This document shows, piece by piece, positions 1 to 39,377 of a stretch of DNA of 39,377 nucleotides. The position numbers and the translations under genes are program-made. The notes below the pieces were generated by a model. It was not told the origin of the DNA. It searched no databases and worked only from the letters and a program-made list of their open reading frames with translations. Source of the stretch: Chloroflexota bacterium. GTDB taxonomy: Bacteria > Chloroflexota > UBA6077. The DNA lies in NCBI GenBank assembly GCA_021845945.1, contig JAJZRD010000008.1:1-39377 (forward strand). The letters run 5' to 3'. Numbering within the stretch: position 1 is the stretch's first letter; the number at the start of each line of letters is the position of its first letter.

Positions 1-117
1 TATCCGGAGGTGCTCCTGATCGATCCTGGCAGGGGTGGCCGCCACGATCTTCTGAAACAGGTCGATTGTTGCCTCCGGCCCCATGCCGCCCAGGATACCG
101 ACAACCTTCTCTGCCAT
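1..117 (-). CDS. Aspartate/glutamate racemase family protein, N-terminal part (runs off the window)
   Basis: Only the first 39 codons are present; the gene continues beyond base 1. The translation opens MAEKVVGILGGMGPEATIDL and continues with a TPAR..DQEHLRI stretch. This is the typical N-terminus of the aspartate/glutamate racemase family: a glycine-rich GGMGPEAT loop followed by the D-Q-E-H region. Family members racemise acidic amino acids through two cysteines, both of which would lie outside the window, so catalytic competence cannot be judged. The ATG is preceded by AGGAGG at good spacing, which fixes the start. A perfect TATAAT lies about 32 bases upstream of the start codon. Confidence 0.85.
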   Translation of the reverse strand, partial: MAEKVVGILGGMGPEATIDLFQKIVAATPARIDQEHLRI

Positions 118-148
118 GGCAGCCTCCTATCGGCACGTTGATGGCCGC

Positions 149-154
149 ATTATA
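149..154 (-). promoter_or_regulatory. Candidate -10 box for the racemase gene
   Basis: A perfect TATAAT on the minus strand would give a leader of about 25 bases before the AGGAGG/ATG of the racemase-like gene. No good -35 hexamer is seen at 16-18 bp, so the call rests on the -10 box and its position. It lies just past the stop of the truncated acetyltransferase. Confidence 0.45.
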
Positions 155-161
155 GTAGGGC

Positions 162-473
162 TCAGTAGGGGCAGCATCCACGCCACTCCACCGGACCGAT
201 CAGGACCCTGCCCAGCGTGGCCGACCGGTTCCTGCGGTCGATGCCCAGTAGCTCGAGGTGACCCACCGTAGCCTCGCTATCGACATCCATCGCCTTGAAG
301 GGCATCACCGTTGGGTTCTTGGCAGCAGCCTGGTGGAGAAGATCCTCCAACTGGGCCTCGTCGAGAGGGTAGGAGAAGCCGGGGCCGGCCCACTGCATCA
401 GGAACTCCGCGGAGCCGCTCCATTCGACGAGGGTGGGGATGTCGGCCCGGGTGAAGGGCTGTAGCCGGATCAT
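162..473 (-). pseudogene. Truncated GNAT acetyltransferase (N-terminal half)
   Basis: The 103-residue product begins MIRLQPFTRADIPTLVEWSG and contains LDEAQLEDLL and VGHLELLGIDRRNRSATLGR. These are the first helices and beta strands of a RimJ/RimL-like GNAT N-acetyltransferase. A complete protein of this type is about 170-180 residues and continues after the R-x-A-x-L-G-R strand into the acetyl-CoA loop (R-G-x-G-x-G/A). Here the frame becomes VEWRGCCPY and stops, so the cofactor-binding half is missing. The remaining piece is unlikely to be an enzyme. The break is just before the promoter of the racemase-like gene, which suggests an old deletion. I see no C-terminal half in the adjacent bases. 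Confidence 0.6.
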
Positions 474-506
474 GGTCTACATTCCTCGCGGTCAGATTGG
501 TCGACG

Positions 507-532
507 ATCGCCGGCAGGAGCCGGCTCCTGCT
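507..532. repeat. Repeat family F, copy 1 (GCCGGCAGGAGCCGGCTCCT)
   Basis: Palindromic unit ATCGCCGGCAGGAGCCGGC followed by TCCTG. The same sequence recurs at 15825-15847, where it carries the stop codon of mfd. Here it lies upstream of the truncated GNAT gene. Confidence 0.7.
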
Positions 533-584
533 GGACCCGCCATTCGCTGCCGGAACGCTGATGGACACGAGACCTGGTGCTCAG

Positions 585-800
585 TCACACGGATTTCGAC
601 AGGGCGTAGGGGCAGATCTGTGCGTCTGCCCTGGGCGCACACGCAGCTGCGCCCCTACCGGCGTCATCGGCAACTGTCAAATCCGGTGTGTCCGAGTACT
701 GGTGCACGACCATGTAGAAGATGACGCCCACGCTCCCAGCCGTCAAGACCACCGTAGCGAAGGCCCAGGACTGTGGAGCTGCGGCTATTCTGCCGATCAT
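585..800 (-). CDS. Possible small membrane protein ending in a repeat
   Basis: A 71-codon frame. Its first 48 residues look like a single-pass membrane peptide (WAFATVVLTAGSVGVIFYMV followed by a short polar tail). The last ~23 residues are simply a translation of the hairpin repeat at 605-659. No convincing ribosome-binding site precedes the ATG. It may be a real small protein whose 3' end was replaced by the repeat, or chance. The 511 bases from 474 to 984 otherwise hold only the family F and G repeats and a GC-rich inverted repeat near 930-975. Confidence 0.25.
   Translation of the reverse strand: MIGRIAAAPQSWAFATVVLTAGSVGVIFYMVVHQYSDTPDLTVADDAGRGAAACAPRADAQICPYALSKSV
605..659. repeat. 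Repeat family G, copy 1 (double hairpin between GTAGGGGC and GCCCCTAC)
   Basis: The element starts with GTAGGGGCAG and ends with GCGCCCCTACC. It holds two adjacent stems, GGGCAGA..TCTGCCC and GGGCGCA..TGCGCCC, separated by one base. A second element with the same architecture but different stem bases lies at 32192-32253 between narJ and narI. Confidence 0.65.
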
Positions 801-984
801 ACCACGTAGGGACTGGGTGCGCTTCTTGCTTCTGGCTGCCGGATCGGCGTCTGGTGGAGCCGATCCGAGGGCTTGAAGGGTTCACCCGGCCATTCGAGGC
901 CCGCCGACAGGCCGGCAGGCTGCGACAACAAAGCTCGCCCCAGCGGGCTGGAGGCCGGCAAAGGGGCTGGCGAGCGATACCGAA

Positions 985-2121
985 ATGGACAGGACTTTGG
1001 AACCTTCTTTCGCGGCCGGCAGGCTGTTGGGCATACGGATAGGTCTGAGCGCCAGTTGGTTTGTCGTCTTTGCCCTGGTCACCTGGAGTCTGGGGGCGGC
1101 GTACTTCCCTGCGGAGTACCCCTGGTGGCCGGCGGAGATCCACTGGGCGATGGCGATCTCGGGGAGCGCGCTCTTCTTTGGCTCGGTGTTGATCCACGAG
1201 CTGGCCCACTCCGTGGTGGCGGTGCGCTGTGGCATCCCCGTGACCCGCATAACCCTATTCATCTTCGGCGGTCTGGCCCAGGTCGGTCGGGAGGCCCCTA
1301 CCCCCCGCATCGAAGCCTCCGTTGCGGCGGCGGGACCGGCCGCCAGCCTGATCCTGGGGATCATCTTCGGCTTTCTCTATCTGGCGAGCAGGACGTTGAG
1401 CTCACCGCTGGCCAGCCTGTCCCTCTGGCTGGCGATAGTCAACGGCAGCCTGGCGCTGTTCAACCTGATCCCGGCTTTCCCGCTGGACGGGGGTAGGCTG
1501 CTGCGGGCAGGGGTGTGGTCGGTAACGAGCGACCACGGTCTGGCTACCCGGCTCTCCTCGTGGGCAGGGCAGTTCACGGGGATCCTGCTCGTTCTGTACG
1601 GACTGTACTCCGCCCTTGGCGCCGAGGGGGGCCTGCTGAACGGCGTGTGGGCCGTGCTGGTGGGATGGTTCCTCCACAACGCGGCTCTGGGCAGCTATCG
1701 GGCCTCGAAGGCGTCGGACGAGCTGAAGGCGGTAACCGCCGAGGACGTGATGGCGCGGGACGTGGTCCCGGTGCCGGTGAACGCCACCGTGGCGGAGTTC
1801 GTGAACGGCTACCTTATGCGGCGCCGGCACGGTCGTTTCCCGGTGGTGGATGGCATACAGCTGGTGGGGACCGTGGGTCTGGAGGAGGTGCGCAAGGTGT
1901 CCATGGGCCGGCGCACCACCACGTGGATCCAGAAGGTGATGCGGTCCGCCGAGCGGTACCCACCCCTGGGCCCCCGCGAGCCCGCAGACCAGGCCCTCCA
2001 GCGGCTGAACGAGATGGAGGCGGAGGAGCTTCCGGTGGTGGATGAGGGCCGGGTCATCGGCATGCTCAGCCGGGCGGATCTCCTGAAGTTGGTCCAGGTG
2101 CGGGGGATCCTCCGCAAGTAG
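985..2121 (+). CDS. Site-2 protease (M50) family membrane metalloprotease with C-terminal CBS pair
   Basis: A 378-residue intramembrane zinc protease of the SpoIVFB-like subgroup. The zinc motif HELAH is at residues 71-75, inside a hydrophobic segment. The second motif NLIPAFPLDGGR is at about 160-171 and supplies the aspartate ligand. Both are intact, so it should be active. Further membrane segments lie at about 20-40, 55-80, 112-135, 145-160 and 190-225. From about residue 230 a soluble part starts with AEDVMARDVVPVP and holds two CBS motifs, probably binding an adenine nucleotide. Such proteases cleave membrane-bound regulators; the substrate here is unknown. It is one of few plus-strand genes and has no operon partner. 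Upstream SD is weak (GGCGAGCG). It converges on the dehydrogenase gene across a repeat-filled 206-base gap. Confidence 0.93.
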   Translation: MDRTLEPSFAAGRLLGIRIGLSASWFVVFALVTWSLGAAYFPAEYPWWPAEIHWAMAISGSALFFGSVLIHELAHSVVAVRCGIPVTRITLFIFGGLAQVGREAPTPRIEASVAAAGPAASLILGIIFGFLYLASRTLSSPLASLSLWLAIVNGSLALFNLIPAFPLDGGRLLRAGVWSVTSDHGLATRLSSWAGQFTGILLVLYGLYSALGAEGGLLNGVWAVLVGWFLHNAALGSYRASKASDELKAVTAEDVMARDVVPVPVNATVAEFVNGYLMRRRHGRFPVVDGIQLVGTVGLEEVRKVSMGRRTTTWIQKVMRSAERYPPLGPREPADQALQRLNEMEAEELPVVDEGRVIGMLSRADLLKLVQVRGILRK

Positions 2122-2122
2122 G

Positions 2123-2198
2123 ACTGAGCTACGAGTACTGAGTACTGAGTGGCCGACGGCCAGTCCGCAATCCAGAGTCCAGAGTGCTGAGTGCTGGG
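2123..2198. repeat. Repeat family A, copy 1 (GTGCTGA/GTACTGA heptad tandem)
   Basis: Short tandem runs of a 7-base unit (AGTACTGAGTACTGAGT, then AGAGTGCTGAGTGCTGGG) directly after the protease gene. The same unit occurs at 2313-2336, 3546-3571, and inside mfd at 18143-18192 and 19187-19210. Confidence 0.7.
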
Positions 2199-2232
2199 CA
2201 TGGTTCACCAGGGCGCGAGATCGGGTGACAGT

Positions 2233-2288
2233 TGCGGGAGGGCGAGCCTCCCGGCGAGCCGGCTCAGCAGGAGCTTCGCCCTCCCGCA
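2233..2288. repeat. Repeat family D, copy 1 (GCGGGAGGGCGAGCCTCC hairpin)
   Basis: A 56-base imperfect palindrome with outer arms TGCGGGAGGGCGA and TCGCCCTCCCGCA and inner arms GCGAGCC/GGCTC. Copies with the same arms but different loops lie at 6491-6564 and 9183-9258. It sits between two convergent genes. Confidence 0.85.
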
Positions 2289-2327
2289 CTGTGACCGCGT
2301 CCGTGAACCATCCCGAGTGCTGAGTCC

Positions 2328-3320
2328 TCAGTTCTGGCGGAGGTGGGCTGCCCTCGCTCGGGGAAGCACCTCCGGGTTCACCACGTTCCGGGGCCTCTGG
2401 CCGCTCAGAACCCGCACCACCTCCTCGACCGCCCTGGTCTGTAGCTCCACCAGCGACTGCTCCGAGTAGAAGGAGGCGTGGGGGGTGAGGACCAGGTTGT
2501 CCAGCGCCAGGAGCGGATCGTCGGTCGCGGGGGGTTCCTGCGGCATCACATCCAGGCCGGCGCCGGCGATCCACCCCTCCCGAAGGGCGCGTTCCAGAGC
2601 GACCGTGTCGATGATGGGCCCCCGGGATGTGTTCAGCAGGTAGGCCGTCCGCTTCATCTTGCGCAGTTGGGCTTCCCCCATCAGCCCCCTGGTCTCAGGT
2701 GTGAGGGGCAGGTGGAGGGAGATGAAGTCCGACTGTCCCAGCAGCGTGTCGAAGTCGACCACCTCCACCCCCTGGAGGCTCTGGTCCCCCGGCCTCAGGG
2801 CGGGATCGTGAACCAGGATCCGGAGGTCCATCCCCGACGCTTTGCGAGCCAAGCTTCTGCCGATCTTCCCGAAGCCCACGATGCCCAGGGTGCTGCCGCT
2901 GACCCGGAAGAGCGGTCTGCCCATCAGGTTATCCCACCGTCCGGAGTGGGTGGCTCGATCGTACAGGGGGATCCGGCGGGCGCAGGCCAGCAGCAGCCCC
3001 AGCGCGTGCTCCGCCACCTCGTCGACGCAGAAGTCCGGCACGTTGGTGACCACGATGCCCAGCTCCGTGGCCGTCTCCAGGGCGATGTTGTCCACCCCGA
3101 TGCCGTAGCGGGCCACCTGGAGGCAGCGGGGGGCTGCCCGCAGGACCGCGGGCGTCACCTGGGCGAAGCAGGTCATGATGGCGTCGCAGCCGGCGGCCAG
3201 GCGGGCCAGTTCCGCCTCGGAGCCGTTCGGGGAGACGATCACCTCGGCTCCCACGGTGGAGAGGATCCGGCGCTCTACGTCGACGTTGGGCCACACGTGG
3301 TCGGTGATGAGGACCTTCAT
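2328..3320 (-). CDS. CtBP-like D-2-hydroxyacid dehydrogenase, NAD-dependent
   Basis: 330 residues, typical of the D-isomer 2-hydroxyacid dehydrogenase family, in the C-terminal-binding-protein/phosphoglycerate-dehydrogenase-like group. The Rossmann loop reads LGIVGFGKIGRSLARKA. The three catalytic positions are visible: Arg in NTSRGPIIDT, Glu in MPQEPPATDDP, and His in LTPHASFYSEQS. It would reduce a 2-keto acid or oxidise a D-2-hydroxy acid with NAD(H); the true substrate cannot be read from sequence. There is no ACT or ASB domain, so it is not a classical long SerA. The ATG lies seven bases after the stop of an acetyltransferase remnant. The stop codon and last residues (RQN) are written by a family A repeat at 2313-2336. 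Confidence 0.9.
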   Translation of the reverse strand: MKVLITDHVWPNVDVERRILSTVGAEVIVSPNGSEAELARLAAGCDAIMTCFAQVTPAVLRAAPRCLQVARYGIGVDNIALETATELGIVVTNVPDFCVDEVAEHALGLLLACARRIPLYDRATHSGRWDNLMGRPLFRVSGSTLGIVGFGKIGRSLARKASGMDLRILVHDPALRPGDQSLQGVEVVDFDTLLGQSDFISLHLPLTPETRGLMGEAQLRKMKRTAYLLNTSRGPIIDTVALERALREGWIAGAGLDVMPQEPPATDDPLLALDNLVLTPHASFYSEQSLVELQTRAVEEVVRVLSGQRPRNVVNPEVLPRARAAHLRQN

Positions 3321-3326
3321 CTGAAC

Positions 3327-3470
3327 TCACTTCCCCCCTGTCCCTGTTGCTATCGACATGATGTCCAGGTTGTCTCGCTTTTGCCACCCCAGGCGAGTCC
3401 AGAACTCGGAGCCCTCGTCGTTGCTCGTATGAACGAAGAGGTGGCACTTGGCGATTCCGGCTTCGCTCAG
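3327..3470 (-). pseudogene. GNAT acetyltransferase remnant (C-terminal ~45 residues)
   Basis: A minus-strand frame ending at 3327 reads SEAGIAKCHLFVHTSNDEG followed by SEFWTRLGWQKRDNLDIMSI. This is the C-terminal strand-helix-strand of a GNAT enzyme (K-C-H-x-F-V..N..G..FW..LGW..R.D...MS). No N-terminal acetyl-CoA-binding part precedes it. The frame runs upstream directly into a family C hairpin repeat (3478 onward). It probably once headed a two-gene unit with the dehydrogenase, whose start is seven bases downstream. It is not the missing half of the GNAT at 162-473, which is a different subfamily. Confidence 0.7.
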
Positions 3471-3477
3471 CCCTACT

Positions 3478-3571
3478 CCTTTCCCTCTGGGAGAGGGAGA
3501 TTCGAGCCCTCACCCCGACCCTCTCCTCGAGAGGAAGTAGCTGCACACTGAGAACTCAGAACTCAGAACCT
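3478..3571. repeat. Repeat family C followed by family A
   Basis: CTTTCCCTCTGGGAGAGGG, then GAGCCCTCACCCCGACC and CTCTCCTCGAGAGG, form the family C hairpin. Tandem GAGAACTCAGAACTCAGAAC (family A-like) follows. They separate the acetyltransferase remnant from the MtaA/UroD-like gene. Confidence 0.65.
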
Positions 3572-3603
3572 GGTGGGCGGGATGCCCGCGCTCCCGGCAG
3601 CAC

Positions 3604-4644
3604 TCAGAACCTCTCGTGCCGGTACTCCTCGACCGCCTCCACGATGGCGGCCAGGTTCTGGTTGGGCGTCACCAGAGGAACCGCGCACTCGGGGCCGACG
3701 ATGGGGACCCCGGCCTCCAGCAGCCGGCGCACCTGGGCCTTCACCAGCTCGGGCGTCCCCTGCAGCAGGGTCTCCGGATTGTTGACGTTCCCCACCAGGG
3801 TGATCCGGCCATCGACGATCTCCAGGGCCCTGGTAGCATCCACTTTGGAGTCGAAGTGGAAGGCATCGAAGCCGGCCTGGGCTATGTAGTCCAGCCGGTT
3901 GGTGGTGTTGCCGCAGATGTGCAGGATGGTGGGGCAACCCAGCCTGGCAGTGATCTCCTGGTGGATCGGCAGCAGGAGGTCTCGATAGCAGCCGGGGCTC
4001 ACCAGGTCGCCGGTAGCGTGGTCCGCCACCACCAGAACGTCGGCTCCGGCCCTCATCTGGGCCTTGCCGAAGAGGACGGTCACCTCTTTCAGAACGTCGA
4101 GGAACTGCCCCACCCTGTCAGGGTTGTCGATGGTATCCACCAGGAAGGGCTGGATGCCGTGCAGATGGTAGGCGAGGGTCCAGGGCCCCATCACCTTGCC
4201 GACGAGGACTGCGTGGTCGCCGTGGTGCTGCCGGAGCAGCCGGAGCGCCTCCAGGACGGCTCGGATGGATGGGCGTTCCAGGAAGTCCTCGGGGATGGCG
4301 ATCTCCTCGGGGTCGCCGTAGGGGGTGGTGGTGTTGACCGGCATGTTCTGCCGATCGCCCCAATCCACCTCGCATCCGAGGGCCGCGGCCTCCTGCTGGA
4401 CGCTGAAGATGGGGGCGATGGTGTCGTAGCCCAAGAGGTCGTGGCCCGCGGCCGCTAGGATCGCCATCTTCTCGCCGTCGAGATGGGCGTCGGGGAAGAA
4501 GGAGCCGCTTCTCTCCATCAGCTCCACGGTGGCGATGGAGGTGGGGTTCCCGACGGGAGTACGATCTACACGGCCGCCGAAAAGGGCGGCCAGGAAGCGC
4601 CGTTTCGGGGACATGGGCACCGGGGATGGTCTTGACGAGCCCAT
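3604..4644 (-). CDS. Uroporphyrinogen decarboxylase-like / MtaA-CmuA family methyltransferase
   Basis: 346 residues of the UroD superfamily, closest in features to the corrinoid-protein:thiol methyltransferases (MtaA, MtbA, CmuA) and not to haem-pathway HemE. The zinc ligands typical of that branch are present: His and Cys in LHICGNTTN near residue 240 and a Cys in VGPECAVPL near 319. GNVNNPETLLQGTPE and the N-terminal RRFLAALFGGRVDRTPV match the family fold. No corrinoid protein (MtaC-like) or substrate methyltransferase (MtaB-like) is next to it, so its methyl donor and acceptor are unknown. The start is supported by GGAGGG upstream; an in-frame ATG ten codons later is possible. A strong hairpin precedes it. 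Confidence 0.85.
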   Translation of the reverse strand: MGSSRPSPVPMSPKRRFLAALFGGRVDRTPVGNPTSIATVELMERSGSFFPDAHLDGEKMAILAAAGHDLLGYDTIAPIFSVQQEAAALGCEVDWGDRQNMPVNTTTPYGDPEEIAIPEDFLERPSIRAVLEALRLLRQHHGDHAVLVGKVMGPWTLAYHLHGIQPFLVDTIDNPDRVGQFLDVLKEVTVLFGKAQMRAGADVLVVADHATGDLVSPGCYRDLLLPIHQEITARLGCPTILHICGNTTNRLDYIAQAGFDAFHFDSKVDATRALEIVDGRITLVGNVNNPETLLQGTPELVKAQVRRLLEAGVPIVGPECAVPLVTPNQNLAAIVEAVEEYRHERF

Positions 4645-4684
4645 CGGCTCACCCTCCAGTCAGTAAGAGTCCGGGGATAGAGAA

Positions 4685-4712
4685 CGAGGGAGAGAACCCG
4701 TTCTCTCCCTCG
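4685..4712 (-). terminator. Hairpin between the SWIM gene and the MtaA-like gene
   Basis: Perfect 13-bp inverted repeat CGAGGGAGAGAAC / GTTCTCTCCCTCG with a 2-base centre. On the minus strand it follows the SWIM gene stop by 26 bases and is followed by TTCTCT rather than a clean T-run. It is therefore a probable but imperfect intrinsic terminator, or an RNA-processing stem. Confidence 0.55.
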
Positions 4713-4738
4713 GAGCTGCGCAGGTCTGTGGGGGCCGG

Positions 4739-5017
4739 CTAGGCCTGCGCCACCGCCTCAACGGGCTCCTGGGCGGGCTGGGATTCCTGGCGGGGCAACA
4801 TCACCCCGAGGATCTTCTGGATGGTCATGGTGTGGCTGCAGACGCCCCAGCTGGTGAAGAAGTTGCAGGTGCACTTCCAGGTGCCCTGATTATAGGATAC
4901 GGTGTACGAGTCGTGTTCGCCTCTGAAGGTGGCGGAGAACTGCTGAAAGTTGACTCGGTCCGGTTCCTGAGCGTAAAGGTTGGCTTTCTGGATCTTTCCA
5001 ATCAGGCTTGAGTGCAT
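4739..5017 (-). CDS. Small SWIM zinc-finger protein
   Basis: 92 residues from the ATG at 5017, chosen because GGGGAGG precedes it at good spacing; an upstream in-frame ATG at 5074 lacks this. The core carries the SWIM signature C-x-C-x(n)-C-x-H as CTCNFFTSWGVCSH. It is preceded by the typical lead-in strands (FRGEHDSYTVSYNQGTWKC) and followed by a short tail. SWIM domains bind zinc and act in DNA or protein binding. Stand-alone proteins this small are of unknown function. The gene is flanked by two hairpins (4685-4712 and 5080-5109), so it is probably its own transcription unit. Confidence 0.85.
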   Translation of the reverse strand: MHSSLIGKIQKANLYAQEPDRVNFQQFSATFRGEHDSYTVSYNQGTWKCTCNFFTSWGVCSHTMTIQKILGVMLPRQESQPAQEPVEAVAQA

Positions 5018-5079
5018 GTCAGCCGATACCTCCCCTTTAGTCTGCTCTCCGTCCGTCACAAAAGCTCCGCACAAAACAG

Positions 5080-5109
5080 AACACCAGCGTGCGTGCGCAC
5101 ACTGGTGTT
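5080..5109 (-). terminator. Intrinsic terminator or operator downstream of manA
   Basis: A 30-base near-perfect palindrome, AACACCAGYGTGCG on both arms with one mismatch. On the minus strand it is followed by CTGTTTTGTG, a terminator-like T-rich tract. It lies 150 bases past the manA stop and 63 bases before the SWIM start. It could end manA transcription or act as an operator for the SWIM gene. Nothing else is recognised in 5110-5258. Confidence 0.55.
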
Positions 5110-5258
5110 CACCGACTGGCCAGAACTACAATTGGTGTCTTGCGTGGCCTCTGCATTCGCTGCCCCGCGGCTGGTTTCACACCTGCTAACCTGCAATCAG
5201 TATACGGCCGCTACGTCCCTCTGTCAATGGAATTCGACAGCTGCGATAGGGGTTGCGA

Positions 5259-6401
5259 TCACGGAATCTCGGTGCCCCGCCCCTCCCTGGACGCGATCAG
5301 ATGGCCTAGCTCCGAGTAGTTGGGATCGCCGCCCAACTGCACGACGTCGTCCGCCGGGACCCCCGCTCTCAGAAGGGGTCCGGCCACGTCCTTCAGCAGG
5401 TCCGGAACGTACGATTTCACCAGCTCGCATCGGTCCCCTAACGGACGGATGGCATATTCGGCAAGGCCACCGGGCACCAGGGCAGTCTCCAGCCTTTGCA
5501 GGATCAACTCCTCCGACTCGCCGCCGGTGGACCGCAGGGAAACGGCTCCTTCCAGCGCGGTGACGATGTGAAACCGCCCCCCGGGCTGCTGAAGGACGCG
5601 GGATTCCGTCGCCAGTAGCTCCGCGGCGAAGTAGCTGCAGGCGCACAAGAAGCGGCGACGGTAGCCCCCTTCGCGCAGCTCAACAGGCCGGATCTTGTGG
5701 GTGGAGAGGGGTGCCAGGCGGGCCACGTCCAGCGACTTGTCGACGTGAAGCTCTCGGGTGACTCCACCGGCCTCCTTCCTGCCCCAGTCGTACAGCCTGT
5801 AGGTCAGGTCCGAGGACTCCTGGAGCTCGTACACCATGAGCCCTTTGCCCAGGGCGTGGATCGTGCCGGCCGGAAGGAAGACCGTGTCGCCCTTGGCGAC
5901 CGGGACGTAGTCCAGCACGTCGGTCACGGTGCCCGCATCCAGGGCCCGTTGGAGCTCGGTCCGGTCCAGCGGGCGATTCAAACCGTGGACTATGCGGGCT
6001 CCGGGCTCCGCCTCGAGGACGTACCACACCTCCGTCTTGCCGAAGGGTTGGTGCTCTCGCGCCCGGGAGTATCCGTCGTCCGGGTGCACCTGCACGGAGA
6101 GGGTGTCGTGGGCGTCGATCAGTTTGACCAGCAGGGGGAAGATGGTGTCGGGCCCCTTCGGAACCGAGCTGCCGAGGATTTCGCGGGGGAACTCGTCGAC
6201 GAGGCTCTTCAGGGTTCTTCCCTGCCAGGAACCGTTGGCGACGGCAAGACCGTCCCACACCACCCACACTTCGCCGATATTGCCTTCGCCCTCAGCCTTC
6301 ACCCCCGCCAGCCCCTTCAGCTTCTGGCCCCCCCAGACCTTCTCCTTGGGAAGAAGCTCGAACTTGAGTGGGTAGAGCTGGTGGCGAGTCGATCGTCTCA
6401 T
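5259..6401 (-). CDS. manA: Mannose-6-phosphate isomerase, type I (class I)
   Basis: 380 residues. It interconverts fructose-6-phosphate and mannose-6-phosphate, the entry to GDP-mannose synthesis, in the cytoplasm. Type I signatures are clear: SVQVHPDDGYSR and GKTEVWYVLE (metal-binding Gln, His and Glu), FLPAGTIHALGKG (His) and YELQESSDLTYRLYDWGR with the catalytic arginine. The length exceeds the ~315 residues of short Firmicutes-type enzymes; residues beyond ~350 form a tail ending GRGTEIP with no known motif. The ATG follows GGAGG. It is downstream of a phosphohexomutase gene on the same strand, separated by a family D repeat, so the two may serve the same pathway. Confidence 0.93.
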   Translation of the reverse strand: MRRSTRHQLYPLKFELLPKEKVWGGQKLKGLAGVKAEGEGNIGEVWVVWDGLAVANGSWQGRTLKSLVDEFPREILGSSVPKGPDTIFPLLVKLIDAHDTLSVQVHPDDGYSRAREHQPFGKTEVWYVLEAEPGARIVHGLNRPLDRTELQRALDAGTVTDVLDYVPVAKGDTVFLPAGTIHALGKGLMVYELQESSDLTYRLYDWGRKEAGGVTRELHVDKSLDVARLAPLSTHKIRPVELREGGYRRRFLCACSYFAAELLATESRVLQQPGGRFHIVTALEGAVSLRSTGGESEELILQRLETALVPGGLAEYAIRPLGDRCELVKSYVPDLLKDVAGPLLRAGVPADDVVQLGGDPNYSELGHLIASREGRGTEIP

Positions 6402-6490
6402 GGTGGGTGCATCCTCCCTTACGGTCGTCCATGGTCGGCCCGCGGCCCAGTCGTTTGTCTCGCCGGCAAGGTATGGACCAGACCGAGAAG

Positions 6491-6564
6491 TGCGGGAGGG
6501 CGAGGCTCCCGCCGAGCCATGTTCCGATGCATGGGTGGCTCGCCAGGAGGCTCGCCCTCCCGCA
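6491..6564. repeat. Repeat family D, copy 2
   Basis: A 74-base palindrome with the same outer arms as at 2233-2288 (TGCGGGAGGGCGA / TCGCCCTCCCGCA) and a longer centre. It lies between the phosphohexomutase and manA genes. Confidence 0.85.
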
Positions 6565-6587
6565 GTGTCGCCGACGGTGCCAGCGGA

Positions 6588-8015
6588 CTATCGCACGCCC
6601 GCGATGGTTTCCCCCATGTCCAGCATGCGGTTGACCCGCGCCGGATCGGTGGTTTCGGTGTAGATCCGCATCACCGGCTCGGTGCCGGAGAAGCGGATCA
6701 GCAGCCAGCTCCCGTCCTCCAGGATGAACTTGCTGCCGTCGGTGGTGTTCACCTCCACCACCCGCATCATGTCCATCTCGCTGGGGCGGTGCTCGCTGAC
6801 ACGGCGGATGATCTCGGCCTTCCTGGCGGGATCGAAGTGGAAGTCCCGCCGGTCGTAGTAGTGGGCGCCCACCTTCTCGTACAGGTAGTGGATCACCTCG
6901 GAGAGGGGCTTGGCCAGCTTGATCTTCAGATCCAGCAGGAAGAGACCGGCCACGAAGGCGTCGCGCTCGGGGATGTGCCCCTTGAAGGCGAAGCCGCCGC
7001 TCTCCTCGCCGCCGATCAGGGCGTCCGTCTCCAGCATCTTCGGGGCGACGTACTTGAACCCCACGCCGGTCTCGTACACCGGCACTCCATACAGCTTGCC
7101 CAGCTTGTCGGCCATCACCGTGCTGGTCACCGTTCGGACGGCCGGGCCCCGCATCCGCCTGACCTCAAGCAGGTAGAGGAACAGCAGGGCGTACATCTGG
7201 AGCTGGTTGACGAAGTTGCCGTTCTCGTCCACCGCCCCGATCCGGTCGGCGTCCCCATCGGTGGCAAGCCCCACGTCGGCCTTGTGGGTGCGCACGGCCT
7301 CCATAGTCTCCGCTACGTTGGGTGGGATGGGCTCCGGGTTGATGCCCGGGAAGATGGGGTTTCGCTGCGACCGGATGTTGTGGACTCGGGTGGTGCCTCC
7401 CCGCAGCAGCGCGTCGAAGTATCCCGCCCCGACCCCGTACATGGCATCGGCGACGACGTTCAAACCGGCATTCTTGATGGCGTTCACGTCGACCAGGCGG
7501 CCGATCTGCTCGAAGTAGGCGGGCTTCGGGTCGAAGTAGTTGACGGTCCCAGCCTTGACCAGCTCTTCGAGTCTCTTTCGCTGCACCCCACCGCCGGCCT
7601 GGACCTGCCGGACCTGGGCCTCGATCTTCTCCAGGATCTCGGGCGAGGCGGCTCCCGCGTACTCGGGCCGGAACTTGATCCCGTTCCACACCCCGGGGTT
7701 GTGGCTGGCGGTGACCATCACCGCCCCCGCGGCCTTCTGGGCGAGGATCGAGTAGGACACCGCGGGGGTCGGCGCCGCCTCCTGGCAGAGCCAGACCTTG
7801 ATGCCGTTGGAGCCCACCACCTCCGCCACCGCTGCGGCGAAGCCCTCGGAGGCGAACCGGAAGTCGTAGCCCACCACCAGGCCGTTGGCGGCCTTGCCGC
7901 TGTCTTTGAGGTAGTTGGCGATGCCCTGGGCAACGATCCGCACGTTCTCGTAGGTGAAGTCGTCGGCGATGACCCCGCGCCAACCATCGGTGCCAAACTT
8001 GATCTCTGTTGCCAC
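6588..8015 (-). CDS. Phosphoglucomutase/phosphomannomutase (alpha-D-phosphohexomutase)
   Basis: 475 residues with the full four-domain arrangement of the alpha-D-phosphohexomutase superfamily. The active-site phosphoserine loop is TASHNPGVWNGIK, the metal-binding loop is DGDADRIGAVDE, the sugar-binding loop is GGEESGGFAFKG, and the C-terminal phosphate-binding loop is RFSGTEPVMRIY. It moves phosphate between C6 and C1 of glucose or mannose phosphate. Next to manA a mannose-6-phosphate to mannose-1-phosphate role is likely, though the sequence cannot separate PMM from PGM activity. The start is GTG (VATEIKFGTDGWRG), with AGGAGG upstream. Confidence 0.93.
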   Translation of the reverse strand: MATEIKFGTDGWRGVIADDFTYENVRIVAQGIANYLKDSGKAANGLVVGYDFRFASEGFAAAVAEVVGSNGIKVWLCQEAAPTPAVSYSILAQKAAGAVMVTASHNPGVWNGIKFRPEYAGAASPEILEKIEAQVRQVQAGGGVQRKRLEELVKAGTVNYFDPKPAYFEQIGRLVDVNAIKNAGLNVVADAMYGVGAGYFDALLRGGTTRVHNIRSQRNPIFPGINPEPIPPNVAETMEAVRTHKADVGLATDGDADRIGAVDENGNFVNQLQMYALLFLYLLEVRRMRGPAVRTVTSTVMADKLGKLYGVPVYETGVGFKYVAPKMLETDALIGGEESGGFAFKGHIPERDAFVAGLFLLDLKIKLAKPLSEVIHYLYEKVGAHYYDRRDFHFDPARKAEIIRRVSEHRPSEMDMMRVVEVNTTDGSKFILEDGSWLLIRFSGTEPVMRIYTETTDPARVNRMLDMGETIAGVR

Positions 8016-8172
8016 CTGGCCCTCCTCAGCAAAACAGTGGGACGCCGTGGGCTGTGGCCAGCCTCCGAGGGTCCCCTCTCAGGTGCGGTCGCCCGCTGCT
8101 TAAACTCTCTTCAAGCCCTAGTTTAGCGAGTCTACAGGGGAATTATCAAACGTGGGAGGGGTAGGGGGGAAG

Positions 8173-9156
8173 CTACTTGTTGGCCGACAGGGTCTCCCGC
8201 CACCAGTTGAGGGTGTCCGTGAGGGTGCGTTCCAGGGGTATCTCCGCCTTCCAGCCCGTAAGCGACCGGAACTTGCCGCAGTCGGCGACTATCCGCGGGA
8301 TGTCGGAGGGGCGAAGCCGTTCGGGATCCTGTTCGATCCCCAGGGAGATCCGGCTCTGGGCCAGCAGCAGGTCGAGCAGCCGGCGTATCGATACCGCTCG
8401 CTCGCTCCCCAGGTTGTAGACGTCGCCGGGCACTCCCAGTGTCACCGCCAGGTGGTAGCCCCGGACGATGTCGCGGACGTCGGTGTAGTCCCGCTCGGCC
8501 TCCAGATTGCCCACCTTGAGAACGGCCGGCCTCAGGCCCAGCTCGGCCTCGGCTATCTGGCGCGCGAAGCTGGAGGCCACGAACCGGTCGCTCTGGCCGG
8601 GACCGATGTGGTTGAAGGGTCGGACGCGAACGATGGGTAGGTCGTAGGCCAGCTGGTACTGGTAGCCCAGCAGGTCCTGGCCCACCTTGCTGACGGCGTA
8701 GGGGTTGGCCGGACGGAAGGGGGTGGTCTCCTTGACGGGGAGATCCCCCGGCTCCACCATCCCGTATTCTTCGTTGGAGCCCACGACCATGATGGTAGGC
8801 CGTCCTCCCCAGGCCAGAACTGCCTGGAAGAGGTTCACCTGCCCGACGATGTTGTTGACGAGGGTGCCGGTTGGATCGGCGAAGGCGGTGGGTACGAAGG
8901 CCTGGGCAGCCAGATGAAAGATCCAGGTGGGCTGCACCCTTTCCACGATCTCGCGCATCCGGTCGGTCTCCATCAGGTTGCCGATCAGAACCTCGAGTCT
9001 GGGGCCCAGCTCTGCCTCGACGTCGGCCGTCGGTTCGCCCGGGCGGGCGATGCCGTAGATCTTGGCCGTGGTGGTGGTGGCCAGATACCTGGCCAGGTGC
9101 TTTCCCACGAAGCCGGCCATTCCTGTGATGAGGGCCCTGGGTTCAGTGTGCGTCAC
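8173..9156 (-). CDS. GDP-mannose 4,6-dehydratase / GDP-4-keto-6-deoxymannose reductase-like SDR
   Basis: 327 residues of the extended short-chain dehydrogenase family. The NAD(P) loop is ITGMAGFVGKHL, the active-site Y-x3-K is NPYAVSKVG, and the Ser of VVGSNEEYG completes the triad. RPFNHIGPGQ and the ERDYTDVRDIVRGYHLA segment are typical of the GMD/RMD group. These make GDP-4-keto-6-deoxy-D-mannose or reduce it to GDP-D-rhamnose. The sequence alone does not settle dehydratase versus reductase. It would follow ManA and the phosphomutase, but no mannose-1-phosphate guanylyltransferase is in the window. The GTG start has only a weak SD (GAAG). Confidence 0.85.
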   Translation of the reverse strand: MTHTEPRALITGMAGFVGKHLARYLATTTTAKIYGIARPGEPTADVEAELGPRLEVLIGNLMETDRMREIVERVQPTWIFHLAAQAFVPTAFADPTGTLVNNIVGQVNLFQAVLAWGGRPTIMVVGSNEEYGMVEPGDLPVKETTPFRPANPYAVSKVGQDLLGYQYQLAYDLPIVRVRPFNHIGPGQSDRFVASSFARQIAEAELGLRPAVLKVGNLEAERDYTDVRDIVRGYHLAVTLGVPGDVYNLGSERAVSIRRLLDLLLAQSRISLGIEQDPERLRPSDIPRIVADCGKFRSLTGWKAEIPLERTLTDTLNWWRETLSANK

Positions 9157-9182
9157 GCTTCAACCAATCCCCGATGTTGGGT

Positions 9183-9258
9183 GTCGGGAGGGCGAGCCTC
9201 CCGGCGAGCCACGTGTCCACCTCGTAAGGCGGCTCGGCAGGAGCCTCGCCCTCCCGCG
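9183..9258. repeat. Repeat family D, copy 3
   Basis: A 76-base palindrome with arms CGGGAGGGCGAGCCTCCC.. and ..GGAGCCTCGCCCTCCCG. The loop differs from copies 1 and 2. It lies between metK and the GDP-mannose gene. Confidence 0.85.
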
Positions 9259-9291
9259 GGACGTTCAACCGCCCCCAACCAATGGTAGCTG

Positions 9292-10569
9292 TTACGCCTC
9301 GGTTCCCGCAAGGGTCTTGCCGGCCTTGTGGCCGTTGCCGGACCGGTTCTCCATGGGGCCAAGCCCCGCCTCGGCCCGCAGGGCGGCCGCCTTGTCGGTG
9401 ATCTCCCAGGGGGCGTCGATGTCGTTGCGACCGAAGTGGCCGTAGGCCGCGGTGGCCTTGTAGATGGGCCGGCGCAGCTGCAGGTGGTGGATGATGGCGG
9501 CCGGCCTCAGGTCGAAGTGCTTCTTGACCAGCTCCAGGATCTTGGCCGGGGCCACCTTCTCGGTGCCGAAGGTCTCGATCATGATGGACAGCGGCCTCGC
9601 CACGCCGATGGCGTAGGAGATCTGGATCTCGAACCGCTCGGCCAGGCTGGCGGCCACCACGTTCTTGGCCACGTATCGGGCCATGTATGCGCCGGATCGG
9701 TCCACCTTCGTCGGATCCTTGCCGGAGAAGGCGCCGCCACCGTGGCGGGCCATGCCGCCGTAGGTGTCCACGATGATCTTGCGGCCGGTCAGGCCCGCGT
9801 CGCCCATCGGGCCACCTATGACGAAGCGCCCGGTCGGGTTGACGTAATACTTGGTCTTGTCGTCCAGCATGTTGGCCGGGATGATCTGCCTGACGACCTC
9901 CTCCAGGATGTCGGTGCGGATCTTCTCGTAGTCGGTGACCGGGTCGTGCTGGGCGGCGATGACGACGGTGTCGACCCTCTTCGGCTTGCCCTGGGAGTAC
10001 TCCACCGTCACCTGGGACTTGCCGTCGGGCCTCAGGTAGGGGAGCACCTTCTCCTTGCGCACCAGCGACAGCTGCTTGCACAGCTTGTGGGCCAGGGAGA
10101 TGGGCAGCGGCATCAACTCCTCGGTCTCGTTGCAGGCGAAGCCGATCATCATGCCCTGGTCGCCGGCACCGGTGGCCTCGATCGCCCTGTCCCACGCCTC
10201 GCCGGATCTCACTTCCAGCGCCTTGTTCACGCCCTGGGCGATGTCCGGCGACTGCCCCTTGATGGAGACGATCACGCCGCAGGTCTCGGCGTCGAAGCCG
10301 TACTTGGCCCTAGTGTAGCCCACGTCCCTGACGGTGTTCCGAACGATCTCAGGGATGTCCACGTAGCAGTTGGTGGTGATCTCGCCGGCCACCAGAACCA
10401 GGCCGGTGGTAGCAGCGGTCTCGCAGGCGACCCGACCGTTGGGGTCCTGCTCGATGATCGCATCCAGCACGGCATCCGAGATCTGGTCGCACAGCTTATC
10501 CGGATGCCCTTCGGTGACCGATTCCGAGGTGAAGAAGCTCTGCTCGGCCGACATGAAGGTGTTGCTCAT
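9292..10569 (-). CDS. metK: S-adenosylmethionine synthetase
   Basis: 425 residues. It makes SAM from methionine and ATP in the cytoplasm. Signatures present: [19 protein letters not shown] (ATP/methionine site), [15 protein letters not shown], and the P-loop-like [19 protein letters not shown]. It is somewhat longer than the usual ~385-400 residues, through a short N-terminal lead and a C-terminal tail. The open frame extends far upstream in phase, but the real start is the ATG at 10569 ([18 protein letters not shown]), with AGGAG upstream. It is the last gene of the mtnA-mtnP-pfkB-ahcY-metK run, which lies behind a SAM-I riboswitch, so feedback by its own product is likely. Confidence 0.96.
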
Positions 10570-10589
10570 TCTCTCGCTCCTCTCTCTGC

Positions 10590-10628
10590 AGCCATCAGCT
10601 ATCAGCCAGAAGCTGATGGCTGATGGCT
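10590..10628. repeat. Repeat family B between ahcY and metK
   Basis: Tandem/inverted units of the CAGCTATCAGC type (GCCATCAGCTATCAGCCAGA then AGCTGATGGCTGATGGCTC), forming a hairpin in the 62-base gap. Related runs lie at 13773-13802, 19222-19268 and 19609-19680. Confidence 0.7.
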
Positions 10629-10631
10629 CAC

Positions 10632-11921
<1,290 letters not shown>

Positions 11922-11949
11922 TCACTAAGCTGTCGGTTACAACGTTGAG

Positions 11950-12954
11950 CTAGCTGCTCTGGTAACTACTCTGCCGGTGCCGACCTAACCCCCCCGCCCA
12001 GGAGAAAGCCAGCCGCTGGCAGTCGTCGGCGTGCTTGCAGCTGTGCTCGAAGAAGGTGAGCCGCTGGAACTCCTGGTATCTCTCCTCTATCTCCTCCCGT
12101 GTGGCGGAGAGAAGCCGGTTGACGCTGAAGTCCTCCACGGTGAAGGAGGCGATGACGCTGCCGTGAACCATCGCCTTGCGGATGCCGGTGGTGCTGAAGT
12201 CGCCGGTGCTGGCCAGGTAGCCCAGGAAGCCACCGGCGAAGGAGTCGCCTGCCCCCGTGGGGTCTTTCACGCTCTCCAGGGGATAGGCGGGGGCGATGAA
12301 GATCTCCTCGCCCACGTCCTGGGATATCATCAGCGCCCCATACTCACCCTTCTTGATGATGATCGCCTTTGGGCCAAGGGCCAGGATGCTGCGGGCCGCC
12401 GCCAGCAGACTGTAGTTCTGGGCGTACTGGCGCACCTCGGCCTCGTTCAGGAGGACGATGTCCACCCTCTGGATGACCCGGGTCAGATCCTCTTTCTTGC
12501 GCTCGATCCAGTAGTTCATGGAGTCGAGAACGGTCAGCCGGGGCGAGCCGGTCTGGGCCAGGACGTCCATCTGCAGGTTGGGATCGATGTTCCCCAGGAA
12601 CACCAGCTTGCTGGCCCGATAGTCCGCGGGCAGCGCGGGGTGGAAGTCCACCAGCACGTTCAGCTGGGTGTCCAGGGTGTGGGCCGTGTTGAGGTCGAAA
12701 TCGTACTGGCCCGCCCAGCGGAAGGTCCTGCCCGGCAGGGTCTGGAGCCCTGCCACCTCGACGTGGTGGCTCTTGAACAGCTGCCGGTACTTCTCCGGGA
12801 AATCCTGGCCGACCACGGCGACGATCTTGACGTCGGTGTAGTGCCGGGCGGCAAAGGCGAAGTAGGAGGCAGTCCCTCCGAGGGCCTCCTCCACCTTGCC
12901 GAAGGGGGTCTCCACGCTGTCCAGGGCGACGGTGCCCACGACCATCAGACTCAC
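11950..12954 (-). CDS. PfkB/ribokinase family kinase, candidate adenosine or methylthioribose-related kinase
   Basis: 334 residues of the ribokinase (PfkB) family. The N-terminal substrate lid has GGTASYFAFAARH, and the C-terminal catalytic/anion-hole motif is DPTGAGDSFAGGFLGYLA, with the catalytic Asp in GAGD intact. The substrate is not readable from motifs. Its place between mtnP and ahcY, on one transcript, makes a nucleoside or MTR-type substrate plausible; adenosine from AhcY is my first guess. The start is probably the GTG at 12954, whose GTGA overlaps the mtnP stop; an ATG three codons later is an alternative. The last ~25 residues (from HADDCQRLAF) are not part of the usual fold. Confidence 0.85.
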   Translation of the reverse strand: MSLMVVGTVALDSVETPFGKVEEALGGTASYFAFAARHYTDVKIVAVVGQDFPEKYRQLFKSHHVEVAGLQTLPGRTFRWAGQYDFDLNTAHTLDTQLNVLVDFHPALPADYRASKLVFLGNIDPNLQMDVLAQTGSPRLTVLDSMNYWIERKKEDLTRVIQRVDIVLLNEAEVRQYAQNYSLLAAARSILALGPKAIIIKKGEYGALMISQDVGEEIFIAPAYPLESVKDPTGAGDSFAGGFLGYLASTGDFSTTGIRKAMVHGSVIASFTVEDFSVNRLLSATREEIEERYQEFQRLTFFEHSCKHADDCQRLAFSWAGGLGRHRQSSYQSS

Positions 12955-13757
12955 GATATCACCGCCGATTGAAGCGCCGACCCGCAACCGCAATGCTGCC
13001 GTTCCGTCGGGATAGCCGGGATCAGCTTGAAGATCATGTCCCTGACCCGCCGGTTGTTGTCGCCGAAAACCCTCATCACCTCCTCGGCGGTCACCGGCTC
13101 GATCCCGGTTCCCTCCAGGCCGACGTCGTAGTCGGTGATCAAGGAGATGTTGACGTAGCAGATCTCCAGCTCCCGAGCCAGAGCCACCTCCGGGTACTGG
13201 GTCATATTGATGATCTCCCACCCCATGCCGCTGAACCACTTGCTCTCGGCGCGGGTGCTGAAGCGAGGACCCTGGATCACCACGGCCGTCCCAGCGGGAT
13301 GGACGGTGATGCCCAGCCGCTGGCCGGCCTCGATGGTCAGCTCCCGCAGCTCCGAACAGTAGGGGTCGGCGGTGCTGATGTGGATGGAGACCGGGCCGTC
13401 GTAGAAGGTATCCTTACGACCGGTGGTTCGGTCGACGAACTGGTCGCAGATGACGAAGTCGCCGGGCTTGATGTGGCGCTGCAGGCTGCCCACGGCGCTG
13501 GGGGCGATGATGCGGGTGACCCCCAACGACTTCATGGCCCACAGGTTGGCCCGGTAGTTGATGGCGTGGGCCGGGTGCCTGTGGCCGTGCCCATGTCGGG
13601 GCAAAAAGGCCACCTTGCGGCCGCCGACCTCCCCCAAGGCGATCCTATCGCTGGGGGCGCCGTAGGGGGTGTTGATGGCCCTCTCCTCGACGTTCTCCAG
13701 CAGTTGGTAGAAGCCAGACCCTCCGAAGACGCCGATCTCTGCCACGGGTTGGTCCAT
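12951..13757 (-). CDS. mtnP: S-methyl-5'-thioadenosine phosphorylase
   Basis: 268 residues of the PNP/MTAP family, trimeric MTAP branch. It phosphorolyses methylthioadenosine to adenine and 5-methylthioribose-1-phosphate. IGVFGGSGFYQLLEN, FLPRHGHGHRHPAHAINYRA (phosphate and sugar contacts), APSAVGSLQ, VVIQGPRFSTRAES and the base-site region INMTQYPEVALARE..CYVNISLITDYD are all present. The ATG has GGAGGACAAC upstream. It lies 20 bases after mtnA and overlaps the PfkB gene by four bases. Its products feed Apt (adenine) and MtnA (MTR-1-P), both encoded alongside. Confidence 0.95.
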   Translation of the reverse strand: MDQPVAEIGVFGGSGFYQLLENVEERAINTPYGAPSDRIALGEVGGRKVAFLPRHGHGHRHPAHAINYRANLWAMKSLGVTRIIAPSAVGSLQRHIKPGDFVICDQFVDRTTGRKDTFYDGPVSIHISTADPYCSELRELTIEAGQRLGITVHPAGTAVVIQGPRFSTRAESKWFSGMGWEIINMTQYPEVALARELEICYVNISLITDYDVGLEGTGIEPVTAEEVMRVFGDNNRRVRDMIFKLIPAIPTERQHCGCGSALQSAVIS

Positions 13758-13776
13758 GCTGTTGTCCTCCGTGCTA

Positions 13777-14826
<1,050 letters not shown>

Positions 14827-14901
14827 CGGTGCGGGATACCTCGCTAGGTAGCCACCGGTTGGGCGAGAGGATGGAATCGGAGGGGTTCGTCCTGCGGACA
14901 C

Positions 14902-14931
14902 AAAAAGGCTTCTCCATAGGAGAGAAGCCTT
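14902..14931 (-). terminator. Riboswitch-controlled intrinsic terminator
   Basis: Perfect 10-bp stem AAGGCTTCTC / GAGAAGCCTT with a 7-base loop, followed on the minus strand by TTTTT. It lies 11 bases past the 3' end of the SAM-I aptamer. The GAGAGGGAG just upstream could pair with CTTCTCTCC of the stem as an antiterminator. This is the expected expression platform for transcriptional shut-off when SAM is abundant. Confidence 0.9.
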
Positions 14932-14941
14932 GCATTACTCC

Positions 14942-15087
14942 CTCTCATCTTTCAGGACGGTGCCGTCCTGTCGGACTTGGCACCATGCCCACGCCGCCGC
15001 TGGATCGGTAACGGTCCAGCCCGTTCCCGCGGCAGGGCTGGTTGCCGGGCTTCATCGGGCCAGTCCCTCCACCACTCGCGATAAGAG
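14942..15087 (-). ncRNA. SAM-I (S-box) riboswitch aptamer
   Basis: On the minus strand the closing P1 helix is CTCTTATC with GATGAGAG. Inside lie the conserved core GGTGGAGGGACTGGCCCGAT, then GAAGCCCGGCAACC, and the P3 element GGTGCCAAGTCCGACAGG. These are the hallmark blocks of the SAM-I aptamer; the variable stem in between is an extended GC hairpin. With the promoter upstream and the terminator downstream it forms a complete transcriptional riboswitch ahead of mtnA. It probably governs mtnA-mtnP-pfkB-ahcY-metK, repressing all of them when SAM is plentiful. Confidence 0.96.
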
Positions 15088-15114
15088 TGACCACCTATTC
15101 GATTTTCGCAGAAA

Positions 15115-15143
15115 AGTATATCAGATCCCTCCAGGGCTGCCAA
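15115..15143 (-). promoter_or_regulatory. Sigma70-type promoter of the SAM-cycle operon
   Basis: TTGGCA (15143-15138), a 17-base spacer and TATACT (15120-15115) on the minus strand; each hexamer is one base off consensus. Transcription would start near 15108, about 20 bases before the riboswitch P1 helix. The promoter lies just past the apt stop (15169), so apt is not needed to drive the operon. Confidence 0.8.
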
Positions 15144-15168
15144 GGCTGATGTTGATCCTTGCCTGGGG

Positions 15169-15681
15169 CTAGTACTGGACCTGGGCGTGGACTTCGTGGC
15201 CCCTCAGCTTGTCCCGCCCGTGGAGGAAGGTGAGCTCGATCAGGAACTCGACGCCGGCCACCACACCTCCCAGCATGTCCACCAGCTTGACGGTGGCAGC
15301 GGTGGTGCCGCCGGTGGCCAGCAGGTCGTCCACCACCAGCACCCGCTGTCCGGGCTGGATGGCGTCCTTGTGGATCTCCAGGGTGTTGGTGCCGTACTCC
15401 AGGGCGTACTCGCACTTCACGGTCTCCGCCGGCAGCTTGCCCAGCTTCCTCACAGGCACCAGACCGGCGCCCAGCAGGTAGGCCAGGGGAGCGGCGAAGA
15501 TGAAACCTCGAGATTCCATTCCCACTACGACGTCGATCTTGGCGCCGCGATATCTCTGGGCCATGAGGTCGATGGACTGGTGGTAGGCATCCGGGTCTTT
15601 CAGCAGGGTCGTGATGTCCTTGAAGAGAACGCCCTTGATGGGGAAATCAGGAACGTCCCGGATCTTCTCCGCGAGCTTCAT
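15169..15681 (-). CDS. apt: Adenine phosphoribosyltransferase
   Basis: 170 residues, the standard length. It converts adenine and PRPP to AMP. VPDFPIKGVLFKDITTLL is the family's N-terminal signature, GMESRGFIFAAPLAYLLGAG contacts the base, and the PRPP loop is RVLVVDDLLATGGTTAATVK. The start is the ATG at 15681, because AAGGAGGAGAGG lies upstream and MKLAEKIRDVPDFP matches the family; an upstream frame extension is not coding. It lies directly before the SAM-cycle promoter, and adenine released by MtnP is its likely main substrate. It is not itself behind the riboswitch. Confidence 0.95.
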   Translation of the reverse strand: MKLAEKIRDVPDFPIKGVLFKDITTLLKDPDAYHQSIDLMAQRYRGAKIDVVVGMESRGFIFAAPLAYLLGAGLVPVRKLGKLPAETVKCEYALEYGTNTLEIHKDAIQPGQRVLVVDDLLATGGTTAATVKLVDMLGGVVAGVEFLIELTFLHGRDKLRGHEVHAQVQY

Positions 15682-15824
15682 ACCGTTTCCTCTCCTCCTT
15701 GAGCCTTCCTCGGCACAGGCCGGCGGGGATTCTACCACATGCGGCGCGGAATCCAACTACTTGTTTCTGCCACTTAGGGCTGCGTCTCGCCGGGGCCGCT
15801 CCGGCGGGCCACCGCCCGGCTGAA

Positions 15825-15847
15825 ATCGCCGGCAGGAGCCGGCTCCT
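15825..15847. repeat. Repeat family F, copy 2, carrying the mfd stop codon
   Basis: The same palindromic unit as at 507-532. On the minus strand it starts with TAGGAGCCGGC, and the TAG is the mfd stop. Nothing else is recognised between mfd and apt. Confidence 0.7.
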
Positions 15848-18800
15848 ACAGGGTTCGGCTTCCCGCTGTTGTCGCTTGCTCCCGCGCACCATGCACAGCC
15901 TGGGCCTCTTGCCGCAGCTCCTCCAGCAGATCCTGAAGCAGCGGCATCCAGCCGTCGCCCCGACCGCGCTGAAGCCGGATCTGGTTGGGGAGGACCCTCA
16001 GCCGAGAGCCGTGATGGCGCTGCAGCCTTCCCCGCACCGTGAGGGGTATCCCCTCCAGCTTCACCAGGATCTCTCCCTCCAGGGTGGAGATGGACTTGAT
16101 CCCGATGCGGGACGCCAGCAGCTTGACGTTCAACAGGTAGAAGAGGTTCTGGGCTTCCACGGGCAGCGGGCCGAAGCGATCCTGCACCTCCTCCAGCAGC
16201 CCGCCCAGCTCCTCCTCCTTCGCCAGGGCTGCCAGCCGCTGGTAGAGGCTGAGCCTCGCGGCATCGTCCACCACGTACTCCTCCGGCAGGTGGGCCGGCA
16301 GCGGCAGATCGACGCTCACCTGCGGCTCCACCGGCGCGGACTGCTTGCCCTGGAGCTCGGCCACAGCCTCGGCCAGCAGCCGGGTGTACAGGTCGAACCC
16401 CACGGCGTTGACCTGTCCGTGCTGCTCCACCCCCAGCAGGTTGCCGGCACCTCGGATCTCCAGGTCCTTCATGGCGATCCGGAAGCCGGATCCGAGCTCG
16501 GTGTTCTCGAAGATGGTCTTCAGCCGCTTTTCGGCCGTTTCGGTCAGCTGCTTGCTCCGGTTGTACAAGAAGTAGCCGTAGGCGCGGTTGGCCCCTCGCC
16601 CCACACGGCCTCGCAGCTGATACAGCTGGGCGAGGCCGAAGCGGTCCGCCTGGTTCACCACTATGGTGTTCACGTTGGGGATGTCCAGACCCGACTCGAT
16701 GATGGTGGTGCACACCAGGACGTCGTGCTGTCCCTCGGCGAACTCCATCATCACCCTCTCCAGCTGCTCCTCCGGCATCTGGCCGTGGCCCACCACGATG
16801 CGTGCCTCGGGCACCAGCCTCTGGATGTGACTCGCCACGAAGTGGATGTTGTGCACCCGGTTGTGCACGAGGTAAACCTGTCCGCCCCGGTCCATCTCCC
16901 GCAGGATTGCCTCCCGCACCAGGCTGTCGCTGTGCTCCGCCACGAAGGTGCGGATCGGTAGCCGGTCCTCGGGCGGCGTCTCCATGGTGCTCATGTCCCG
17001 GATCCCGGACAGCGCCATGTGGAGGGTCCGGGGGATAGGGGTGGCGCTCAGAGTCAGCACGTCCACTCGCTGGCGCAGCTGCTTCAGCCGCTCCTTGTGC
17101 ATCACCCCGAAGCGCTGCTCCTCGTCCACGATCACCAGCCCCAGCTCTTTGAACTGGACGTCCTTCTGGATCAGCCGGTGGGTGCCGATGCATATGTCGA
17201 CGGCGCCCGCCCGCAGCCCCTCCACCACCTGCCTCTGCTCCCTATCGGAGCGGAAGCGGGAGAGCACCTCCACGTTGACCGGGAAGGGTCCCAGCCGCTC
17301 CCGGAAGGTGTTGTGGTGCTGCTGGGCCAGTACCGTGGTCGGCACGAGCACCGCCACCTGCTTGCCGTCCATCACCGCCTTGAAAGCAGCCCGCAGCGCC
17401 ACCTCCGTCTTTCCGTAGCCCACGTCGCCGCAGATCAGCCGGTCCATGGGTCGGGCCGTCTCCATGTCGGCCTTCACCTCCTGGATCGCCTGAAGCTGGT
17501 CCGGCGTCTCCAGGTAGGGGAAGGAGGACTCCAGCTCCCCCTGCCAGGGCGAGTCCGGCGGGAAGGCGTAGCCCGACTGGGACTGGCGGGCCGAGTAGAT
17601 CGCCAGCAGCTCCTTGGCCACGTTCCGCACGGAGTTCCTGACCCGCTCCTTGGCCCGAGTCCAGTCGGAGGTGCCCAGCCTGCTGAGGGCCGGCCTCTCC
17701 TCGCCGGCCCCAACGTAGCGGGAGACCCGGTCCACCTGGTCGACGGGGACGTACAGCTTGTCGGCCTCAGCGTACTCCAGCAGCAGGTACTCCCGTTCGC
17801 CCGCCTCGGTGGACATCTTCTGGAGGCCCAGGAAGCGGCCGATGCCGTGCTCCACGTGGACGGCCATCTCCCCCTCCACCAGGTCGCTCAAGAAGGCTTC
17901 CCGCGGGGCGGCACGGCGGCGCACCACACGGTGGACCTTGGTCCAGCCGAAGATCTCGGCGTCCCCCAGCACCACGACCCCCAGCGCCTCGCTGGACCAG
18001 CCGTGGCGCAGGGAACCCTGGACCAGGTGGAGACCCGGCGCCGGTGTCTCCGAGATCGCCTGCTCCGGCACGATGGAGCGGTCCTTCTCCTCGGCCAGCA
18101 GGTCGGCCAGCCTCTCGCTCTGCTGGCTGACCAAGACAACCAGGTGCTGAGTGCTGGGTGCTGAGTGCTGGGTGCTGAGTGCTGGGTGCTGAGCAGCGGA
18201 CTTCTCACCCCACCCCTCTCCCCTCCCCGCTGCGGGGAGGGGCCGGGGGAGAGGTCTGCTCCCCGTCTCCCCGTCTCCCCGCCTCCCGCTCACCCCGTCG
18301 GCGAGGGCCAGAGCCTCGTCCAGGACGAGCGGCAGCCTGCCGCCGTAGCTGGGCGGCGCGGTGAAGGGGAGCTCCAGGGCCTCCGGGTCGTAACGCATCT
18401 CCATCAGAGGCCAACCGCCGGCCTGGGCGGAGGCGTAGAGGCTCCCCCACTCGTGGAGCGCCGGCGGCAAGCCGCTCGGGATCTCTGCCCGCTCCACGGC
18501 CTGCCACTGCAGGTGGGTTGCCTGCTCCAGCAGATCGTCCCCCACGGCCGCGATCTGGGCGGGATCGTCCAGCACGAGCAGCCCCCCTTCGGGCAGGTAG
18601 TCGAGGAGGGTGCTGTGGCCCAGGAACCCCCGGTAGAAGCCCAGGGAGGCGCAGGCCTGCCCCTCCACCAGCAGGTCCAGCTCCCTGGCGAGGGTCTCCT
18701 GCGAGGCGGGCGAGCAGGCGGACAGATCCAGCGCCCGCAGCCGCGATCGGGTCTCCTCGTCGGCGGGAGGGAGCACCTCGTGGGGTGGGGTGATCTCCAC

Positions 18801-19607
18801 CTCCTCCAGGCGATCCACCGAGCGCTGGGTGGCCGGATCGAAGGCGCGAATCGACTCGATCTCGTCTCCGAACAGCTCGATGCGGAAGGGAGTGGGGCTG
18901 CCCGGCGGGTATACGTCCAGGATGCCGCCCCGGCGGCTGAAGCTGCCCGGCGTCTCCACGACGCTCGCCGGTTCGTAGCCCATCTCCACCCACCGCTTCA
19001 GGGTAGCCTGGAGCGGGAGCCGCCGCCCGGCCCGCAGCCTTTGCACCGCCCGGCTCAGCTCCTCGGGGGACATCACCCGCTCCATCATCGCCCGCCCGCC
19101 GGCGACCACCACCAGGCCGGTGCTGGGTTCCAGCTCCCTCTCCCCCTGGGAGAGGGTCGGGGTGAGGGCTCGTGCGAACTGCCGAGTGCTGGGTGCTGAG
19201 TGCTGGGTGCCGGCGGCTGGTGGCTTATGGCCGATAGCTGACGGCTGATAGCTGATAGCTGATAGCTCGCGCATGGCGAACAGTCGTGCCGCCGTGGCGG
19301 TTGGGTCGGCGGGCATGCGCTCGTAGGGCAGGGAATCGGGCTCGGGGAACAGCAGCACCCGATCGGGATCGGCCGACCAGAGGGCGATCTGCTCCTGCAG
19401 CTCCCGGGCTCGGCCCGGCCGGGCCGTCACCACCAGGATGGGCACGCCCAGCCGCCGCTGGAGGGCGGCCAGCAGGTAGGGCTTGGCGCCCTCGGCCATG
19501 GCCAGGGCAGCAGGATCCCTCCGGCCCAGCCGCTCCAACAGGGATGCAAGGCCGGGCCATCGGTCTATCAGGTCGAGCAGACCGTGCAGACGAAGTGTAG
19601 TTTCCAT
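15846..19607 (-). CDS. mfd: Transcription-repair coupling factor Mfd, with in-frame repeat insertions
   Basis: 1253 residues. It frees RNA polymerase stalled at lesions and recruits UvrA. In order: a UvrB-like N-terminal module, the polymerase-interaction domain (MAVHVEHGIGRFLGLQ near 582), a RecG-like translocase with Walker A GDVGYGKT near 726-733 and DEEQRFGV near 825, helicase motifs ending RGRVGRGANRAYGYF, and the C-terminal TRCF domain. It is about 100 residues longer than E. coli Mfd (1148). Two blocks account for this: residues ~114-160 and ~437-488, which translate short intergenic-type repeats (ISYQPSAI, TQHSAPST, LTPTLSQGERE). Both lie in the N-terminal half and keep frame, so the motor is intact. 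No SD precedes the ATG, because a family B repeat abuts it. The stop lies in a family F repeat. Confidence 0.95.
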   Translation of the reverse strand: METTLRLHGLLDLIDRWPGLASLLERLGRRDPAALAMAEGAKPYLLAALQRRLGVPILVVTARPGRARELQEQIALWSADPDRVLLFPEPDSLPYERMPADPTATAARLFAMRELSAISYQPSAIGHKPPAAGTQHSAPSTRQFARALTPTLSQGERELEPSTGLVVVAGGRAMMERVMSPEELSRAVQRLRAGRRLPLQATLKRWVEMGYEPASVVETPGSFSRRGGILDVYPPGSPTPFRIELFGDEIESIRAFDPATQRSVDRLEEVEITPPHEVLPPADEETRSRLRALDLSACSPASQETLARELDLLVEGQACASLGFYRGFLGHSTLLDYLPEGGLLVLDDPAQIAAVGDDLLEQATHLQWQAVERAEIPSGLPPALHEWGSLYASAQAGGWPLMEMRYDPEALELPFTAPPSYGGRLPLVLDEALALADGVSGRRGDGETGSRPLPRPLPAAGRGEGWGEKSAAQHPALSTQHSAPSTQHLVVLVSQQSERLADLLAEEKDRSIVPEQAISETPAPGLHLVQGSLRHGWSSEALGVVVLGDAEIFGWTKVHRVVRRRAAPREAFLSDLVEGEMAVHVEHGIGRFLGLQKMSTEAGEREYLLLEYAEADKLYVPVDQVDRVSRYVGAGEERPALSRLGTSDWTRAKERVRNSVRNVAKELLAIYSARQSQSGYAFPPDSPWQGELESSFPYLETPDQLQAIQEVKADMETARPMDRLICGDVGYGKTEVALRAAFKAVMDGKQVAVLVPTTVLAQQHHNTFRERLGPFPVNVEVLSRFRSDREQRQVVEGLRAGAVDICIGTHRLIQKDVQFKELGLVIVDEEQRFGVMHKERLKQLRQRVDVLTLSATPIPRTLHMALSGIRDMSTMETPPEDRLPIRTFVAEHSDSLVREAILREMDRGGQVYLVHNRVHNIHFVASHIQRLVPEARIVVGHGQMPEEQLERVMMEFAEGQHDVLVCTTIIESGLDIPNVNTIVVNQADRFGLAQLYQLRGRVGRGANRAYGYFLYNRSKQLTETAEKRLKTIFENTELGSGFRIAMKDLEIRGAGNLLGVEQHGQVNAVGFDLYTRLLAEAVAELQGKQSAPVEPQVSVDLPLPAHLPEEYVVDDAARLSLYQRLAALAKEEELGGLLEEVQDRFGPLPVEAQNLFYLLNVKLLASRIGIKSISTLEGEILVKLEGIPLTVRGRLQRHHGSRLRVLPNQIRLQRGRGDGWMPLLQDLLEELRQEAQAVHGAREQATTAGSRTL
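18142..18300. repeat. In-frame composite repeat block inside mfd (families E, C and A)
   Basis: About 159 bases. They contain CCCCGTCTCCCCGTCTCCCC (family E), a CCCTCTCCCC..GGGGAGGGG hairpin (family C type) and seven GTGCTGA/GTGCTGG heptads (family A). The minus-strand translation reads GRRGDGETGS..PLPAAGRGEGWGEK..ALSTQHSAPST and has no counterpart in Mfd proteins. It separates LVLDEALALAD from LVVLVSQQSERLADLL, which would otherwise be nearly contiguous. Confidence 0.85.
19128..19268. repeat. In-frame composite repeat block inside mfd (families C, A and B)
   Basis: About 141 bases carrying family C (CCCTCTCCCCCTGGGAGAGG then GTCGGGGTGAGGGC), family A heptads (19187-19210) and family B (AGCTGATAGCTGATAGCTGA, 19222-19268). 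The translation ELSAISYQPSAIGHKPPAAG..TLSQGEREL replaces a short linker between ATAARLFAMR and STGLVVVAGGRAMMERV. The length is a multiple of three and no stop is introduced. Confidence 0.85.
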
Positions 19608-19608
19608 C

Positions 19609-19680
19609 GATCAGCTATCAGTTCTCAGCAGTCAGCAGTCAGCCACCGTGTTGAGGCTGACGGCTGACTGCTGACTGCTC
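19609..19680. repeat. Repeat family B between pth and mfd
   Basis: CAGCTATCAGTTCTCAGCAG, TCAGCAGTCAGC and the inverted GCTGACGGCTGACTGCTGAC fill the whole 76-base gap as a long imperfect hairpin. It leaves no visible ribosome-binding site for mfd. Confidence 0.75.
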
Positions 19681-19683
19681 CCC

Positions 19684-20241
19684 CTACGCGTTGAACTCGT
19701 TCATGGCTGCTTCCATCCCCTCGGCCAGGGTAGCCTCGACGGCCTCCACCGCCCGGTTCAGTGCCTCCTCGATGAGGGGACGCTCCTCGGCGGAGAATCT
19801 GCCCAGGACGTGATCCACGGCCTCTATCTCCGCCGGCCGGCCGATGCCGATCCGAAGGCGGGGGACGTCGCTCGTTCCCAGCATCCCGATGATGGATTGC
19901 AGCCCCCGGTGGCCGCCCGCGCTCCCCCTCTCCCTGAGCCGGATCTTTCCCACCGGCAGGTCGCGCTCGTCGTAGACCACCAGCAGGTCCCTGGGAGAGA
20001 GCTTGTAGAAACGGACGAGGCATACCACCGCCTCGCCGCTCAGATTCATGAAAGTCTGGGGTTTGGCCAGACACACCCGGTGGCCGGCCAGGGTCCCTAG
20101 GGCCGTGAGGGCGTTGCACTGCTTCTTGGTAACGTCGACGCCGCAGCGCCGCGCCAGCCGGTCCAGCACCATGAACCCCACGTTGTGCCGGGTGTTGGCG
20201 TACCTGGAGCCGGGGTTGCCCAGTCCCACCACGAGCTTCAC
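19684..20241 (-). CDS. pth: Peptidyl-tRNA hydrolase
   Basis: 185 residues. It recycles peptidyl-tRNA released by stalled ribosomes. The start is the GTG at 20241, giving MKLVVGLGNPGSRYANTRHN, the classic N-terminus with the catalytic His and preceded by GGAGTGGAAC; a TTG four codons earlier is less likely. LAKPQTFMNLSGEAV and DERDLPVGKIRLRERGSAGG carry the substrate-binding Asn and catalytic Asp. The usual HNGLKSI reads HRGLQSI, so the second active-site Asn is replaced by Arg, which is uncommon. It precedes mfd on the same strand, a common pairing. Confidence 0.93.
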   Translation of the reverse strand: MKLVVGLGNPGSRYANTRHNVGFMVLDRLARRCGVDVTKKQCNALTALGTLAGHRVCLAKPQTFMNLSGEAVVCLVRFYKLSPRDLLVVYDERDLPVGKIRLRERGSAGGHRGLQSIIGMLGTSDVPRLRIGIGRPAEIEAVDHVLGRFSAEERPLIEEALNRAVEAVEATLAEGMEAAMNEFNA

Positions 20242-20261
20242 GTTCCACTCCAAACACTCAT

Positions 20262-20288
20262 AGGGGCTGGTCGCCGTGACCAGCCCCT
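20262..20288 (-). terminator. Terminator-like hairpin between the polysaccharide genes and pth
   Basis: Perfect 11-bp stem AGGGGCTGGTC / GACCAGCCCCT with a 5-base loop. It lies 57 bases past the stop of the glycosylphosphotransferase gene and just upstream of pth. No clear T-run follows (ATGAGTGTTT), so termination efficiency is uncertain. Confidence 0.55.
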
Positions 20289-20345
20289 GCGATCTCGCAG
20301 AAGCCCCCCTACTCTAGGCCGGGGCGCTATCGATATTGTACCAAA

Positions 20346-21746
20346 TCAGTAGGCGTTGCCGCCCGTAAAGACGGTGAAGATGGTGCGCAGCAGGATCTTG
20401 ATGTCGAAGAAGGGCGACCAGTTCTCCACGTAGTAGAGGTCGTACTTGGTCCGCTCCTCGATGGAGGTGTTGCCCCGCAGGCCGTTCACCTGGGCCCAGC
20501 CGGTCATCCCGGCCCTCTCGTTGTGCCGCTCGGCGTAGCGCGGGATGATCTGGCTGAACTGCTCCACGAAGTAGGGCCGCTCCGGCCGGGGCCCCACCAG
20601 GCTCATCTCGCCCAGCAGAACGTTGATCAGCTGCGGCATCTCGTCAAAGGAGTAGCGCCGCATGAACCGGCCCAAACCGGTGGTGCGCTGGTCGCCGGGC
20701 TTGGCCCAGATGGGGCCGGACTCCTTCTCGGCGTCGGGCACCATGGAGCGGAACTTCAGCAGCTCGAAGGGCTTGCCGTCCAGCCCCACCCGGACCTGAC
20801 TGAAGAACACCGGCCCTTCGCGGGAGGTCAGCTTGATGGCCAGGGCGGCCAGCATCAGGATGGGGGAGAGCACCACCAGGCTGGCGGCGCTGATGGTGAG
20901 GTCCATGGCGCGTTTGATGGCCTGGTGCCACCACCGCAGCGAGACGTCCCGGATCCGCAGCAGCGGCAGTCCACCCAACTCGGCCACCGCCACCTCGCTA
21001 GACATGATCTGGAAGACGTCCGGGAACACCTTCACGTTGATCCGCAGCTTCCCGCAGGCGTGCACCAGGTGCAGGATCTGCTTGTGGGACAGGGAGGGCG
21101 AGGCGAACACCACCTCGTCGATGCGGTACTCGTTCACCACCTGGGCCAGGCAGGAGGTGGGACCCAGCACCGGCAGGTCGCCGGGCGGGATGACCGTGGG
21201 GTCGTCCTCCAGGTATCCGACGACGGTGTAGCCCAGCCCCGGCCAGTTGGAGATCCGGTCGTAGATGATGAGCCCCGGCTCGTCCGCCCCCACGATCAGC
21301 AGCCGCTCCTGGTTGATCCCCAGGCTCCGCAGGATGGACACCAGACCGTTCAGGATCAGCCGAGAGATCCAGAGCAGCACCACGGAGATCCCCCAGGCGT
21401 AGATCAGGACCCAGCGCGGGTAGTCGATCCCCTTGAACAGGATGGCGCTCACCCCCAGGGCCAGGAGGGTTCCCGCGGTGGTGGCCAGCAGGACCGAGTA
21501 GAACAGGTCTATTCGGGAAACCCCTCGCTGGGGGCTGTACAGGCGGGCGGCGAACAGGGCCGCCACCACGCCGAGAACCATCAGCAGAGCCAGTCCCTGG
21601 TAGGCGTAGAGCGGAGGCATGGTGATGCCGGCCCGGGGCTCCATCTCCAATCTCATGCGGTAGGCCAGGGCGAAGGAGGCGACCTGCAACAGGACGTCGG
21701 TCATCAGGAGGAAGAGACTGAAGATCAACTCGAAGAGCCGCTTCAT
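20346..21746 (-). CDS. Polyprenyl glycosylphosphotransferase (exopolysaccharide-initiating sugar transferase)
   Basis: 466 residues of the WbaP/WcaJ type. It loads a sugar-1-phosphate onto undecaprenyl phosphate at the inner face of the membrane, the first step of a polysaccharide repeat unit. About four or five N-terminal membrane segments are followed by a CoA-binding-like domain (RLLIVGADEPGL). A hairpin helix (KRAMDLTISAASLVVLSPIL) then leads to the catalytic domain: GPVFFSQVRVGLDGKPFELL, KFRSMVPDAE, and MSLVGPRPERPYFVEQF. All core motifs are intact. The start at 21746 has AAGGAGG upstream and shares one base with the stop of the glycosyltransferase gene before it, so translation is coupled. 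Confidence 0.93.
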   Translation of the reverse strand: MKRLFELIFSLFLLMTDVLLQVASFALAYRMRLEMEPRAGITMPPLYAYQGLALLMVLGVVAALFAARLYSPQRGVSRIDLFYSVLLATTAGTLLALGVSAILFKGIDYPRWVLIYAWGISVVLLWISRLILNGLVSILRSLGINQERLLIVGADEPGLIIYDRISNWPGLGYTVVGYLEDDPTVIPPGDLPVLGPTSCLAQVVNEYRIDEVVFASPSLSHKQILHLVHACGKLRINVKVFPDVFQIMSSEVAVAELGGLPLLRIRDVSLRWWHQAIKRAMDLTISAASLVVLSPILMLAALAIKLTSREGPVFFSQVRVGLDGKPFELLKFRSMVPDAEKESGPIWAKPGDQRTTGLGRFMRRYSFDEMPQLINVLLGEMSLVGPRPERPYFVEQFSQIIPRYAERHNERAGMTGWAQVNGLRGNTSIEERTKYDLYYVENWSPFFDIKILLRTIFTVFTGGNAY

Positions 21747-22639
21747 CAGGAGACCCTCCTTGCCTCCGGCGGGCGCAGGTAGTTCACGGCGAGGGAGAAG
21801 GCGCACTTGGCCCAGATGGCCGCGACGATCAGGAATCCCAGGAGGCCGTTGGTGCCCGCCGCGTAGTGCTTCTTATAGAAGAGGTGCATGGCCCGGTAGA
21901 ACTCGACGATGGTCTTCCCGGGGTGCCGCCTGCTGCTGGCCCCCTTGTGGTGCAGCACCACCACCGCCGGGTTGTAGAGGACTCTCCACCCCTTCGCCTT
22001 GATCCGATATGCCCAATCCAGGTCCTCGCCGTACATGAAGAAAGACTCGTCCAGGAAGCCCACCTGTCGGATCGCCGCAGCCCGAACCATCATGAAGGCC
22101 CCGACCACGGAGTCTACCTCTGCCGGTTGGTTGGGGTCCAGATAGGTCAGGTTGTACCGCCCGAAGCGACGGCTGTTGGGGAACAGGTTGCTCAGCCCCA
22201 GCATCCGGTAGAAGGACACCTCGGGGGTGGGGAAGCTGCGCCGGCAGGCCAGGTCCAGACTCCCGTTCTCCCGAACCAGCTTGGTGCCCGCTATCCCCGC
22301 CTCGGGGTGGGCATCCATGAAATCCACCATCTCCTTCAACGCGCGGGGGGGCAATTCCGTATCGGGATTGAGCAGCAGCAGGTACTCCCCCTGGCACCGG
22401 CGAAGGGCCAGGTTGTTGGCGAATGCGTAACCCCGGTTGGCGTCGCACTGGATCAGCTGAGCCTGAGGGAACTCCGCGGACACCATGGCGGCGCTGCCGT
22501 CCACGGAGGCGTTGTCCACCACGAACAGCTCCATGGCCGGGGCCTCCTGGCTCCTCGTTACCGATTGGAGGCAGGCCCGAAGCAGGTCGCGGGTGTCGAA
22601 GTTGACGATGACGATGGAGAGCCTAGGGGTCGTAGGCAA
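21746..22639 (-). CDS. Glycosyltransferase family 2 (rhamnosyltransferase-like)
   Basis: 297 residues from a TTG at 22639, chosen because AGGA lies five bases before it; GTG codons at 22657 and 22663 are alternatives. SIVIVNFDTRDLLRACLQSV opens the nucleotide-sugar fold. DNASVDGS, LLLNPDTEL (D-x-D) and FFMYGEDLDWAYRIKAKGW (ED motif) mark a GT2 enzyme of the WbbL/rhamnosyltransferase kind. A hydrophobic C-terminal segment (GLLGFLIVAAIWAKCAFSLA) may tether it to the membrane. The donor and acceptor sugars are unknown. The gene is one base overlapped with the glycosylphosphotransferase and surely part of the same surface-polysaccharide unit. Confidence 0.9.
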   Translation of the reverse strand: MPTTPRLSIVIVNFDTRDLLRACLQSVTRSQEAPAMELFVVDNASVDGSAAMVSAEFPQAQLIQCDANRGYAFANNLALRRCQGEYLLLLNPDTELPPRALKEMVDFMDAHPEAGIAGTKLVRENGSLDLACRRSFPTPEVSFYRMLGLSNLFPNSRRFGRYNLTYLDPNQPAEVDSVVGAFMMVRAAAIRQVGFLDESFFMYGEDLDWAYRIKAKGWRVLYNPAVVVLHHKGASSRRHPGKTIVEFYRAMHLFYKKHYAAGTNGLLGFLIVAAIWAKCAFSLAVNYLRPPEARRVS

Positions 22640-22800
22640 GCCTGTCCTCGATAGCACGTCCACATTCCATGGGACACAGGCCGTCTCAAAGGAGCACTCC
22701 GGCAGAACGGCGTCGAGCGCGTAAAGCAGAACTACACCACAGCCACGATGGATGAAGCTGAGGCGATTATAGTGGTGGCCGCAGAAGAGGTCAAACTCTG

Positions 22801-22842
22801 CCTTCTCCCTCTCCCCTTGGGAGAGGGTCGGGGTGAGGGCTG
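22801..22842. repeat. Repeat family C between two glycosyltransferase genes
   Basis: CCTTCTCCCTCTCCCCTTGG followed by GAGAGGGTCGGGGTGAGGGC. It is the same element that, translated as LTPTLSQGERE, sits inside mfd at 19128-19170. Here it lies in the ~220-base gap between the two glycosyltransferase genes. Confidence 0.75.
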
Positions 22843-22863
22843 TAGCAGGGGTACCGGCGCTGA

Positions 22864-23847
22864 CTACGATTTTCGCGTCTGTCGCAGCCTCCACAGGATC
22901 CCCACCGGGTAGCCGGCCATCTTGGCCAGATCCCCGACCATCCGGATTGCGGGCACCCAGGCTATGGCCTCCGCCTTTTCCAGAGGCGATAGCCCGCTCA
23001 GCCGTGGTGCCAGTCTCTGGTAGGGGGTCTTCAGGTGCAGGGCCGCACCCACGGCCAGGGGCAGCAGGAGGATCGGCCTCTTGCGGCTCGCCTGAAGCAG
23101 GGCCAGGCCCGCCTCGTAGCCGGCGTAGCGGATGGCGTGCCGCCAGGGCCAGAGGCCTGCTTTGCCGTCTCCTCGAGCGTACCGGAAGTACTGAGTACAG
23201 AAGGCGCGCAGGCTGCCCCGAGGGCGGAACTTGGCCACCGCCTCGGGGGCCCAGGCGAAGACGCAGCCGGACCGGCGCAGGGCCAGGTCGAACACCACGT
23301 CCTCGCAGTAGTCCAGCCATTCCGGGTAGCCTCCGGCCCGGCGCCAGGCCTCTTTGGTGAAGGCGACCGACCGGCTGGAGGGGAGGAAGCGGGCGGGGTT
23401 GATCTCCTCCCGTGTGGGAAGGACCGTGGCGCCCATGGCCAGCTCGAAGACGTTCTTCGGATCGGGCTCGAAGAAGCCGCTCACCACGTCGACCCGGCCG
23501 TGCCGTCTCTGAAAAGGTGTGACCAGCTGCTCCAGCCAGGTCGGCTTGAAGCGGACGCCGGCGTCGGTCACCGCTATCACGTCGCCCGTGGCCTGCCCCA
23601 CCGCGGCATTCCGGCCCTCCGAGATGTTGGAGCCGGGCAGCTGGAGAACCTGGAGGCTGAGGCGGTCGCCGGCTGTGGCCCGGATCCGCTCCACGGTGGC
23701 GTCGGTGGAGCCTCCGTCGGAGATGATCACCTCGTCCGGTCGCCGGGTTTGAGCCGCCAGCGACTCGACGAGATCGACCACGCTCGCCTCTTCGTTCAGG
23801 ACGGTGGCGATGACGGTAACCTTCAGGGGTCGGGTTGCTTCAGCCAT
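22864..23847 (-). CDS. Glycosyltransferase family 2
   Basis: 327 residues. VTVIATVLNEEASVVDLVES, then VIISDGGSTDATVERI and AVTDAGVRFKPTWLEQL (D-x-D-like), place it in GT2. A middle part with YCEDVVFDLALRRSG follows, then a C-terminal region with hydrophobic stretches (PILLLPLAVGAAL). It probably adds one sugar to the lipid-linked chain; the specificity is not readable. The ATG at 23847 has GCGAGG upstream. The open frame continues upstream, but those residues look non-coding. Confidence 0.9.
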   Translation of the reverse strand: MAEATRPLKVTVIATVLNEEASVVDLVESLAAQTRRPDEVIISDGGSTDATVERIRATAGDRLSLQVLQLPGSNISEGRNAAVGQATGDVIAVTDAGVRFKPTWLEQLVTPFQRRHGRVDVVSGFFEPDPKNVFELAMGATVLPTREEINPARFLPSSRSVAFTKEAWRRAGGYPEWLDYCEDVVFDLALRRSGCVFAWAPEAVAKFRPRGSLRAFCTQYFRYARGDGKAGLWPWRHAIRYAGYEAGLALLQASRKRPILLLPLAVGAALHLKTPYQRLAPRLSGLSPLEKAEAIAWVPAIRMVGDLAKMAGYPVGILWRLRQTRKS

Positions 23848-24172
23848 GGTACCTCGCAGCAACGACTTCAGCCGTTCGGTCCCTCGCCGCGAGGAGCAGG
23901 ACGAACGACCGACGTCTCTGCTACAGCCTTCTTCCTCCGCCGTACGCAGTCTGTCAGTCGGTGGCGATCGGCGGACTGCAGCTCCGCTTCGCTCAGCACG
24001 ACGGGTCCGGAGCCGCGCCAAGGTATGGAGCCGGCGTGTCGTTGCCGCAGCGCAGAGATGATAGGTTCTGCTTCCAGTTGCGTCAAGCGGCGCCTTATGA
24101 TAGCGTTTCCCCAACAGAGCTTCGCGGGCCTGAACGGCTTTGCGCGGCTCTGCCTCGACCGGGGAGGTGGCG
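23848..24172. other. 325-base divergent intergenic region, no gene recognised
   Basis: Lies between the minus-strand glycosyltransferase gene and the plus-strand zinc-ribbon gene, so it should hold both promoters. A TATGAT-like hexamer occurs about 75 bases before the zinc-ribbon gene but has no good -35. A CTCCGCTTCGCTCAGCACGA stretch looks like another intergenic repeat. Frames across it resemble no protein I know. Confidence 0.5.
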
Positions 24173-24547
24173 ATGCGCTGCGCCCATTGTGGGACCCGTT
24201 TTGACCTGGAGGACAACTACTGCCGGAATTGCGGAACGGCGCTGAATCGTCGGGAGCTGCCCACCGTCGTCTCCCGTTCTCTCCTGCCGGTGCCCTGGGC
24301 CATGGCGAGGGGCCCGGTCGTGCGGGGCGTGGTCGCGCTGGCGGTCGGCACGGTGATGGAGCTGGCGAGGAGGGAGGTCTCCCGCCGAGTCATTTCCCAG
24401 GATCCCTCCCAGGCGCTCGCTCTCCTGGCCGCGGGCAAGCCTGTCGAGGCGAAGCGCCGCTTCCCCTGGTCGAAACAACCCCCCAGGGGCGAGTACGAGG
24501 TCACCGAGACGGTGATCCAGCGCACCGTGCGCTTCTTCCGGAAGTAA
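24173..24547 (+). CDS. Small zinc-ribbon protein
   Basis: 124 residues from the ATG at 24173, fixed by GGGGAGGTGGCG directly upstream. The N-terminus is a four-cysteine zinc ribbon, CAHCGTRFDLEDNYCRNCG. A hydrophobic, possibly membrane-associated or amphipathic stretch (VVRGVVALAVGTVMELARRE) follows, then a basic C-terminus ending VTETVIQRTVRFFRK. No catalytic motif is visible. The architecture resembles zinc-ribbon membrane-associated proteins of unknown role in Chloroflexota-like genomes. It stands alone on the plus strand and converges on rdgB across a family C repeat pair. Confidence 0.85.
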   Translation: MRCAHCGTRFDLEDNYCRNCGTALNRRELPTVVSRSLLPVPWAMARGPVVRGVVALAVGTVMELARREVSRRVISQDPSQALALLAAGKPVEAKRRFPWSKQPPRGEYEVTETVIQRTVRFFRK

Positions 24548-24549
24548 CC

Positions 24550-24652
24550 GCCTCTCCCTCTGGGAGAGGCCGCCCGAAGGGCGGGTGAGGGCTGCTTCGA
24601 CGCTTGCGACCAAGCCCTCACCCTGACCCTCTCCCAGAGGGAGAGGGGATCA
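24550..24652. repeat. Repeat family C, paired copies in inverted arrangement
   Basis: GCCTCTCCCTCTGGGAGAGG plus CGGGTGAGGGC on one side, and CCCTCACCCTGACCCTCTCC plus CAGAGGGAGAGGGG on the other. They fill the gap between two convergent genes and could form a long hairpin acting as a bidirectional terminator. Confidence 0.75.
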
Positions 24653-25246
24653 CGAACCTGCCAGCAGTCTCTCCAATACCCTCCGGGCGCAGCGGCCGGC
24701 CTTGCCCCGGTGGCTGATCCGGTCCTTCTCCTCGGGCGCCATCTCTGCCAGGGTGCGCCCTTCGGATGGCACGAAGAAGATGGGATCGAAGCCGAAGCCG
24801 CCCCGCCCCCGGGGCTCCGTCGCCACCTTCCCCTTCAGGATGCCCTGGCAGCGGTGGAGTCCACCTCTCTCGTCCACGATGGCCAGCTCGGCCACGTACC
24901 GGCAGTCTCGTTTCTCCCAGGGCACCTCCTGCATCTGTCGAAGCAGCAGCCGGTTCTTGGTCTCACCGTCGGGGAGCCCGCCGTATCGGGCCGAGTGCAC
25001 CCCCGGCGCGCCGTCCAGCTCCTCCACCTCCATCCCGGAGTCGTCGGCCAGGGAGAGGAGGCCGCTGGCCTCGTGGAAGGCCCGGGCCTTGAGGGCGGCG
25101 TTCTCGGCGAAGGTGGCGCCAGTCTCCTGCACCTCCAGCTTCAGCCCCAGGGATGCAGGGGTCACCAGCTCCAGGGGCAGGCCGGCGAGGATCTGGGTGA
25201 ACTCGCGGACCTTGTCTGGGTTGTTGGTGGAGAGGAGCAGTTTCAA
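24650..25246 (-). CDS. rdgB: dITP/XTP (non-canonical purine NTP) pyrophosphatase, RdgB/HAM1 family
   Basis: 198 residues. It hydrolyses ITP, dITP and XTP to keep deaminated purines out of nucleic acids. LLSTNNPDKVREF (N-terminal phosphate loop), FAENAALKA, LADDSGMEVEELDGAPGVHS (metal-binding and catalytic Asp), GRGGFGFDPIFFVP and SHRGKAGR are all family signatures. The start is a TTG at 25246 whose TTGA overlaps the CaiB gene's stop by four bases, so translation should be coupled. Pairing with a CoA-transferase is unusual and probably not functional. Confidence 0.93.
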   Translation of the reverse strand: MKLLLSTNNPDKVREFTQILAGLPLELVTPASLGLKLEVQETGATFAENAALKARAFHEASGLLSLADDSGMEVEELDGAPGVHSARYGGLPDGETKNRLLLRQMQEVPWEKRDCRYVAELAIVDERGGLHRCQGILKGKVATEPRGRGGFGFDPIFFVPSEGRTLAEMAPEEKDRISHRGKAGRCARRVLERLLAGS

Positions 25247-26472
25247 ACGATACCGTCGGCCTTCATCTGGGCCAGTTCCTCGGGGGAGTAGCCCAGGAGA
25301 TCGCAGTAGACCTCCTGGTTGTGGGCTCCCATCTCGGGTCCCGTCGACTCCACCCGTCCGGGGGTCAGGGAGAGCCTCGGCACCACCGAGCACATCTTGA
25401 TCTCCCCCTCCACAGGGTCGTCGACCGAGATGATGTTCTCCCGGGCCTGGTACTGCGGGTCCTGGAACATGTCCTCGACACTGTACAGCAGGCCGTTGGG
25501 GACCTCGTTCGCTTCCAGGATCTCCATGCCCTCTTTGGCCGTGTAGCTGCCGATCCACTCCTGGACCATGGCGTCGGTCTCCTCCCGATGGGCGACCCGC
25601 TGGGCGTTGGAGCAGAAGCGGGGATCGTCGGCCAGCTCCGGGCGGCCCATGGCCCCCATCAGCCGCTTGAACATGGTGTCGTTGGTGCAGGCGACGGCGA
25701 CGTGCCGGCCATCCTTGGTGGTGTAGTGGTTGTGGGGCACGGCGTTCACTGAGCCGGTGCCCAACCGCTCACGGACCAGGCCTATCTTGTGGAAGGCGGC
25801 CGGCACCTCCTCCAGGATCCGGAGCACCGGCTCGTAGAGGGCGATGTCCACGTACTGCCCCCGGCCGGTCTTGTCCCGGTGGTGGAGGGCCATCATGGCG
25901 CCCAGGGCCCCGTACACGCCGGTCAGGTAGTCCGGGATCGAGGCGGTGCCGGGGATGACGGGCGGACGGTCGGGGAAGCCGGCCAGGTTGCTGAGGCCGC
26001 CGTAGGCCGCCGCGATGCGGCCGAACCCCGGCTTGTCCTTGTAGGGACCGAACTGGCCGTAGCCGGTGACCCGCACCATCACCAGCCCCGGGTTGATCTC
26101 CTTCAGCTGCTCGTACCCCAGGTTCCATCGCTCCAGGGTCCCGGGCCGGAAGTTCTCCACCACCACGTCGGAGATCCCGACCAGCTTCTTGACGATCTCC
26201 TGGCCCTTGGACTTCCTCATGTCCAGGGTGATGCACCGCTTGTTGCGGGCCTCTACCCGCCAGATCAGCGCCGTGCCGTTGTGCTGAGGCCAGAACTTGC
26301 GTAGGGAGTCGCCGACACCGGGTAGCTCGACCTTGATGACGTCTGCGCCGAACTCGGCCAGGAGGGTGGCGCAGTGGGGGCCCGCGATGACGGTGGCAAG
26401 ATCGATGACACGAACCCCGTCCAAGGGCCGTGCGCCTCGGTCGGAGGGGGACTTCTTTGTCGCGTCGGTCAT
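25243..26472 (-). CDS. CaiB/BaiF family (class III) CoA-transferase
   Basis: 409 residues. Class III CoA-transferases move CoA between carboxylic acids via an enzyme-bound aspartyl-CoA anhydride. LDGVRVIDLATVIAGPHCAT opens the fold. KSKGQEIVKKLVGISDVVVE and NFRPGTLERWNLGYEQLKEI are the hallmark middle motifs. GRGQYVDIALYE carries a conserved Asp close to the expected nucleophile region. The acyl substrate (for example carnitine, oxalate or a bile-acid-like compound) cannot be told. The ATG has AAAGGAG upstream. It is followed with a four-base overlap by rdgB. Confidence 0.93.
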   Translation of the reverse strand: MTDATKKSPSDRGARPLDGVRVIDLATVIAGPHCATLLAEFGADVIKVELPGVGDSLRKFWPQHNGTALIWRVEARNKRCITLDMRKSKGQEIVKKLVGISDVVVENFRPGTLERWNLGYEQLKEINPGLVMVRVTGYGQFGPYKDKPGFGRIAAAYGGLSNLAGFPDRPPVIPGTASIPDYLTGVYGALGAMMALHHRDKTGRGQYVDIALYEPVLRILEEVPAAFHKIGLVRERLGTGSVNAVPHNHYTTKDGRHVAVACTNDTMFKRLMGAMGRPELADDPRFCSNAQRVAHREETDAMVQEWIGSYTAKEGMEILEANEVPNGLLYSVEDMFQDPQYQARENIISVDDPVEGEIKMCSVVPRLSLTPGRVESTGPEMGAHNQEVYCDLLGYSPEELAQMKADGIV

Positions 26473-26702
26473 CTGAACTCATACTCCTTTCGCGGCCGGG
26501 TTGAGGATCGGCCGCGGGGCGATTATACACGCCGCCGTAGGGGCGGGGGTACCGCCAGCTGTTTATCTTATTTCCTTTTCCCGGCTATCGGAGATTACCG
26601 GCCGGGCGCCAGCGCCTCCTCCAACAAGGTTAGAACGATTATTGCCTATAGGGGCGGGCGTTGGGAAGGGATCCGGCGATCGGAGGACGAAGGAGCATCT
26701 AG

Positions 26703-26756
26703 ATGGCAGTTGCTGTTGAGGACTACCGGCAGGCCAGGAGGGACCAGTGGCCCTAG
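26703..26756 (+). CDS. Possible 17-residue leader peptide or gene remnant
   Basis: ATG with AAGGAG seven bases upstream encodes MAVAVEDYRQARRDQWP and stops. The good ribosome-binding site and protein-like composition suggest a truncated gene start or a short translated peptide. It lies in a 285-base stretch (26521-26805) that otherwise holds no gene; a small stem (GATGCTG..CAGCATC) directly precedes the next gene. Confidence 0.2.
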   Translation: MAVAVEDYRQARRDQWP

Positions 26757-26805
26757 CAATGGGTTTCAATAGAGTAGATGCTGTTTCCGGCGGGGGCAGC
26801 ATCTC

Positions 26806-27102
26806 ATGAGGGCCAGAGAGGCGGCAGCCGAAAACCGCAGGATATGGCTGTTCATAACCCAGTGCGCCTGGTGCCGGGGGATCAAGGTGTGGCGGTGGTA
26901 CTTCCGCAAGCCCAAACCGCCCCTCCTGCTGTGGCGGGAGCAGCTCAGCCTGCCTCATCTCCCCGTCCTGGTGGTCAGCATGACCCACGGGGCCTGCCCG
27001 GAGTGCGCCCGGCGAGTAAACGAGACCGCCCGGCTATCCCGCTTGCAGCGGATAACCCCCGCTCCGGTGTCGGTGGCCAACAGGGAGGACGTCTCCGCCT
27101 GA
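26806..27102 (+). CDS. Small cysteine-rich protein with CAWC and HGACPEC motifs
   Basis: 98 residues. It contains ITQCAWCRGIKVWRWYFRKP and later VSMTHGACPECARRVNETA. These two cysteine pairs resemble a short C-terminal module known from some bacterial sensor and response-regulator proteins (CAWCKkIR...SHGICPeC). There the four cysteines probably bind a metal or sense redox. Here the module stands alone, without a sensor or kinase domain. The linker between the pairs is more hydrophobic than usual. The upstream SD is weak. Overlapping minus-strand frames exist, but the motif conservation supports this strand. Confidence 0.6.
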   Translation: MRAREAAAENRRIWLFITQCAWCRGIKVWRWYFRKPKPPLLLWREQLSLPHLPVLVVSMTHGACPECARRVNETARLSRLQRITPAPVSVANREDVSA

Positions 27103-27227
27103 GGCTTCGCCCTTCGCTCCGGCTACCCCACCCCGACGGGTGCCCCAGCCGACCGGCTCCTCCGGCCTCTCCCGATCGAAGCCCACCACTGGCCGCATCT
27201 CGATCCTCATGGTTTTCCTTTCCCATG

Positions 27228-27236
27228 TGTTAGAAT
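27228..27236 (+). promoter_or_regulatory. Extended -10 element before the MEMO-family gene
   Basis: TG-T-TAGAAT, an extended -10 with one mismatch to TATAAT; no clear -35. Transcription would begin about nine bases before the ATG at 27252. That would make the mRNA nearly leaderless, or point to the later ATG at 27291 as the real start. Confidence 0.35.
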
Positions 27237-27251
27237 CCCGACTGCGGGAAT

Positions 27252-28490
27252 ATGGATAGTAGCTATTGCCCTCGATTGCGAGCCCTCGAGATGCAGTGGA
27301 TCGAACGATCGGGGCAGCCGGCCCTGCTGCTGCAGGATCGGCTGGCCATCGGCGCTCGCGGGGTCGTCGTGCCCCAGCTTCTCGTGCCCCTGCTGGCCCT
27401 CTGTGACGGCGCCCGAGACCTGGACACCCTCCGATCGGCCTATCAGCTGCGGACGGGGATTCCCCTCGATCCGGCTGTGGTGGAGAAGGTCTTCGCCCAC
27501 CTGGACGAGGCCCTGATGCTGGACAACGATCGCTTCGCGCAGGCCTACCGTCGGGCGCTGGAGGTCTACCGCGACTCCCCCTTCAGGCCGGCGGCCCTGG
27601 CAGGAGGCAGCTATCCGGCGGAAGCCCCGGAGCTGGCGGCGCTGCTGGAGGAATACCTTGCGGAGGCGGCGGCCCTGCGTGATGGGCAGCTCCCTCCGAC
27701 CGGCTCCGTCCAAGGGGTGATCTGCCCCCACATCGATTACGACCGGGGCGGCCTCGTCTACGCTCAGCTGTGGGACAGGGCGAGGGACGCGGTGGCCGAG
27801 GCCGACCTCTTCCTGATCCTGGGCACCGACCACGCCGGGGGGCCGGGGGCGCTCACCCTCACCCGCCAGAGCTACCACACCCCCTTCGGCCTCCTGCCCA
27901 CCGACATCGAGGCGGTAGAGGTGGTGGCCGAGGCCATGGGGACCGAGGCCGCCTACGCCCTGGAGCTGAACCACAAGGTCGAGCACTCCGTGGAGCTGGC
28001 GGCGGTGTGGCTTCGCTATCTGGCGGGCGAGCGGGACGTCAAGACGGTGCCGGTGCTGTGTGGCTCCTTCCACCCCTACACCCAGGGGGAGAGCCGCCCG
28101 ACCGAGGACGCGCGGTGGCGGGCGGGGGCTGAGGCCCTCCGTCGCATCGCTCGGAGGGATCGAACCCTGGTGGTGGCCGCGGCGGACCTGGCCCACATGG
28201 GTCCCGCCTTCGGCGACCCGCAGCCCATGGGGGCGGTGGAGCGGGCATCCCTCTCGGTCTCCGATGCGGAGATGCTGGCGGCCGTTTGTCTGGGGGATGC
28301 CGAGGGGTTCCTCGACCTGCTGACCGGGGAGAGGGACCGCCGGAAGGTGTGCGGCCTTCCGCCCATCTACCTGATGCTGAAGCTTCTGGGCCGGGTGGTG
28401 GGAGAGAAGGTGGCCTACTCCATCTGTCCGGCACCGGGGGAATCGGTGGTATCCGTGACCGGGGTTCTGCTCTCCGAGCCTCCTGCCTAG
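27252..28490 (+). CDS. amrB: MEMO family protein (AmmeMemoRadiSam system protein B) with an N-terminal PqqD-like extension
   Basis: 412 residues. The C-terminal ~285 residues are the MEMO fold. GVICPHIDYDRGGLVYAQLW, FLILGTDHAGGP, NHKVEHSVELAAVWLRYL and VVAAADLAHMGPAFGDP are its usual metal/active-site region, related to extradiol dioxygenases. Residues ~1-120 are extra: LRALEMQWIERSGQPALLLQ..LLALCDGARDLDTLRSAY..VVEKVFAHLDEALML looks like the PqqD-type winged-helix peptide-binding fold. In AmmeMemoRadiSam systems MEMO sits with an AMMECR1 protein and a radical SAM enzyme; neither is within the window. The biochemical role is unknown. The start at 27252 lacks a strong SD. Confidence 0.88.
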   Translation: MDSSYCPRLRALEMQWIERSGQPALLLQDRLAIGARGVVVPQLLVPLLALCDGARDLDTLRSAYQLRTGIPLDPAVVEKVFAHLDEALMLDNDRFAQAYRRALEVYRDSPFRPAALAGGSYPAEAPELAALLEEYLAEAAALRDGQLPPTGSVQGVICPHIDYDRGGLVYAQLWDRARDAVAEADLFLILGTDHAGGPGALTLTRQSYHTPFGLLPTDIEAVEVVAEAMGTEAAYALELNHKVEHSVELAAVWLRYLAGERDVKTVPVLCGSFHPYTQGESRPTEDARWRAGAEALRRIARRDRTLVVAAADLAHMGPAFGDPQPMGAVERASLSVSDAEMLAAVCLGDAEGFLDLLTGERDRRKVCGLPPIYLMLKLLGRVVGEKVAYSICPAPGESVVSVTGVLLSEPPA

Positions 28491-28522
28491 GTGCGTCGTT
28501 CCTTAGGCCGCCTACGTAACCT

Positions 28523-28557
28523 ACGTAGGGCGGGGTCTTGTGTGCCCCGCCCTACGT
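28523..28557. terminator. Bidirectional hairpin terminator between convergent genes
   Basis: Perfect 13-bp stem ACGTAGGGCGGGG / CCCCGCCCTACGT with a 9-base loop, between the MEMO gene and the ywiC-like gene. It has no long T-run on either side, and its sequence looks like a dispersed GTAGGGCGGGG-type repeat. It may be a repeat doing terminator duty. Confidence 0.6.
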
Positions 28558-28561
28558 TAGC

Positions 28562-29536
28562 CTACCTCCACGCCACGATCGCCACCACCGCCAGCAGGGC
28601 GAAGAGACTCGAGTGGCCGATCTCCGTTAGCCCCACCTGCTTCAGCGTAGGCCTGTACTCCGGCTTGGCCCAGGCCCAGGCGGCTTTGGCAATGGTAGGG
28701 AGCAGCGCCAGGCCCGCCAGGGGCGGCATCCACCCGAAGGCCGTGAGCCCCGCCACCGCCAGGGTGGCCACGGCCAGGTAAGCAGCCATCTGCCTCCCTG
28801 CCCGTGCGCGCAGCCGCTGGGGCGTTTCCAGCTTCAAGCGCGCCGGCGGCTGGTAGATCAGCCGCACGTAGAAGAGGCCGGCGGCGGAGTAGAGGAAGGC
28901 GAGCCCCCAGACCGCGGCGGCGTGGCGATCCAGCATCCCGGAGGCAGCGTAGTAGGCCGCCGGTCCCGTGGCCGACAGGGCGGCGATGGAGAGCAGTCGG
29001 GCCGGCCGGCCGCGATCCAGCCGCTGCCGCTTCAGGGGCAGTTGAAGGGCCAGGGCCGCTCCCGAGGCGAGCCCTAGGGCCAGCAGATCCCACCGCTGGA
29101 AAACAACGAGCAGGAGCAGTCCAGCGCCGCCACCGAGCCCCAGGTAGGCGGACAGGTGGACCAGGGCGCGATGGCTGCGCTCCCGCATCTCGCCACCGTA
29201 GTCGCCGGCTCGAGCGGGGCTCAGACCTGCCCCCGCACCCTTGGGTTCGCGGGGGCGAGCGGAGCTCTGCAGGGCGACCTCCAGTGGCCGGCTGGCGCTG
29301 AAGAGCAGGAGGACGGCCACGAGCAGGAGGAAGGAGGGCCATCCTCCCCAGCCCGCCGCCAGGGTGCCCACCAGGTAGGGCATCAGCAGCATGGCCCAGG
29401 CCCCGTGCTCCCTGGGGAGCATCAAGCCGGCTGCCAGCCTTCGGGGCCAGGGGATCCGGGGGGCGGTCTGGTCCTCCCTCTTTGCAGCATCTATCCCGGT
29501 TGTGTGGGCGGCCGGTGACGTCGCCATCGAACTCAC
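28562..29536 (-). CDS. YwiC-like integral membrane protein
   Basis: 324 residues with about eight to nine membrane segments. The family signature LPREHGAWAMLLMPYLVGTL is at about residues 39-58. Charged loops rich in Arg (SRPLEVALQSSARPREPKGA) face the cytoplasm. YwiC of Bacillus subtilis is encoded beside the nitrate respiration genes (narK, fnr, narGHJI). Its function is unproven; resemblance to prenyltransferase-like membrane folds is noted in the family. Here too it is at the 3' end of a nar locus on the same strand, which supports a role in anaerobic respiration. The first ~35 residues are polar and poorly conserved, so the true start may be downstream. Confidence 0.8.
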   Translation of the reverse strand: MSSMATSPAAHTTGIDAAKREDQTAPRIPWPRRLAAGLMLPREHGAWAMLLMPYLVGTLAAGWGGWPSFLLLVAVLLLFSASRPLEVALQSSARPREPKGAGAGLSPARAGDYGGEMRERSHRALVHLSAYLGLGGGAGLLLLVVFQRWDLLALGLASGAALALQLPLKRQRLDRGRPARLLSIAALSATGPAAYYAASGMLDRHAAAVWGLAFLYSAAGLFYVRLIYQPPARLKLETPQRLRARAGRQMAAYLAVATLAVAGLTAFGWMPPLAGLALLPTIAKAAWAWAKPEYRPTLKQVGLTEIGHSSLFALLAVVAIVAWR

Positions 29537-29549
29537 CTGGTCCGTGAGG

Positions 29550-29783
29550 CTAAGCCTTCAGCCTGCGAAGGAGTTCGGGCCCCACGCAGCTCTCGGCGTA
29601 CTTGCACCACTCGATGCAGGAGGGCCCCCTCTTCTTGTAGGTGACGGCGCCGCATTTCTTGCAGCGAACCTTGAACTCGTCGGTCCAGATCTCCAGCTCC
29701 TCGCCGCAGCCGGAGCAGGTTATCGGCTCGGGGAGGGGGTTCTTGAGGGCCTTGCTGCCGGGACAGGAACTCATAAGGGCCAT
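29550..29783 (-). CDS. Small cysteine-rich metal-binding protein
   Basis: 77 residues from the ATG at 29783, chosen for AAAGGAG upstream. A four-cysteine zinc ribbon (CSGCGEELEIW..VRCKKCG) is followed by a second cysteine set, GPSCIEWCKYAESCVG (C-x3-C-x5-C). This GPSCIEWCKYAE tail recurs in small proteins of anaerobic bacteria and archaea and probably holds a metal or Fe-S cluster; no function is established to my knowledge. It lies 13 bases after a ferredoxin gene and upstream of the ywiC-like gene, at the tail of the nar locus. Confidence 0.85.
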   Translation of the reverse strand: MALMSSCPGSKALKNPLPEPITCSGCGEELEIWTDEFKVRCKKCGAVTYKKRGPSCIEWCKYAESCVGPELLRRLKA

Positions 29784-29796
29784 GGCGGGACTCCTT

Positions 29797-30033
29797 TCAA
29801 TGGTTGCCTGTGGCGGCAGTCTCCGGTTCCCAGACGATCTCGAAGGGGCAGGCGATGGCGCCGGTGGGGCAGGCTGCTTCGCACTCGCCACAATAGTCGC
29901 AGTGGGTGTGGACCAGCCGCAGCTTGGCCTGCTCCACGCGAAGGGCTTGAGCCGGACAGACGGCCACGCACCGGCCGCAACCATTGCACTTGTCTAAATA
30001 TATCACAGGTAAGATTGGCTTATCTGAGTCCAA
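29797..30033 (-). CDS. 2[4Fe-4S] ferredoxin
   Basis: 78 residues with two complete cluster motifs, CNGCGRCVAVCP and CDYCGECEAACPTGAI. It is a small soluble electron carrier. The start is a TTG (LDSDKPILPVIYLDKCNGCG) with GGGAG at good spacing. It lies between narK and the small metal-binding protein on the same strand. An electron-transfer role in anaerobic nitrogen metabolism is an inference from that position. It has an acidic C-terminal tail (EIVWEPETAATGNH). Confidence 0.9.
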   Translation of the reverse strand: MDSDKPILPVIYLDKCNGCGRCVAVCPAQALRVEQAKLRLVHTHCDYCGECEAACPTGAIACPFEIVWEPETAATGNH

Positions 30034-30093
30034 TTCGGTACTCCCAGGGCAGGCAGGGTCGTGTCTCTACCGGAACTGTTTCACGGGAGACGT

Positions 30094-31353
30094 TCAGGCG
30101 GCCGACTGCTTCTTGGAGAGGGAGCCGCTTCCCTCCTCGGGGTGCTTCTCCCCCGGCTTCGTCGAAGGGGTCTCGCCCACCGAGGCTCCCCTCCCGTGTC
30201 TCAACAGCACCAGGTAGTCCACCGCCAGGCAGAGCAGGATGAAGGCGGCCAGTAGCAGCAGCCCCAGGGCGTAGGAGCCGGTGTGGTCCCGCACGTACCC
30301 CATGACCATGGGCGGGAAGAAGCCCCCAATGCCGCCGGCCGCCCCGACGACTCCGGTCACTATGCCGGTGTTGCGGGGGAAGTACTGGGCGACCAGCTTG
30401 AACACCGCGCCGTTGCCGAGACCCAGCAGCCCTGCCAGGGTCAGGCAGAAGACGGTCACGGTGGAGATGTTGGGACCCAGTGCCTGGACGGCCAGCCCTA
30501 TTGCCACGAGCGGGGCGATGCTGAACACCCCTGCCAACAGCCTGGCGCCACCGAAGCGATCCGACAGATAGCCGCCCAGGGGGCGCATAGCGGTGGCCAG
30601 GACGACGAAGCCGGCCATGCGCAACCCCGCATCGATCTTGGGCAGGTCGAACCAGTCCACCAGCAGCTTGGGCAGAAAAGCCGACGTGGCCACGAAGCCG
30701 CCGAAAGTGACGAAGTAGAAGAGGCTGAAGGCCCAGGAAAGCCGCTCCCGCTTCACCACCTCCAGGCTTTGAGAGATGGAGCCGGCCTTGGGGGCGCCCG
30801 GCGCATCCTCGGCCAGCAGCCAGAAGAGCAGCGCCGCCGTGGCCAGGAGTGGGGCAAAGGCCCAGAAGGCGTAGGGCCAGCCGAAGCTGCCGGCGATCCA
30901 GGGCACCAGGTAGGCCGCCACGGCCGTGCCGATGTTTCCCACACCGTAGATGCCCAGCGCGGTTCCCTGGTCGCGAGCGTTGAACCAGCGACTGACGAAA
31001 GGGACGCCGACGGCGAAGGAGCTACCGGCGATGCCCAGCCAGAAGCCCCAGAACAGCAGCATGGCGTAGGAGCTGATCGTCCCCATGAAGACGACCGGCA
31101 CGACGCTGAACAGCAAGAGAGCGGTGAACACTCTGCGACCGCCGTAGCGATCGGTCAGGATCCCCATCGGTATGCGGGCCACGGAGCCCAGCAGCACCGG
31201 CACCGCCAGCAGCACGCCGGTCTGGGTGTCGGTCAGCTGAAAGGTCTTCTGAAACTGGGGCGCCAGCGGCGACAGCAGGCTCCAAACGGCGAAGCTGAGG
31301 CCGAAAGCCATGGTCGCCAGCGCCAAGTTGACCCGAGACTTGACCCCTTCCAT
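30094..31353 (-). CDS. narK: NarK family nitrate/nitrite MFS transporter
   Basis: 419 residues, about 12 membrane segments. Nitrate-signature-like regions are visible: GVPFVSRWFNARDQGTALGI with GVGNIGTA in the N-half, and GNGAVFKLVAQYFPRNTGIV with GAAGGIGGFF in the C-half. It should import nitrate and/or export nitrite for the respiratory reductase. The start at 31353 (MEGVKSRVNLALATMAFGLS) has GGGGAGGGG upstream; a codon 30 bases earlier is weaker. It lies 127 bases after narI with its own candidate CRP/FNR-type promoter (31426-31466), so it can be expressed independently. The last ~35 residues are a charged cytoplasmic tail. Confidence 0.95.
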   Translation of the reverse strand: MEGVKSRVNLALATMAFGLSFAVWSLLSPLAPQFQKTFQLTDTQTGVLLAVPVLLGSVARIPMGILTDRYGGRRVFTALLLFSVVPVVFMGTISSYAMLLFWGFWLGIAGSSFAVGVPFVSRWFNARDQGTALGIYGVGNIGTAVAAYLVPWIAGSFGWPYAFWAFAPLLATAALLFWLLAEDAPGAPKAGSISQSLEVVKRERLSWAFSLFYFVTFGGFVATSAFLPKLLVDWFDLPKIDAGLRMAGFVVLATAMRPLGGYLSDRFGGARLLAGVFSIAPLVAIGLAVQALGPNISTVTVFCLTLAGLLGLGNGAVFKLVAQYFPRNTGIVTGVVGAAGGIGGFFPPMVMGYVRDHTGSYALGLLLLAAFILLCLAVDYLVLLRHGRGASVGETPSTKPGEKHPEEGSGSLSKKQSAA

Positions 31354-31425
31354 TGACCCCTCCCCTTGAGGCTTCACCCTCAACCATTGGCACTCGTCAG
31401 TCCTGCTTCAGCCGTTGTGAAGGAG

Positions 31426-31466
31426 CTTATCGCTCCCCTAAGGCGGAAGCTGCGACTTTTGTCGCA
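31426..31466 (-). promoter_or_regulatory. CRP/FNR-like operator and promoter of narK
   Basis: TGCGACTTTTGTCGCA (31451-31466) is a perfect palindrome, TGCGA-N6-TCGCA, one base per half-site from the CRP-type TGTGA-N6-TCACA. A GATAAG hexamer at 31431-31426 is centred 30 bp away. That places the palindrome near -41.5, the usual position for class II activation by CRP/FNR proteins. The leader would be about 65 bases. A near-identical site precedes the nar operon (39324-39339). Confidence 0.7.
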
Positions 31467-31479
31467 AAGGGGTCGTCTC

Positions 31480-32172
31480 TCAGAAGCGGGGGTCGTTCGA
31501 TGGATGGGCCCGCCGGTTCCAGATCACCTGCTGGTAGGGCCGCCACAGGTAGGTGATGGGCACCGTGAAGATGTGGGCCAGCCGGGAGAAGGGGAAGATG
31601 GCCACGAGCAGAAAGGCGTTGAGCAGGTGCAGCTGGGCAATCAGCGGCATCGTCGTTGCGTACTGCACCTTGGGCTGCAGGGTGACCAGGGAGTTGAGGT
31701 AGGGGACGGCGTTGGAGAGGTACCACCAGGAGCCCCACCGCACCGTGAGGGCGGTGTAGAGCCCCGCCACCACCTGGAACAGCAGCAGGAGCAGCAGCAC
31801 CAGGTCCATGGTGGAGGTGACGGCCAGGGCTCTGGGAGATGAGGCCCTCCTACCCATTAGGACGAGGATCCCCAGCAGGGCGAACAGCCCCAAGCCGAAG
31901 GCGGTGATCTCCAGGATGTAGAGCCGGATCGGCGCGCCGTTGAAGGCGGCGACCCAGTTGGGGATGATCCAGCCGATCAGGTGGCCGATCAGCAGGATCA
32001 CGATGCCGTAGTGCCAGGGGACAGAGCCCCAGAACAGTTGGCGGCTCTCCAGCAGCTGCGAGGAGAGGCTGGTGAAGCTGAACCGGTCCGCGTAGTAGCG
32101 GTAGAGGCCGCCGGCGACCGCCACGGCCACCGCCAGGTAGGGCCAGACGGCGAAGAGGAAGAAGTCGAACAT
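31480..32172 (-). CDS. narI: Respiratory nitrate reductase gamma subunit (cytochrome b)
   Basis: 230 residues with five membrane segments. It anchors NarGH and passes quinol electrons through two b-haems. The four haem-ligand histidines line up with E. coli NarI H56/H66/H187/H205: here H54 and H64 (VPWHYGIVILLIGHLIGW), H182 (AQLHLLNAF) and H200 (SRLAHIF), with identical spacing. The start at 32172 (MFDFFLFAVWPYLAVAVAV) has GGGGAGG upstream. A 101-base gap holding a double-hairpin repeat separates it from narJ. It is the last gene of the narCGHJI run. Confidence 0.95.
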   Translation of the reverse strand: MFDFFLFAVWPYLAVAVAVAGGLYRYYADRFSFTSLSSQLLESRQLFWGSVPWHYGIVILLIGHLIGWIIPNWVAAFNGAPIRLYILEITAFGLGLFALLGILVLMGRRASSPRALAVTSTMDLVLLLLLLFQVVAGLYTALTVRWGSWWYLSNAVPYLNSLVTLQPKVQYATTMPLIAQLHLLNAFLLVAIFPFSRLAHIFTVPITYLWRPYQQVIWNRRAHPSNDPRF

Positions 32173-32191
32173 CGGATGCAACCTCCCCGGT

Positions 32192-32253
32192 TGGTAGGGG
32201 CGATCCCTGCGATCGCCCTGGGGCGAAGGTGGCGGGCGGAAGGTTCGCCCCTG
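32192..32253. repeat. Repeat family G, copy 2 (double hairpin between narJ and narI)
   Basis: GGTAGGGGCGATC..GATCGCCC followed by GGGGCGAA..TTCGCCCC: two adjacent stems, the same architecture as at 605-659. It sits inside the nar operon and could weaken read-through or shape mRNA stability. Confidence 0.65.
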
Positions 32254-32273
32254 CACCGGATCGCCAGGCGTGT

Positions 32274-32834
32274 CTAGGGCGCGGCCTCCCCGCCCAGCGG
32301 GGCGGCAGGGGCGCCGGCCACTACGTCGACGGGAGCGAGCACGGCGGCCACGGCCCGGAGCAGCTTTCCGTACGGGTGGGTCTCCTCCAGGGTCGGGGCC
32401 ATCTTCTGCAGCACCGGGAGCAGGGCGTTCTCCACCAGGTCGCGCTCCACGGCCCCGTCCCGCTGGTGGCCCAGGAAGCGAAGCATCACCGCCAGGTGGT
32501 CCGGCAGCTCGTTACCGGTCGCAAACCCGGCGGCGCGGTAGTCCTCCTGGAGCTTCAGCATCAGGGCCGCCCGCCTCAGGTCCTCCCCCACCAGTTGGTA
32601 GCCCACGTAGGGGCAGCAGGCCGGGTTCAGGTCGAAGGTGGCCGTGTAGGTTTCCTCCAGGGAGCCTGGGGACCTGTCTTCTATCGAGGCCAGGAACTGC
32701 TCCATCAGCCCCTTCGCCTCGGGTCGAAGAGTGGCCACAAGGCCCGCGCATTGGTGGGCCTTCTCCCGAAGGTCGCCCCTGGGATACTCCAGCAGCTTGC
32801 CAAGCAAGCGGTAAAGGCTGCCGTTCTCCTCCAA
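32274..32834 (-). CDS. narJ: Nitrate reductase molybdenum cofactor assembly chaperone
   Basis: 186 residues, all-helical TorD/NarJ family. It binds apo-NarG and allows cofactor insertion before membrane docking; it is not part of the final enzyme. SLYRLLGKLLEYPRGDLREK, YTATFDLNPACCPYVGYQLV and GNELPDHLAVMLRFL (the E-L-P-D-x-L motif) are diagnostic. The start is a TTG one base after the narH stop (sequence TGAGTTGGAGG), so it is translated in tandem with narH. The C-terminal 15 residues are Ala/Pro-rich. Confidence 0.93.
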   Translation of the reverse strand: MEENGSLYRLLGKLLEYPRGDLREKAHQCAGLVATLRPEAKGLMEQFLASIEDRSPGSLEETYTATFDLNPACCPYVGYQLVGEDLRRAALMLKLQEDYRAAGFATGNELPDHLAVMLRFLGHQRDGAVERDLVENALLPVLQKMAPTLEETHPYGKLLRAVAAVLAPVDVVAGAPAAPLGGEAAP

Positions 32835-32835
32835 C

Positions 32836-34326
<1,491 letters not shown>

Positions 34327-34335
34327 GGCCGTCTC

Positions 34336-37300
34336 CTACCAGTTCAGCTTGCTCAGCTTCCGCACGTATGCGAAGGTGTCGCGGTTGACGCCGATGGGAC
34401 CCCAATAGTTGAAGGCGTAGGTGAACTGGGCATAGCCTCCTGCCATCAGCACCGGGTTCAACCGGATGCGGGTGAGGCTGTTGTGGGTGCCGGCCCGTTT
34501 GTTCCCCCGCAGCGGCGACTTGGGGACCGAGATGGTGCGCTCCGGCGCGTGGTAGAAGAAGGCCGTGCCCCTCGGTATGCGGGCGCTCACCACGCACCGC
34601 GTCACCACCACGCCGTTGTCGTTGTACACCTCCACCCAATCGTTGTCCCGCACCCTCAGCGCCTCGGCGTCTCGATCGTTCAGCCAGAATGGCTCCACCC
34701 CTCGGGACAGGGTCAGCATCCGGTGGTTGTCCATGTAGGTGGAGTGGATGTGCCACTTGCCGTGAGGGGTAAGCACGTTGACCAGGAGGGCGCTTCGGTC
34801 CACCTGGCTGTTCTCCATCTCGTTCAGAACCAGCGGGCTCGCCTTGGCCTTGTAGGTGGGCAGCTGCTCCCCGAACTCCAGGTACAGCTGGTGGTCCAGG
34901 TAGAACTGCTGCCGCCCCGTCAGGGTGCGCCAGGGGACCAGCCGGTCCACGTTGAGGGCGAAGCCGGTGTAGGCCCGGCCGTCGTTGACGATCCCCGACC
35001 AGCAGGGGCTGGTGAGGAAGCGGCGGGGCTGGTCCACCAGGTCGGCGAAGCTGTACCGGACCCCCCGGTACTTCTCGGCCAGATCTGTGAGGGGCAGACC
35101 CACCTTCGCCTCCTCCTCCTTGAAGGCCCGATAGGCCACCTCTCCGTTGGTCTCCGGGGCCAGCAGCAGGATTGCGTTGGCCGCGTCCACCACCTCCGAC
35201 AGGGAGGGGTATCGCCGCCCGTCCCACTCGACGGTGGGGGACTGGGCAAGCATCTGATCGTACAGATCGTCGACCTTCCAGCGGATCCCGTGGGCGCCGA
35301 TGCCCGCCGCCCGGACCGTCGGACCCAGGGAGATGAAGCGGTTGTAGAGGTTGGCGTAGTCCCGCTCCACCACCGACATCCAGGGCATGGTCTTGCCGGG
35401 GATGGGTGCGCACTCCCCCTTAGCCCACTCCCTGATCTCCGGCTGGGCGATCTCGTCGGGTGTGTCGTGGGCCAGGGGCGTGCACACCAGGTCCTTCACC
35501 GGATCGGGCAGGTGGGTCTGGGCGAGCTCGGATACCTTCTTGGCGATGGCTTTGAAGATCTCCCAGTCGCTCTTGGACTCCCAACATGGGGGCACCGCCT
35601 CGCCCAGGTTGTGGACGTAGGAGTGGAGGTCGGTGGTGTTCAGGTCGTTCTTCTCGTACCAGGTGGCGGCCGGCAGGACGATGTCGGAGTAGAGGGCGGA
35701 GGTGTCCATCCGGAAGTTGAGGTCCACCACCAGGTCGATCTTCCCCTTGGGGGCCTCGGGCCGCCACACTACCTCCTCGACCTTCCCCTCGGCCAGCGCC
35801 AAGGGCCACGGCGTTGGAGTTGGCGTCCAGGTAGTGGCGCATGAAGAACTCGTGGCCCTTGGCGCTGGCCATCAGGGCGTTGCCGCGCCAGATGAACCAG
35901 AGTCGGGGCCAGTTCTCCGGGGCGTCCGGGTCCTGGACCGCGAAGCGCAGCGGCGACGGGGAGACGGGATGACTGGGCGACGGGGAGACGGTTTCCTCTC
36001 GCCCCGTCTCCCCGTCGCTCTGTCGCCCCGTCTGGAGCTGCTGCACCACCCAATCCACGACCTCCTGGTCGGTCTGGGCGCCGGCCGCTGCCGCCTGCTG
36101 CACCAGCTCCAGGGGACTGCGGTCGAACTGGGGGTAGGAGGGCAGCCAGCCCATCTGCACCGCCTTCACCTGCACGTCCATGGTGTGCCCCCTGGCGTAC
36201 CGGCCGCCCGGCGGCACCGTGTGGTAGGCGGTGAAGTCGCCCTCGTAGCGCCACTGATCGCAGTTGACGTAATGGAAGGAAGGGGTGTTCTGCTGCCTGG
36301 GGGGCTTGACCCAGTCCAGGGCGAAGGCCAGGGTGGACCAGGACGCGAAGGGCGCCACCTTCTCCTGGCCGACGTAGTGGTTCATGCCGCCGCCGTTCTT
36401 GCCCTCGCAGCCGCACAGCATCAGGGCCGTCATGGCGGAGCGGTAGATCAGGTTGCTCTGGTACCACTGGTTCACGCCGGCGCCCACGATGATCATCGAC
36501 CGGCCCTCGGTGCGCTCGGCGTTGCCGGCGAACTCCCGGGCGAAGTGGATCACCGTCTGGCCGTCGATGCCGGTGAACTTCTCCTGCCAGGCGGGGGTGA
36601 AGGGGACGTCCTCCTCGTAGCCGGTCGGGTACTCCCCGGGCAACCCCCTGGAGACCCCGAACTGGGCCATCATCAGGTCCAGGACGGTGGCCACCGCCAC
36701 CCGACCCTGCTCCGTCTCCAGGTACTTCACCGGCACGCCCCGGGCCGGAGGCTCGCCGTCGCCGAACTCCGTGATCCGGACCGGCAGGATGGCGTCTTCA
36801 TGGCCCAGCAGCGACAGGGCGGGGTCTATGGGGGAGCCGTCGAGGCCGTCCTCGTGCTGGAGGTTCCAGCCGCCCTTCTCGTGGCCCCAGCGGAAGCCTA
36901 TGCTCCCCCTGGGCATTCGGAGGTCGCCGGAGAGGCGATCGTAGACCAGGAACTTCCAGTCGCCGTTCTCCGCATCCCGGTAGCGGGCCAGGGACTTTGC
37001 GCGGAGGAGCCGATCCGGTCGATAGGTGGCTCTGGCGCTCCAGCCCTCACCCCGACCCTCTCCCATGGGGAGAGGGAATCCGTCCCCACCCGCTCCCTCT
37101 GGGTGAGGGTGTTTGCCGTCCGCCGACCTCTCGGGTCGCAGAGTCACCAGGAAGGAGCAATCGGTGTAGCGCTTCAGGTAGTCCAGGAAGTAGGGGACCT
37201 GCCGGTCGACGTAGAACTCCTTCAGGATGACGTGGTTCACGGCCATCCAGAAGGCGCCGTCCTGGCCGGCGCTCACCGGCAGCCACCAGTCGGCGTACTT

Positions 37301-38116
37301 GGACACCTGGCTGAAGTCGGGCGATAGCACCACCAGCTTGGTCCCGTTGTGGCGCGCCTCGGCCACGAAGTGGACGTCCGGCGTGCGGGTCATGCTCAGG
37401 TTGGCGCCCATCACCACGATGTACTTGGAGTTGTACCAGTCGGCGCTCTCGCAGACGTCGGTCTGCTCGCCCCACACCTCCGGAAAGGCGTTGGGCAGGT
37501 CGGCGTACCAGTCGTAGAAGCTGAGGACCGTCCCTCCGATCAGGCTGAGGAAGCGGGAGCCGGCGGCGTAGCTGAGCATCGACATGGCCGGGATGGGGGA
37601 GAAGCCCACCACTCTATCCGGGCCGTGGCGCCGGATGGTGTAAATGGTGGAGGCGGCGATCAGCTCCAGCACCTCGTCCCAGTCGGTCCGGCGGAAGCCG
37701 CCCTTGCCTCGGGCACGCTGGAAGCTGGACCGGGCCGCCTCGTCCTCCATGATGGAGGCCCAGGCCTCCACCGGGTCGGCGTGCCGGCTCCTCGCCTGCC
37801 GCCACAGATCCAGCAGAACGCCGCGAGCGTAGGGATACTTCACCCGAAGGGGGCTGTAGATGTACCAGGAGAAGGAGATGCCCCGCTGGCACCCCCTGGG
37901 CTCGTAGGGGGGAAGCCCGTCCCCCAGCTTGGGGTAATCCAGGGCCTGGTTCTCCCAGGTGACGATGCCGTCCTTGACGAAGACGTTCCACGAGCAGCCT
38001 CCGGTGCAGTTCACCCCGTGGGTGCTGCGCACCGTCTTATCGTGCTGCCAGCGGTTCCGATAGAACTCCTCCCAGCTGCGCTCGCCGGGGCTCAGGATGT
38101 CCTTGATCCAGCTCAT
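34336..38116 (-). CDS. narG: Respiratory nitrate reductase alpha subunit, with an apparent frameshift and two in-frame repeat insertions
   Basis: Catalytic Mo-bisMGD subunit reducing nitrate to nitrite. The FS0 cluster ligands H33-C37-C41-C76 ([21 protein letters not shown]) keep E. coli spacing. Asp202 in [10 protein letters not shown] matches Mo ligand Asp222. No Tat signal is visible, so a cytoplasmic site is likely. The frame from 38116 is lost at 35803-35805: removing one C of a CCC run joins NAVA to [13 protein letters not shown] and restores about 1259 residues. Two translated repeats (residues ~330-359 and ~695-722) are extra; without them the length is about 1200, usual for NarG. Strong SD (AAGGAGGGGG). 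ATGA overlap with narC. If the frameshift is real, the enzyme is dead. Confidence 0.92.
35803..35805 (-). other. Apparent +1 frameshift in narG
   Basis: On the minus strand the reading GCCGTGGCCCTTGGCGCTGG needs one C deleted from CCC to give A-V-A-L-A-L-A-E and continue in the conserved NarG frame. Upstream, the frame is conserved to [12 protein letters not shown]. Downstream, conservation resumes at [21 protein letters not shown] homopolymer miscount or a genuine mutation are both possible. Confidence 0.85.
35951..36034. repeat. In-frame repeat block inside narG (family E)
   Basis: CGGCGACGGGGAGACGGGAT, then a second GACGGGGAGACGG and the inverted GCCCCGTCTCCCCGTCGC. It translates on the minus strand as [20 protein letters not shown].. 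between [10 protein letters not shown] and [16 protein letters not shown], which NarG proteins join by a short linker. The same GGGGAGACGGGGAGAC unit is inside mfd at 18258-18292. Confidence 0.8.
37040..37128. repeat. In-frame repeat block inside narG (family C)
   Basis: CAGCCCTCACCCCGACCCTC, TCCCATGGGGAGAGGGAATC and CTCCCTCTGGGTGAGGGTG. The minus-strand translation [21 protein letters not shown] lies between LVTLRPE and [14 protein letters not shown], where NarG normally has no such sequence. The block keeps frame. Confidence 0.8.
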
Positions 38117-39027
38117 CTCCCCCTCCTTCCGACCAGCCGTCGTCGAACGCCCTGGGATCGCCCTCGCTGGCCGACCTGCATCAGCCCCAGGAAGAGGGCG
38201 AAGGCCCCCAGTCCGACGAGGGGGAAGGCGTAGCTTGGGGCCGGTCCCTCCTGGGTGGTGTCGACCTGGGCGAGGAAAGCCGTCACGTCGGCGACCTCCT
38301 GGTCGGTGATGGGGTGCGAGGCGAAGGCCTCGGTCATGCCCGGGTAGGGCGGTGATTTCAGGATGGAGGCCAATCCGGCGACGCCGAACCTGGTGTGGGC
38401 GTGGGTCAGGTCGAGGCCCATGCTGCCGCCGCCCAGGGCCCCTACCCCCGCCACGTCGTGGCAGCCGATGCATGCGGAGCCGCCGTTGGCCGGCCGCTGC
38501 TCGCCGGCTACGAGGAGCCGGCCGGTGGCGGCGTTGCCGGGGGGCAGGACGGAGGCAGCGGCGCCCGCCGCGGCTGCGCCCCCACCCCCGCTCTGGGCCG
38601 CGACGTAGGACAGGATCGCCTCGGCGTCGGCCCTGGACACCCCCACGTTGGGCATCGGCATGCCGAACTCCTTGGCCAACTGGACGGCGGTGGGATCGCC
38701 GCCGGCGATCAGCCTGTCCGGTGCCGTGATGAAGTCCACCAGCCAGTCGTGGGGACGCTGTTCCGCCACCCCCTCGAGGTCAGGTCCGGCCAACTTGCCC
38801 CCGCCGATGGTGTGGCAGCCGGCGCACTTGGCGTCGAAGGTGGCCTTCCCCTTCGTCGAGTCGACGGCGAGGGAGGCGGTCGCCGCACCGGCTTTCTGGG
38901 CGGTAGGGGTGGTGCCCTGTCCAGGGAGGGTCTCCGTCTGCCAGCGGAAGGCCACGACGGAGAGCGTGGCACCGAGGGCGGTGGCCCCGACCAGGAGACC
39001 CAATCCGAGAAGGTGAACCGATCTCAT
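38113..39027 (-). CDS. Membrane-anchored diheme cytochrome c, NarC-like
   Basis: 304 residues. An N-terminal uncleaved-type signal/anchor ([20 protein letters not shown]) is followed by two c-type domains. CAGCH is at 68-72, with a probable Met ligand in [14 protein letters not shown] is at 186-190, with Met in YPGMTEAF. An Ala/Gly-rich linker (~147-165) joins them, and a C-terminal membrane segment (about 266-286) ends in a basic tail. A diheme cytochrome as the first nar gene recalls Thermus NarC, which is needed for NarGHI attachment and electron flow. The stop overlaps the narG start (ATGA). GGAG lies upstream of the ATG; the open frame continues to 39309, but the anchor marks the start. 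Confidence 0.9.
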
Positions 39028-39299
39028 ACTCGACACTCCAGTATGCAGAGCAGGCGACTGCTCGTGGCTTAGCCGCGAACGTGGTGCTGCCAGGGACCGG
39101 GATCGCGCAGAGCTACGGAACGAAGGACCATATAGCTGGCTCTCGGAGAGCCCGGGGCCCCGAGAGAGTACCGCCCCGAAATGAACCGCTGGGGTGAGAC
39201 CAGCCGGGGGCTTTCGACCCGGGCCGGCTAACCATCCTATTTGCAAGGGACGTACCATCTGGAAGAAGGTCGCCTCTCCTCGTACAGGATGGTCCCAGG
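39028..39299 (-). other. Long structured 5' leader of the nar operon
   Basis: About 260 bases lie between the predicted start site near 39290 and the first ATG. No gene is recognised. Stable stems are visible on the minus strand, including CTCTCGG..CCGAGAG and AGCCGG..CCGGCT around a CGAAAG loop. None matches a riboswitch class that I recognise. Confidence 0.4.
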
Positions 39300-39339
39300 C
39301 TATTAGCACTCGTTGCCCGAGGCTGCGACTTTTGTCACA
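39300..39339 (-). promoter_or_regulatory. CRP/FNR-like operator and promoter of the nar operon
   Basis: TGCGACTTTTGTCACA (39324-39339) is TGCGA-N6-TCACA, differing from the narK site in one base. A TAATAG hexamer at 39305-39300 is centred about 29 bp away, again class II activator geometry. The identity to the narK site extends on both sides (GCTGCGACTTTTGTC..CA..GGGG). The two nar transcription units therefore look co-regulated by one CRP/FNR-family protein, which is not encoded here. Confidence 0.7.
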
Positions 39340-39377
39340 GGGGGTTCCTGGGGGACCCGTTAGTACACGACCACAAG

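Follow-up and report, generated by a model that had tools for sequence, protein, structure and literature searches.

Dispersed DNA repeats as the very probable source of two in-frame loops in Mfd of a Chloroflexota bacterium

If a gene for a conserved repair protein contains short repeats that also lie between genes, do these repeats form a domain of the protein, or are they genomic repeats that the protein tolerates? The gene mfd raises this question in a 39,377-nucleotide stretch of Chloroflexota DNA (hereafter the window). An initial annotation had described two repeat blocks in mfd that keep the frame and add about 100 residues to Mfd. Both blocks proved real and open in frame, and the alignment of Mfd with its relatives placed them at residues 116–165 and 437–489, which adjusts their limits to 19113–19262 and 18141–18299. 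The expected gain in length was found as well, with 50 and 53 residues where a short relative (P0008, 1154 aa) has 12 and 4. The gene comprises the following features:

15846–19607, minus strand: mfd, transcription-repair coupling factor, 1253 aa, with Pfam UvrB_inter, CarD_TRCF_RID, DEAD, Helicase_C and TRCF and with matches to Mfd in the PDB
19607–19674, no strand assigned: heptad-rich spacer immediately upstream of mfd
19113–19262, minus strand: block 1, a 50-residue insert (residues 116–165) in a helix-to-strand loop, with heptads GCTATCA, heptads CAGCACT/C and then a palindrome half-element
19239–19266, minus strand: heptads GCTATCA within block 1
19186–19213, minus strand: heptads CAGCACT/C within block 1
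19136–19167, minus strand: palindrome half-element CCTCACCCCGACCCTCTCCC and hairpin in block 1, reading LTPTLSQGER
18141–18299, minus strand: block 2, a 53-residue insert (residues 437–489) in a second helix-to-strand loop, with octads, a hairpin and then heptads
18257–18288, minus strand: octad array GGGGAGAC in block 2, reading GRRGDGETG
18207–18255, minus strand: G+C-rich hairpin in block 2, reading RPLPRPLPAAGRGEGWGE
18144–18192, minus strand: heptad array in block 2, reading QHPALSTQHSAPSTQH

AlphaFold pLDDT was below 50 in both Mfd loops and about 88–96 in the flanking blocks, and the predicted fold outside both loops is that of Mfd. Both loops are disordered in the model. The function of Mfd is probably unchanged by the blocks. 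The repeats are predicted to yield peptides such as ALTPTLSQGER and HPALSTQHSAPSTQH.

The same units occur elsewhere in the window. Compared with dinucleotide shuffles of the window, we found 10 matches of the heptad pair (overlaps counted) versus 0.16 expected, 6 matches of the palindrome half-site versus 0.06, and 8 matches of the GCTATCA pair versus 0.07. In-frame repeat inserts were present in two genes of the window, mfd and narG, the latter also having a frameshift. The sites outside mfd are:

2183–2197, no strand assigned: intergenic heptad pair GTGCTGAGTGCTGG
3507–3527, plus strand: intergenic palindrome half-site
10591–10627, no strand assigned: intergenic GCTATCA-type heptads, an inverted pair
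22801–22839, no strand assigned: intergenic palindrome half-element
24550–24647, no strand assigned: intergenic pair of palindrome halves in a layout of about 100 bp, as in the relative genome G476 described below
35951–36031, minus strand: narG insert B, 27 aa, with octads running both ways; 104 NarG sequences of more distant origin have a median of 3 residues here
37010–37123, minus strand: narG insert A, 38 aa with a palindrome element read as 13 residues (median of 8 residues in the same 104)

At least four repeat families shared with intergenic DNA had been proposed to build the blocks. The heptad pair, the palindrome half-site and GCTATCA do recur outside mfd and the octad recurs in narG (in G476 it also lies between genes), but the supposed separate unit AGCTGATAGC is itself a heptad, which the coding strand reads as GCTATCA. 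Likewise, the hairpins are present, but the two blocks do not share one palindrome: each has its own. The fold of 18200–18256 in block 2 exceeded shuffles (z -3.61), as did the G476 element (z -4.52), whereas the block 1 hairpin (z -0.43) and the narG element (z -1.18) folded no better than shuffles. The latter two values speak against hairpin strength as the selected property.

We then compared the Mfd loops of relatives, those from P0003 to P0016 as protein sequences. Among 15 close relatives, both loops were found with repeat-family inserts of very different lengths. At least 18 residues were present at site 1 in 9 of the 13 evaluable close relatives and at site 2 in 7 of 15, while the 105 more distant Mfds listed reached this length in 7 cases at site 1 and in one at site 2. 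On a tree of 21 rows, the clade of 16 rows required at least four length changes at site 1 and at least six at site 2; counted over the full 21 rows, where one scored row (L095) is an outgroup, the figures are 5 and 7. P0003, whose Mfd is 97% identical to that of the window (P0001), has block 1 with 2 of 50 residues changed and lacks block 2, showing instead a clean short loop between the flanks found in P0001. Since one block is present and the other absent in this nearest relative, and the homologous loops of other species hold different repeats, the blocks are no conserved domain, as the initial annotation had anticipated for such an alignment; residue conservation of the kind seen in an Mfd domain was not found among close relatives. 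Another Chloroflexota genome carries a dispersed repeat of its own at site 1 and at 5 further places.

The order octad, palindrome, heptad at site 2 is common to P0001 and the more distant P0006. As P0003 lacks it, the block may have been lost there or exchanged between lineages. Within a gene, the likeness of site 1 to site 2 was 420 against a permutation mean of 250 (reached by 9 of 720 permutations), but of the 6 species only 3 scored above the maximum of the shuffles (47).

A search for close loci returned none above 61% (best segment) among the best 80 of 596 in a scan of genome contigs, and a search of 393 genomes from a single Chloroflexota class (E cut 1e-280) gave none exceeding 64%. 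Among 400 genomes of the phylum, one clade member was identified, G476, and its class held no second one among 29 genomes. We scanned 2.23 Mb of G476, in which 87% of bases are coding according to a simple purpose-made gene caller. The palindrome formed 88 clusters, 32 in genes (about 6 of these are doubtful and by eye resemble ordinary coding sequence), 46 between genes and 10 across a gene end. Its halves pair up into a dispersed element of about 100 bp with inverted ends. In the alignment of 22 copies, comprising 20 dispersed ones (in at least 3 of which one end is cut or diverged) and the two of Mfd, terminal inverted repeats TTCCCTCTCCC ... GGGAGAGGGA, with variants, were seen by eye in most. 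The element copies in the two Mfd loops of G476 were 98% identical over 85 bp, versus 90% for the next long copy scored, and their spacer was absent by eye in all 20 other copies. Because the two are so alike, one of the Mfd loops probably received its copy from the other; as 40 of 146 first-look candidates were scored in the genome-wide search, a closer relative of these copies may have been missed.

Octads preceded heptads within 300 bp in 11 of 12 rows from G476 and the window (7 of 7 in genes, 4 of 5 outside). A single octad serves two of these rows, and many of the octad matches span 16 bases and contain as many as 3 mismatches. Block 1 departs from the octad, palindrome, heptad order, with its heptads ahead of the palindrome. 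Since the octad matches are loose and octad direction differs between sites inside and outside genes, the fixed order is no more than tentative.

Are repeats in genes restricted by strand and frame? Long heptad arrays in genes lay in the sense, stop-free direction in 17 cases and in the antisense direction in none (14 genes; three arrays are in the mfd of the window). The heptads CAGCACT, GCTATCA and ACTCATC leave all three sense frames open and close all three antisense frames, while all six frames stay open in the octad and in the variant CAGCACC. The avoidance of stops noted earlier is thus real but partly automatic, given the unit sequences. Palindrome pairs in genes used frame 1, which is rich in Pro, Gly and Glu, in 9 of 10 cases (two of the ten being the Mfd copies) versus 2.8 expected; intergenic pairs had frame 1 in 9 of 32 open readings (binomial P=8e-5). 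A preference of insertion sites for a codon phase could mimic such a frame filter.

NarG and the LivM-LivG linkers display a pattern like that of the Mfd loops. Leaving aside Mfd and less clear in-gene matches, we inspected 24 repeat-bearing genes of G476, which encode mostly transporters, membrane proteins and metabolic enzymes and one DNA polymerase III alpha. By our own reading, 8 of these have the repeat between two Pfam domains (LivM-LivG, two ABC exporters, CobB/CbiA, a radical SAM protein, a molybdopterin oxidoreductase, BcrAD-DUF2229 and FTCD); in the remaining genes it falls within a domain span, past the last domain, before the first, or cannot be placed. With 8 of 24 between domains, a linker position is common, not universal. 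The idea that repair genes are preferred targets (PMC3733652) found no such pattern in these 24 genes.

The mfd blocks are very probably dispersed DNA repeats that entered the gene and survived as unstructured loops, predicted to be translated. Their source would be the short intergenic families, namely heptads and a palindrome whose halves pair into an element of about 100 bp. Heptads and octads would spread by slippage and palindromes by transposition or copying, entering genes at random. Insertions observed today keep the frame, occupy the stop-free strand and frame, tend to lie in a surface loop or linker and encode mostly polar peptides rich in Pro, Gly, Glu and Ser; they may be the survivors of a larger set. 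A loop once seeded would gain, lose and exchange further repeats, because the repeats supply homology, and part of this is visible among the relatives. Nested insertion at tolerant linkers, as first suggested, is only partly borne out: the blocks are indeed composite, but part of the build-up looks like copied ready-made composites.

It is highly unlikely that selection keeps the blocks in Mfd as a true domain or binding peptide specific to this lineage. Many close relatives do carry extra residues at one of the two sites, and P0001 and P0003 have block 1 in conserved form, but length and sequence vary wildly among species and some have none, such as P0008. Moreover, the motifs also occur in NarG and LivM-LivG, with heptads and palindromes between genes too, and the loops are modelled as disordered. 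Assemblers fail at repeats and the narG of the window is frameshifted, so that misassembly or misbinning of repeats into mfd comes to mind; yet block 1 recurs in P0003 and both narG inserts in P0124, on contigs whose lengths differ from that of the window, and the 14 close Mfd relatives listed, on separate contigs, are open through the sites covered. We regard an artefact as extremely unlikely.

A contingency locus, in which slippage of 7-base units shifts the reading frame and so turns Mfd on and off, making repair phase-variable, is also quite improbable. Block 2 has seven near-perfect 7-base units, and one gained or lost would shift the frame. However, the arrays are short and interrupted, similar ones lie in transporter and metabolic genes, and the clade Mfds found are in frame, which is weak evidence since shifted alleles are not readily visible to a protein search. 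As a version of the spreading step, the palindromes might be non-autonomous transposons moved by a RAYT-type transposase, with the other repeats hitch-hiking. This is conceivable if rather doubtful: the dispersed element has inverted ends and G476 encodes four Y1 transposases, but the palindrome lies within 1.5 kb of 0 of these 4 genes, one of which is flanked by a GTAG-type repeat instead, and no target-site duplication was evident by eye in the element flanks.

Whichever way the repeats spread, dispersed repeats as the source of the loops have known counterparts. Rickettsia palindromic elements lie in frame in unrelated genes, with nearly half of their copies in ORFs (review PMC10969869). 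The comparison made in the initial annotation is apt as a likeness: here, too, a dispersed palindromic repeat is in frame in many unrelated ORFs (in relatives and G476). Our case differs in that heptads, octads and palindromes are joined in one block, that homologous loops were struck repeatedly in several species, and that the hosts are Chloroflexota. Intragenic GTAG/CGTC REPs (Di Nocera et al. 2013) lie in coding genes, as our repeats do, often as dimers and several in uvrA, uvrB and recB; those in recB of two Xanthomonas species occupy about the same site, GTAG repeats are reported in Chloroflexi, and the study already proposed that such repeats do no harm in flexible linkers or loops (PMC3733652). 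The terms 'mfd' and 'transcription-repair' are absent from the main text of that paper. The G476 palindrome, in contrast, showed no flanking RAYT within 1.5 kb and no GTAG or CGTC tag at the ends of the 22 aligned copies (by eye), and the repeat-bearing genes inspected are not mainly repair genes; its terminal inverted repeats resemble those of a MITE. Cyanobacterial STRR are another example of heptanucleotide short tandem repeats. Heptanucleotides such as TAACTGA are dispersed, some in ORFs (PMC4679880), and share with ours tandem 7-base units at several genome places, whereas our unit sequences differ and the long in-gene arrays here run only in the stop-free direction. Intragenic RU/ERIC fusions of enterobacteria are short mobile repeats translated in genes, with a second, frame-shifted reading RU-1f; the examples consulted are mainly fusions at one gene end and show no recurrence at homologous loops (Delihas 2007, PMC2759123). 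Searches of open-licence papers turned up no report of repeats inserted in frame in Chloroflexota proteins or in Mfd.

New are the several repeat families per block, their recurrence at homologous loops and the frame filter. They turn the earlier suggestion of linker tolerance into measurable filters of strand, frame, peptide chemistry and fold position. The peptides LTPTLSQ, PLPxGEGxGEG and STQHSAL in metagenome proteins should be taken for repeat-derived, not for domains. Here the conversion of repeat DNA into protein sequence can be tested with replicates: the same loops, several genes and several species are involved, and even closely related members differ in having short or filled loops. 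In this little-known Chloroflexota group, protein linkers appear to arise from genome clutter. Tentatively, the repeats of this lineage might be a standing source of new linkers: seeded loops would be hot spots where more repeats settle, often arranged as octad, palindrome, heptad; composites would be copied from loop to loop, within a gene or from one gene to another; one peptide chemistry would pass the filter; and loop sequence may evolve faster than, and independently of, the protein core.

The mfd gene of the window and the peptides by which the repeat families are recognised in long Mfd inserts are as follows:

15846-19607, minus strand, mfd
heptad peptides: STQHSAL, ITHHSSL
octad peptide: GRRGDGET
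palindrome peptides: PLPxGEGxGEG, HPDPLP

Short repeats compose two stretches of the Mfd product, residues 116-165 (block 1, at site 1) and 437-489 (block 2, at site 2). On the coding strand, block 1 runs from GCTATCA heptads through CAGCACT/C heptads to a palindrome half-element, and block 2 from GGGGAGAC octads through a G+C-rich hairpin to CAGCACT/C heptads. The window holds 10 matches to the heptad pair (0.16 expected), 8 to the GCTATCA pair (0.07 expected) and 6 to the palindrome half-site (0.06 expected). The initial annotation had proposed that these families also occur elsewhere, and we confirmed this: the palindrome and both heptads were found in intergenic regions, the octad in narG. 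The spacer upstream of mfd (window 19607-19674) is itself rich in heptads of the GCTATCA and CAGTCAG types. Another family, of the CGGGAGGGCGAGGCTCCTGCCGAGCC type, has three intergenic copies in the window (2235-2297, 6493-6573 and 9185-9267); in 1.05 Mb of G476, a relative genome of the same clade, none of its 13 clusters lay within called genes.

An AlphaFold2 model of Mfd residues 1-585, based on 38 aligned sequences, had a mean pLDDT of 84.9. Values below 50 fell within block 1 (122-130, 132-144 and 148-158), within block 2 (444-484) and close to the truncated C terminus (562-565 and 583-585), while ten-residue blocks of the flanking helices and strands averaged 88-96; both inserts are thus disordered in the model. 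In the model, block 1 connects helix 102-119 to strand 166-170 and block 2 connects helix 425-437 to strand 489-494. The best Foldseek matches were Mfd structures (6ac6), followed by UvrB.

We then compared the inserts among Mfd proteins, taking the best 120 of 1241 matches. Among the matches listed, the window's own protein (P0002) and 14 relatives at 67-94% identity (P0003-P0016) were followed by sequences at about 51%. Named sources of the 14 were Chloroflexota MAGs (P0012, P0016) and, for P0007, Sphingomonadaceae, which we take to be a mislabelling. The Mfd of G476 (L092, 73% identity), identified by searching 400 genomes from the phylum, completed a set of 15 close relatives. Inserts of at least 18 residues were present at site 1 in 9 of 13 close relatives (P0012 and P0016, truncated or incomplete in this region, are not counted) and at site 2 in 7 of 15. 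The same families, in varying amounts, were recognisable in most long inserts. Among the 105 more distant Mfds listed (P0017-P0121), at least 18 residues were found in seven at site 1 and in one at site 2. Palindrome-like peptides occur at other Mfd loops of P0024, P0028 and P0110. A quick tree of 21 rows, with the columns of both sites left out, gave at least five length-class changes at site 1 and seven at site 2, and at least four and six, respectively, inside the 16-row clade; because support is weak for six of its 18 inner branches, fewer changes may in fact be required.

P0003 (97% alignment identity) retains block 1, differing at 2 of its 50 residues, and eight residues stand where block 2 would be. 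Since this short loop (FGQFKSRT) resembles those of P0005 (EGQANHI) and P0012 (QGQTKQLA), the comparison suggests that block 2 was gained by the window's Mfd (P0001). Alternatively, block 2 could be ancestral and lost in P0003, or exchanged between lineages, because P0001 and P0006 have in common the octad-palindrome-heptad order and the subsequent residues LVVLV.

To describe the distribution of the repeats, we used two parts of G476. The first consisted of 1.05 Mb selected by contig number or length before the repeat scan, together with the mfd contig; the second added 1.18 Mb, largely from contigs already known to bear the element. Eight loose patterns, some of whose matches are due to chance, formed 114 clusters in the first part (80 intergenic, 24 in genes, 10 at edges), as scored with our own simple gene caller and pattern scan. 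The combined 2.23 Mb comprised 1984 called genes (87.3% coding) and 88 palindrome clusters: 46 intergenic, 32 in genes, of which about six resemble chance matches in ordinary coding sequence by eye, and 10 over a gene end (19, 11 and 4 in the first part alone). Therefore, genes hold fewer copies of the element than their share of the sequence would predict, although about one-third of copies are intragenic. Its site-1 Mfd copy had at least 83 matches in all of G476, partial and reverse ones counted (40 of 146 first-look candidates scored). Most of 20 copies fetched with flanks consisted of an inverted hairpin pair spanning roughly 100 bp, the two hairpins being separated by some 25 bp of variable spacer; of the 20, seven lay in called genes (one, L186, near a start that may be wrongly called), four at edges and nine in intergenic regions.

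Within genes, strand and frame were biased. CAGCACT, GCTATCA and ACTCATC leave all sense frames open and close all antisense frames. In G476 and the window, in-gene heptad arrays of at least 21 bases were sense in 17 cases and antisense in none, versus 48 outside genes; short in-gene arrays, chance matches included, numbered 26 sense and 14 antisense. The 17 long arrays were spread over 14 genes. Of these arrays, 12 were 60 bases or more away from either end of the gene; the others adjoin an end, where called limits may be wrong. The PLPxGEGxGE reading was used by 20 of 34 in-gene half-elements, two of them from the window (5.6 expected if open frames were equal), and the LSLRERVRVR reading by one (6.9 expected). 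Whole pairs in genes were in the PLPxGEGxGE frame in 9 of 10 cases, which are partly non-independent (8 of 9 without one of two Mfd copies). Intergenic pairs, read in both directions, gave 32 open readings, 9 of them in this frame (p 8e-5 for the in-gene share against this one) and 21 in the other main frame. In the window, the narG element is in the PLPxGEGxGE frame and mfd block 1 in another. A repeat lay between two Pfam domains in 8 of 24 G476 genes scanned. Of 12 neighbouring octad-heptad pairs in G476 and the window, two of which have one octad in common, 11 have the octad upstream.

The two loops of one Mfd also resembled each other in some species. The two Mfd copies of G476 share 98% identity across 85 bp (next long copy among those scored, 90%), and by eye both have a spacer, AGCCGAGAAGG, and its neighbours that are absent from the other 20 copies. 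Given this private spacer, one loop was likely copied to the other. Ten species entered a general test, six of them with long inserts at both sites; their summed within-gene likeness was 420 versus a permutation mean of 250, and was reached by 9 of 720 permutations. P0001, P0010 and L092 exceeded the shuffled maximum of 47; P0006, P0013 and P0015 did not.

Mfd was not the only host. Window narG carries two inserts. Site A comprises 38 residues both in the window and in its 99%-identical relative P0124, which is on a different contig, 14 in three relatives, one reading PDTQHSAP, and a median of 8 in 104 more distant rows, one of which has 34. Site B has 27 residues in the window and 21-40 in seven more relatives (P0125, P0126, P0128, P0129, P0130, P0132, P0134), of which most, though not every one, are clearly repeat-like; the remaining near rows have 3 or 7, and the 104 distant rows a median of 3 and a maximum of 13. 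In the window, narG apparently falls into two overlapping frames (35420-38116 and 34336-35802) owing to a shift near 35800, which may be a sequencing error or recent lesion, since P0124 comprises 1259 aa. The LivM-LivG linker of G476 has 98 residues in an octad-palindrome-heptad reading, and P0245-P0251 have 58-77 of the same repeat kinds; this linker is long anyway, as the median of 40 in more distant rows indicates. A nearly identical palindrome-unit composite is shared by G476 LivM-LivG (C10:111634-111798) and a protein bearing Proton_antipo domains, of the NADH-quinone oxidoreductase type (C6:13193-13357); composites seem to move as units. An SPP1-type phage portal gene of G476 (L251 6866-8311) contains an in-frame palindrome-like stretch.

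Elsewhere in Chloroflexota, other repeats have also been taken up at Mfd site 1. The 46-residue insert of locus L018 (8238-8375) matched five further places in the genome that carries it and two in that of L030, one of the two being, by position, the 46-residue Mfd insert of L030 itself (870-1007); the L015 genome gave no match to it. L018 and L030 belong to two Dehalococcoidia MAGs with other dispersed repeats at the same Mfd loop. As to movers, G476 encodes four Y1 transposases, none with the palindrome within 1.5 kb. One gene (L154 1372-1947) lies between an inverted pair of GTAG-type repeats, GTAGGGCGGGGGCTTGTCCCC, and looks like a REPtron.

Intragenic REPs have been reported in several species, many within repair genes, with those in recB of two Xanthomonas species at about the same site, and the same report suggests that REPs in linkers or loops may be neutral (PMC3733652). 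RPEs (reviewed in PMC10969869), RU/ERIC fusions (PMC2759123) and TAACTGA heptads (PMC4679880) are also covered in the literature. Compared with these cases, new here are blocks composed of several families, the recurrent use of homologous loops across several genes and species, and a quantified bias in frame. We propose that repeats would enter genes at random, followed by purifying selection, that blocks would build up by repeat-guided recombination, and that the inserts may be neutral for Mfd.
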